Source: Cucumis sativus
Lineage: Eukaryota; Streptophyta; Magnoliopsida; Cucurbitales; Cucurbitaceae
Length of the DNA stretch: 64,000 nt
Assembly (NCBI RefSeq): GCF_000004075.3
Contig: NC_026658.2
Span: forward strand, 1,798,001 to 1,862,000
Direction of reading: 5' to 3'
A program made the translations under genes and the position numbers. Below, piece by piece: positions 1 through 64,000 of this stretch. A model generated the notes under the pieces. It had not been told where the DNA came from. It saw nothing but the letters and a program-made list of their open reading frames with translations, and ran no database searches. Every line of letters starts with the position of its first letter. The stretch's first letter is position 1.

Positions 1-3000
1 GGACACACTTATCAAGTTATGACGTGGAATATTGTATAGTTCCATTCACTAACTATTACTATATTACGTTAAATTCTTACTTTTAGAAAACCACACCACA
101 CAATGTTATTATTTTTCTAAAATTAATTACCATTCTTTTGTAACTATTTTTTCCATTTATTTTCAAAATTTATGCTCATATTAATTACAATATATATACA
201 TATCTAAATGTTATCAAGTCACAAGTCAAAGTTTTGTTAACTAAACTACAACAACTTCTACCAAAATAAAAAATGTTCAATAAATTTTCATATTTACTTA
301 AAATGAAAACTTTGATATATTTTGATGCACTCCAAATATTTTGAAATTTTGGCTACACCACACATTAATTGCTATAATATTATTTTGTTTATAATTGCTA
401 CACCACGAATCATTACACAATCGAATACAAGGATGATGGTGCAAAATTGAGGAGTAACTAATCCGTTAAAATTAATTGTTATCTTTATCAAAGTTGAAGG
501 AACAAATTAGTAGATGGATTATATTTGGCTTACCATCATGAGTTGAGTTAATAGTTTTAAATATATCAACTCACTCCAACTCTCCACATTTCCAATACTT
601 TCAATAATGGGTCAATCCATTGGCCATCGCTCACAAACTATAGTTGTCACAACTCTGAAAATCAACTTCAATGACTACATTCACATGGCCAACGTAGCTT
701 CGCGACGGTCTACTCTAGCTCTGACAATCACCTCTAACAACAAACTCTTGTGACCAACTTGAGTGATTACTTTTGTGTGACCAACTCCTCGCTCTGAACT
801 ACCATCTCTATCAACAAACCCTGGTGACGACCAACTTCGATGATCAAGTTTGTGCCTTCACTCAACCAACTCTTGGCTTCGATGACGAACTATGACAACA
901 AACTCCAAGACCCCACCTTTGTGCAACCAACTTCTAGCTCTGACAACCAACTTTTTCTACAAACTCCAATGAAGATCACCTTTGATGAAAACCACCTCCA
1001 ACTCCGACGATCACCTTGGGCAACTTACTCTCTAACAATTGACTTTGTTATTGATCATCTCGAACAACTAATTCTATTGACCAAATTGACCAATTATATA
1101 CTATAAAAAGGAGAAAAAAAACTTGCATGGCAAAAGCATGTTTAAATAAAAATTTAAAATCATTAGTTTATAACGTTCACATGTTGTCTTTTATAATAAT
1201 TATTTGATATTGAGAGATTGTCTGAGGATGTTCAAGCCATCTTTGTAGACCTACTTTACTTGTTATGAACATTTAGAAGACCGATTGCTTCTTAACAATC
1301 CACTATTGTCTAGGAAGAGGTATTATTTTCGTCTCCTTGGTAGCACTAACCAACTAATTAACTATTTTAATTAAACAATGTCTTTTTGTATATACATTAA
1401 CATTGACACGTTGTTGGCCACAGTACGTTGAATCAACTTCATATATCAAATAAGTGCTAAGAATTTGAGAAAAGTATGCATGTAGTTGAATGTAGTTGAA
1501 TGATGAAACAAAAAGTTAAGCAAAAAAAAACAAAATAACAAAAGAAAACAAAAACTAAAGAACTATTTTTAAGAATTGTGGTGACATTGGATTGATTGGA
1601 ATGTTAATAGGAGAAGTTCATTTTTTAAAAATAAGAACGTGATGAAATTCAATGAATAAAAGTAGGAATAATTAAACGTTATAATTTCTCTTTGGTCTCC
1701 CATTTTATTTATTCTTATTTGTGCACGAAATGAACAAAAATGAATTAGCAAAAAAGAAAAATTAAAACCATATTTTATTCAAACTAAAACCGACATAATT
1801 ATTAAATAAAAAGTTTCAAAACAAAAATAGTCACCGCAAAAGAATATTATTTAGAGTTCATAAAATTGTACTAGATAGATATCTCAAACACAAATATAAG
1901 AACTTCGACAAAACAACTCAATTTCAAATATCATATCCGAACCCAACATTTCAAATAGTCATCATATTACAATAGCAACGACAAAAGGCAAAAGACTTTG
2001 TGAAGAGTTAGATAAGGAAACTTTTCCAATTCTTCTCTTTCTTTTTCCTTTTCTTCAAGGAGTTCATGAGTAGACGAAATTTCTACTACAATTAAAAGAT
2101 CATAGACATAATTATAAAGACTTTTCATTTGCCAACCAAAACAAACATAACTCCCACGTATGCGCACATGTTCTTATCGATCACCATATTTGTACGTAAT
2201 TCAAATTTTTTTACCTTTAGAATTTCATGAAATGTAATACTAATAATTGTATTAATTTAAATTTTGAACAACCCTTAATTTTCATGGTTTAAATCGATAG
2301 ATTTGTATAAGTTTAGAGATGGTATATAAATTGAATTTTGGGAAAAGGATGAAAGTGAAGTTGATTGATTGATGGATGGTTGGATTCCTTAGGGGGGAGG
2401 AGTGATTGGAGTTGTGTTGTGCCAATTGGGAATGTCTCTTAAAAAGTAGTTTCTTTGAACACTCAAAACCACTTCTCTCTATAATTTTTGGCTATCTCCA
2501 TCAATTGTGATGGCTACTATTTTTAGAGTTGATACCAACTCTTTCTTCTTCTTCTTCTTTTTTCTCCCCAAGAGACGTATTTTAGCTTCCAACAACTAAC
2601 CCTCCCCCACACCTTTTATTGCTGCACAATCCTATTTTAGCTACTATTTTTAAATGCTTTCAATCACTTTTTATTTTAAAATAATATCAACCCTTTCTTT
2701 AATCCATCCAAACTAATTCAGATTATAATAAACCATTCCCATAACCTATGCATTCCATCTCGAAATCAAATACATACTGAAGTTTGGATTCTAAAGTTAA
2801 TTGGGGAGAAAAGAAAGAAATGATATATGTTATAAAGATTAGGGTAAAAACGTCCTTTAATTGTACTAACGTGGGATATTCAACAAAACTTTTTCTTTTT
2901 CATCATTTCCCAACTCTGTTTCCTTTCAGAGTATCAAAAATCTCTTGCTTCTTCAGAGGGGTTTTCAAATAACAACCAAATTCCCTTTCAAATTCTGTTT

Positions 3001-3262
3001 GTTTCCTGAGAAAAGTTTCATCTTTCCCTCTCTCTCTCTCGGTCTCAACCATTCATTCATTCATTCATTTATTAGACGGCTTCAAAAAACTCCATTGATT
3101 TGACAACAAAAATCTCTTTCCTTTTCTTCTCCCAAAAGAATCATCATCCTCACTGAAATATCATTTTCTTTCCATCACTCTTTCTCTGCTTTCTTGCAAG
3201 AAAGGAGGTTTCCCTTCGTTTCATTCAACTTTGTTAAACGTCTCTACTCTACTCCATATTCA
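1..3262. other. Intergenic stretch, no gene recognised
   Basis: AT-rich DNA with no coding region I can support. It holds the degenerate tandem repeat listed separately (about 600-1080), short A/T runs, a pyrimidine-rich stretch around 3020-3300 with a (CT)n run near 3030, and an ATTC repeat near 3050. The pyrimidine-rich part looks like a plant 5' leader in the + direction, but no + strand coding sequence follows it before the NAC gene. Confidence 0.6.
600..1080. repeat. Degenerate minisatellite-like tandem repeat
   Basis: The segment is clearly GC-richer than its surroundings. It is built from recurring short blocks of the type CCAACTyC, CTCTGACAAC and GATGATCA, spaced roughly 25-40 bases apart. 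The blocks have diverged and no exact period is visible by eye. A stretch without stops in one frame (840-1106) reflects the repeat composition and not a gene. I read it as an old minisatellite or an internally repetitive part of a transposon. Confidence 0.45.
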
Positions 3263-3478
3263 TCATCTCTCCCTTTCATTTTCCCTCTCCACATCGACAA
3301 CAATTACATCCAAGATATACTCAAATCCCACACAGTTGTTTCGATAAGATTTAATCGAAAATGAACAGTTGTATAGATTTTGTGTTGTTGGATTAATGTA
3401 TGGAAGAAGAAATTGAAGGAGAGTAAAGACTAAAGAGATAAGCAACAGAGAATGGACAAGAGATTTCTTAGAAGCCAT
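3263..3478 (-). CDS. Candidate small secreted peptide, unrecognised
   Basis: A 71-codon reading frame starts at an ATG in good plant context (ATGGCT). Its first 30 residues look like a signal peptide or membrane anchor: two lysines, then a long Leu/Ile/Val/Phe run. The remainder has two cysteines and a charged Glu/Arg tail, and I recognise no family. It begins only 84 bases beyond the stop codon of the NAC gene on the same strand, so it may simply lie in that gene's 3' untranslated region. I would keep it as a candidate only; transcripts starting between 3480 and 3560 would be needed to call it a gene. Confidence 0.2.
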   Translation of the reverse strand: MASKKSLVHSLLLISLVFTLLQFLLPYINPTTQNLYNCSFSIKSYRNNCVGFEYILDVIVVDVERENERER

Positions 3479-3561
3479 AGAGCCTTTTTTTCAAAAGAAC
3501 AAGCTAGTAAAAGCTAATGCTTTTTTAAAAAAAAAGAAAAAGAAAAAAAACTAGGATCTTT

Positions 3562-4499
3562 TCATCTCTTTCTAAAACTATTGCAGCTGCTTGTTTCTTC
3601 TTGTTCTTGATGATTATTTACTGAAATCTCTGTAACTCCACTTGATCCGGAGGATGAAGAACAAGGAGAAAGATTCAAATCAGTATCATTCCTTGTTCTT
3701 AAAAACTGATGAAAAACTGGCTTACAATTGTTCTTCTTCTTCTCATCTCTTTCTCTCGTGCTTCTTTTCTTTAAAAATATGCGACATAAAACCCAGTTTG
3801 GATTCTGTATCAAACATAAACACAAAAAAATCAGCTCAACTCAATTCAATTCAAATTCCAGATGGATTTTCAGTTCAAGTAATTCTCATTCAAAAAACAA
3901 CACGATTTAAGAAAGTTAAAGCTCACCAAGGTAGGTAGTTCCAGTCCGTCATTAAAAGAAGAAGGAGGAGCTTCGGAACTTCCCACAAGGCGATACTCAT
4001 GCATAACCCAATCAGTTCTCAAGCCATTTGGGGGTTTCCCAGTGTAGAAAACGAGGGTTTTCTTAAACCCTATCAATCGATTCTCTTTTGTAGAAACAAT
4101 TTTCCGATCAATTCCAGTTGCCTTCCAATACCCAGAACCAGTAGCTCTGTTAGACCTTCTTCCATTAGAGTATTTCGCTTCTCTTGTACTGAAAAAGTAT
4201 CTCTCCCGCTCTAAATCCCCTGACCCACCAAAAAATTCACAAAACCCATCAACAGAAAATCCCCCACGAATCTCAAAATAAATAAAACAAAAAAACAAAA
4301 AAAAAATCGAGACCAAACCTGGTAAATCCCATGGGTCGAATCTGCAGACATCGGCGTCGGGTATGACAGCGGCCGGGAGAGGAGAGGAGAGGGCTCTCTT
4401 GATAAGGTATTGGAGAACAAGCTCCTCATCCGTGGGGTAGAAGCGGAAGCCAGGAGGTAATCGGAGAACGCCATTCTTGAGGGAGGTGAACTTCTCCAT
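3562..4499 (-). CDS. NAC083: NAC transcription factor, NAC083/VNI2-like
   Basis: Nuclear DNA-binding transcription factor of 238 residues in three exons: 4499-4319, 4219-3927 and 3804-3562 (introns of 99 and 122 bases, GT-AG, phases 1 and 0). The NAC subdomains follow in order: A (LPPGFRFYPTDEELV, about residue 14), B (DPWDLPG at the first splice), C (SNRATGSGYWKATG), D (FKKTLVFYTGKPP and DWVMHEYRL) and E (NWVLCRIFLKK). The tail carries DLNLSP at about 200-205, an exact DLNxxP EAR-type repression motif, and ends in SSCNSFRKR, as I remember for Arabidopsis NAC083 (VNI2). That protein restrains xylem-vessel differentiation through VND7 and is linked to leaf ageing and salt response. A TATAAAG lies 53-59 bases upstream of the ATG. 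Family is certain; orthology to NAC083 is likely from the C-terminal match. Confidence 0.93.
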
Positions 4500-4551
4500 G
4501 GATGGAATTTGGGGGAGAAGAGGGTGAAGGAGTAGAAATGGAGGGGTTGAT

Positions 4552-4558
4552 CTTTATA
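4552..4558 (-). promoter_or_regulatory. TATA box of the NAC gene
   Basis: TATAAAG on the minus strand, 53 bases before the start codon at 4499. No other TATA-like run lies closer, so the leader would be short. Confidence 0.5.
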
Positions 4559-7500
4559 GTGATTTCTTTTTTCAAAAAGAAAGTTTTTTCTAAAATTATA
4601 ATTTTAATTTTGGCGTAAAATAGACTCAATGTTTCCAACTTTTAATTTCTTCTATTTAACACACAACCCCTCTAATATGTGTACATCACAACAAAACTAA
4701 CACAAAAACCAAATTAAATCCCCTCATGAAAAGTTAACATTAGGTCATTAATAAAATTCCCCATTATAAAAAATTATTTCAAATGATCAAATATACAAAC
4801 ATATTCATTTAGATTTATTTATGGATTGAGTTTTATAAACTTTACAAGTTTTAGGTTTCTCATTTGTTTAACATTTGTCTAATTTTATTCCTTCAAGTTT
4901 AACAAAGATTTACTAATATCAAAATCAATTATTTAAAATGATAGAAACAAATGTTTTCTTTTCGTTTAGTCCATAATCCCAAAAAATTGATCTTATATAA
5001 TTTATATAGTTTAATGCACATGCTCAAGTCATCACATTGAGTAAAATATATGATACATTTATTTAGTACTAGTGATTGCTTATGGGATTATGAAATGATA
5101 AAAGAAAATGAAATGACAAATTTAGGAACTAATTAAAGTTTAAACTAATACTTTAGTTACATTCTTGAATTTTTGGATGATGAATTTATTTAATTTTTTT
5201 TATGTAGAAGATTGAACTCTTTTTTTTTTAATCTTTTAATCGAGTTTTTATAATTAATAGGTCTTTTTTTTAACCTTTAAATTATATTTAAAAGATAAAC
5301 TTTAGGTCTTGAATTTTGAGAAATATATTAGAAATGATTTTTGGCGTTATCTTTTCTGTCTTTACACAAAACTAACCAATTTCTTTTTATTGCTTTTAAA
5401 CGTTTATTCCTTCTTTTGTTTTTTTCTCCATTAATAAAAACATATATTTGTAAGTAATTTTATAATTTTAAAATATGATCTCAATTTTATTTTATTTTTA
5501 TCAACAAAATAGAGTTTGAAAATATAAAATCAAACTGAATGAGGTGGTGGGTGCGACATGGTCGAGAGCATGCAAAAAAGCTCGACTAGCTAGAGGTGAA
5601 GAACCAATAGCCTATGATAAAAGAAAGATTCTGAATCTTGAAAATGCATAGGCTTCAATGGAAGAAAAAGCATAGAGATCGAAAGCAACTATCAAGTTTC
5701 TTTCCCTACATGGATATAAATTAAGTCTACGTTTCTCTTTTTCTCTTTTTTTTCCTTCTTCTTTTGAAATTCCAAACGTCAACATGGCATTAAAATCAAT
5801 CCTACCAAATCTTACCTTTTGCTACAACGAAAAAAAGTACAAAATTTACGTTAATTTTCAAAACTCAAGAATCAAAACATCATCTCTAAAAAAGAAAGAA
5901 AATAATCCACGACTAAACGTAATATAAACAATTCAAATCCAACATCGGTCACATTTATAACATAACGAGTCATATGCATAAAAAAAAGTATAAGAAACAA
6001 AAAAAGGAAAAAGAAAAGGCAAATCCTACTATATAGTACACACCTATAGTCTCTCTACTAACTTAAAAGAAAAGTACTTAAGAGATGAAAGAGCAAACTT
6101 TTATTTAAGTCAAAGGTTTTATATCCATTGTTATATAATTTTTTTTAAAAAAAAGGTTAAAATGAATTAGAGTGTACCATATGATAAAGTATTAATGTCA
6201 TTCTTTACCATCATGTAAATAAATATTAACAATACATTGCACCATGCACATAGTAATTTTAAAATATTTATCCATCACGTCACCTAAACATGTATACTCC
6301 AAATTAATTGAACAATAAACATATACATATATTACTCTCTAAAATTCAAGTAGTTGCTCTAAAGTCACATATCCATGGATGCATGCATGAGATTAAAGTA
6401 CAAAAATATAATAGAATTTGAGATTTATATTTTGAAAAATTGGGTTAGGGAAAAAAAAAGAAAGAAAAGGGGAAAGTGGTAATATGGGGGAGATTAGATG
6501 ATGATATGTGAAAGTACAAAAGTACCCAATGTCATTATTGTTATCTTTGTTCTTTGTGTGGGAGACAGTCATCCAAAAGAGGGATTAAGATTAAGTAGTC
6601 TTATTTATGCAAAAAAACCCTTTTATGCCCTTCCATTTTAGGTCTAATATCGCATGAACCCGAAGTTAAGTATTAGTCGATTTAGAATCTCCGTCCAAGT
6701 CCAAGAAAAAATAGATTATCGTGTTTGTTTTGTGGGATACTGGAATAATGTGAACTGGATTAAATTTACGTAATGTATCAAGAATATCATTATTATTTTT
6801 TATTTATTTATAAATAGTTCAAATTTATATAACATATACATTTTTTTTTTAAATTAATATAAATTTTTAAATAGTCGACCATATATAATATATATATATT
6901 TTTTGGTATATTGTAATTCTTATTATCTAATTTTAACAAGATATATTTAAATTTTAACTTAATTTATTTTTATAAACAATCTTAATTTATGATATTTTAT
7001 TTTATTAGGACGAATAACATATAAATTGTATCAATTTTTTTTTTTTAAAGAAAATCAAATTGATAAAAAAAACGAATATTTTTATATGTTTAAATTATAA
7101 ATAATCGTAAACACACTTTTAGAATATTATGTAAATTGAAAATATTCTCGAGTAAAAGTTTCAGGAAATGAACACGGTAAAACTATTTTTCTAATATCAT
7201 ATTTTTATAAAGCAAACTGTTGAACCTCTATAGTTTTGTATAAATCTATAATTTTGAGCTTCTAATATTCTAGTTTGTATAAAAAATTTATAAAGATGAA
7301 AATTAATATATATTTGTGAAAAATATTGAATTTAAATAAATAGCAGTGAGCTTTTATTTATTTATATATATATATATAAATAAAAAAAGAAAGAAGTTAC
7401 TTGTGATGATTTTTCTTACTATAATGGTGAAATTTTGAAGAAAGAATAATATTAATTTGATTTTAAATAAAATAAAATAAAAATAATTATAAATTACCGA

Positions 7501-8397
7501 GCCATAGTTTAAATTAATTCATTTATGATATTATCATTTTATTAAATTGATACCGTGTATATATATATTTAAAAAAGAGTAAGAATATATTAGATACTCC
7601 TTTTCGATTGATAGAATTACTATATATAAAAATAAAATTTATTGGAATGATTACGTTGTAGTATACGCATGTAACGTTTCCAACGCAGAGTGAAAAATTG
7701 TGTCTCTAGATGACAATCTTGATCAAAAGTGGTGTTCCAACTCGACTACTCATTAGCTATTCTATTTAGCCAACTCAACTAATAGAATTGGGTAATTTTA
7801 CATCTATAGGCCAAATCATTTATTTGAGAATAAAACAATTTATTTCGAGAAAATTGTTTAGGAATGTTCTTTTTCGTAGGAATAGAATATTTTTTTTCCT
7901 ACTTTTAAAAAACTATTTAGAGGAATAATTCACCATAAAGTTTTGTACGAGTTTAAAGATCCCAAACAAAATCTTTTTAGATTCAAAGTAAATTTAAGAA
8001 ATATAGAAACTAGCTAGAAAGTGCTTTTAGAGTAAAATATGTTATACTTTAATAGGAGAAGCATGAAAAAAGTTATTTATCTTTACCCTATTTTACACCT
8101 CCTTTTATTTCAACTTTAGTGTGTTAGAGGGAAAAAGCTATGATGTAAAATAGAGACTACTAAACTTGTCGATAAAGTTCGATAGTTTGTATCCATCATA
8201 GGGGGAATAGCTTCATCGATCAAATAAGCTAAGTGATTCGAGGTTTTTTTCTTTTCTGAACGCGTAATTAATTACTCGATTTTGTATGAAAAGAAGAAAG
8301 AGAAAACAAGAAAGCAACGTAGACTAGCTCATTATACGAACAAATAAGACAAAAGCAAAGATATGAACAAATAAAAATTTTATTTGATTTCATGAGT

Positions 8398-8480
8398 TTA
8401 TAATAAATAGGGCGGGAGGATTCAAACCACATTCATGACCTTAGAACTAACACACCTCGTTTATCGTTTGAGCTATATTT
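8398..8480 (-). mobile_element. tRNA-derived SINE relic (A and B boxes)
   Basis: On the minus strand, TAGCTCAAACGATAA (8475-8461) resembles a Pol III A box, and GGTTTGAATCC (8428-8418) matches the B box consensus GGTTCGANTCC with one or two changes. The two are 32 bases apart, the usual tRNA-like spacing. A short A/T-rich stretch follows, as in the 3' body of a plant SINE. There is no cloverleaf that would make it a working tRNA. Ends and target-site duplication are not clear. Confidence 0.4.
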
Positions 8481-9421
8481 GTTTTGATAAAATTTCACGA
8501 GTTTATAAATTTATCATAACAATTTTTTGACAACTATATAAAGTTAGAGAATCAAGCTTCAAGGTTGATAGTACATGTTAATTATATCAATTGAACCGTC
8601 CGCAAAATGTTTGTCATATCAATATTAATATATATAAAAAACAAACTACTAGAACAACACATGAATGCATATGATCATCAGCTTATACTCCAAGCCAAAT
8701 TATTTTTCAAAATATTTGTCTCACCTTTTGTATCATGACGTACTAATTAGTGAGACGATCATCAATTAGATACATAAGTGATTGGGTGTGACATCTTACT
8801 TGAAACTCTAGTGAGGAGCTACTTCACTCAACTAAATTATTATGCAACTTCCAAGTAATTTTCAAACGTCTTTCATATAAAAATTGCAACATAAATGACC
8901 TAATCTTGTAGAAGTGATATATCCAAAAATCAAATCGTATACACTTAATGACTATACCTATATATATATAGAGAGATCCTAGTAAATTAAATTTAACAAA
9001 TGGGAGTAGTTGGAGTTTGGAACACGTTACTTTATATATCTTAGTTATCCATAAATAGAGAGGTTTAAGTATCAAAAATATTACTTATTATATAGTTTAT
9101 ATTGTTTGATTAGTCAAAAACAAGTTTAAAATCAAATTAATTAGAGCCTTATTAGGGACAATAATGAATGGATTTCATCAACTTGTTAAAACAAAAACAA
9201 AAAGAAAACAAGAAGTAAAGATGTTGGTAAAGAGGAAACGTGTAAACACCCCCATACTCCATTTTGTGTACAAAATAAGAGTTGAGGTTTAAATGCTTCA
9301 ATTAACTCCATTTTTATTGCTTTTAAATGCTACATATTATATCAACTTTTTCATTCAATCCTTCCCGTCTTAAATATTTCCATTTAGTCCCTAAAATTTA
9401 TTTTAAAAAATAGGTTTGTTA

Positions 9422-9440
9422 TCGTCGTCGTCGTCGTCGT
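9422..9440. repeat. TCG trinucleotide microsatellite
   Basis: Six consecutive TCG units in otherwise AT-rich, non-coding DNA. CpG-rich triplet runs are uncommon outside coding sequence in such a genome. Confidence 0.8.
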
Positions 9441-10385
9441 AGTCAAGACCAACGTACGTTAGAGGCGTTAAGGTTACATTGTGCCAAGACACGTTCAAGT
9501 TAAAGATTTTCCTTTTGAAGCATCAAGATGTTGCGATAAAATTTTCCTATCAATTCATCATTTTTAGCCAAATTGGGAGAGACGTGTTTGGGGGAAGAGA
9601 GAAAAAAGAACATTGTTTTGATTTCTAGTCAATTTTGGAAACTATATGATATTTATTCTAGTTGGAAATTGGAGAGAATAATGTTTCGTTACACTTTTGT
9701 AATCTTAAAATTATCTTGTAGCCACTTTTGGAGGGAATAATATGTACATAGCATGCAATCTCGATTGCTTATCCTAATTCGATTTTGGTAATTACGTGCT
9801 ACTCATTATGTTATTGATGTGATCAAATCTAACAAAGTTAATTCATGTTTCTCCTCTTACAACAAAATTTCACGCAATTGTACTTAGTACACTAGAGAAC
9901 GTAACCACCTTTAAATTACTAGTGATCTTTTTTTCTATATCTAAGTTGATGTGAAGCAACGCCGTAGCTACTAAAGATAAGTACCATGTTTAGTTGAGAA
10001 TAGTTTTGACACACGGTTGAAAATGTTCTTGAGTTTGTTAATTAAAACTTTGAATGATCAAATTCGCTAATCCTATAATCTTGATAAATATCTTAATACT
10101 ATGTACTGTTAACATTTTAAAGTATATATAAGGATGATCTTTTTATTTTCGGTTGAAAACATAAAGTTCTAATACAACTTGAAAAATCATATAGTAAAAG
10201 TATATGTCTCCTATTGCACTAATTGAGATGGACTTGTTGACATGCATCAACATGAAAGATCAAGTTAAATATTGATATCATTAAGTGAATATTTTTTTTA
10301 AAGAGCTATTTTATAAAGATGAACAAGATGTACTGTAAACTTAATTATGATTAGTCTTTGATTCTTACTTACTCTGGGCTTTGGG

Positions 10386-10586
10386 TTAATAAGATGGATT
10401 ATTTCCAAAAGAATTGAAATAATTGATTTGTGGGTAATTTCCTTTATTGGTTGTGTTGATCATTTGGCTTTGAGCATCCACTTTCAAACAAAGTTGCTCA
10501 CACGAAATGTAATGGGTAACTTTCTTGACATTTTCACATACTCCTTCACACTCCAAACAATCAATTTTCACACAATATTTGAAGAG
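10386..10586 (-). CDS. Candidate exon of a small cysteine-rich peptide
   Basis: From a possible acceptor (TTTAG before 10586) the minus strand reads without a stop to a TAA at about 10386, giving roughly 66 residues. The first half is cysteine-rich: KYCVKIDCLECEGVC, then about fifteen residues on, SCEQLC. The spacing is reminiscent of thionin-like or defensin-like plant peptides, but I do not recognise a family. No ATG opens the frame in this exon and I found no signal-peptide exon in the few hundred bases upstream, so it is either an exon whose partner I missed, a relic, or chance. Confidence 0.25.
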   Translation of the reverse strand, partial: LFKYCVKIDCLECEGVCENVKKVTHYISCEQLCLKVDAQSQMINTTNKGNYPQINYFNSFGNNPSY

Positions 10587-10846
10587 CTAAACTGATATTC
10601 TACCTCTACAACAAATATAAATTTAATGGGTTTTAAGTTTATACTTTGGTTTCAACTAGTTGGCACAAACGACCACCCTGTTATTCTACGACTTCTCTAC
10701 GAAGTAAAGATCGTCAATAGTTTTCTATAAGTTAATTAAAACAAAATTTTCCAATACAGTTTTGATCAAGGTTAGAAATAAGGAAAATGGTATTGGGTTT
10801 GAATGAAAAACAATGGGCACCGTCACCGACGTAGGTAAGGTAAAGA

Positions 10847-10880
10847 GGGAGGGAGGGAGGGAGGGAGGAAGGAAGGAAGG
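10847..10880 (+). repeat. (GGGA)5 and (GGAA)n purine tract, G-quadruplex motif
   Basis: Five GGG runs separated by single A bases (10847-10865), followed by GGAAGG repeats to about 10880. Four or more G3 runs with one-base loops is the strongest class of predicted quadruplex motif. It sits in intergenic DNA with no assigned gene nearby. Confidence 0.75.
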
Positions 10881-13800
10881 GGAAAGGGACAAAAGTGTCA
10901 TCATATCAAGATTTCCTCTTATCTCCTTGTCTCCATATTTTATATCAAACCTTTGAATTTTGGAATCTCTACCCCCCAAATTACCCTTTTGCCCTTTCCA
11001 ACCTTTTCCATAATTTTATACATAAACTATATATACATCACATCTTATATTTCTATTTTTTAAAACCCTTCCCTATAGGCTATATTATTATTACATGATT
11101 TAATTATCACTATGATTATGATTCGAATATACACAATTTTCAAATATTTTGATATTTTGAATGTAACCATAATTTTGACTTTTCTTTTCTCTAACAAAGA
11201 AAAATAAATATATGTGTAATCCTTTTGTAGCCTCTAATTTTGACTACCAAAAATACATAATTGTCATTGTAATGAGTGATGGATCTTCAAATTTTGTTTA
11301 TTTAAAATTATATTAGTTTAATAGATTGTAATTGTACTCTACAAGCTTTTCAATAATCATTTAATTAATTATAAAATGTAATTAAAAGTTTTAAAAAATG
11401 TTTACAAAAATTGAGACTTAGATTAGGAATAATGTAACCTTAAAATAATAGATATGTAAGTAATTGAATATATGAATGATACTAAATGCATCATTGGAAA
11501 TTCCAAAACATACATTAGTTACTAACTCGATGATGGAAAATTAGGCTTTTATTATTTCATTACTAAGTATAGTTTTTTTTTTAAATTATCATTTCTATGT
11601 ATAAAGAAGTTAACTTTATATAAGTAATTAATTTCTTAATTAACTCTCTCTTTTCACACTAATCCTAACTTATAACCAAGAACACATGCAAAGGTAGGAA
11701 AGGAATAATCCATGGTTTATTAATGTGAATGAGGTTTTTTGTTTGGATCTTAACTAAGGCAACCTATTTTTGTCAAGATAGAATGTGAAAAAGTTGAAAA
11801 GCAAATTACCCAATAAAAAAGATTCAAATATTAAACATGTGCTCTCATTTTTAAAATTAATCAAGTATAATTTCCAATCATTTGCCCATAGTTTGAACAT
11901 GAAGATTTGTATTACTGTATAGTATTCCTCTTGAAGATTGGGGATTCAGCAATGCAACTCATATAGAGTGTATTTTTTAAGCACCAAATCATGTAATTGA
12001 TGTCCGATGAAATGATTAGATGTTGATGTCGATGTCGATGGTTACTTACACATTTAACAAATATACGTTTCATGTACGTATAAAATGCATACCATTAGAT
12101 TAAGAAAAAAAATGTTAAAATATATATTGTGATGTTCTAAATTTAAAAGTAATTTCAAATAATTATAATGTTTTTTTACAATAAGAACTTTTTTTAAAAA
12201 AAATAATGTGAACTTCAAAATAGAGTGGATGGCAAAACTATCGACAAAAATTTTCTTTTTCGTTTTTATATATATTATGTTGGGCCAAATATTTTCTTCT
12301 TTTTTTCATTATTTATATATGTTATGCGTGAGTCTCGCACATTCTTCTTTCTGTTAATAGTTTTGCATTAATTCATCCTATTTTGTTAACTAAGTTTCAA
12401 AATTCTCATGGAGATTAAAGCAAAAATGATATTGAAAATTAATTATACAAAACTATACTTAAACAGAAGACTAAATGCCTTTTAATTAGAGAAAAATATC
12501 CTATCAACTATTCAAATAGCTTTTAAAATTAACGCAACTCAATTAATAGCTTTTAAGTTTGACTATATATCGTGATGACAATCTTCTTTACGAAAGAATC
12601 AAGCGCGTAGATTTGATTTATTGAAAACATGAATTGTAAAAATAGCTAGATCTATTTTTTGATACATCAACGTCCTTTTCAAAAATAAAGATAAGTGCAA
12701 CTCATAACACATCAAATATTTTTGTTGATCAACACACATCCAGTGGATGAGTTATGGAGATGCATTTACACATTTAAAATGAAACGTAAAAGAAAAGTAA
12801 AAGGGTCCCTCTCCTCTCTCCTCACCTCACCTCACCACATCTCTTCTCTTCTCTTTCAAAGAATAATTTCAAAGGGTCAAAGGGAGATTGCGTGTGTGTG
12901 TTGAAGAGTGTTTCAAATGAAAACGAAACATCCAAACGTCAAATAAAGCAATAATTGTTTCAACTTATGCATACACTAAACCTCTCTCTCTCTTTCTTTC
13001 ATTCTCTCATACCCACCATTATATCATATCATATATATATATATATGTGTGTGTGTGTTTTATCTTAATTAGTTATTAATCTTACTCAATATCTAAACCA
13101 AAATGCTTCTAATTAAAGATTATATTTAAAATGTCTGACCCATGAATTGAGCTTAAAGAAGGGAGGAAAAATGAAACCCTTTTCCCCTCCATGACTGTTT
13201 TATTTTCACTTGTCTTCTTCTTCTCAGCTTTCGTTTTGACCTTATTCTTTATTTTACCTCTTTTATTTATATATATAGTCAATATTATATTTTTATGGTT
13301 TAATTGGAGAGATAGGACTCTCCCAATTTGGAATTTATAATTTGATCAAATTACAAGCTCTTTCTAGGTCACCCTATGAGATTATGTAGGTAGCCCCCTT
13401 AGTGACAATTATCCTTCTAATTAATTTTGAAGACAAAGTAACGTCAACCAACTCTTTAAAATCTTATCGACCTTTAACTAGTTAATAAGGGATGATCCGT
13501 TCTTTGCTCTCATATATATTGTCGCACAAAGTGAGATTTGGAAACGTAAAACTTATAAGCTTTTATTATCGTTGTTAAAAATTCTATTATATAATTTGTA
13601 AATACTTTCAAAAGTTTTCGTGATTTAAAATAAAATGATTGGATTAATTTTACATTTATGGATGGAGAGAAGCACATGGAGCTTTATAATAAGTTTCTAT
13701 CTCATAATATATAATTTGGGAGATGTTACTCATAATTAATATAGAAATATTATATAATCACGTATGTTACGTACATATGAAAACTTTTAATAAACTTTCA

Positions 13801-15364
13801 AACATAATTCTCTATTTTATTTTATTGACCGATTTTATTATTGTAATAATCTTATATGGTCAAAAGATTCAAATTCAACTTATTTATAATTACTTATTTT
13901 AGAAAAGAAAATGGCAATTAGTGGAATTTTCTTATAAGGAATTAATTGCTTGAGAATTTTAAATGAAAAAAAAAAATTGGTAGAAATAAAATTGTTTTAC
14001 ATTATATTTAAAAAATTGGAGTGTGACATATTTCGACTATTGGATTTTTCTTTGTTTAGGTAAAAATATAAATATTGGGTGTTTCTAAAGGAAACAACAA
14101 CTTTAATTATTTAAACTCATTCATATTAATCAAACCTATTTCACTAGTAAATATTTGAACATTGGTCAACCAATTATTTTATCAACAATCATTTTCAAAT
14201 GTTTGAGTTTAACTTTTTTTTTTCTTCATATATATGATTTATATGATAAATATTAAAAAAAAAATAGAGAAGTTACTTTTACACGGTTAAAAATGTTGAA
14301 AATATTCAATTTTTTTTAACAAAATCGATCCCAAACTAGTTCAACTTTTGGAAACGAACACAGTGAATTTATGTCCAAACAAGAACTATAATTAATAATT
14401 AATCAAACTAATGTGATGAATATAATTAAAAGAGAAACTTTATGGTTAAAGAATAATATTGAAAAATAATGTTGATTATTATTTATTGCGGCTGCCGTAT
14501 ATGCTCGATTATTAATTTGTTTTCATATTCATAATATAATATAATGTTTAAAATATGATTATATGATCCTACAAGCAAACAAGGTAATCAACGAAAATGA
14601 AGGGGTAATATATAGTCTAAAATTACATAGGAATTTTGACTTTACATATCAAAATATTTCTAATTAATTGGCTTCTAGATGTCATCATTACTTTTCAAGA
14701 ATATCAATATCATAACTCCACTTTTTTTAAATTTCAATATACAAGTTTTCTTTAATAATAATATTGAGTTGAAATTATGAGAATTTTAAGTATATGTATC
14801 GTGTGAGTATTGAGAAGTGATTATTCAATTGTATATTATGTCACGTAGGAATAATAATTAGATGACTTGTAAAAATTGAATTCTATATTTATATGTATAC
14901 ATATAAGCAAGGTCTTTGTGGGTTTTATGATAAGCATGCAATGAACAAGCTAAGGTTGGTAGTAAAAATACTAAAGTTCATCTTGATTAAAATGTCTAAT
15001 AAAGAAAAATAGCAAATCCAACTAAGGAATTGAACTAAAATTTGTTGGAGATGAACATAGTTACATAACTAAATTAAATTTCTTGACCTCTAAAATAAAG
15101 TGGAACAATCTTTCTGTGGTAAAGTGGAAAATTTGTACTAACAAATGTAATTTCTTGATGCCTAAATTTGAACTTAAAATGTAAACTGAAAAGAAAACGT
15201 TGCAAGTAAAATCTCCTGGAAGTGAGAATGGAAACCAACGTTTGGTTTTTCTTTCTACATTTTATTGTACAGAAAGTGTAAGAATGTCAATGTTTTATCT
15301 ACATGCATTGATAAACATGAATAATGTTATCAATGTCGAATGCCACAGCTATCAAGATCATTGC

Positions 15365-17534
15365 TTATTTACATTGATAAAGTTGTATTATATTATCAAT
15401 ATGCGAACTTAAACTTATGTTTTGTGAGCATCCCTGCTCGCCGTTCAGTAGAAAGCAAGCCCTCTTTTGGGAGAGGTTGGGTTTCGTTCTGGCCTTCATG
15501 TTCATTTGCTGCTCGTGCGAGCTCTCTTCCTGCTCAGAAGAGATGGTATTAGAGACTGCCTCTGCGATCTCTTTTACTACATCAACAATTACTCCTTCAA
15601 TGCCCAGCAAACGTTGCACATATACCGCTTCCGGAAGATTACTGCACAGCAGGAGTATATATGTTTGATAGTGAACTTCAAGCAACTCAGACAGAGAAAA
15701 GCATGAAGACAAATATGAAATTTTACTTCAATTGGCCATAGGTTATAAGTGAGAGTCCTCCATTTCTAATTTTATCAACTGCAGCAGGATTTCTCAAAAT
15801 TGATGTGACTTCAGCAACAACTCCATTCAAACCTCCCACCATACACACGTTAATGGCTTCCTCTAGCGAATTCCTTCTAATATCAGGATAAATTTTCAAC
15901 CCTCCATTCGTCAGGAAGAATACCTGTTAGATCAGGTGAATGTAAAGAGACCTCTAATGATACTTAGTTTCCTCTTCATTTGGTGAAGAACTTCCTACAA
16001 TGCTATCATGTGCGCTGTGACAGACTTTAGCAAATATTTTATTATTCTTGGTCAAAGACTATTGACAGTGTTTTTACAAGTCGATACAGCCTCCATAGTT
16101 GCTGAACATTATAAAAAATGGAATATGAAGAAAAAAATGCAAATATAAAATAGAATAAGCTGAGAAAATGATCTTACTGGGTAGCTGCTCTGAAGTTTTT
16201 TAACCAATTGGGCAGCATCAGGTATAAAGCTAGAATATATAATAGGTCTGTCCTTGGCCTTCATTTCCACTACCTGTGAAAGCTTTTCTTTTATAAGCAT
16301 ATCATTTCTTACAGAATCTTGGTGTGCATTTGTTTGACAAAGCAACTACCTCTAAGACTTGTTGGATCATTTGAGCAAGTTGCTCCTCTTCGTATACTAT
16401 AAGATCATCAAACTTCAATTCTACATTAAAACCAACTGAATGCTCAACCTTCTCAAAAGCTTCTTGCAACGTGCATAGCGGTGCATCGTTTTCAACTTTC
16501 CACTCATATACTCCCCCATCTACTGTCCTCCTAAATAGAGGCTTACCTATCTGAATTTCTCATAAACACAACAAAGTTACAAAAACTTTATGGATTGACA
16601 AGAGAAAAAAGCGTTCTTCAATACAAAAGGGCCGATAAAAACGGTTTAACACACCTTGAAAGTATGTCGAAAACTATTTATAGTGGTTTAAACCAAACAC
16701 ACCCTTAGACATTCATATTTCACAATCCCCAATTAACCTAAAGGTGGAATGGGAAGGAAAGATATAAATCTCTTACCTTCCAAGGATCATGTTGTGGCCC
16801 ATATGAAAGAAATTCTTCGACCATGAGCTCTGTAACTCTTTTCTCCACAATAACACCCTAACACAAACCAATAGTCACTTTAGCAGTTCAATAAATTGAA
16901 GAGAGGGAAAACGTCATCTCAGAAAATACTAAGGGCCTAACCTTTTCCTCAGTAAGAATCAAACAGTCATGGAAAATGACTGGACACCCATCTTTAGTTA
17001 CCTACAAAAATTGGTTCTTAAGAACTTCTTCCTAATAAAGACAAGAAAATAAAGGGAAAAAAAGAGAATCAAATGAGTAATCGACGATAATTTCACAAGA
17101 ACATTCCACATCCATTAGACGGCAACCAACAAATAGAATTTACAATAATGAAATAATAGACATTAAAAAAACAAAAAAAAAAAATCCTCTGACCTGAACA
17201 TCAAATTCAATGAAATCAACAGGAAACTTAGCAGCCGCATTGAAGGACAGAATGGAATTCTCCTTCATGAATTTGAAACGAGAATCAGAGGAGTGCAAGA
17301 TGTTCATCCCGCATCCTCTATGACCCATCACCAAGAATTTAGACGTCCATACATTGGGATCTTCCAGTAAGTTAGGCTCTTAAGATTGAAAGAGAGAACA
17401 AAAATGTGAAGAAGAAGCGAAGGCATGCAAGAAACCGAAAGATTGTAGAAGAAGAAGAAGAAGAGCATACCTTGGGGTTGGGGGAAGGGGAAATGAGGTG
17501 GGGGTAAGGAGGTGATCGGCGGTGGTGGAGGCAT
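15365..17534 (-). CDS. Glycerophosphodiester phosphodiesterase, GDPD1/2/3 type
   Basis: Hydrolyses glycerophosphodiesters to glycerol-3-phosphate and an alcohol, part of membrane-lipid turnover and phosphate salvage; some plant members are plastid-located. Eight exons: 17534-17471, 17378-17194, 17001-16942, 16857-16777, 16550-16350, 16273-16178, 15923-15727, 15641-15365; all phases agree, giving about 386 residues. The GDPD signature is complete: GHRG with HRG at 41-43, ENS in KENSILSFN, FIEFDVQ, TKDGCPVIFHD and NVELKF; then FFLTNGG and EGVIVDVVKEI. The first exon is the weak point: the region up to 17760 is pyrimidine-rich and open in several frames, and only the frame starting MPPPPPITS joins in phase. 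A frame starting MLALHS lies upstream but leaves the wrong phase. Family sure, N-terminus unsure. Confidence 0.9.
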
Positions 17535-17761
17535 TGGAGATTTGGAAGGGGGAATGAAGAGCCAGCATTATTGGGGGAGTCCAGAGGAAAAGGAAAAAGG
17601 GAAACAAATAGCGACCGACAAAGGTAGAAAATTGGAGGTAGACGACGAAAATTGACGTGAGCGTTAAGGAAGATGATGGAAGAAGAAGAAGAAATGAGAG
17701 AAAAATGGGGAATTTTGAAGAAGAAAAGAGAAGGAAAAACAATTGCTAGATTCCCTCTCAA

Positions 17762-18714
17762 ACAACAAATTTAGGGATGGATAATCATTCCCTTCTTTTC
17801 ACTTTTAACCACCCTTTTCAACTTTCTTTGCCTTCATGCTTAATTTTGGAAAAACTTCATCTTTTCTTCTCTTTCCATTTTTAATTTATTTTAATCATCT
17901 TTTGTTTAATCATCTTTTGTTTTGTATAGGTTGATTTTGGTAAACGATTTGACTTATACAAAATTTCAATAGATTGAACTTTTTGATCTCTTTTGTCGTT
18001 GATCAAGATCATGTTTTCTTTTCACTATTAAGTTGGTTTGATGGTGTCTATGATAAATTGGTCGAAGTTAGATTAATGAATTGTTTTTTAGGAGGTTTGA
18101 TATAAAACATTAAGATGAATTTGTTTGACTATTTGCTTGAAACCATTAGTACTTAAAAAGCTTCTAAAACTACATTAGTATTCTTAGATTAGATTTTATG
18201 TTCTAAAATTGATGGTTTGTAAAATAATAAACATATTTTATTTTCAATAAAGTTAATGTTATTGTACAAGTGAAGTGCTTGTTATATAAATAAATTACGA
18301 ACCCTTGACTAACATTAATATTTGGACTATGTGTTAAAGACATACAAAAGGTTCAAGTTTGAAAATAACCAAAACAACTTGGATTTAATGCAATCGATGT
18401 GATCTTGCATCGTTTATCGTCCTATGTAATGAATGATAAATACAATCGATGTGATCTTGCATCGTTTATCGTCCTAGGTAATGAATGTACATAGTATGGA
18501 TCTTGAAATATTCAATTTTACTTTTTGGTTTTTACTAAGAAGAAGAAAAACCAAAGGTGATTGAGAAAAGAAAAGGCACATACACGATAGTATTTCATGT
18601 TATTATTGAGAACAAGAAATCAAGAATAAAATGTAGGATGTAGCTGCTTTGAGAGCAAGAGGCCTAACTTGAGTTTCTTGATGAAGAGATGAAGTGTTCA
18701 CGTCTCTCTCCATC
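17762..18714. other. Intergenic, with a 52-base tandem duplication
   Basis: Spacer between the GDPD promoter and the 3' end of DCI1. Apart from the two-copy repeat at 18391-18487 it is plain AT-rich DNA. The last 100 bases or so probably belong to the DCI1 3' untranslated region. Confidence 0.5.
18391..18487. repeat. Two-copy 52-base direct tandem repeat
   Basis: CAATCGATGTGATCTTGCAT begins at 18391 and again at 18443. Over about 45 comparable bases the copies differ at one position (CCTATG versus CCTAGG). Each copy also contains CGATG and CATCG, which can pair as a small hairpin. Near-identity in non-coding DNA points to a recent duplication. Confidence 0.9.
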
Positions 18715-19725
18715 TTAAAGCTTGGAAAACTTGGGTTTGCGTTTGCTAGCTTGAGCGGAGATGGCTTCTTTGAGATCATCGGAGAGTAGAGTCCCTGAGT
18801 TCCAAGTTGCAACATAATCTAACCCTTGTTCTACATTTAGGTCTCTGCTTTTTAGTAGCACTGCCTTTGTTCCCACCACAGCCAATGGAGATGATGATGC
18901 TATTTCTGCATTCACCATCCACTTTTCATTCCTTTTTCCCAATCTCATACACATTACACAACAATCTATCATATGCTTTAACCACTAATTTAACTAGATT
19001 AATCAGAAGATATTAAACTAGTAAGAAATGAGAGTGGTACTAAAAGAGAAGGCATAGGAAAATTGGTTAGTATAGAGAATTTCATTACCTTCAGCGATTT
19101 TGAGGACTCCATCTTGAAGCTTCGATATAGAATCAAAAGTTCGAGAAACCAAGCCCAATTCCTTAGCCTCCAAGCCCGAAAAATTCCGGCCCGTCAACGC
19201 CAACTCCGCCGCCTTCCCATACCCTACGATTCTCGGCAGCCTCTGTAAAGTCCCAAGATCCGCCGTAATCGCCAATTTAACCTCCCTCACCGAAAACACC
19301 GCCTCCGCCGTGCAATACCTCAAATCACATGCCGTCACTATATCAATTCCTCCTCCAACACACCCTCCATGGATGCTTGCTATCACCGGCTTCCGGCACT
19401 CCTCAATCGCCGTGATTGACTCTTGCATCCACTTGATTTCCCGTCGGATTCTTTCCCCGGCTCGTCCCCGTTCCTCCGATAGATGCTTCTCGAAGTTAGA
19501 GGCTGTGGATTTGAGGTCGATTCCGGCGCAGAAGTGTTTGCCGGATCCAGATAGGATGATGACATGGACATCGGGGTTTTGGTCTAGATGTGAGAAGGCT
19601 TGACGAAGTTCGGTGAAGAGTTGGGTTGTGAGAGCGTTGTAGTGTGATGGACGATGGAGGCGGAGATGGAAGACTCCGGAGTTTGGGTTTTGTCGCTCGA
19701 TTTTTATGCATTTGTAGTCCTCCAT
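18715..19725 (-). CDS. DCI1: Delta(3,5),delta(2,4)-dienoyl-CoA isomerase, peroxisomal
   Basis: Crotonase-fold enzyme that shifts the double bonds of 3,5-dienoyl-CoA to 2,4-dienoyl-CoA, an auxiliary step of beta-oxidation of unsaturated fatty acids in the peroxisome. Two exons, 19725-19089 and 18905-18715 (intron 183 bases, phase 1), encode 275 residues. The family signature is intact: HFCAGIDL near 64-71 for CoA-oxyanion binding, and Asp128 (GGGID), Glu148 (REV) and Asp156 (ADLG). Their spacing of 20 and 8 matches the catalytic Asp176, Glu196 and Asp204 of the rat enzyme. The protein ends in SKL, a canonical PTS1 peroxisome signal. It lies about 1.2 kb upstream of the GDPD gene on the same strand. 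Very close to Arabidopsis DCI1 as remembered. Confidence 0.95.
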
Positions 19726-19840
19726 TGGCCTTCGGCGGAAATTGGTGGGTTATAATTTTGGAGAATTGGAAAGTATACTTTGAGAAGTGAACTTGTGTGT
19801 TAAGTTTTAGATTTTCATACATTTCTACTTGTATAATCAT

Positions 19841-20165
19841 TTTTTTGTTTCAGAAAGTAGAAAGTTTAGGTTAATGATTTATTGATTATTTGATAATTTT
19901 AACGTAATAGTTTTTATCTTTTTTATAATTGTGTATTAATGTCACACATACCAAAAATATACCGAAGATAGAAAGAATGAATAAAGGTGAAAAAGAGTCT
20001 GCCTTCAACTTGAACGTTCTATTCCCCTCTCTTAATAGGGAAAAATAAATAAATCACAATAAGAGGGAAAAAAAAATTATGAATACAATAAATCGAAAGG
20101 AAAAGAAAGAAAATTAAAATAGGAAAAAAGAAAAAGAAATTGAGAAAGTGTATGGGAATGAAAAT
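19841..20165. other. Spacer between DCI1 promoter and EXO70 3' end
   Basis: AT-rich spacer. It contains the presumed DCI1 promoter on the minus strand and the EXO70 3' untranslated region. I see no clear TATA box or other gene. Confidence 0.4.
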
Positions 20166-22190
20166 TTACATTCTTCTTCTTCCCATAGACGCAGTGTTTC
20201 CATCAAACAGATCATCAATCAAACCTTCAATGTCTTCAGGTTGATACTTTATGTATTTCTCCGATTGTCTTCCCGCATCAAAATGCTGCTTGAATCTCCC
20301 TACGAACGAACGGTACGCTGGAATCATCACCGCCGACACTGATATCCTAAGCTCCGATTGAAGCTGCTCGTCACTTACCACCCAACTGCTTTGCGTTTTG
20401 TGTATTTCATCGAACATGGCGTTAAAGCTTTTGAATCTCTCCTTCAATATCGGCTTTGATACTTTCCCGTTCACCAGCAATCCTTCGTGGTTTAAACACT
20501 GCAACACCTTACTCCATGTTTCTCTCTGGTAATTTTTATGGTATTGTCGCAGATTCGTCGATCGTTTCCTGCACCAACGGTCCCCCATCAACTCCGTAAT
20601 TCCACATGACCCTTTGATTTTCTGTACTATGTATCTTCCGTTGTTCATCAGGAAAATGTACCGAAGAGATGCGTCGCGGTATAGTTTTGATCTCATTGTC
20701 AGATTTGCGTCGAGTAGTTCCATTACCATTGCGATCTGAATTGCGAGTTGAGATTTTCTCGGTGATGCGTCGTCGTTCTCGTCCATTCTTGATGGTCGGT
20801 CTTCTTCGACTTTAGGGTCGAGAAATTGGAACACCTGTTCTAGGGTTTCTTTGTACTCGCAAGCGTATTTTAGGTAATTCATTATGTAGCGTGTTAATGG
20901 ATGAACTGCTCCTCCTGGAACTGGAATTTTCGCGTTGTCACTTTTGATTGAGTTCTCTAGGTCGTAGAAAATGCCGACTATTGCTTCGCCTATCCCGTTT
21001 TTTGTCCCTTCCGCTTCGGTAATTAGCTCTGTTCTGCAATTTTCAGGGAAGCCATTGATCGTCGGAACTAAATCGCGGATGGTTTCGTACATGTCAAGTA
21101 ATTTGAACATCTTCTCCGCCGATCGTTTTGTTAAAACGACGGCGTTTGCAAAGTTGAGAAGCTTGATGACTACTGCTCTTGTTAAATTGCTGAATAACGT
21201 ATGAGAAATGAAGGGATGATCGGTGAAAACAGAGTCACAAAGCCTCCACTCACCTGGGAACAGAGATTTTGAGCATTTCTTTACGACGGCGATCCATTTG
21301 TCGATTTCCGTTTGAAGTGTTTCCCATTGCATTTTTTGAATCTCGTCTATGCTAATATTTTCATACCCAAGCTGGTTCAATATTCCTTTGAACGAGCTCT
21401 GCCGTAGGAAGCTGTAACTCATACAACATTCCTTCTCGTAGCCGGCAGTGATCATTGTTCCGGCAATTCTTTTCATGTACGATACAGTGTCGTGCGAAAA
21501 AGAGGGGAACATCTCTTCCCTGGCAGAATCAGGCTCAGATGATTCAGATACAGTGCTGTTTTGTTGATCTGTTGATTCGTTGATTGCTTTGAACGACGAT
21601 TGCTTAGATGCTTTCTTGTCCGATTTAGAATCAAGCTCCCGATATTTGCATTCTTTTAAAAGGGTACTGAATTCTTCATCCAATAACGACATCGCTCGCT
21701 GTACAGCCGTGGTGGTCCGATTTAGAGAAGGAATGGAAGCAGTGCTGGTAGGGAATTCACTTAATTTAATCGCAATCTTGGCAATCCGACCTAATGCTTC
21801 GAAAAAGCAAGAATCCCTGTCGGGATCTTTACCAAGCTTCGCCGGATATTTATTAGAACTGTATCTAGAGATCATGGAATCCACCATTTTGGACAAGGAA
21901 TGAACCGAACTCGGAATTTCATGGACTACATTCGATCCATCATCTCCAACATTGTACAAAGTCTCAAGGAATTGATCAACCTCTTCGAAAATCAATAGGG
22001 TATCAGATTCTGAAGGAGGGTCTTCAATGAAGGCATCATCATCTCTATCTGCAGCAAGCTTTTCGGAACTTGCATCAGCAGCGACGGGGGTGGCGTCAGG
22101 AGTGCGACGAGGTGAGCCCAAATTAGCAATTCTTCTATTGAAATTTTTAGAAAAACTATCAGACTTTTCTGGGGGTGGGTTTTTCTCCAT
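20166..22190 (-). CDS. EXO70 exocyst subunit, C-clade-like
   Basis: Subunit of the exocyst complex that tethers secretory vessels to the plasma membrane; EXO70 binds phosphoinositides and marks the docking site. One uninterrupted reading frame of 674 residues, typical of most plant EXO70 paralogues, which are intronless. An acidic, low-complexity N-terminus (about 1-70) precedes a helical middle. The conserved C-terminal Exo70 domain (roughly 285-655) includes HPLTRYIMNYL, YIFLMNNGRYIVQKI, LRQYHKNYQRETW and ERFKSFNAMFDEIH, and the usual late motif LIDDLFDGN. The charged Ser-rich linker at about 195-235 and the C-terminal wording resemble EXO70C1/C2, which act in tip growth and pollen; the clade call is from memory. 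It faces the deaminase gene head-to-head across 1.2 kb. Confidence 0.93.
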   Translation of the reverse strand: MEKNPPPEKSDSFSKNFNRRIANLGSPRRTPDATPVAADASSEKLAADRDDDAFIEDPPSESDTLLIFEEVDQFLETLYNVGDDGSNVVHEIPSSVHSLSKMVDSMISRYSSNKYPAKLGKDPDRDSCFFEALGRIAKIAIKLSEFPTSTASIPSLNRTTTAVQRAMSLLDEEFSTLLKECKYRELDSKSDKKASKQSSFKAINESTDQQNSTVSESSEPDSAREEMFPSFSHDTVSYMKRIAGTMITAGYEKECCMSYSFLRQSSFKGILNQLGYENISIDEIQKMQWETLQTEIDKWIAVVKKCSKSLFPGEWRLCDSVFTDHPFISHTLFSNLTRAVVIKLLNFANAVVLTKRSAEKMFKLLDMYETIRDLVPTINGFPENCRTELITEAEGTKNGIGEAIVGIFYDLENSIKSDNAKIPVPGGAVHPLTRYIMNYLKYACEYKETLEQVFQFLDPKVEEDRPSRMDENDDASPRKSQLAIQIAMVMELLDANLTMRSKLYRDASLRYIFLMNNGRYIVQKIKGSCGITELMGDRWCRKRSTNLRQYHKNYQRETWSKVLQCLNHEGLLVNGKVSKPILKERFKSFNAMFDEIHKTQSSWVVSDEQLQSELRISVSAVMIPAYRSFVGRFKQHFDAGRQSEKYIKYQPEDIEGLIDDLFDGNTASMGRRRM

Positions 22191-22207
22191 GAATAAAAAG
22201 AAAACAA

Positions 22208-23415
22208 TAGGGGATTGTGAGGAAAATGGAGAAATGGAGAGGTAAATGAAAGGAAAGAAGAGAGAAATGAAAAGAGTGTTTGGGGATTCGTGTCTGTAAG
22301 GGGAAATCAGTTTGTGTGTTTTGGTGAAGATTAATGGAGGAGAAGAAAATGTGGCAAAAACAGAAGGATTAATGCCTTAATTTGGCCACTAATTTTGCAC
22401 TTTGTTCGTTAAAGGTTGACCTTTTTTTTTCTAATAAGTTTGTTTGTGATCCTCACGTATTTCTTTCCTTTATTTTCCTTTCGAATTCTCTCTTTATTTA
22501 ATTTCTCAATCACCATGGAATCATTTGTGAATGCAAATTATAATAAGTCAAGAAAACAAAAAAGAATGTCAAAGGCTGATGTTTTATATACTCAATATGA
22601 ACGATGATAGTTTACTTGCTTTCTAGGTGGCACCTATAAACCTTTTACACAACCATTTGGCTTATATGTTTTAGTGTTTTGAGATTTCACTTCCAATTTT
22701 AATTTCAAGTAGCAAATTCAAATATTGAAAAGGAGGTTTTGAAAAACTACTTTTTCTAGTTACAAAACTTAATTTGTTTTTTTAAATATCGGTTTAACAT
22801 GGAAGAGAAAGTAGGAAAAATCTTAAGCAATAAAATAAAAGTTAAATAATGCATTTGATTTCAAATTTTTGTTTAGTTTTTAAAAAGTACTTATAAAAAG
22901 TGACAACAAAAAAAAAAATCAATTGATGGTAGCACATGCGAGCCATTAGTCGACCTAACCTTCAACTAGTTGGTTTTACTTTCCAAGATGATTTTTAAGA
23001 GATAGTGTGGTGTGATCCGATCAAGTAGGACTATTTTTAATGTACTTCTAAGTTGCAATAACTCAATTGTTTCTTAATTAGTATATATTTATCACAGATG
23101 GTCTTTTAAGAGGGACTAACTTTTTCTTTTTGGGATGCATGTTCTCCTATGCTTCCTCTCGATACCCTTGAGTTTAAGTCCACTCGTCACCGAACCTAGT
23201 TTTTAAAAATAAAAAATAAAAATCAAATGCTTATCAAATTAGGACTCGGTGGAATTGATTTAAAAAATGGTAGAAGAAAGTGGATGGGTAAAAAAGGTTT
23301 CGTATAATTTTGGATCTAAAGTATTTGATTCTAACATCACTTTCTTCATCCTCAATGTGTCTAAAAGTAATAATTCTTATAGAAGAGATCCACAAGTCAA
23401 CGTGAGAGTGGAAAA
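22208..23415. other. Shared upstream region of EXO70 and the deaminase gene
   Basis: Divergent promoter region of 1.2 kb. The part near 22200-22380 is EXO70 leader and core promoter. Around 22925-23210 is a patch of less AT-rich sequence that may be an old transposon fragment; I cannot assign it. No reading frame worth calling. Confidence 0.4.
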
Positions 23416-26400
23416 ATGGAAGCTTGCAGGCAGCAGTGTGAAGAAGCTATGGAGTCGAAGATCAATCCCAACTTCAACTCTCTTACTCTTCTCCACAACG
23501 CTCTCATCATCACCATGGATTCCCACAGTCGAGTCTTCCGCAACGGCGGAATTGTTATCTCCGGTGACAAAATCAAGGCCATCGGTCACTCTTCCGAAAT
23601 TCTCCACCAATTCTCTGCTTCTGCTCACCATATTATTGATCTTCACTCTCAAATCTTGCTCCCGGGTCTTTCTCTTTGCATCTTCGAGTTTAACTTTTTC
23701 AATTTTCTCAATGGGTTCTTTTGACTTCAGCGCTGTTATCTGAGATCTTGATCGCCCTTCTAAACCACAGGGTTTATTAACACGCATGTCCACACTTCTC
23801 AGCAGCTGGCGAGAAGCATAGCCGACGATGTGGATTTGATGACTTGGTTGCACCATCGTATTTGGCCCTACGAATCCAACATGACTGAGGAAGATTCCTA
23901 CATTTCCACTTTACTTTGTGGTATTGAACTCATTCATTCGGGCGTAAGTATCTGCGTTTCTGCTTCCAGTTCTTTTCCTTTCTTATACTTTTTCGCTGTA
24001 ATTGATGAAGGAAGTGTATAGGTTAAATTATGTGTTTAGAAAATATTTTTTGAGCCTTTGATTATGCGTATTTTTTTGTTGTTGCTAATTTTAAGTTCGT
24101 GTTAAACTTGGTTAATGGAGGAATTTCTTTTTAAGGTAATTTCATTGATTGAATAAAAAATCCAAGGATATACAAAAGGGCCCTTCAAGATCTTTCTAGT
24201 TTATAATGAGAAAAGAGAAACTATGGCTGAAAATAGCAGACTCTAAAAATTCCTTAGATGATTTGCCTTTATCTTGGAGCATTTCTTTCTAGGTTAACGG
24301 ATGATTTTTTACATAAAATCCAAAATTTAGAAGCATACTAGAAGGTTTCTAAAATATGTGAATGACACAGTACTTAAATGTTTGTACACCGTTCTGGAAC
24401 ATTTCAGGGACGAAACTTAGTAATTTAACGTGATATATCTATTCAGGTAACATGCTTCGCTGAGGCAGGGGGTCAACATGTATCTGGAATGGCTAAGGCT
24501 GTAGAGTTGCTGGGTTTACGGGCGTGCTTAACTCAGTCAATAATGGACTGTGGGGAAGGGTTGCCAGCTCCTTGGGCTGCTGTAACAACTGATGATTGCA
24601 TTCAGGTTTATCATGTTTAACTTTATATATTAATGGTTCTCTCTTTTACCATTTTTCTTTAACAATAGTAGAGTTCATTCATATGATTAGCAATGTAGAG
24701 CTAGTATTTAGTTTAAACTTCGACATTAATGACTTTCAAGTCCTCAAGCTTTTAGAGAATTTTTGTGTAGATAACAGATTAATTGATTAGCTTTATCCTA
24801 GACTAACTGCTACTATATGCTGATTGAAAATTATCAAAATGTTTCTCCGGAGTTTACCTTGCGACTTGGAAGATGAAAGAGAGGTAAATTTTTTAATAAT
24901 TACGTTGATAAAATTATTGGTTAAGAAGTTTTTATGTTCATGGTCAGAAGGTTAAGTCACTTTGTTGTTTTCGGTTTTGTGAAAGTGATTTGCTCCCTGT
25001 CCTTCTAAATAAGTATGTTAATTATCAAAACTATATTTAACAATTTCTGAATTTTCAATTTTCAAGGGCAGTCTCAAAAGGAGCTTTACAAGAAGCACCA
25101 TAACACAGCAGATGGGCGCATCAGAATATGGTTTGGTATCAGACAAATTATGAATGCAACAGACCGTCTATTGATTGAAACAAGGGATAATGCATTAGAA
25201 CTTGAAACCGGGATCCACATGGTACTTCTATCTTCTTTACTTATGCTTTTGCAGTCTCAAAATTGTTCAAATTTTATTGAATTTTAATTATATTTAGTTT
25301 TATGTCCTATCAGTGGGGATAAAGTGGTCAATCAGTTGTTGATTTTGACTTTATTTGTTATGTGCATTTTAGCATGTTGCAGAAATAGCCTATGAGAACC
25401 AGAAAGTGATAAATGAACGAAAAGTTGATCATGGAACAGTTACGTACTTGGAGAAAATACAGTTTCTGGGAAACAATTTACTTTCTGCACATACTGTTTG
25501 GGTCAATGACAATGAGGTGAGAAGTCATTCTCGTTTCTACGAGCTCTGTGTTAGACATTCTACATGGTTTCTTATTTCTGTACATATTTTCATCTTCTGC
25601 AAAAATATTTATAAAGTCAGTTTTTCATAAGCTGAATGGAAGAAGAAAGGTTGCCCAAAGCTCCATACATTTTATTATCTCTTGGAAGTTTTTGGTTTAT
25701 ATATTGCTTACTAGATCTTTCAACTATTAACATCTGTTTAGTGCTGCATTGTTCAAAACTATAATTCTAGAAGCCAAACAAGGATTTAGTAATTGTTTGG
25801 TGGAACCAAACCAGCCATACTCAACAGCTAAGCTGTTGGTTGTTCTTTTTTTCTTTTTTTGAAAAAAAAATGCTTTCGTTTTTTCATTAAGAAACATGAA
25901 AAGACATTCAAGGGGATAAAAAGATTAGTCCCTCAAAAGGAATTCAAGTACTAGCTACGTAGGAACATACTCCAACCCAAAACTTGTAGATTCTTTGGTT
26001 ACTTGTGCTATAAAGTTTGTTGTTGCAAGGTTTCCATTGGATAGTTGACCAAACCGATCAAGTGCATGCCCAACATGGTTGGCAGTGACAAAGCCATAGT
26101 GTGGTTGAATCTTAGGTTAGCATGAACATTGGTGTGATATATGTATGCTGAATACCCTCCAATGTTTAAGCTAGTACAAGTTTCGGGTTTAACCTAATTT
26201 TGATATAGTAGAGAGCATGTCCTGATTGCAGCTAGTCATAGTTTGTATTGCAAGTAGGGCCAAACATGCATACCAATCTTGATAGATGCAACTTAATGGT
26301 GTTTAGCCTGCCAAGTTGTTCATCAAGCACAGCCTAAGTTGAGGCTTGGTAGGGCATCATAGTAAACTTTGCAGGCTTTTGAATGGATTTGATGCTCCCT

Positions 26401-29400
26401 TAGCTACAACGAGGAAGGATGTGATGAGATGCACTAATTACGTCAAATATGACTAATGACACAAAATGATTGTAGAATATGGATATCTAACATGATCTAG
26501 GATATCTAATGTGATCTTGAGTCACATGCTATATTAGAACTCTTGCGCCAGTTTCAGGTCTCACCTCAGCCATGGTTACCAGCTGAGACTAACCTGGCCA
26601 GGAAGCTTTGGTCTCCCATTTTTAGCCTTGACTTAGGCCAAGTTGCCTTCTGGTCTACCTAGGCTATGTTACTCCCTAGTCTCACTTTGGGGCTGTGGCT
26701 TTTAGTCACTGTCGGTTGGACTAGGTTCCCCCTTGCTCAGCGGCTTTCTTATCTCATCTAGGTCAGGCTATGGCTAGAGCTTCTCAAATATGTCTTTATG
26801 GGAATTGTGTAGGTAGGGTTTCTTTTATTGCGTAAAAGCTGCAGAGAGCTTTAGGAGAGGAAGATCCCAGCCTCCTTGTAAAGGTGCTGGGTAAGCATTG
26901 TTATTTCCTTTTATATTTTGTTGTTGAACTCTTGTATTTGACTGAAAGTAATATAAATAACAGAGTGCTACCTCTGTTTTAGCCTTTTTTGTTAGGATTG
27001 ATTGTGATATTTGAGTTAGAATCCTAACATGGTGCTTTGGTGTTACTTGGACAACCAAAGGGGCCATCCTTGGGAAGGTCCATTGTCAATCTGAAGCTGA
27101 ACATTTTGATGGATTCTATTAAAAAATCTATGCTAGTTAGGCAATTGCTTGAAATGTGTACAAAATTTTAACGCAAATATTTTATTCTTAAATATCAAAT
27201 GCCATCAAGTATTCGATTAAATTGAACTAATTTAGCATTTGGAGTAGATTTGAACTTTTGGGCATTGTTTATTGCCATCTGTTTCATTCAAGAATATGCT
27301 TTTGGATTAATAAATACTTTTATGTCCATGTTTTCATTACATTCTTTTATGAATCAAGATTAACTGATATCTTGTTAGATTAGTTTTCTTTCAAGGAATG
27401 GGGTCAAAGTATCCCACTGTCCAGCTTCTGCAATGAGAATGCTTGGTTTTGCACCTATCAGAGAGATGCTTGATGCTGGTATTTGTGTTTCCATTGGAAC
27501 AGATGGAGCACCGTCAAATAATCGAATGAGCATAGGTTTGTTTCAGTCCGGAAATTCTAATGAATTGAACATTATTTCATGTGTTAGTTTATAGAAATTA
27601 TTTAACGGGATAAAAGAAGGTTGATGGTTTTATACTTTTTGAGTATGAGAGAGTAAAAGCCTGCATTCTTTTAACTATACATCTAGTGGTTAGAATAGTA
27701 GCACTGCCAGCAGGCGGCCACAGAATTTTTTTTGTCAAATCATGCATTTTACTAAGAACTGACAAACTCTCTTCTAAACACCTCACTTTTAAGGATTATT
27801 TTGGCACACCCTCGCATGTTAATCCAGTGGAACTTCTTATATTGGCTGTCATATGGACTTTAGTGAGTACATATTTTGGGTCTATTGGCATTAGTGTCTT
27901 ACCCCAGAGATGAATGTAACCTAGAAAAAATTTGATTGGCTATTGGCTTTTGGAGTCTCCCCTTTCTCATTAATCAATGAAATCTTTCTTGTGTGTGTGT
28001 GTGTAAAGGAAAAAAGAAAAAAAAAAATGTAACATTGAAAAGATGCAGACAAAATGTTTGATCAGAACACAGTAACCTTGACCTCAACTTTATGGACTCT
28101 TCTTGAAAAAAAATTCCGCATTGCACCATGCATATTAGTACACGGGAATTGACAATTTAAATGTCTAAATATTTTGCAGTTGATGAGATGTACCTTGCAT
28201 CGCTGATTAATAAAGGCCGGGAAGTTTATGCAAATGGAACAACCAATCCCTCTGTTCTTCCTGCTGAAGTAGTCCTACAAATGGTGACAATAAATGGCGC
28301 AAAATCAGTACTTTGGGATAATGAAATAGGATCACTTGAAGTTGGGAAGAAGGTAATTTTTTCTTTAGGCATGTTTCTTTCAATTTTCATTTCAATTTTT
28401 ACTTCTTTTGTTCTGTGTTATTTAGGTAGAAACTAATGTGGATATTGCTCAATCGTGATGGTTTCAGAGCTTAACATACGACTTACTGGGTCTTTGGTCA
28501 TTATATAGGCCCATTGGCAGATAGTTGTAATAAATTATTTGTGACAAAAAGTTCCGTTTTAATCATTGATGATCTAAGAAGAATTATTTTCACTAGTACT
28601 AGGTCTGTGATTTTTAAATGAAACTGTAGGAGCCACAAGAGGTATTCTGATAACGAACAGTTACAATGTTTAAATATTATTTGTGAATGTTCAGGTGAGT
28701 ACCCACTTTTCTGCCAATTAATTCTTCAATATTTTGATGTGAAAATACTCACAAGACTCAAGGTCAAGACATGGCAACACGCCATTTTTTAAAAAAGTGG
28801 CACGACACATTGGGGAGGGTGTGGACACAAGTTGTTGTGCAAGACCTTGTACTAACCCATTTTGAATTTAAATAACCAATGTAATTCCAAGCGTATCAAA
28901 GTTATGTATAAAGAAAAAAGGGATTTTTTTGGAGTTAAATTAGATAAATAAAACCACTGGCATTTCTACTGGTTTAGCCATTAATGCAACCTGTTTTTTT
29001 TCAAACGTTTGAGGATGATTTGTCGCTCTAACTTGATTGTAGGCGGATATGGTTGTGATCAACCCTTCCTCTTGGTCCATGGTTCCTTCCCACGACAGGT
29101 ATTTATTTCCTTCTCAGAAAAACTTGGATGTTTCATCTTCTAAATCTTAAAAGCTTTGTACGATAAGTTTTGAGCACGAGATCTATAAAAGGAACTGATG
29201 GCATTGCTTAATTGATATTGCAGCATTTCCTGCATCGTCTACAGTATGAGAACTGAAAATGTCATCTCTGTAATGTGTAATGGGCAGTGGATAATGAAAG
29301 ATAAGAAGATCATTAATGTGAATGAGGTATTTCACTTCAATTTTTGTTCTTAGACAATATGACCATTGCTTTACTTCAAATCACAATAGCTTTTAATCGA

Positions 29401-29722
29401 TCTACTAATCAATCCAAGTCATTGATTCATGCATTTCTTATTCTCGAGGTTTCAAATTCTCTACTCACACTTGTTTTTGTAAATTGAAACCAAACAATGA
29501 AAGTAGAATACTTGTTTTAAACCCAATGATGCAAGTAGAAATAGCTTTAGATTTAATTTGATATACAAAAAAATTACTTGGTAGTCTCAAGATTGAACAT
29601 GTCTAACGAACTCAAATTTTGAATGAACTCAGGAAGATGTAATTGTGATGGCAAAACAAGCTTCCAGGGAACTGCTTGAGAGAGCAGGAATAAGAATTCC
29701 GAACAGAATGAATTTCATCTAA
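23416..29722 (+). CDS. MTA/SAH-deaminase-type amidohydrolase
   Basis: Metal-dependent amidohydrolase of the MtaD/TrzA/AtzA group, which deaminates 5-methylthioadenosine, S-adenosylhomocysteine or related purines and triazines. Ten exons: 23416-23665, 23771-23943, 24447-24605, 25072-25221, 25373-25516, 27379-27535, 28180-28352, 29043-29098, 29224-29326, 29633-29722; phases all agree, 484 residues. The active site looks complete: His89/His91 (THVHTS), His245 and Glu248 (HVAE, directly after a splice), His284 (LSAHTVW) and Asp334 (GTDGAPSNN), matching His55/57/200, Glu203, His228 and Asp279 of Thermotoga TM0936. SHCPAS follows at 304-309. No transit or signal peptide is evident, so probably cytosolic. 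Intron 5 is 1.9 kb and carries repeat-like DNA. Substrate in plants is not known to me. Confidence 0.9.
24125..24300. repeat. Repeat-like fragment in intron 2 of the deaminase gene
   Basis: TTTCATTGATTGAATAAAA followed by AGGATATACAAAAGGGCCC and a less AT-rich body resembles the inverted 3' tail of a plant non-LTR element as often seen in introns. It is short and without coding content. The assignment rests on impression only. Confidence 0.25.
25840..27070. mobile_element. Transposon-derived DNA filling intron 5
   Basis: Intron 5 is several times longer than its neighbours, and this part of it is GC-richer than the rest. At 25860-25990 there is TTTTTCATTAAGAAACATGA with a body resembling a reversed non-LTR 3' tail. 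From about 26440 to 27050 the composition changes again. Near 27025-27045 AATCCTAACATGGTGCTTTG is loosely like an LTR end followed by a primer-binding site. If so, it is a very old, broken retroelement fragment with no coding parts visible. Nothing here is intact enough to name a family with confidence. Confidence 0.3.
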
Positions 29723-31029
29723 TTGGCCAAGCAGGTTATCTAATCTTCAGTTTGTTTTAAAATTTCATTCAATTGCTTAGCTTGGTTTGTTTTGTTCATA
29801 TATTTTAATGAAATGTTGTTTTAAACCTAACTCGTTATGTTTACCCATATGGTACTTTTTTTCTAGTTAGTTTCATTTTAGAGCTTGTAAAGGTTCTAGT
29901 GGCCACACTTCTTTGAACATTTTTTTTTAATGAAGTTTCGTTTTAGTTACAAAATTCTTTCTTCTCTCAATCAAATTTCGTATGGAATTGTTTAAAATAT
30001 TTTGCTAAAACTGCATATATGATTTACTATCAATGATGTATCATACAGAAAAAACTGAGACAATCAAATCGAATCCAAGTTGGCCGGAGGTGAGAGGTCG
30101 GTTTGAAAAAATTTCAAATCGATAAACTTAAAAAAAATGAAACTTCAAAGAATAAAATCAATGAAACTAACCGATTGATTTTTAATTCTGAATAGTTGAA
30201 GTTAATTTGAACATTAATAATTAATAGTTTGGTCGAAAAGTAAAAACAAACAAATGCTTCCAATATTACACTTTTTTTTTTTCTTGTGGCCATTTTTGTT
30301 TAAAGAAATTTGGCTCATTTTGAAGACATTTCTAAAATAATAGATAACAGAAGATAGAAGAAAGAAATTGTTATATAAGCCTAATTTTTAAAAGTTAAAA
30401 ATCAACAATAAAATGGTTTATTTTTAAAAAATTTAAAATGAAATTCCAATACTGATAATCATTGTATATATAAATAAACATCTTAATCTAAACAAAATAG
30501 AAATAATAGTGAAGTTTTTTTTAAAATAGAAAATTTTGAAAATCTTAAAAGACAATTTTTTTTAAAAAAAAAAAAACAATTAGTTTAGATATTTATAGAG
30601 ATAATATTAGATAGAGATAATTTGCAATTATTTATTTATTCCTATCCATTCTAAAATTGTAGTGTTTATATGTATATATAATTAGATCAACATTTCATCA
30701 CACAATCTATCTCAAAGCCAATTAAAAGTTGATTGTTCATGCTTCCACAACTCAATCTTGTACTTCACATGCATTATTCTAAATATCAATCATCATACTT
30801 TTTTGTTTTTTTTTTTCATATTATGTTATAGAAACAACATTAAATTAAATCAAGCAAATACTCCAAATGATTAAAGAAATATTTTGATTGTGAAAGATCC
30901 ACACATTGTAGTTAGTAGAAAAGAAGAAGGTTTAGAATTGTCTAAAAGGAATTCCAAATTACGGAAAAGTCCGCCACGTCATCTTAACATTAACAATTAA
31001 GAATTTCTCTCCAGATCCACGTTGGCAGA
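29723..31029. other. Spacer between the deaminase and BAG genes
   Basis: AT-rich spacer with many A and T homopolymers and no coding frame. The first 150 bases or so are probably deaminase 3' untranslated region; the last 100 bases are BAG promoter, including a CCACGTCA-type motif at 30974-30981. Confidence 0.5.
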
Positions 31030-31044
31030 AGAAGATTCCAGAAT
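31030..31044 (+). promoter_or_regulatory. Heat-shock element 1 of the BAG gene
   Basis: GAAGATTCCAGAA gives three perfectly phased inverted pentamers (nGAAnnTTCnnGAAn), with another GAA directly before it. It lies about 220 bases upstream of the BAG start codon and about 20 bases upstream of a TATAAAT run at 31063-31069. Confidence 0.75.
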
Positions 31045-31078
31045 CTGTCCCATCGAATCTTTTATAAATTCATCGTCC

Positions 31079-31098
31079 CGAAGTTTCTCGAATTTTCG
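31079..31098 (+). promoter_or_regulatory. Heat-shock element 2 of the BAG gene
   Basis: GAAGTTTCTCGAATTTTC contains four perfectly phased units (GAA, TTC, GAA, TTC, each two bases apart). It sits about 40 bases upstream of TATATAT at 31135-31141. Four perfect units together with element 1 make chance unlikely and suggest direct control by heat-shock factors. Confidence 0.8.
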
Positions 31099-31134
31099 AA
31101 TCTTCTTCTCCAACCTTTCTTCATCTTCTTCTCC

Positions 31135-31141
31135 TATATAT
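31135..31141 (+). promoter_or_regulatory. TATA box of the BAG gene
   Basis: TATATAT, followed by about 120 bases of pyrimidine-rich leader before the ATG at 31263. An alternative TATAAAT lies at 31063-31069, between the two heat-shock elements. Confidence 0.5.
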
Positions 31142-31262
31142 CCCAATCCTCTCTAACCCTTCTTCTCCATCGGAGAGATTACAATTGCAGTTATCTTCAA
31201 CAGATAAATTCTTCTATTCACTCAACAAACAAACAAGTTTCTGTCTCTCAATCCTCTAATCA

Positions 31263-32360
31263 ATGGAGCGTCCCCATCCCCTCTTCAGAAATCACTGGAA
31301 ATTTTTTGAACCTTCGAGTCTTCATGTGCCGAGGATGGCGGAACCTCCGGTATATCGCCGAACGGTGCCGGTGGTGCCGAAGGTCGTTCCTATTCCTGTC
31401 TGTTATGTCAAATCCGAAAATACCAGGCTTGATTCGGCCATCAAAATCCAGAGGGTGTTCAGAGGTTTTCTGGTGCGGAAGAGCTTGAAGAAAGTTGTGG
31501 CGATTGAGAGGGAAGTGAATGAGATAGAGAGGAGGCTTGCGAATGAAGAGACGGTCGATTTGGTTCGGAAGGATGCTAAGGAGAGAATTAGGTTTGGTGA
31601 GATATTGATGAATTTGCTGTTTAGGTTGGATTCGGTGAAAGGCGTGGATTCTGGAATTAGGAATTTGAGGAAAGCGGTGATCAAGAAGGCTATTGCGTTA
31701 CAGGAGAAGATTGATTCAATTGCTGCTGCGAATGGAGCTACTAACGTGATTTATGAGACTCTCGAACCCGTTACTGCTAAATGTGATTCCGAAGCTGTTG
31801 ATCGCGAATCTGCTGATGAGTGTGATGGCGAGAATGCTGATGGAGTAGAAGCGCCAAAGCCTGGAGCAATTCTTGAGGAATCTAAAGCTTGTTTTGTGGA
31901 ATCTAATGTTGATCCGGAAGTTCCTCAAGAATCAGAGGAAGGGAAGAACTGTCCAGGAAAAGATGACACGGATCTTGAAGCGGCAGCGAGTGAAGATGTG
32001 AGTCAGACGGATTCATCGAACAACCCACCAAATTCAGACGATGGGGTTGCAGAATGTGGGTCTGTAGATGAAAGAGAGAGTGGTGCAAATGAAGAGGATG
32101 ATAGCAGAATCGAAGAAAGAGAGGGGGATGGGCAGAGTAGAGAGATTCTTGAAAGGATGATGATGGACAACAAAAGAATGATGGAGATGATGGCGCAGCT
32201 GTTTGAAAAGAATGAAAAGCAGTCACAATTGCTATTCTCACTGTCTCAAAGGGTTGAGAGGTTAGAAAAGACACTTTTGTGTGAGATACTGCGAAAGAAG
32301 AAGAGGAACGGTACAGATAGCTCAGAAAAATCCCCCAAAACAAAGAAAAGTGGTAAATGA
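31263..32360 (+). CDS. BAG-family co-chaperone with IQ motif
   Basis: Single-exon gene, 365 residues. An IQ calmodulin-binding motif (IQRVFRGFLVR, residues 62-72) runs straight into a helical BAG domain (about 78-156), the arrangement of plant BAG5-7 proteins. BAG domains bind the ATPase domain of Hsp70 and promote nucleotide release, and the IQ motif makes the protein responsive to calcium/calmodulin. A long acidic, disordered region (about 165-290) follows. Then comes a Met/Leu/Glu-rich predicted coiled coil (about 293-345) and a basic, possibly nuclear-targeting tail (KKKRNG, KTKK). The promoter has two perfect heat-shock elements. Closest Arabidopsis name is uncertain; the IQ plus BAG order and size suggest a BAG5/BAG6-like protein without the long N-terminus of BAG6. 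Confidence 0.88.
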   Translation: MERPHPLFRNHWKFFEPSSLHVPRMAEPPVYRRTVPVVPKVVPIPVCYVKSENTRLDSAIKIQRVFRGFLVRKSLKKVVAIEREVNEIERRLANEETVDLVRKDAKERIRFGEILMNLLFRLDSVKGVDSGIRNLRKAVIKKAIALQEKIDSIAAANGATNVIYETLEPVTAKCDSEAVDRESADECDGENADGVEAPKPGAILEESKACFVESNVDPEVPQESEEGKNCPGKDDTDLEAAASEDVSQTDSSNNPPNSDDGVAECGSVDERESGANEEDDSRIEEREGDGQSREILERMMMDNKRMMEMMAQLFEKNEKQSQLLFSLSQRVERLEKTLLCEILRKKKRNGTDSSEKSPKTKKSGK

Positions 32361-33839
32361 TTCTGTTATTATGAATAATTCTCCTGTGCTAAAGTTCGGA
32401 TATGGAATTCTAAGTAATGTCAATGCATGTTCACTTGTTGCTTTTATTCTTGAGCTTGTGGCAGCTCTCTAATAACTTCTTTGGCACCCTTTTAACGTGT
32501 AAAGCAATTATGTTTATACTCTTCAAAAACTGACTTGTGTAAATCTGTGCCATTGAAAGGAATGTAATGTGATTGATTCATTCCAATCTAATTCTATCCC
32601 TTCTTCCCGTTTTCACACATCATCCATCTATTTTTTTTCTGCCATCGATTCTACACTTATTCCAATACCTTTAGAACGAATCCTGTTGTAAATTGTTTAA
32701 ATCTTTAGTTTTGTTTTCTAACGAGGGATGTTTCTTGTTTACCTTCTACGTGTAAATGATAGTATAATGTTTGCACTAAGTTAATTATATAGATAACGAT
32801 ATCTAGAAACTAGAATAGGAACACAACTTTCTAGTTTCACAATAGTAATGAGATGAAACAAAAAGTGTTATATCCTTTGTTCTAGTAATGATTCTTTAAC
32901 TGAGGTCCTAAAGTTCTCTTGTTTCCTTACTTCATAGTTCTGGAATTACAAAATGCCTTCAGCACATAGAAGATGATGATGATGTTCCTGTAAATGAAAT
33001 TTTGCGATGAGAAGTGCAACTGTGGTCTATACTTTAATGGTAGCAGCTCTAGCAATACAAGTTTGGAGATGACACGAAGTGTATCGGCCACCAAACTAGT
33101 GTTTTTTATCTTCTATTCAAGAATTTTGAAGCAATTTTATTGTTTTTCAATTGTTTATTTTTTGTGATTTGTGATATATTTTGGGTTTTCTTTTTCTTCT
33201 CTTTTTTACTATGAATTATAATATTTATTTAAATTTTGAGCTTCCTTTCTGATTTGGGAGGCTATTGAAAAATAATATGAAGATGGATTGAATTTTGCGA
33301 TATTTGTGCTTCTTTTGATATTAGTCAAGAGAGCTTCTTGCTCTTCTTGTCGAATGATTCTTTCTCCGACCTTTGTGCTTCTTTTAAGATTAGTCAAGAA
33401 AGCTTGTTGTGGAGGAAGTTATGATTCTTTCTCCTATCTTCTAGTTTACACCATATTCTCAATCAACATGTAATTTGTGTATATCTACTGGTAAAAAAGC
33501 ATCTTCAAATCTTAAGCTACAATATTCCATTCTAGGGTTAATATCTCAAAAGGAGTTTATAAGTTAATAGAATTCTCATACAAGAAAATCAAAGATTTAG
33601 GCCAAATCGATTTAAGTGGGTGTAATTTTGTTTATATAACAGTTGCAATGAAATTGGAAAAGGTAATTGGATTGTTTTCTAAAATGTGGACTTCGAAATT
33701 GTTAAAATGGGGTAGAAGAATTTTTATGTGGCAAACACAAATGTCCTACAACTCTGCTCTATTATGAAGATGCTGGGAAATCCAGATATGAAATCCAAGA
33801 AGACCAGGCTTAACCTAGTTTAGAGAGCTCGAACATAGA
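32361..33839. other. Spacer between convergent genes
   Basis: Region between the 3' ends of the BAG gene (+) and the amidohydrolase (-). Contains their 3' untranslated regions and a diverged 69-base tandem duplication at 33303-33439. No gene seen. Confidence 0.5.
33303..33439. repeat. Diverged 69-base tandem duplication
   Basis: TTTGTGCTTCTTTT starts at 33303 and again at 33372, followed in both copies by ATTAGTCAAGA, a GCTTSTTG block and ATGATTCTTTCTCC. The copies differ at perhaps a fifth of positions. The period is a multiple of three, which leaves a 61-codon frame open, but there is no other sign of coding. Confidence 0.7.
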
Positions 33840-36750
33840 TTAAGAAGATATCCATCGACTTTGGAACAGATGAGCCACAGTTTTGCCTTTAATCCACTCC
33901 AACTCGCCAGAAGAAAGAGATATTTCATTGGCTATTAATGTTACTGCATCAATTGCTCCTTTATATCCGCATTCAAGAACAACGAATGGGAAGTCACTGT
34001 AACAGACACATTCGAATTATTATTTTACTCTTGAAGTATATCTTCATGCTCAAAGCTGTCTTTAACAGGGGAACTGAAGCCAATACCTTCCCCACATGAT
34101 GCGGTTTGCTCCAAAGCTGGATACAATCTGAGAGAGGAGGCGGGACAAATCCAAGTATGGAAATGGCCTTCTTGACACCCTAAATAGAGCACTGAATTTC
34201 ACATATATCTGCCCACAAATAGAAATATAGATACGATGATTTAGGATGACTCAGAGATAAATATTTCCCCTATATCAGTATCTTGATTTTGCAAGGGATG
34301 TGCTTTGTTAACAAAGTTTATACTTTTCAGTTTTCAGTATGTATTATTGTTATCTGAATTAACATTCCAACCTTAAAGTGGATGTTGAAGGCTCAATTTG
34401 ATTCCCAGGTTTACAGGAGAAGAAACCAGACGATGTTTCGTCATATGAAGTACTTATCTAAAGACTTTTAATTTCACTTTTACCTGAGGAAAACTTGCTA
34501 GCTCCAAAAGGTGGGCCAGTGCAAGACTGTCTTCTTCATTTCTGCACAGGGTTGTTAAAATGCGACATGGGTTTTAACAAAACAAATCACTAAAAACAAA
34601 TAGAAACCCCAAGTTTGTTTTGTTGACTTACTCTGGGGGTTTGCAAAAACCCAAATGATCAAGCAGTACAGTGGTTGAAGGGAACTCTGTACAAAGCTCT
34701 TTTATCTCTTCAACATGAAGGCTTAGCCCCTGAAAGGATGTACTCTTGTCATATCTAAATTACTGATAGGAAGCCTATTAGGGTACATTTGAGACTACCT
34801 TCATGCACATGAAACCCACAGGAATCCCAAGTTTTCCTGCTGTAGAGAATAATGCTTTCCCCACCTCATTTGTCATCTGCAAATATCATTGCACGTGTTA
34901 GGAAAACATATTGAAGTGAAAGTCGGAAGTAGGGAGCAGATCGGAGCAATCCGGATTCAAAATAATCACACAGCAACCTTTTGACCTGACGGCCATAAGT
35001 ACGGATTAAAGCGAACAGCGGAGTATCCATCCTATAAGGACAAAGAGAGTACATCGAAATCACTTTGCTGAGTTAGGATAGGAGTATGTGTTGTTTGTAG
35101 GAGACTAGACAAAAAGTCAAAACCTTTGTTACAAGATGTTCGAGTTGCTGAATTCCACTTCCATCATTGGCTGGATTTGCTAGGCAACAACCAACGAATT
35201 TGTTTGGATATTTATTTAATACACTGTCCATAGAAGATTTGGAATGAAGATGTACTTTGGGATGTCACATCAGTATAGTTTCCTAAACCATGAGAACATT
35301 TATTCCCAAATAGAGAGACTATCAGATGAGTTTAAGATTCTTTTAGTACGATTTTAAAATAGATCACTAGAAGTATCTTTTGGAGAAACAAGTACTAAGC
35401 ACCAAAGTGGTTTTAGTTATATATAGGATTTTGAGAAATGCAACTAAACATGTGAACTCTAAAAGGTAGTCAAAAGCACTCTTCCTTACTCCGAAGGAAA
35501 ATCTAGTTTTAAAGTGTTTTTCTTTATTCCAAAGTAAAATGAGCAAGATTGAGATGATTTTGGAGAAGTTATGAAACTGCTTCTTTTATGATCATTCTTA
35601 GAAACCAATATATTTATGTCTGGAAGTAAATGCATTCACCAAATTAGATTAACGTCACAAACTATTTGGATTCATGCTTAGACACTTCTAAATGTAATGC
35701 GCAAGCTTAACCTAATTGAAATAGAAACATTATTTTTGCATCATGGTTCAAGGCATGTGGCATATCCTGAACATCTAACATGCTTATGATAAATAGCTCT
35801 CAGGACTGACCTGGTCACATAAGAGTGATCAAATTTGTGGTTGATTGGCTGGACAATAAGTGCACCATCTACTCCTGCTTCTTCCATAGACTGATAGGGG
35901 AGAGTAAATGTTAGCGTTTGTTTTTAAATATAGCTTCCTTATGGTAAACCAAAAAAATGGAACACTGCCAAACTAACAAACTATTGATATTCGAAAATGG
36001 TGATTACTTCATATGGGGTCAGGAATAAATCTTGGAATTTAACATTGAGTTGGACTAACTGAAAGTATGGACTGCAGTTACCCTAAATTGGACCACCGTC
36101 GTGTTCATCATCATTGTCATAGATATATATCATTTAAGTGGCTCACGGAAACTACCTTCTTCACAACTCCACAATAGGCATAACATAATTTTATCCGTTC
36201 AGTCGAAACCCTTTTGATATTACTTTTAGTTTTACCCAGAAGGGCCTCATATGAAATGCTATTATTTGCTTATATATCGCTAACTCCCCTTACATCTACG
36301 ACTACGTTTGCATTACAGAAGATGGGTCAAAGCCTAAATTAGAGAATTAAATTGAAGGGAGATACCTGAAGCAAGAAATCAACATGCCCAGTCAAGGTGG
36401 GTTCTTGGCCAGGAAAGTAAGGGTATTTTGCAGCAGCCTTGAGAACGATGAGTGAGTCAGGATTTGATGCTTATACAACAAAGATTGGAGGGATTTTGAC
36501 AATATTATACACAAAAGAATGAATGATCTAATTTTACCTCTTCAGGAGATGCCCAGACATGGAGATGTGAATCGATAACTTTGCCGTAAGAAGAAGAAGA
36601 AGAAGCCATTCTGAGTTTGAAATTTGGGTTGGTGTTGATGGATTGAGATGCAAATATTGCTGCAGAAGATGGGAATGCCAATGAGGGGAAATGAAGAGAG
36701 GGAAGAGAAGATGGGAGTGAAAGAAGTTTGAGCCTCGCCACCACTGCCAT
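33840..36750 (-). CDS. Amidohydrolase-2 family protein, plastid-targeted
   Basis: Metal-dependent hydrolase of the amidohydrolase-2 (PF04909) group, related to 2-pyrone-4,6-dicarboxylate and fuconolactone lactonases; the plant substrate is unknown to me. Ten exons: 36750-36538, 36437-36366, 35890-35811, 35223-35124, 35031-34978, 34876-34799, 34729-34632, 34541-34484, 34208-34087, 33996-33840; all phases fit, 343 residues. The metal motif HLH is at 62-64 (IDSHLHVW), with LDHLGF and WGSDFP later as the expected His and Asp of the TIM barrel. Residues 1-47 are Ser/Leu/Ala-rich and poor in acidic residues, a plausible chloroplast transit peptide ahead of MASSSSSYGK. A perfect CCACGCGTGG palindrome lies about 40 bases upstream of the ATG. 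Confidence 0.9.
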
Positions 36751-36790
36751 TTGAGATAATGGTTACGGTAAGGGTGTAGTAGGGCGCATG

Positions 36791-36800
36791 CCACGCGTGG
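36791..36800. promoter_or_regulatory. CCACGCGTGG palindrome (CGCG/CE3-like element)
   Basis: Ten-base perfect palindrome 41 bases upstream of the amidohydrolase start. Its core ACGCGT fits the CAMTA-binding CGCG box, and ACGCGTG fits the CE3 coupling element of ABA-responsive promoters. Very close to the ATG, so it may lie in the 5' leader. Confidence 0.5.
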
Positions 36801-39157
36801 TTCTTTTAAGAGTTCTTTGGTAAGGACATGCTTTCACCCAATCCATTTAGTTCATATTATTAATCTAATTGGCCACTTACATTTTTATTTTTGGTAAGAT
36901 TCCTACTTGATTAGTATTTAGTAACTAAATGTTAAATGAAGTTCCCATTTGTATAGAGTTGTTGATGCCACCTTAGGAGAGTTATTGAGCATTTTTTGGG
37001 GCTTTAGGAGTGAGTTGAGGTGAGCCATCTCTTTGGGCTTTAGGGGTGAAGCTGGACACTGTTTTTGAGTTTGGAAGGCTTAAGTGTTAGTTTGGTTGTA
37101 TTTTTGGAGGTTTAGGGTTAGGCACTTTGAGTCCACTTTAGGTGTCAATAGAGGTTTCTATTTTATTGAGCATCTAACAGAGGTTCGAAAACGTCTTTCT
37201 TTGATAATCTTATTTGAAAATTTCTTGTGATTGTTAGATGTAGACTACCACTTTTCTTACATCAAATTGGTTATTTAAGCGCTTATAAAGTCAATCCGAA
37301 CATACAATATGTCTATTTCTTCTCGATTTTTTACCATGATTTTTGTTTGGTGTAAGTAAAAGAGTTGAGTTCTAAACTAAATTTAAAAAAAATAAACAAT
37401 TACTTATTTATTTTCAAAACGATGGTTGGTTTGTTCGATATGTGTATTTGAAAATGTCTAAAAAAAATTATCAAACACAAAATAACTCTTTGCAAGGACT
37501 CAACATTTAAGTTTGTACGTTTTAAGTATGAATGAAGTATATGATCCAAGTCATGATGATGCATGACAATTTAAATGAAGACAGTAGAAGAGTTGTAACT
37601 CAAACTTTTTGGTTGATGACTACCAGTCAAGTGGCCTACAACCTACACACGACATGTCTCGATTCACAATATAGAATCCATGACCTACCACTCTCAAAGT
37701 TTTAGGTAAAATTTGACCACCCTTTCATCAATACCCCACTTCTAGGCTACATTATTAACAAATATATTGGTGACTCGTTTTGTTATTTTCAACAACACAC
37801 ATCTTCATCCCTAACACTTGAAAGGGTTAAAAGTATTTATTGCATTTTGATATATATACTTGCTCAACAATTCATACAAAATTGAAATCAAATTAATAGT
37901 TAATATTTGAACTATATATCAAAACACTGCTACAACTTTAATTAAGAGGTTAAAACTCAACTAAAAAGAATGCATCCAACCCAACATTATTATACCTAAT
38001 GAAGAGAGCACTACCACTCTCTTTTCTAGCTTCAAATATCAACTCTAGTTTTTCTAAATAGATATCATGGTCCGATATATATATTTTTAATCGTATTTAA
38101 AAAAAAATCAATTTAAGATTTGAAAACTAAAAGAAGATAGTTTTTAAAAAACTTATTTTTATTTTTAAAATTCGTTTAAATATGCAAGTTCTCTGTAAGA
38201 AAATAAAATGACATAGCTTATTTCTCAAATAGTTAGTAAGGCCTAAATTAACATTTGATTGAAGTTGAATATAAATATAATAAAAAGATTAATTGGGAAT
38301 CTAAAATTTGGTTAAAATATTTAAAAAGGTAAAATCATAAACGTGAAGGTTAAAAAGAGTTTGTATAGAAAGGTTAAAACGAGAATTAATAAAGAAAATG
38401 GAAAGATATTAATTGGAGAAAATGAAAAAAAAAATGAAAAAAGAGATGGAGATGGTTGGGGGGAAGAAGAGGAAGAGAAAGAAAAAGAAGGGCTGATAAG
38501 ATGATGCCACGTGTACAAAGAAATTGCGTTGCTATGAACAAAGCAACCAACCAAGATTTGGGAAAGCGACCCAACCAACATAACCATCTCTTCTCTCTCC
38601 CTTTCCCCTTTTTACCAAATTTCAATCCATTTTTTCACTTCCCCTTCTTCCTTCCCACTTCCTATCTATCATTCAACCCATCCACAATTCCACGCTTCTC
38701 TCCTCTATTCTTCTCATCCTTATATAATATCATCATTATTACTTAACCTACATTAAGGTATACCTTATATGTATATATATAAAAGACTAAACACGTGCTT
38801 TGACATTTAAATTGATGTCACATGCTAACGTTATGTTTTTTTTATTCATGTGAAAAGATGGTTTTTTAAATTTGTTGATTTTTTATTAGGGAAGTTCTTA
38901 CATCATTCCTTTTAAGTCAAGGCCATATTTGCGTTTGAACAATAATAAGATTTATGTGCATTAAACTAAAAGGTGAGAGTATTTACATTCATTATCATTG
39001 TACAAGTTAGAATCTAACTGAAGCAAATATTTGATCATCAAGCAAATGTCTCAATATCAACAACCATTGATTTGAAACTCTGCTGTATTACTGAAGGATG
39101 ATTCTAATATTTACATCAACTCCCTCTTCCAAATATTACTTTCTCTACTACCACTCC
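36801..39157. other. Intergenic, with a promoter-like segment at its end
   Basis: 2.4 kb without a gene. Around 36990-37140 is a GT-rich patch with two similar GGGCTTTAGG blocks. Around 38497-38590 there is a G-box (CCACGTGT) and two ACCAACC (AC-II, MYB-type) motifs, then a TATATAA near 38722, but no coding sequence follows. Confidence 0.45.
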
Positions 39158-41721
39158 TCATGAGCATGACTTTATCAAACCCAAGTTGTAAAGTACCTTC
39201 TCCGATCTTGACCGGAAGAGGTTTCCTAAAGAGAAACCTGAGCCTTCCTGTGGTGGACATTTTGACTGTTGTTCGTCGTCCTTCACATGGAGTATTGTTA
39301 GTCCAATGGCTTCTCGTACTGCCTTGATGGTTTCGCTCCTTACTGAGTTTCCAGATGCATCTGTCACGTAGAAAACATTCACGGCCTGTGTTCCTCTGGT
39401 GGTAACCTCGGCTCGTGTGACAGAAAGACCATTCTCTCTGAATATTCTCGTTACATCTGTTAAAAGTCCAACTCGGTCTTCACTGCAAAGCTCGAGTTTT
39501 ATACCCTACAGTTCGAACAACGAAGTTGCATAAGAACAATGAAAAGTAATTTTTGCGATGGAGCACTCTGATTCGTATAAATACCTCAGTCGTTCGTCGC
39601 CTAATTGCAGCCTCTAAGCAGTGGATTACCCTCTGTCTCTCTGCCTCTGAACTAATAGGGCTTCCATCTACATGCCTGATAAAGTACTCCTGCCAGAGAG
39701 TTAGAGAGATTGATATTTCATATATTTCTGTCAAATGGGATTGCCGAAATCCGTGTTCGAAAGTTCATATTTAACTAAAAGGGAAATGAATTAAAGTCTG
39801 ACAAACACAATTTTGAACCAACCTGATAAGCCTCAGGCTCTTCAGCAATGATGGTTGCATGGTACACCACATATTGCATATCGGTCAGGGTGCAAACCGT
39901 ATCAAAAAGTAGCTTGGGTCGGTCAGGACATCTAAGGTTGACAACGGTATATCCCTTCTCAACACAGTTCTCTACAGTCACAAGGGGCCTGCTCTGGTAG
40001 CTTTCGCTGCAACTCGTGTAATTCAAGTCGAAATCACGGTCTGCATACATCATTTGATGCAGCCTCCGCTCTTTATGAGTAGAGTTCATTGAAACAGCAG
40101 TATTGGCACTGTGTTTATCTCTGTCTCCTTTAAGAACATAGAGGAGAAGCTGTTTAATCTTAGCCAACCAATCGGGGTCATCGATCGGCATTCCACTCGT
40201 GTCATCGGTGATGTAAACAACTGAAGCCATTCTTGAATTATGGGTCCAAACCTCTGCAGCTACCACATTACATTTGAGATCTGTAAGAACAGCAAAAACC
40301 TCAGAAAGCAAGCCTGGCCTGTCTCTTCCAGACAATTCAATCGTTGTGTGTTCAGCAGCAGCTTGGACACCTACCGACCTCCTCAATGATCTGAAACTGC
40401 GTGCCCTTGGCCCCAGTGACTGAGACAGGAAAAAACTTTTTACTTTCCATTCAATAAGTGAACTTAACATAAAGCATAACCAGCTTTTCACATGACTCCA
40501 AACAAAATTATGCTAAAGCAACTTGACAAAAATCAGACACAAGACAACTATCATAAACTTTATTGTCTGTTCTTCCTCTTGTTGCCAACTTGATATACGA
40601 ACCTCGTTAAAAACAGTTAAGCAAGGACATCCTCAATTAAATATAATGAAAACATTTCACTTGACTGACAAAGTAAAAACCTCAATGGTCATCAAGTAGA
40701 TAAGAAAAAGTTAAGCGTTTCAGGGGCTAAATTGAAACTAAACTCAAACTTTAGGGACTTGAGTGTAATTTGTTAAAGAAACATTCAACCAAAACTCTTC
40801 TTATCTTCTCTCTTGTCTACTACTTCCATTCCATGGGTCATCTCAATCAATTGAAGCTTAATTTCTACTGTGGCTATAAGTGCTAATTCTAGAGGGCCTA
40901 GTTTAACAGATTAACCAGCAAATGACATTAAATCAAACTCAATGAGATTGAATGAAAGTTTCTCTATTGAAATTCGAGTTTTAACTTTGAAAAATGGCTT
41001 AAGAGTGCAAACATTCAAACAAAACTTGAAATGTAAAACGTACCTGTTGAATTCTCTCACCCACACCATCATCACAAAGTTTTTTCCCATTCTGATCAGT
41101 GACATGAAAAACTAAAAAAACAAAAAAGGCAAAACAAGAAACACAACAGATAATGAATTTCAGACCCCAAAAACTGAAATGGGAAAGAACAGGAATAGAA
41201 AAAAAAGATTATTAGTTATTACCGTCCATGAACCATTCACCATCTGAAGAAATGTAAGCTCGACGAATTATAAGATTCAAATCAGTAAGGACTTGAACCA
41301 CCTCCAGCAAACTACCATGCCTGTTAGAACTATCAACCTACAAAAAAATCTCAAATCAGGAACAACAAAATCTCAAATCCTGCATCCAAAATTACAAACA
41401 AAAACCAATCGATTCGTTGGAATACCTTAATCAAAGTGGCCTTCCTGCTCGAGGTATTATCAATAGACACCCTGAGAATGGAGCATTAAAAAGCAACAAA
41501 CAGATTCAGAACCCGCGAAGAAAGACGAAAAATCGCGGGAAGAAAAATAAATAAAATTTGAAGACCCAATTGGTTGTGAGAAAATCCCATAAGAAAGAGA
41601 AGGAATCGGATGAAAACGAATGGAGGAAGTAGTAGGGGAAGCGATTATACCTTGGGGGGTTCATTCTAATGACGAGCTTTTGATACTCATCGTGAACTGG
41701 AAGAGAAGCCCAAGAATCCAT
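39158..41721 (-). CDS. ACT domain-repeat protein, ACR6/ACR4-like
   Basis: Plant ACR protein with four ACT domains, which are small ligand-binding folds thought to sense amino acids. Seven exons: 41721-41651, 41471-41426, 41337-41223, 41111-41044, 40419-39823, 39689-39585, 39505-39158; all phases agree, 449 residues. The start [20 protein letters not shown] matches the family opening [14 protein letters not shown]. ACT1 (about 38-100) has [17 protein letters not shown]2 [23 protein letters not shown]3 [19 protein letters not shown], and ACT4 [20 protein letters not shown]. The protein ends in FNFGLI-like NLGLIKSCS. The conserved linker [20 protein letters not shown] is intact. The [18 protein letters not shown] linker after ACT1 points to ACR4/ACR6 rather than ACR8. 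No transit peptide is obvious. Confidence 0.94.
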
Positions 41722-43455
41722 GGGGGAAAGTGAAGGAGGAGGAAGAAGAAGAAAGTGGGTTTGTGAGGAATTTGATTGTTGTTGTAATTGTGAGAAATTT
41801 GTGCTTGGCGATGAGATTTGTGAGAATTTTGTGTGTGTGTGAGATGAGAGAAGAGAGTTGTTTTGTGTTTGTTGTATATCCGCGTAGCAAGTTGGTTGGG
41901 TGGAGGCGGCTCTTGAGCTGGCGGAAGAGTTATGGACGGATCCAAATATTATTTTCATATATATCTTTTTCTAAAATTTATGTCACAACTTTACCATACA
42001 TTTTTATTCTACTAACCTTAAATCACTACCTAAAATCGATTTACTATATCTTTATATCTATACTTACAATCAAACGATACACTATTCATTTCATCAATCA
42101 ATTTGTAATATTTAAACATTTTTTTATAGATAGTTATTTTTATTAGTTTGATATTTTAATTATTGGTTGAAGATTAAAATTGAATTATTGTTAGACAATT
42201 GTCTAATTTTAATATCTTTTTTTTTTTTTAAGAACTTTTGAAGATGATTAGAAATTGAAAATATTTCACAAACTTAAGGAGTAAAGGCAAGTAAGCATAC
42301 TATTTAAAAAGTATAAAATTAAAAAAATAACAATCATGATGTTATTAGACAACACCTTAGTGAACTTTTATAAATTTTCAATCACAATTTCATTATTATA
42401 ACCATTTAGATTTTAGCATATAGGGAGAGGACTCAATTAGGTTCCTTTCATTACAATTCAATATCTTTAAAAGAAATAGCAATAGTGAGAAATTGAAATA
42501 TGAATTGTTATTTAACGTCGAAATTTTCAAATATTCTAATTTTGTATTTATTATGTTTTTAGAGTTGCTAACCTAAATAACAATTTTTTTTCACGGTCTT
42601 ATACCAATTTGACGAATTTTTCTTGTATTTTTTTTTTTTTTTGTTTTGATTTCGAATAGATCTGATTATAATAAAATTCAAAAACACTTGCTTGATAAGG
42701 AAGGTTTATTTTAACAAGCATGTCATTTACTTTTTGAAGTACATTGGAAATATAATATATACTGAATGAAAGAAAAGCCAAATTTGATTTTGTTTTCTAG
42801 CAATCAATTAGATGATCTGATTGTGAAGTACATTTTATAAAATTTTAAAATATAATTAAAAGCTATTGTCATATGAATTTTATAAAAAGGAAAAAATCAA
42901 TTAATTAATTAGGTAAGACATTTTATAAAAGGTGAATTAATTAATTAATTATTGAAAGGAGAAAGAAAGAGAAAAAAGTTGAAGTTTATGTATCAATTAA
43001 TCATTTAATCATTTAATCAATCAAATCTAATTCTAACTTCCCTTTCTTTTACTTTTAATTCTAACTTAATCTCCCTATTAAGCTAAGTGTAGAGGTAAAA
43101 TGATTATTCATTCATTAAATTTATATTAAAAACACTTTGTACTTAGTCAAATTTAATTTGATCATGATATTAAACTTAATTAGCATTATATCCGTTTTAA
43201 TTTCTTCAAATTTCAACTTTGAATTTATAATCCATAATTAAATCTCCAATTAAAACAAATATAATATACTTTAAATGGTCAACAAAATGAATAAAACCAA
43301 AGAAAATGTGAATTTTATTATGAAAGTATTTTAAAAAACAAAATAATTATGAATATATGAAGTTCAACTTGAGTTGGAATGTGAGAGGATAATTATTCGG
43401 CCACTTTGGAGAAGAAAAAGGAATTGTTTTGAAAAGAAAAGGGAAGGCGAGAGTG

Positions 43456-43463
43456 CCACGTGG
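43456..43463. promoter_or_regulatory. Perfect G-box CCACGTGG
   Basis: Eight-base palindrome with CACGTG core, the strongest bZIP/bHLH target form. TGCCACATCA occurs downstream and a TATA box at 43680-43689, 217 bases further on the + strand. Confidence 0.55.
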
Positions 43464-43679
43464 AGGCAAGTATCTGAGGTGGATGTTTGTGTTGGGCCCA
43501 CTATGATTTTGAAAGTATGTAATGTCACATCTTGACAGTTATCATCTGCCACATCACCCCCTCCTTGTCATTCTTATTTCCCATTAATTTTTCATTTTTA
43601 TTCCATCTTTAACCATCAATGCATTCACATTCAATCTATAATAATTTCAACTTTCTAAGGGACATATGTATAGGATCTT

Positions 43680-43689
43680 TATATAAATA
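43680..43689 (+). promoter_or_regulatory. TATA box with no gene behind it
   Basis: TATATAAATA, a canonical plant TATA box, 34 bases before an ATG at 43723 in fair context. The frame from that ATG is only 21 residues long and ends at 43788. Several GGCCCA/TGGGCT motifs fall within it. Confidence 0.4.
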
Positions 43690-45646
43690 CCATTCTTTTT
43701 TGCTTTTAATTTCTAACACACAATGGCCATAATGGGCTTGAGGCCCACAACATACCATAGGCCCAAAACCCATACAGTACCATTCTAATTGAATTATTCT
43801 CTTCTAATTGTTAACTACATTCAACCCAATCTAAATTCTAATTCAACTCTCTTCTCTCCTTATTTCAAATACCATTAAATTATAGTTCTTAAAAAATAAA
43901 TTCAATTTATAATTTAGGATGTGGAAAATAAATCTAACAAAAAGGACATTTAAATAGTATTTACTATAGCAAAAAGTGGTTATTATAGTCTTAGATAATA
44001 TTTGCCTTCAAAACTAGTACTTATCTACAATTCATGATTATTAAAGCGACTCATGTAAAGCTCAATTCCTTGATCACATAGGATCTCTTTAGAGCTTTAG
44101 CTTTTTCAAATATATTCAAGCTCTCCATAAGGTTGGTAATATTGTTGTTGTAGACTTTGTCTTTCGATATAGTGTGTATATGGCTTCTCTTAACGCTATC
44201 ACTTTCTCTTAAAGTCATAAAACTTCTTTCACTAATGAACCTCTCATGATCTCTTAAGACAAGAAACTCATTTTCCATAGTTAAATCTTAAAAAGCTTGA
44301 GTTTTAGGCTTCCCACAGTCTAAGTATCCCTTATGGATCACTCATGCTTCTTTGAAGATTGTGAGCTTGAGCTTAAGCAATAACGCAATAATGAACCACA
44401 ATTTTCATATTTAAAAAAATAAAAAGAAAAAAAGAAAAATTAATTATCAATCACATCTATTTTTATAAAAATTAATTTTGAAAAACAAAAAACGGAAAAT
44501 AAAATGAGTAACCAAACAAGTGCTCGCGAAGATATTTCATCATCTTATTAGATAGATTTAAATTAAACATTTTATTATTAGTAATATAAAATGCAAATAA
44601 GAAGGGTAGTTGAAAGGAACGGTTAAATGGCAACAAGAAACGGACAAAATAACAACGGCTATTTTAAAACCAAACTACGCGGCTTGGCTTGAACGCTCGG
44701 CTCTTACGTTATGGCGCCATTTTGAGAAAAAAGATTCAAAGTCAGCTTCAGCTGAGTTGGCACCATTTTTCGTACACTATTCTCTTCTCATGCCCTCCAG
44801 GCTGGCACCTACCACTCCCACCACCACCACCACCACCCAATTTTCTAATCAAATATACAAATATTCTATCAACTTTACAATATAACGAAAACTATTTATT
44901 TTCATCTCAAGTGTTCTTTTTATTATTATTATTTTTTTAAAAAAAGTATTTATTTTTATCAGACTAAATAGAAAATTCTTCCATATCTTTATAAATAATG
45001 TGTATGAATCATTTCAATGAAAGCTTTAAGTAGAATTTTTTTAGTTCCAACTCAAAATTTTAGTTTGATATAAAATTCAATTTTCGTGTAATTCTAAATA
45101 TGGATGAAATTCAAATTTGATCGATATTCACAAATTTAATTGATTCAGTAACTTGTAAATTCTCAACATCTCACTAAATTAGATCGAGAATCCTGATTGA
45201 ATTCGATTAATTAAAAAAGAACAAAAATAATTTATTTAAATAATAATATAATTAAATAGATGTTTTTCCATGTACATCGTTTATAAAATATAAATTTTTA
45301 TTATATTTTATAAATTTTTTGATTACTTAAACTACACTTTGGATAAAAATAATTATCAAACTTTGTCACATTTTCATTTTAGGTTCTATGATAAGAATAA
45401 CAAAGAATTATATTTATATATATATAAACAAAAATAGAAAAAAAATGATTATATAAATATAATTTAAGAAAGATTAGAAAACATAGAAAAAAGAAAATCC
45501 CACCAACCTCTCCTCTTCTCTTCTCTGCTTTATATGAAGGTATAATAAATAAATAAATAAAGGGCGTATAATAGCAAATAAATCCGTTGGGGGCATTGGG
45601 ACGATAATCCATGCTCGAATGCGCCTTAAAAAGAGTGTAGATTAGT

Positions 45647-45654
45647 ACACGTGT
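45647..45654. promoter_or_regulatory. G-box ACACGTGT upstream of the OTU gene
   Basis: Palindromic ACACGTGT about 185 bases upstream of the OTU start. A TAACCCTAA telo-box lies at about 45685, and a long CT run (45705-45730) forms the leader. Confidence 0.5.
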
Positions 45655-45836
45655 CTTCATCTTTCTCCTTCGTACATCTATCCGTTAACCCTAACTTCCC
45701 TTCTCTCTCTCTCTGTCTCTCTCTCTCTCCTCTGTAACTTCGTCGCCATTGGAAGAGAAATTGCAAAAAAGAAAAAAAAGAAAAGAAAAAAAACGGTTCT
45801 ACATCCTTACTTTTTGTACCCATTTCTGCTCCAATA

Positions 45837-47968
45837 ATGGGCAAGTTACTTTGTGATTCCACCACGGCTGTAGCCGAGTCTTTTCCGACCACCTCTCCGG
45901 CCGTTAATTGGAGGGACCAGAACTCTTCCTCTGTCATAGATGCTAATGGAGCTTTAGATCTTCTTGACCAGACAACCGCAACCGCAACCGCCGTTGTACC
46001 TACTGCTTGGGATGATGTTCTTGGTCTCGAGGACCAGCAGAGGCGGCAGCTTCAGAGACTTCATGCTAAAGGCGTTCTCTGGAAGCATCCCGAGGAGAAT
46101 ACTATTGATTCATCCTCCTCTATGTCTTTGAGATCTGTTGTGTTTCGTCTCTCGCATGGTGGTGAGGTGTCTTCTGATGGAAACTGTTTGTTTACGGCTT
46201 CTCATAAGGCTATGAACATGGCGCGTGAGGTCGACGCTCGGGAACTTCGACGGCGGACGGTCAGGCGATTCTTGGACGATTTTGGATCTGCCAGATTGGA
46301 GGAGGTTGAGGTCATTAATGAGGCGATTAGGCATCTATATTCTCCCGATCTGAAGAATGGATGGGGAATCCATGTGGTTCAGGAGGTTAAATTCTTGGCC
46401 AAGAAAGAGGATCGGCCGGCATTGGACGGAGCTATCGATGAGCTTGTTCAACTCGGCATGCAGAGGTATAATCAATTCATCCTTACATTGGATCTGGAAT
46501 CTCTCTTCTATAGCCATTTCTAACTTCTAAACAGCGATAATCATGAGATCTGGATTCTTTTACGTTCTACGGCGGCCATAGCGCCCTTTCGATTTTTAAT
46601 GTATTTGCATCTCATTTTGTTTGCTTCAATTGAAGAGAAACGGCAGCGGAGTCGATTTACAAAGAAAGATGTATTCCGATCAACGACGGTGCGAGTTGGG
46701 CGAAATACATGTCAATTTCCGGTTCCCTTGGGGATGAATTCGATATTATAACTCTGCAATACACAGAGGACGGGTTGTTATCTGTGGATGAGAACAGAGA
46801 AGGCCACGCCGCAGCTTTTGGGGATGACATAGCGATTGAATGTCTTGCAACAGAGTTCAAGCGTGAGATATACGTTGTAAGAACCAACCAATCGTTTTCT
46901 TCATGTGTTTCTCTATGGCTTTATTTGATTTTTTACCAATTTGTTTCGTATGTTAGTTCATTGACCCTTTTTAGTTTTAAGTTTCTGATAATCCTGTTCT
47001 GGGAAATTCCATGACATTTGATGTTCGACAAATTGGTCAAGATGGTTCCTTCTGCTACATATGAATAAATGGATGAATGTTGAAAAACTGCTTTGTTCCA
47101 AAAGATTTCTAGGCCTAATCATGGGGCGCAATGGAATTGTTTAAGGTTTATGATTAGATGATTCCCTATGTGGGATTTAGTTGAGATACTTGAGATTTCT
47201 AGGTGAAATTTTATTCATGGTTGAAGAGATGTTAATTGGCTCAAAGTTCCTATTGTTGGTTTACAATTTCATGTTGATAGGCAACTATTGAAGACCATTT
47301 GTAACTATTCTGTAGGCACTATCTCACACAAGTAGTTGGAGTTCCTTCTTGTAGAGGAGCTTTGTATGCTTGTGTGTTCTCTCATTTTCCAAGTGAAAGT
47401 CGTTTTTATTAAAAAAAATAAATGATAGGCTGAATTGAAGCTTTCTTCTATGAAGAGTTCTAGGTTTGTTCTTCACGTAAGTTTCTTATCACTCAAGACA
47501 ATAGTACTTCAAAACCTAAATAGGTGAAGCACTGAATATAGCTTTCGCAGCTCACAAATTAATTTCAGAATTTGGAACTTATTCTATGTTCATCAAACTT
47601 AGTTTACTTTGTAAAACCTGTTTCGAAAAGTTACTGACGAAATCCCTAAATTATGAACTTTCAAGGTGCAAGCACATGGATCCGACGCAATGGTTGATGA
47701 AGAAAATTGCGTTTTCTTTCTTCCACACCGACCCAGGAGCGAAATTTGCGAAGTTCCTTTCTTTCTATTCATGAAAGGAACAGGTAATGGAAGAACCCCA
47801 CCATCTGGCTATTTTGGTTTCACATGGCCGAACTTCAAAGTTAGTTGCAGCTAACATTTTCTTTATCATTATTCAGGTTGGTGTGGCGCCGGAGCAGACC
47901 ATTACGAGCCTCTCATCGCCCACTGTTCTTCAATTGTTTCACAGGAAAAAGTGGCAATGGTACTTTGA
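45837..47968 (+). CDS. OTU-type cysteine protease (deubiquitinase)
   Basis: Predicted OTU-fold cysteine protease that would remove ubiquitin or ubiquitin-like chains. Four exons: 45837-46465, 46636-46876, 47666-47783, 47877-47968; phases agree, 359 residues. A poorly conserved N-terminus (1-95) precedes the OTU domain. The catalytic pair Asp114/Cys117 sits in SSDGNCLFTAS and the partner His338 in GADHYEPL near the C-terminus, the usual order. CEVPFFLFMKGTG leads into the His loop. Exon 4 ends in VAMVL and a stop. It might instead splice at ATG/GTACTT (47958) to an exon starting 48187 (VLRLQLSSY) after a good TTTTGCAG acceptor, giving a slightly longer end. Which Arabidopsis OTU group it belongs to I cannot say. 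Confidence 0.88.
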
Positions 47969-48095
47969 GGTTTCAATCCTGCAATTTTGTGGCTTAGATT
48001 TGGAGTAGAGAATTAATTTAGCACGGTCTTAATTTATTTTTTAGGCTTGCAATCAAGATGGGAAGAAATCAAAATCTGGGTTGCATTGCTTTCCA

Positions 48096-48118
48096 TTTTT
48101 TTTTTTGGGGGGGGGGGG
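48096..48118 (+). repeat. T11-G12 homopolymer junction
   Basis: Eleven T followed by twelve G. A G run of this length is very rare in AT-rich plant DNA. Its length should be treated with caution because such runs are hard to sequence. Confidence 0.8.
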
Positions 48119-49116
48119 TAGAGAAAGAAATTGTTGTTAGAAATCAAATCAGTACGTACTTGTTTTGTCTGACTAACATTTTGCAGGTTTTGCGCCTGCA
48201 GTTGAGCAGCTATTGTGAGTTTTTTTCGGCCTTTTTTTCTTCAAATTTGTTGTTGTTGTTGTTGTTTAAGTGATTTTATTAATGAGAAAGAGAGTGCCTG
48301 TAGTATAGACACTGGTAGAAGAGTTGATTATTTGGGGTCCAAAATCCAGGAAGTTTACTGCTTTTTTTTGCTGTTGGTATTGTATTCTTAGTATTTTTAA
48401 TGCTAAAAAAAGCCAACTATTTTTTATTCCTCTCTATCTTCTTTTTATTTATAGAGTTTTGTAAGAGAACAAAAGAAATGGATTTGGATAGGGCACTGCT
48501 TTAGAAGGCAATTAGGCTTTTTATTGGTTGATGAAGGTTTTGATACAACCAATGCCAATTGATATCAATAGATTTTCTTGTAGCTAAGTTTACATCTTTT
48601 TGCTTTTCTTTTTAATCATCAATGAGAGCAAATTGGGGGGATCAGATGACATTATATTCTGTGTTCATTGGTGAACCATTGTCTAATCTACCATGGATAT
48701 CTCCAATCTTCCCTTGGGTTGCTGATATGACAGAATGGACGGTTGATTTGGTTGACTAAACAAAATTGGATGTTTTAAATGTGAACTTAGTCTGTGCTTT
48801 TAATTTTGGTTTTTATACTTTTAAAAGGTTGGTTTGTGGGATACTTAGTACTTTTCATCTTCTATTTCAATATTGATTCAATGTGTTTTAGAGACGGACC
48901 GTGTTGGTCAGAGAGAGATCTATGGGTTCGATTTTTCTTTTGAAAAAACTGGTTACGGCTGGATTCAAGGAAAACTGATCGATATTCTTCAATTTGGTCG
49001 GTTTTGGTTGTTGACTTAGGTATGTTTTTAGCTTCCTTTGCTTGTCCTTGCTAAAAGTATACGTATCAAAATGAACCAATGAATATTTTGAATGCATAAA
49101 GGTATAAATGTTAAAA

Positions 49117-49280
49117 TGAACAAAAAAAAATGGAATACGTTGACCAAAGAATATTTAAATCAAAAGTGAACAAAAAAAATGGAATACATTGACCAAGAAT
49201 ATTTAAATCGAATGTTTAAATCAAGAATGAACAAAAAAAAAAATGAAATACATCGATCAAAGAATATTTAAATCAAGAAT
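49117..49280 (+). repeat. Three-copy A-rich minisatellite
   Basis: Blocks of the form TGAACAAAAAAAA-TGGAATAC-TTGACCAA-GAATATTTAAATC begin at 49117, 49167 and 49228 (periods 50 and 61). The copies differ in the A-run length, in a few substitutions, and by a small insertion at the end of the second copy. Confidence 0.85.
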
Positions 49281-49929
49281 TTCATTTGTTGTGTTGGTAT
49301 GGTGTGATATGGGCACAAGAAAATGTCTCCTTCCCTAGCATCACTTATTATTTACTGTTTCCTTATAATTGAATCTCATTTCATCCTTAAACCACGGTAC
49401 TAAAATTATTGTTTTATCTTTCATTACCAATATCACTTAAATGGAGACTAAAGAGAAATTGCTTAAATAAAAATGGTTACAAATTTGATCTAAGCCATTT
49501 CCTAACTTGATCTAAGGGTTTGGGTTGGTTCGTTTTTAGATTGGATATATATAGAAAAATTTAGATAAAAAACTTAAATTTACTAAAAAATTTACAAAAT
49601 GTCTTAAATTAAAATGTATGTATAGGTATAATTTTTTTATTTTTAAACATATTTTATGTTAGAAAAACATACTTTGTAATTATTATTTTTTAAAAACGAT
49701 AAAACGTTAGATTACCAATAAATTTATCTAGTAAAAGAAACTGGAAATGTCTACAAATTTAATGCAATAAATAAATTTGCCGTTTTTTTTTCTTTTCTTT
49801 TTGGAAATGACAAAAGAATCCCATCATTATTAATTAATGGAGGAGTTAATACATGCATGGGGAGTAATAGCCTTTGTGCAATGACATGTTTTTAGTTCTA
49901 TAAATTCTAATTGAGGCAGGCACTTGAGT

Positions 49930-50030
49930 GTTGTAACTCAATTGATAAATTGAAATTTTATTGTTTCAATCATATTTTTGTAATTATAATTAGTACATGA
50001 ATGAGATGAGAGGATTCCAAACTCAAACTT
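49930..50030 (+). mobile_element. Possible SINE-like fragment
   Basis: GTAACTCAATTGATAAATTG is A-box-like, and GAGGATTCCAAACTC about 70 bases on is B-box-like, although the spacing is longer than usual. Similar TAACTYAATTGATA strings occur near 55610. Weak, listed for comparison with the better example at 8398-8480. Confidence 0.2.
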
Positions 50031-50360
50031 ACTATATCCAAATAATATAATCCAATGGATGCTTTAACATTATATTCTTGGATAAGGTTTTCCCAAAACC
50101 AATCTTCATAGAAATGGGTAAGGTTAAGACTTTTCAACATCACTCGTGTGTGTGTGTATATATATATATGTATGTATGATTTGAAGGTCAATAATTGGTA
50201 ATGTTGTTAGAGAGTTTGAGCAAAGAGAATGTGTTGTGGTTTTTCTATATCAATATATATATATATATAAATCTTGAAGTTATAAAGTTTAGGGTAAGTG
50301 ATGATAATGAGAGGGAGAGGGAGGCAGCTGACAAACTGACATCCCGACTTATTGACAACA

Positions 50361-50373
50361 AAACCCTAAACCC
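50361..50373 (+). repeat. Short interstitial telomere repeat (telo-box pair)
   Basis: AAACCCTAAACCC, nearly two units of the plant telomere repeat. Single units are common promoter elements of translation genes, but no gene is assigned here. Confidence 0.5.
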
Positions 50374-52623
50374 TTTTGAACATTTACCATTTACCCACAA
50401 AAGAATCCTATGCAGTATGCCCAATTCCATATCAAACATTTCCATAGTTCATTGCCCTTCAATATTTACATTTTAATGCAATTCTTTTTAAATTTTGTAA
50501 CACTTTTCTTGTATTTTAGAAAAGATACAAATCGTTGTAATGGTTATTAGACCTTATTCTAAGGTTGGATAAACTTTTGGGTTTGTTGGTCTTTATCAAG
50601 TTGTTGATTAGTGATCTGGACCAACATTGTCTCTTATTACTTTTAGAAACCAATACTCTTGCACAAGTTCCAAAGCTTCAATTGGTAAACATTACATTAA
50701 TAAAGTGGCCAAATTATAGAAGTAAATTTGTTAGAATAGAAAACTAATTTGTTTGTTGTTTACATACATATGTGAAAATAGTTTATTGCTAAAATTTGAT
50801 AATGGTGAAGAAATTAAAGTGGAAAACCGAAGGGAGAACTGAGAACTGAGAACGGAAACCAAAGTAAGTCAAAGTGGAATGATAGTAATAATAATAATAG
50901 TTGGTTTTGTCCTTATTGGACATCTGGGTTTGGTTTCCTTTATTAATGCAAGACCGATTGATTATATTATATTCAATTTGCTTCTCAATTTAGACAAGAA
51001 TTGAAGTGTATATCATCTATCCTTAATGCCATCTTCCTCTTCTTGGGGCCGACCATCGCCCTTCTCGCTTTCTCTTTGACTGTTCACGACTTTTGTTCTC
51101 TCCTTCTTTCTCTTCTTCTTCTTCTTCTTCTTCTTCATTCTCTTCCCTCCCGCCCCTATATCTTCTTCACTTTTTTTATATTTAAGAAGATGGTCTAAAA
51201 TGAAGGGGGAGAAGGCAGGATGCAAGTAAGAAGAAGAAGAATGGAGGAATGGGAGGGGAAATTTGGATGGATAGAACATAAAATACTTAAACTACTGAAC
51301 TTCGTATTTCAAATACAAACTTTCTAAGTCTAAACGGATATTAATTTTAGAGTTCATAACTTTGTGAGAAAGGTATGATTATATATAGAGAAAGGACAAA
51401 AGAGGGTGAAAATGGAAAAAAGGAATTTATGGAGGGCGGGGGTGGAATATGGAAAATAGTAAAAAAGAAAGGGTGTGGCAGAAAAACGGGTGTGGCCGTA
51501 CAATACTTCTGGAGCACTCTGTCCGATAAAAGCGGAATTAGCTGTTTTTATCCAATTCCCTTTTGCCACGTCTCCCTTCTTCTCCTCCCATTTTCATTTT
51601 ACTCTCACTTCTATTGCGTCTTCTTCACGCGCTCCCCCCTTCCCTTTCTTTTCTTTTCTCTTCTCTTCTCTTCTTACAAATTTAATATTTAAGAATATGA
51701 ATGTATATGAAACTTTTAAATACTATATGTATTTTTTAAATAAAATTTTAATAGTTTTACTATTTTTAAAAATTAAAGAATATTTGGTATTTTTTATACA
51801 AAATATAAGATCTAGCTATATTTTTTATATATATATAATTTAGTCAACAATTATTGTAATACACGTTTACTACTTTCGATAAATGGACAACACAATTTAA
51901 ATATTTATAAAATATAACAAAATTTCATACTTTTATCAATATAAACATTTGGAATTTTTTTTCCATTAACATCTAATAATATCAAGTTTTAAATTTTGAT
52001 ATATTTTATAAATATTTTAGTTCTTTTTGTTATATTTAATTAATTAGTTTGATTTATATAGAAAAATAGTTTAATTCAATATACCATAACTTTCTTTAAC
52101 TAAACAAAAGAAATCCATGAAGCTTTCAATTCATGAAGCTTAGTAACATTTGTGGTTTGTCAAATATTAGATTTTTAAATTTTATTTTATTTATTGATAA
52201 GTAAGACTTTCTAAAATACAATAAACTTTCAATGGTATATATTACATATTCATAAACTTTCAATTCAAAATACACAAATATTCAACATTATTTTACACAA
52301 GGAAAAGTGCTTATTTACATTTTTATTTTCGATTTATGATATATTCATTTGTTACACTTATATTATGGAAATATAAATGTCTAGCTGGAAATTTAAAACC
52401 ACAACTAAATTTGCAATTTAATCTAAAAATTACCATAATTATTTTTAGAAAACAAAATTAGTTTTTACATAAGTTATTAAAATATATATATATTAAAGAA
52501 ATAGAAATGGGAGTAATAATAAATAAACAAAAGTTTATTTATAAGCATAAAAGGAAAAAAGAAAAAAGAGAAATAATAGAAATCACTCTCTGTTTTCTCC
52601 TCATTCTTCTCTGAAAAGCTCCA

Positions 52624-53343
52624 ATGGAGATTAAGCACAAAGCTAAAATTCACCCATCGCCGCCTCCCTCCTCTTCCTCCTCCGTCTTCAAGCTTCTACC
52701 AGCCGCTATCTTAGCCTTAGCTTCACTCCTCTCTCTCGACGACCGTGAAGTCCTTGCTTACATGATCGCCAGGTCCATTCAATCCTCTGCATTCACTTCC
52801 GCCACTCGCGTTTCCAGGAAGAAATCCACCAAAAAACCACCAATCAATACCGGAAACAGTAATGTTGTTACTACTACTACTACTACGACTAATACTACTT
52901 ATCATAAAACTCCTTTGTTTAGTTGCGATTGCTTCTACTGCTACACTGCCTACTGGTGCCGCTGGGACTCCTCTCCCAATCGCGAACTAATCCACCAAGC
53001 CATCGAGGCGTTTGAAGATCATTTAACCAACGGTGAGAAGCCGAAGAAGAATACCGGTAGAGGAAAGAGAAGAGATAGAATCGGGCGTCAAGGTAGTACT
53101 GATAATAAGACTCTACCTGTTGTTCATTGTCCAACGTCGGTTAACGATGAGTGCGTCGACGTTCCATTATCGCCGGTGGTGGAAGATGAAGGAAGTGTGG
53201 TGAAGGAAGTTGAAGAGAGTGGTCCGGTGGTGGAAGATGTAGGCGGCGGGGAGCATCAGAAGGGTTTGGCGACGAAGGTACTACCGGACGTGTTGGGGTT
53301 TTTTAATTCGCGTTTATGGAGTCTGTGGAGTCCGAATCTTTAA
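52624..53343 (+). CDS. Plant-specific protein of unknown function
   Basis: Intronless, 239 residues. A Pro/Ser-rich start is followed by a hydrophobic, probably helical block (about 21-48, KLLPAAILALASLLSLDDRE) and a low-complexity Thr run (83-89, encoded by an ACT repeat). A conserved-looking core then gives CDCFYCYTAYWCRWDSSPNR and ELIHQAIEAFEDHL (101-134). The rest is basic, then acidic and poorly structured. I recall a small Arabidopsis family with the same CDCxxCYTSYWxRWDSSPNRxLIHxxIxAFED core (At1g72240/At1g22470 type), all uncharacterised. The Cys-x-Cys-x2-Cys cluster could bind a metal, but that is a guess. The leader is pyrimidine-rich. The gene is isolated, with 4.7 kb of empty DNA before it. 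Confidence 0.8.
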   Translation: MEIKHKAKIHPSPPPSSSSSVFKLLPAAILALASLLSLDDREVLAYMIARSIQSSAFTSATRVSRKKSTKKPPINTGNSNVVTTTTTTTNTTYHKTPLFSCDCFYCYTAYWCRWDSSPNRELIHQAIEAFEDHLTNGEKPKKNTGRGKRRDRIGRQGSTDNKTLPVVHCPTSVNDECVDVPLSPVVEDEGSVVKEVEESGPVVEDVGGGEHQKGLATKVLPDVLGFFNSRLWSLWSPNL

Positions 53344-56300
53344 ATTATTCTTATTGAATTTCAAAAATTTTCCGCGTCCCAAAAATTATAATAATTTATA
53401 TATATATATATATATGTTATTTATTATATTTTTTCGCACCCCATCGCATGCTATTAATTAAATCTCAAGGTCTTCTCTCTTTTTTCTCAATGCAATTATT
53501 TTGAAATTCCAATGGTTTTATTCACTCTCTCTCTCTCTCTTTTTGGGAAAAATCTTTTGAACAATCACTACACTACACTACATGTTTAAATGAGTTAAGA
53601 ATGTAGCGATGTAGTGATGGTTCTTCATAATCTTCAGTTCATTTTTTCTTCAATTTTAAAATTTTGGATTAACTTAAGATTGATTAAAGACGGAATTATG
53701 AGACAACGGAATGTATTGATTTTAATTAAAGTCCATAGTGTATAGTGTAGTGATTTAAGGAAAGTTTTGTTCTATTGATTGTCACCTCACCCACATTGCA
53801 TCCCAAAACATATAAGAATTATTTATGACACAAATAAAATTTACCATAGCAAGAACTCAACTACTTACTAGAGTACTAGCGTACTACCTCCTCTTTTTTT
53901 TCCTTTCTTTTCTGAATGATTAACTAACAAACCAAAGCATCTCTCAAACAAAATAATCCCTAGTGTTTGCTAACTATCTTTCCTTTTTTTTTTTTTTAAC
54001 TATAAATTTGTGTGGTACACTTGATTATCATCAATAATCACATGTGAGGTCGCAAGTGTTATAGAGTGTTTGGTAATTTTAGTCAAATGACTTGGAGGAT
54101 GACTTCGACTTATCTCCAACATACTAAGACTCATTGGGTGTAGGACTCAATCACGGGACCAAATACTTAGAAGTTGAAGATGGCAAACCTTTAAGTAGTC
54201 GACTCTTCATTTTTTTTTTTTGGAACAAGTTGGTGGATATGATAAGAAAAAGGGAGGATGATAATGAGCATTAATGAATCGGCCCACAAGAGAACATTGT
54301 CATAATCCTTTTGTCCTTATCAATGATATCATAAGATGAAATCACCACACACACACCCCATCCATTAACATACTTTGTGGTTCAAAACTTGATTTGGTTA
54401 TGAAAACTATCCTAAACCAAATGATTATCCAACAGTTTCTTAAATTCGTTCTATTACCTTATTTAAAATTAGTTAACTTTGGACACATTGTAGTTGGCAT
54501 GTTAACTTATATAAGCATTGAACTAAAATTGATTATAACAACTTATATCATCGATGAAATAAAGTTATTGATTGAATAAATAGACAACACCATTGAAAGT
54601 TCATAGATGAATGTTTATTTTGTTTTAAAACATTAAATTTGACTCTCTATTACCATTGATTGATTTAAAAATATAAATTGTATTCTTAGAATCTTATTAT
54701 TTCTATTACATACCAAATATTGGTATTCTAGTTTTAGACACCATATTCGAAATTTGACATTTCATGAATATATAATAATAATTTCTACTTTTTCTTGACA
54801 CAAATAAATAAAGGCCGTTTAGCACTTTAAAAATAACAAAATGGATAATTTTCTTTTGGAAAAAGGATAGTTTGCATTTACTAAATATGAAAATAAATAA
54901 ACAAATATCGAAATATAGAAGACCATTTTCCCTCTATTTTTCCCAATGTTTAAAGGTTTAATTCTTATTTAAATTCCAAAAAAGCATAAATAAATTTTTT
55001 AAGAACTAATATAGAAAATTTTCAAGACGTGACTTAAATCTAGAAAATATTAGTAAAAAGTAGATAATAGAACAAGAAACTTAAAAGAAAAAATGTTTGT
55101 AATTTTCAAAACCAAACCATCGCCAAATCCAACCTCAATTTTTTATCTCTAAATTTGTTGTTTGAATTTTCAAATTTAACAAAATTTGCTGAGGGTTTAA
55201 TTTTTGCTATTTATCCCCAAATAATAACAAAGAAAACAAAAAGAAAAGCAAGAATCTTTCAAAAGGTCTCTAGTTCCAAACTTTCAACTAAAATTATTTT
55301 TGCAAAAAAAATTGAATTATTTCAAAATACACAAAGTTGGATTAAAATATAGCTTTATTCACAATTTTCAAAAACTTTCAATAATTCTCTATACACCTTT
55401 TCTTCCATGATTTTTATTTAAAATTAAAAAGAAGAAAACTTAATTAGAAGGTAAAAACTACAACAACATTACCCAATTGATAAAATTGAAATTTCATAAA
55501 AAACAAAATTGATATTTTTCTAGTCAATTGATACAATATACCAAACCGATTCAAATAGGAAGGGAATGGAAATCAAACTTCTCTTCTTAAAAAAAAGACC
55601 TCTTTTTGTAACTTAATTGATAGCATTAATTTCTGTACAAAGCATTTAATTTAAGAAATTAAATTGCAAGTTTAGATAAGTGTTACCATTTTAAATAGTA
55701 TATGAAAAAACACAAACATATTGAGATGTAATAAATAACAATGATACAAAATGAACCAAGTGTTCAAAGTACTTTTGAGGATTCAAAGATAACTCTCAAG
55801 CTCTAATTCACTCACCAAAAATTGATTAATATTTATCTAAGACCAATCCTTGGTATATGAAGAGACCTTTAAAGAAAACCTACGAGATCATTTGTCTCCT
55901 TAGTTCCAAACTCATATGTTACATCAGATTGAGGAAAATTTAAGTAACATCATCAATATGTTAATAGAGAAATGGCAGTTCATGTTATTATTATTAGTAG
56001 CACCAGCAGCAGTCGGCCAATCCCTAGTAAGTATGGTTTTTTTAACAATCTATTGGATCAATCAATCACATTGTCCAAGATCATGACTATCATTATCTGG
56101 ACCTTAGTGCACCTTATAAATAAAACAAAGCCAACAAAAGTATGTTTCATGATGGATTCTATCTCTATCTAACCTACCTAGTTTTCGACTTTTTGTATCT
56201 GCAATGCAAGTTGCATAATTACGAAAAAGATGTGACATTTGTATCGATGAAATATTCTGAAGATAGGATTTTGAAGTTTTTTCCAACAACCAAAACAAAA

Positions 56301-56531
56301 ACGAGAAACCTTGAATGGTAGGTAAGCACTCTGGGAAGGAAAACGGTGAATGTGATTTACTTGGATCTAATGGATTTCCCTTTCTGAGACAGCAAAATTG
56401 AATTGTTAATCTATAGAAGTTGGACTCTAATTAACAAAACTCTTACCACTCCCTCAGCTTTGTCTCATTACACTGGAAAATGGCTTCTCTTTAGTCTCTC
56501 CTCTTGTAGAAACAGCAAGCCAAGGAATAAT
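53344..56531. other. Intergenic, 3.2 kb, no gene recognised
   Basis: 3' region of the preceding gene with a TA repeat (53395-53415), a CT run (53527-53541), T homopolymers, and a somewhat less AT-rich patch at 54010-54210 of unknown origin. Nothing supports a gene; the frame at 55972-56172 has no recognisable feature. Confidence 0.5.
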
Positions 56532-59500
56532 TTAATGGACTGTTGTTTGCCGCTCATTGGTTTCTTCATTCTCAACCTAGCAATATAGCACAAGGAATGT
56601 TATTAATTGACAAATGACAGTGAATAACGGAAGTAGCACAATTGTATACCAGGTATTATAGTTTGATTTCAGACAATTTGCCCGGAACAAATTTCAAATG
56701 TGAAGATCCCGGTTCATAGTTAGATAAATTAACAGTTCATACCATATTGTTAGAATTAGAAAACCTATCTTCCATGGATACAGAATTGTAATGGTGTGGC
56801 AAGTAAATGGGACTGAATAGCATTGCGATAAAAATGTCAAAAAATAACATAGCTTCATCTATGATTTATCAGGAAAATGGAAGACCACAAACAGAAGATG
56901 GAAGAAAAAACAATAGTTTCCTTTGTCCAACAGACTGGAACGATACGAGACAGAGGGAAAAGCTCATGAATAATTGTCAATGATACAACCCAAACAAATC
57001 CAGTATGATCTTGCAATATAAAATTGGGACTATTAATTTAAGGTATTTAAATCCTCACTCTCTTGAGATTACTCGAGCTTAAAACCAACTGACTCAATAT
57101 CTACGTTCGCCCTTTCCGACTCACTCTATTTACAAAATCATCATAATAATTTTCCTAACTAATTACTGATAATGAACATCTTAATTCTGTCCTATTCCTA
57201 GTAGTGTCTCTACTAGTTAGCAGGTCACCATAACAACAGCTAAATAAGTGTATGCAAGTTAGCCAACAAACTATTGAGGTGATGGTAGGAAATCAACTAT
57301 TACCTCAACTATAACCTTTGCTTTCTTCTTTAGTTTGGCACGAGCATCTTTCTCAAGCTTCCTCAAAGAAAAAGTAGACTCCTTTCTCCCTCTCTTGCGA
57401 GGAACCTCTATGTCTTCAACATCTTCATCAAGTCCATCTGAATCATCAGAACATAAAATCTAGGTATTCAGATTTCATAAAATCAAACAAAATCCTTTTC
57501 TCTATACATAATATGAGACAGAATAAAAAGAACGTCATGTTTAGTGTTGCATGATCTAGCTATCCATTACCCAAATGGATAGAGATAATACATCTCTAAC
57601 AAAAAATAAAAGAAATAAAAGACTACAATGGTTCATTGAAAACGCAAAATTAGTTTTTCTTTTCAATTATAAATCCCGCATTACCACTATCTTCATCTGC
57701 ATCTGCATCTGCATCTTGATCATGGATTGCAAGACCACCAAAATCTTCCATATCTTCTTCTTCTTCTAATTCTTCATACCCTTCAACATATTCAATTTCA
57801 GGTTCCTGTTTATTCCAAGCAAAAATACAAGTTATCAGACGATGGAATGTAAAATTATTCATCAAGTCTCAGACTCTTCCTACAAAGAATGAAGGCACTG
57901 CTACCTCTTCCTCTTCACTAGCAGCCTGCAATTCTTCCATTTCAAGAACTTCGTTATATGCTTCAACAGGATAGTTGTATATATCGCCATATACTCCCTT
58001 TTTAAGACGTTCCAGTAGTTCCTTTTCAATGCTCTGCATAAAAGTAGATATTAGATAGGGTTTCCCTACATTAACTACTCAGTTAAGAAAAGTATTTCAA
58101 GTCGAATTAAAGAAAGATTCCATTGGTATCAGTATCAAGAATATCCCAAATACTCAACCTTATCCAACAATGCTGCTTTCTCAGCCTTCTGCTCCCTCCT
58201 GGCTTCTCTTTTAATCTCCTTTCTGGGTGTTGTCATTATTTTCTCCCTGTTTGGTAATTAGAGTGATACATAGTCAATACCAATGAAATATAACCTTATA
58301 AACATTAATATAAGATTGCGTCTCATTAATGCATCAGATTGGGTGCATTCAACATGATTAAGGAAACTAAGAGATTTCAATTCTCCCATATGCACAACTA
58401 TCATACTAGAGGTTTTAAAGCAGCAATAATTTATTCAGAAATTTCAACTACCAAAAGAGCTCCCAAACTTTAAACTTATTGAAAGTGACATTTTCATTTT
58501 GCTGTTTCTTCAATCAGAATCAGGAAAGAAAGAAAAAAAATTAACATAATAAAGCTTATTGAATTCCCACGATGAATTAATATAGGCAGAGCAACAGTCT
58601 CTGTTTCCAAAACAAAGAAGTGTGCAAAAAAAATAGTGAACCTTGTTTTCAAAGCAAGCTTTCTCATTCGTATCCGCATTTGGGTCATTTTAGTCAATCG
58701 TTGTTTTGTCTTGTGTACAAGTATCTTAGGCCAATACATCTGTCAAAGGGCATACAATATAGATTAAAGACTTAATAAAAGAGAATCAAACAGAGAAAGT
58801 AAGACACTGAGCATAATTGAGCAAGATGATTACTTACTAGATGTTTATCTATAAGTTCCAGTGACTTTTCGTAATTTCTGGGCAACTTAACTCTTTCCCA
58901 CAACTCATTTGGCTTATGAGCTCTTTCAATTGTTTTCATATATAGATAGAAAACCCCTACCAGAACAAGAGAATAACATTTTGCTTATTTGAAGGAAAAC
59001 TTTTTGTTAGTGATTTTTCAACCATAGACAATACATAATATCGACAAAATGATTTGTTATAGTTAGGTATCAAATTAACAGAGGCTTTCCAACAAATCAT
59101 TAGCATGCATAAAAATGCTTTTTTCCTCAACATATTTCTTCTTGATTCTCATAGTAACACCATAGAGGTACACTACAGCGGATTTGTTTTTATCAGCCTC
59201 TAAGTGCACAAACAAGAAATTGTTGAACAAATACAAGTATGATGCTCTATGATAAAGCCTGAGAATCAAGAATTCACACAGAAACCAAAATGCAAATACA
59301 GAGGAGCAGAAAATACCATCATGGTCACGAATAGTAGCATAGCGACTGTTAGCCAAAGGACATGAACTCCGATTACATATCCCAGTTACATTATAAGGGT
59401 TCCGACAGAATTTCCCAGTTGTAATCCTACGGAAGCATCAAAACCAGTCAAAATTTAGAAAGAGAAAAGTGGGGAAAAAAAACATTTTCAAATAATAAAT

Positions 59501-59588
59501 GTAAATAACTCTCGAGTAAAACTCACTTGGCCATGAAACTGCAATGATTGTGGCGGATGACCTGCCATATTACCTCGTCGTGCTGCAT
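56532..59588 (-). CDS. MAK16: MAK16, 60S ribosome biogenesis factor
   Basis: Nucleolar protein needed for maturation of the large ribosomal subunit. Nine coding exons: 59588-59527, 59426-59317, 58956-58838, 58739-58642, 58246-58159, 58033-57905, 57805-57685, 57437-57304 and a remote last exon 56576-56532 after a 727-base intron; 906 bases in phase, 301 residues. The start [18 protein letters not shown], the Cys pairs [22 protein letters not shown] (a zinc-binding-like cluster), [25 protein letters not shown] and [17 protein letters not shown] are hallmark MAK16. An acidic stretch with a DADADAD run follows, then basic RKRGRK and KKKAK nuclear signals. The last exon encodes [14 protein letters not shown]. 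Reading through exon 8 would instead end at 57271. A leader intron (about 59603-60219) and telo-boxes lie upstream. Confidence 0.95.
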
Positions 59589-59602
59589 CTTTTGCTAAGA
59601 AA

Positions 59603-60219
59603 CTAATGAAATGATGGAGAAAGAAAGTTGTGCTAAGTTGAATATTTTACCCCTGTTCGAACCCTAAATTTCGAAGGATTTCTAATCAGAAAACAAAACA
59701 AGGAATTTAAAATAAGTTTTGATTTCTAAGCTTCACCCTATAATCAACTTTATCCTACAAGAATCAGACGTGCACCAGTTCACATGCCAATGTAACTCTA
59801 AGCAAGTTCATAAGCTCGAATTGTCTCTTCTTTATTCAAGCAAACTCAGTGCTATTCCATAAAACTCACACAGAAACTAAAGTTTCGTTTTCTACTTAAT
59901 TTAAAATTGTATCTCACTGTTTGTCTAAACTAACAACTATTATATCAATACCTCCAAATACAGGTTTTCCTACTCTTCTTTACAAACCAACCAAGGCAAA
60001 CTGTCTTTTCCTAGTCAATAAACTTTTTTCTTCTCTTCATTTATTGATTTGGATATACTGCTTGAACATTAGTAGAACAAGAAATCAACAAAAGAAGAAA
60101 CTATCCATTGATTTTCTTATCCGTAGATGAACAGAATAAACCAACACAAACTAACGAAAAACCATAAACGATCAAACCCTTAGGGTTGTAACACATGAAT
60201 GGCGGCAGAGCGATCTGAC
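59603..60219 (-). other. Likely leader (5' UTR) intron of MAK16
   Basis: On the minus strand CCCCAG/GTCAGATC at 60220/60219 is a good donor, and TTCATTAG before 59602 a good acceptor, 14 bases ahead of the MAK16 ATG. The stretch between has no coding frame. The GC-rich block at 60220-60370 would be the first, untranslated exon. Confidence 0.5.
59660..59668 (+). promoter_or_regulatory. Telo-box AACCCTAAA near the MAK16 start
   Basis: AACCCTAAA lies 72 bases before the ATG, inside the presumed leader intron. A second, inverted pair AAACCCTTAGGGTT is at 60175-60188. Telo-boxes are typical of ribosomal protein and ribosome-assembly genes. Confidence 0.5.
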
Positions 60220-60639
60220 CTGGGGTTTAGGGGCTGAAGCACAGCGTTTCTGAGAAGAAGGCAATAGAGAAGTAACTTTGATTTCGTTGGAAGGGAGGGA
60301 GAGCGGCGTGAGAGAGGAGGAGTTGAGACGGCGTCCGGAAGGAAGGGCACGGCGGCGGGAGGGGTTTATAACCGTCCGAACGAGAAAATAGGTTTAGGAA
60401 GAAAGAGATGGAATAGTGAAAATATAAAAAGAGAAATACATTTCTTGTAAATATAACAAATGGATATCTCTTTTACATTTTACATATCAAACTTAATAAT
60501 ACAAAACATAATTTCCCTAATAATAATTCTAATTTCAAACCTTATGCTGTGACGTTTCTCCAATATATCAATGTCTTCTACAAAATATCCTTCACATAAC
60601 AAATTTAAAATAAGTTTCTATTGACGTTTTTTTTTTTGC

Positions 60640-61590
60640 ATCGCTAGAAATGTATATCGTAATCTACAATGGTGGTTATAGAGCTAGGATGATGCTTTGT
60701 GTGGGCATAAATGTTGGTAGAAAATAATATATGGCTACGTATTGTGTATGCATAGAAATCACGTTTTCTATCTACGAATGTTTTCGTGTTGGCAGACCGT
60801 TCTTTTTATTGATATATCATGTGTGGACAAAAAATAGATTTTTGTCTACAAAATTTGTTCTTTAGGAAGAAAGATCATTGTGTCAACAAACGTTGCACCG
60901 TAGAAATGCCTTTCTTCCTACTTCTTTTATTTTCATTGGCAAAAATACCAACGTAACATGATCAAATGTATCAACAAAAGCTTTGCTCATTGACACATGA
61001 GGTTTTCAGAAAAACTACTACGTGGAGTGTGTAATTCGATCTTTAGTACTTGATCTTTTATTCTATTTCGATTAGCCGAACGTGTAGATTTTTAGGTAGT
61101 CTTTCGGTTATTGATAAAATTCTCTCAAGTATATCTATAAATTAGTCTAAATTAATCTAAATTTGTGATTCTCACTAAGAAAACTCATCTATTTATAGAT
61201 TTTTCTTTGGTGGACTTTGTGAGCTTGAATTTGGTTGGTTCGTGAACCTGAGCCTCGAGCCCAACAAATTGGATTTGGCCTTTAACATTCAAGTTAAATT
61301 TGAGGGTCAATTGGATTTTAACCCAAATAATTAATACCAAATTAATTTTATTTAATCCAACGGTAACGATGAGAATATATGACATCATCGACAATTGTCA
61401 ATTTATGTCTTCAATTTTAAATTGAAAAAGAGCTCAACTTTTAATAGTTATAAACCCAATTATTTATATTTTTGTCATTAATTTGGATAAACGACATGAG
61501 AATTTATGATTGATCCAAAAGTTTTCATTTAACTGCGTCCACAAACGTTATATCCATGCACAATATTTTTTCACGTCAACAAACATAAAA
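60640..61590. mobile_element. Possible degenerate DNA-transposon remnant
   Basis: The segment carries recurring motifs of the type GTGTGGACAAAAA, GTGTCAACAAACG, GTATCAACAAAAG, CGTCCACAAACG and CGTCAACAAAC on one strand, with TTTGTCTACAAAATT in the other sense. Such scattered subterminal motifs are typical of CACTA-like elements. No terminal inverted repeat, target-site duplication or transposase frame could be found by eye, so the family is a guess. Confidence 0.25.
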
Positions 61591-61800
61591 TAAATCTTAT
61601 ACTACATTATTGGAATTTAGAACAGTAGAACAGTGACTTTTTTTCAATTCCAATTATAAGTTGACAGAAAGAAAATTCCTAAGAATCCAAAGTGATCAAG
61701 ACATTCAACCACAATGTGTCTAAGGGATTTGATCTCAATGCAATTGATAAGAAGATATGAACATAACCATCCAAACACAAAACCAAAAGTTTAGTGTCTT

Positions 61801-61805
<5 letters not shown>

Positions 61806-61832
<27 letters not shown>
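61806..61832. repeat. TA dinucleotide microsatellite
   Basis: About thirteen consecutive TA units, the longest pure dinucleotide run in the window. Confidence 0.9.
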
Positions 61833-61834
<2 letters not shown>

Positions 61835-62989
61835 CTTCCAATTCACACATCTATCTAATTAATTTAAACACAACTAAATGTTATATTTCACCTATTCACA
61901 TATTATCTAAGTTTTAATAATTTTATCTCAATTAATGCCTTGGTTATTATTTATATTGTAACAACGTTTTCAAAATCTGTCTAATAATAGTTATTATATG
62001 TAATAAAAAAAATATTAAGAGTAAATATACAATTTCATATTTGAATAACAATAGTTTATTTATCAAAACATTTTAGGTTATTGATTTTGTTTTTTGCTTT
62101 TTAATTGATTGGTTTGAATTGTTTGGTGGGTAGGGTTGGATTCAAATAAGGATTGTTCATTCCCGGGAATGAATAAGGATTAGGATGTCTTTAGGTGCTT
62201 GCAACATTGCTATTCAATAACCTCATCAATGAGTCGGTTGGCACGAGCCAATCAACCCAAGCTCGATTCAAATAGAACTCAATTCATTCATGTTTGATCA
62301 ATCCAACCTATTTATTTATTGTAGGCATGTGTTTGAGCTATATTTAGACTAATTAGTCAAGATTATCTATTGAGTCAACTATACATGTGTGCATATACTA
62401 ACAATATACATAGAATACTAAAAACATTTTCGAACTCTTACTTCAACATTGATCGAAAATCTTATCAATTTCGTTATGTTATCTAATTAATTAGTTGACT
62501 TACTATCTTGCGAAATCAATTATACACTCACGTTTTAAATTTGGGTAACTTGATGTATCATTTGCTTTAGGAGATGTTAGGGAGAAGTATGAGATAATGG
62601 ACAGCATTCCATGGAGTCAACAAACTCAACCATTGCAAATGACACCTAGCTAGAAGGGATTAAAAACCTTCAATTGGTTAGACAATTAAGAACCAGCTTG
62701 TAAAGTTTGAGTAATATTTAGAACTATTCTTATTATTTCTTTCCCAAATTAAAGGGATTTGTTGTATATAAACGTTGCTCTAATTAGAGCAAATCATATT
62801 CATTGAATACACAAAATCTTTTCACAAAAATATCTCAACTACTTTTTCATTTATAACCACAAATTTATATTGTGATTTTAATGCTTCACATGTTTCCTCC
62901 TATTTTTACCTACATTATTTGAGTATAAATTATGGTTTCATTTTGGATGTGAAAAACATACAAACTAATATACACAACATTCCAAATCA

Positions 62990-62999
62990 TATATAAATA
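62990..62999 (+). promoter_or_regulatory. TATA box of the Cys-rich peptide gene
   Basis: TATATAAATA ends 26 bases before the ATG at 63026. The transcription start would then be very close to the start codon, giving a short leader, or a slightly upstream TATA-like run (ATCATATATA) may serve. Confidence 0.6.
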
Positions 63000-63025
63000 G
63001 TCTCTCACCTAACTACAATTTAGAT

Positions 63026-63350
63026 ATGGAGAAGTCCTCGACCAAGTTGGCTTGCATGTTATTGATGTTCTTTATTGTCTCTGGTATATAAAATAATTTT
63101 GATTTTATATGTTGTTTTTTATTCGTTTTTCTTTTATCGAACAATTATCGATTAAAATATTTCAGGAACATTGTTCGTCTCAGAAGCAAGAAATGTAGTA
63201 AACGTTCCATGCAATACTGAGCAAGATTGTTCGGATCCAGTCAAATGTATTTGCAACTTCCATCTATGTTTTTGCAAGGGAGAATCTACAAAGACAGTCT
63301 TGGACAAAATCCTTCCAAAATCTTTGAGAGAACAGAAAACAACTCCTTGA
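63026..63350 (+). CDS. Secreted cysteine-rich peptide, NCR/late-nodulin-like spacing
   Basis: Two exons, 63026-63083 and 63166-63350, separated by an 82-base GT-AG intron in phase 1; 80 residues. Residues 1-27 form a clear signal peptide (hydrophobic LACMLLMFFIVSG TLFV, cleavage probably after SEA). The mature part has six cysteines at 35, 41, 47, 49, 54 and 56: CNTEQDCSDPVKCICNFHLC then FC, i.e. C-x5-C-x5-C-x-C-x4-C-x-C. A basic, cysteine-free tail of 24 residues follows. The opening CNTxxDC and the intron just after the signal peptide recall legume nodule-specific NCR (late-nodulin) peptides and other defensin-like families. It differs from squash trypsin-inhibitor knottins (C-x6-C-x5-C-x3-C-x-C-x5-C). 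Function unknown: defence, pollen or symbiosis-like signalling are all possible. Confidence 0.75.
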
Positions 63351-64000
63351 AGACTCATTCCTACTTCAGTTTGTACTAACACGCACACACACATATATAG
63401 TTCATGAGATTTGGAAAAGAAATGTATTTTCCTATATTATATAAAATAACATGTGAGTTATAATTTTCCTTTTCTCTACAGGAACTTCTCTATGTTTGAA
63501 ATTTTATGTTGTTTGATACACTGCCACTGATATAATATACATACCTTCGCAAAAGGTGGTGTGTGTTATCATTAATGAAGATCTTTTATCAGCTTAAGAA
63601 AGGACAAATGGTTTGAAAAGTTCATTAATATTTACAAATCCCTTTTGTTTCACCCGATTTCACTTTTTAATATTTAGAACCATGAAAACAGTATCTTCAA
63701 ACCCCTTTAAAGAAAAGGAATTAAACAGTTAAATATTTGATTCTAATATTTGTTCATGTACTTTTCAATAACCTTGGAATTAGTAGTCTATGGTTAACTA
63801 CTTTTGATCTATAAGTTTTCGAAAGCTGATATTAACGATACATGGGATTTAAGGGATCAATATAAAAATTTACAACATACCCTTCAATGAATTTGTGAGA
63901 AAATATATACTTTCAAGTTCAAGAGACATGTCTTTGTGGACCATATGTCCAAACCCTAATTTATTTATTTCTTTCTTTTTCTTTTTTGAAAAGTTTTGAT
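63351..64000. other. 3' flank of the peptide gene
   Basis: AT-rich. The first 150 bases or so are probably 3' untranslated region. No further gene, repeat or regulatory motif I can support before the window ends. Confidence 0.5.

Follow-up and report, generated by a model that had tools for sequence, protein, structure and literature searches.

In plants, families of cysteine-rich peptides frequently grow in size and diversify the mature part of their products, and small two-exon genes for secreted cysteine-rich peptides include signalling peptides. Among the described groups are the plant defensins (PF00304), in which eight cysteines is the usual number, the squash trypsin inhibitors (PF00299; MCoTI-II, EETI-II) and the potato-type metallocarboxypeptidase inhibitors (PF02977). 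Diversification of the mature part is exemplified in print by the NCR peptides, which the accessible portions of the sources describe as small, secreted, mostly encoded by two exons and bearing four or six cysteines (PMC9515463), their signal peptide being relatively conserved and their mature part extremely divergent (PMC6056668). According to the accessible part of another report, the nodule-specific defensins DgDef1-4 of Datisca glomerata carry a C-terminal domain after their Cys domain and fall in one clade with NCRs at 80% bootstrap (PMC9387825).

In this work we analyze a locus of Cucumis sativus, located in a stretch of 64,000 nucleotides (the window; positions 1798001-1862000 of contig C4), in the context of searches of the cucumber genome (226.6 Mb, 88 contigs). 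A literature search that covered titles and the starts of abstracts of papers outside subscription returned no account of a family of this type; in their accessible parts, a review (PMC11756074) contains no cucumber family of such kind and a survey of plant cysteine-rich peptides (PMC5557327) does not name cucumber.

Gene structure and promoter at the window locus

The spliced frame at 63026-63350 on the forward strand translates into 80 residues (MEKSSTKLACMLLMFFIVSGTLFVSEARNVVNVPCNTEQDCSDPVKCICNFHLCFCKGESTKTVLDKILPKSLREQKTTP). Exon 1 (63026-63083, 58 nt) begins with the ATG at 63026, encodes the bulk of the signal peptide (MEKSSTKLACMLLMFFIVS) and ends in phase 1; it is followed by a phase-1 GT-AG intron of 82 nt (63084-63165, GTATAT...TTTCAG) and by exon 2 (63166-63350), which encodes the end of the signal peptide, the mature peptide and a tail, terminating in a TGA codon at 63348-63350. 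A downstream alternative acceptor, giving a 100-nt intron, is likewise in frame; the acceptor of the original prediction is used here. Re-reading of the spliced frame reproduced exactly the start codon, 82-base GT-AG intron, stop, 80 residues and six cysteines that had been predicted, and the proposed signal peptide corresponds to a hydrophobic, signal-like stretch found both in the window gene and in the paralogue models.

The six cysteines form a 22-residue block (residues 35-56) with spacing C-x5-C-x5-C-x1-C-x4-C-x1-C, their codons starting at 63210, 63228, 63246, 63252, 63267 and 63273, and a seventh cysteine (residue 10) lies within the signal peptide. The block belongs to a conserved 29-residue core, RNVVNVPCNTEQDCSDPVKCICNFHLCFC (63189-63275), which is followed by a C-terminal tail of 24 residues (63276-63347) that is cysteine-free, has a net charge of +3 and is predicted to be disordered. 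The peptide is short, has an even conserved number of cysteines and a signal peptide, as judged by its hydrophobic stretch, placing it in the general class of plant small secreted cysteine-rich peptides. On the sequence evidence, the locus is confirmed as a real two-exon gene for a small, putatively secreted six-cysteine peptide. Short two-exon genes of this sort are easy for annotation to miss.

The promoter departs from the original prediction, which had considered a TATA-like stretch, TATATAAATA (62990-62999, forward strand), to be a TATA box in the right place. This stretch lies only 36 nt upstream of the ATG, leaving almost no 5′ leader, and it is unconserved: no TATA[AT]A occurs between the conserved TATA element and the ATG in 24 of the 25 close paralogues described below, the exception (L030) having one at -26. 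The shared element is instead TATAAAT at 62924-62930 (forward strand, -102 from the ATG), which in every one of the 25 close paralogues aligns with a TATAAA located at -86 to -91. TATAAAT at 62924 is the better candidate core promoter and the 62990 stretch is probably not a promoter; transcription would then start at approximately 62955.

Elsewhere in the window, Pfam identifies a NAC factor (3870-4499, reverse strand), an enoyl-CoA hydratase/isomerase (19018-19725, reverse), an Exo70 exocyst subunit (20166-22190, reverse), a BAG/IQ protein (31263-32360, forward) and an ACT-domain protein (39775-40491, reverse); two further window frames scanned with Pfam returned no family. Short overlapping tandem repeats, with 49- and 61-base units in two copies each, occupy 49113-49274.

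A paralogue family and the selection acting on it

A protein search of the whole genome with exon 2, using a query with I in place of T as its first residue, outside the cysteine core, returned at least 34 matches, at least 29 of them at E <= 0.001 and the window gene among these. Paralogues, which the original prediction had raised as possible tandem copies beyond the window, do exist, the other 28 matches listed at E <= 0.001 mapping to C2 (22), C3 (three), C1 (two) and C6 (one), but among the matches listed none lies elsewhere on C4. In 26 of these 28 matches, an exon 1 that encodes a hydrophobic start and has a GT donor giving a phase-1 junction lies upstream at a suitable distance; in the other two (L025, L032) the six-cysteine core is kept and an upstream exon 1 was not found. 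The counts of gene models leave out the window gene, L025, L032, the truncated L039 and four weaker matches, retaining 25 close paralogues and one distant relative on C3 (L038), to which a second distant relative (L047, C1:9.18 Mb) was added through a search with L038. The close paralogues with intact two-exon models, at least 25 in number, share a 58-nt exon 1 (25/25) and have introns of 95-107 nt. In L038 the first exon spans 70 nt and the intron 104 nt, and L047 combines a 70-nt signal exon with a phase-1 intron. L047 is the most distant relative, and its intron measures 764 nt versus 82-107 nt in the others.

Most of the family resides in an array on C2 (13895814-14001954, approximately 106 kb; L039 and part of L011-L035), where 22 six-cysteine matches among those listed, 20 of them with intact models, lie on one strand. 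Most neighbors are separated by 2-3.3 kb, the largest gaps reaching 22 kb, and truncated or weak copies are interspersed among them; duplication of blocks is suggested by the order in which some near-identical copies occur. Four array copies (L017, L026, L027, L028) present a second ATG frame with a GT donor some 180 nt upstream of their ATG, reading MVKYILNCKHSCCVIVATISS or ending in ISY, which may be due to chance or to an old duplication.

Four lineages make up the family, namely the 25-copy clade, L038, L047 and the window gene. A tree of 22 rows, built after removal of identical coding sequences and with an unsettled bootstrap, groups the window gene with the 25-copy clade as its sister (support 99/100) and places L038 and L047, both on long branches, outside this pair. 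Alignments of chosen representatives (A1-A3 and A5, with 7, 14, 6 and 7 rows) reveal a common frame, C-x5-C-x4/5-C-x1-C-x4-6-C-x1-C, and among the rows aligned the six cysteines, D13, P17, L26 and F28 are invariant across the four lineages.

Of the 25 close paralogues, 24 have exactly the same 29-residue core. Across the 300 pairs of paralogues, signal, core and tail show much the same synonymous difference, about 0.13 per site, and the nonsynonymous difference is 0.067 in the signal, 0.0021 in the core and 0.079 in the tail, yielding pN/pS values of 0.50, 0.02 (for a core stretch of 31 residues) and 0.59, respectively. In minimum counts, the core has 10 synonymous and 2 nonsynonymous changes, compared with 10 and 19 for the signal (Fisher p = 0.006) and 16 and 39 for the tail (Fisher p = 0.0008); all of these figures are approximate, given that the copies are related and gene conversion is possible. 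Homogenisation alone does not explain the constant core, because synonymous changes persist within it, and comparison of the copies shows the core of the amplified lineage to be under strong purifying selection. The original prediction of a cysteine-free basic tail holds for the window gene, which has no cysteine there and a charge of +3, but this charge ranges from -1 to +3 across six other members, and a basic tail is therefore not a constant trait among them.

For the window gene, dN/dS was estimated against six of the 26 other models, and region identities against five. Comparison with five close paralogues gives dN/dS values of 0.37-0.79 over the whole coding sequence (below 1 in 5/5) and, in the core, where changes are few, of 0.54-1.09; dS is about 0.5-0.9 against the close paralogues and saturated against L038. 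The 300 bases upstream show 0.51-0.57 identity to the four close paralogues compared. In neutral simulations without indels, at 0.35 substitutions per site, the open frame and six cysteines survived in 0 of 5000 runs for the paralogue L021 and in 1 of 5000 for the window gene. Taken with the dN/dS values, this result indicates that the window gene is most likely maintained, on weaker evidence than for the array, and together with the 26 of 28 matches bearing an exon 1 it places the window gene far beyond chance.

Comparison with described peptide families

None of the proteins scanned has a significant match in Pfam or NCBIfam. As the original prediction had anticipated, alignment and profile searches found that the exact spacing of the peptide from the window gene differs from that of both the squash inhibitors and the defensins of the cucumber genome. 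Defensins resemble the window gene in their signal exon, a phase-1 intron near the signal end and a mature domain in exon 2, and a phase-1 two-exon candidate model can be drawn at 7/7 defensin loci of the genome; they differ in having about eight cysteines in their translations, against six in the core, and another spacing. We rejected assignment to the plant defensins on the six core cysteines, the lack of any PF00304 match for the window protein at E <= 10 and a profile comparison at shuffle level (score 11.2; 41/200 shuffles as high, with failed alignments scored 0). The metallocarboxypeptidase inhibitors share the PC-x5-DC-x5-C opening of the window peptide, and PF02977 is its best Pfam row (E 0.083, 13.1 bits against a cut-off of 25). 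The family profile also retrieved three metallocarboxypeptidase-inhibitor rows from PDB, at a non-significant E of 1.4-1.6, and no genome-wide PF02977 match exceeded the cut-off. With all PF02977 scores below significance and cut-off, membership was likewise rejected.

Squash trypsin inhibitors are encoded in the same genome and share with the window family a C-x5-DC...C-x1-C segment. They occur as a cluster of six loci (L040-L045) at C4:187765-203580, and a peptide from a neighboring frame in L040, VCLVKGKACKSHKDCPSDCACYTAGHCGDWVL, resembles by eye the non-inhibitory citcol peptides of Citrullus colocynthis, as these appear in the accessible part of PMC7565491. All six inhibitor loci read as single uninterrupted frames running from a Met through an N-terminal propeptide to a knottin with spacing C-x6-C-x5-C-x3-C-x1-C-x5/6-C, whereas genes of the present family are split into two exons and encode a C-terminal tail. 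The RNVVNVP stretch contains no cysteine, and both squash Cys I and its reactive loop are absent. PF00299 gave no row at E <= 10 for the window protein or the other family members scanned, and its seven genome-wide matches, with six loci over the cut-off, include none at the family loci. The CNTxxDC opening that the original prediction had taken as typical of NCR peptides nonetheless resembles the squash-knottin opening no less closely, the profile score being 19.1 over 19 columns with 0/200 shuffles as high, in a comparison chosen after the likeness had been seen and with failed shuffle alignments scored 0.

A three-residue helix and a beta-hairpin are predicted for the core, while the predicted disorder of the tail shows as pLDDT values below 50 (residues 33-53 in the model of the mature peptide). 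Structure comparison of the predicted hairpin fold returned weak, mixed matches, including a weak similarity to squash knottin. The sequence and the structural evidence, the latter weak and mixed, suggest a knottin-like fold.

Candidate function and origin

We give about an even chance to the reading that the locus is a working gene whose product is a disulfide-rich mini-protein destined for secretion, and that it represents the single-copy sister of a cucurbit family with many copies, which is probably knottin-like, copied for dosage and likely involved in defence. That the core is secreted and disulfide-bonded is strongly implied. The signal peptide would be cut near SEA|RN, and the 29-residue core would oxidise into a compact, knottin-like structure of three disulfides with a beta-hairpin at its C-terminal end, while the flexible tail could act as a C-terminal propeptide, being trimmed or aiding sorting. 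The peptide might then act outside the cytosol, in the apoplast or vacuole, through a single conserved target that it binds, perhaps most plausibly as a defence peptide or enzyme inhibitor. The many copies with identical core would be kept to raise the amount of peptide, not to diversify it, and the window copy, unlike the amplified form, may serve another tissue or target. An unchanging target and a need for quantity are suggested because the core is frozen and the copy number is high, and the near-neutral core argues against simple membrane attack. Our first choice of function is a defence peptide or inhibitor, with a receptor ligand second.

Several alternatives bear on the origin of the family. 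The likeness to cucurbit trypsin inhibitors could mean common ancestry, the family being a derived squash-type knottin that lost cysteine I and gained another before the last, but we consider this unlikely: gene architecture differs at all six inhibitor loci, PF00299 recovers inhibitors elsewhere and no scanned family protein, and the aligned segment spans 19 columns, in a post hoc comparison, with a short CxxxxxC...CxC pattern that carboxypeptidase inhibitors also possess. Datisca, also in the Cucurbitales, nodulates; cucumber does not. It is less probable still, to the point of being very improbable, that the window gene is a non-legume NCR or late nodulin, or kin of the Datisca nodule-specific defensins. 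The two-exon plan of signal exon and mature exon, the small size, the predicted secretion and the PCxxxxDC opening all fit such an origin, as do weak matches to Nodulin_late (PF07127) in 2 of 7 family members (best L038, E 0.3, 11.9 bits against a cut-off of 30.4). The Datisca defensins offer the best argument for this link: compared by description, from the accessible part of PMC9387825, DgDef1-6 share with the family the Cucurbitales, a signal peptide and a Cys domain, with a C-terminal extension in 4/6, and the clade of DgDef1-4 with NCRs points the same way. These defensins are expressed in nodules, however, and their extension is acidic (PMC9387825, accessible part), against a tail of +3 in the window gene. 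The likeness to NCRs and late nodulins drawn in the original prediction also fails on profile and on selection. The window protein has no PF07127 match at E <= 10, and the 12 genome-wide matches (best E 0.435) all lie elsewhere and below the cut-off. Conservation is reversed, since the mature part is what diverges in NCRs and here the core has a pN/pS of 0.02 against 0.50 in the signal, with signal and tail variable. NCR or late-nodulin membership was rejected on these grounds.

Other alternatives concern function. The peptide might be a ligand of a plant receptor, for instance in pollen-pistil or developmental signalling, with its core frozen by receptor binding; we regard this as possible but doubtful. 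A near-constant core across 25 copies fits a single receptor, near-neutral charge suits signalling over membrane attack and small two-exon secreted genes do include signalling peptides, but twenty same-core genes in one stretch are, in our judgement, unusual for a signal, and positive selection is believed to act on the genes of male/female interaction, according to the accessible part of PMC3525529. It is improbable, in turn, that the window copy is a silent or decaying relic while the array does the work. Its being the single copy on C4 among the matches listed, its core dN/dS of 0.54-1.09 against the five close paralogues and its divergent upstream region would agree with decay, but the ATG, splice sites, frame and six cysteines are intact at a dS about twice the distance at which 0-1 of 5000 neutral runs keep frame and cysteines, whole-gene dN/dS stays below 1 in every close pair and the TATA element is conserved.

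Returning to a functional, amplified family, one core constant across 25 genes on four chromosomes, with signal and tail drifting, leads us to propose that copy number itself looks like the selected trait. More tentatively, the family may constitute a cucurbit-specific scaffold, absent from the searched libraries, in which a knottin framework lacks its first cysteine and the cysteine thus orphaned pairs with a newly gained one next to the last, one lineage having changed fast before becoming fixed and being copied into at least 25 intact one-core genes as a dosage amplification. The kind of peptide, small, secreted and cysteine-rich, is well known from plants; what makes this family a variant of interest is the cysteine framework and the frozen, amplified core. 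The window gene and the two distant relatives provide an outgroup for the changes that preceded amplification, and a stable scaffold of such size in a crop would be of interest to defence biology and peptide engineering. If true, dosage amplification of a cysteine-rich peptide would be unusual in comparison with the customary diversification.
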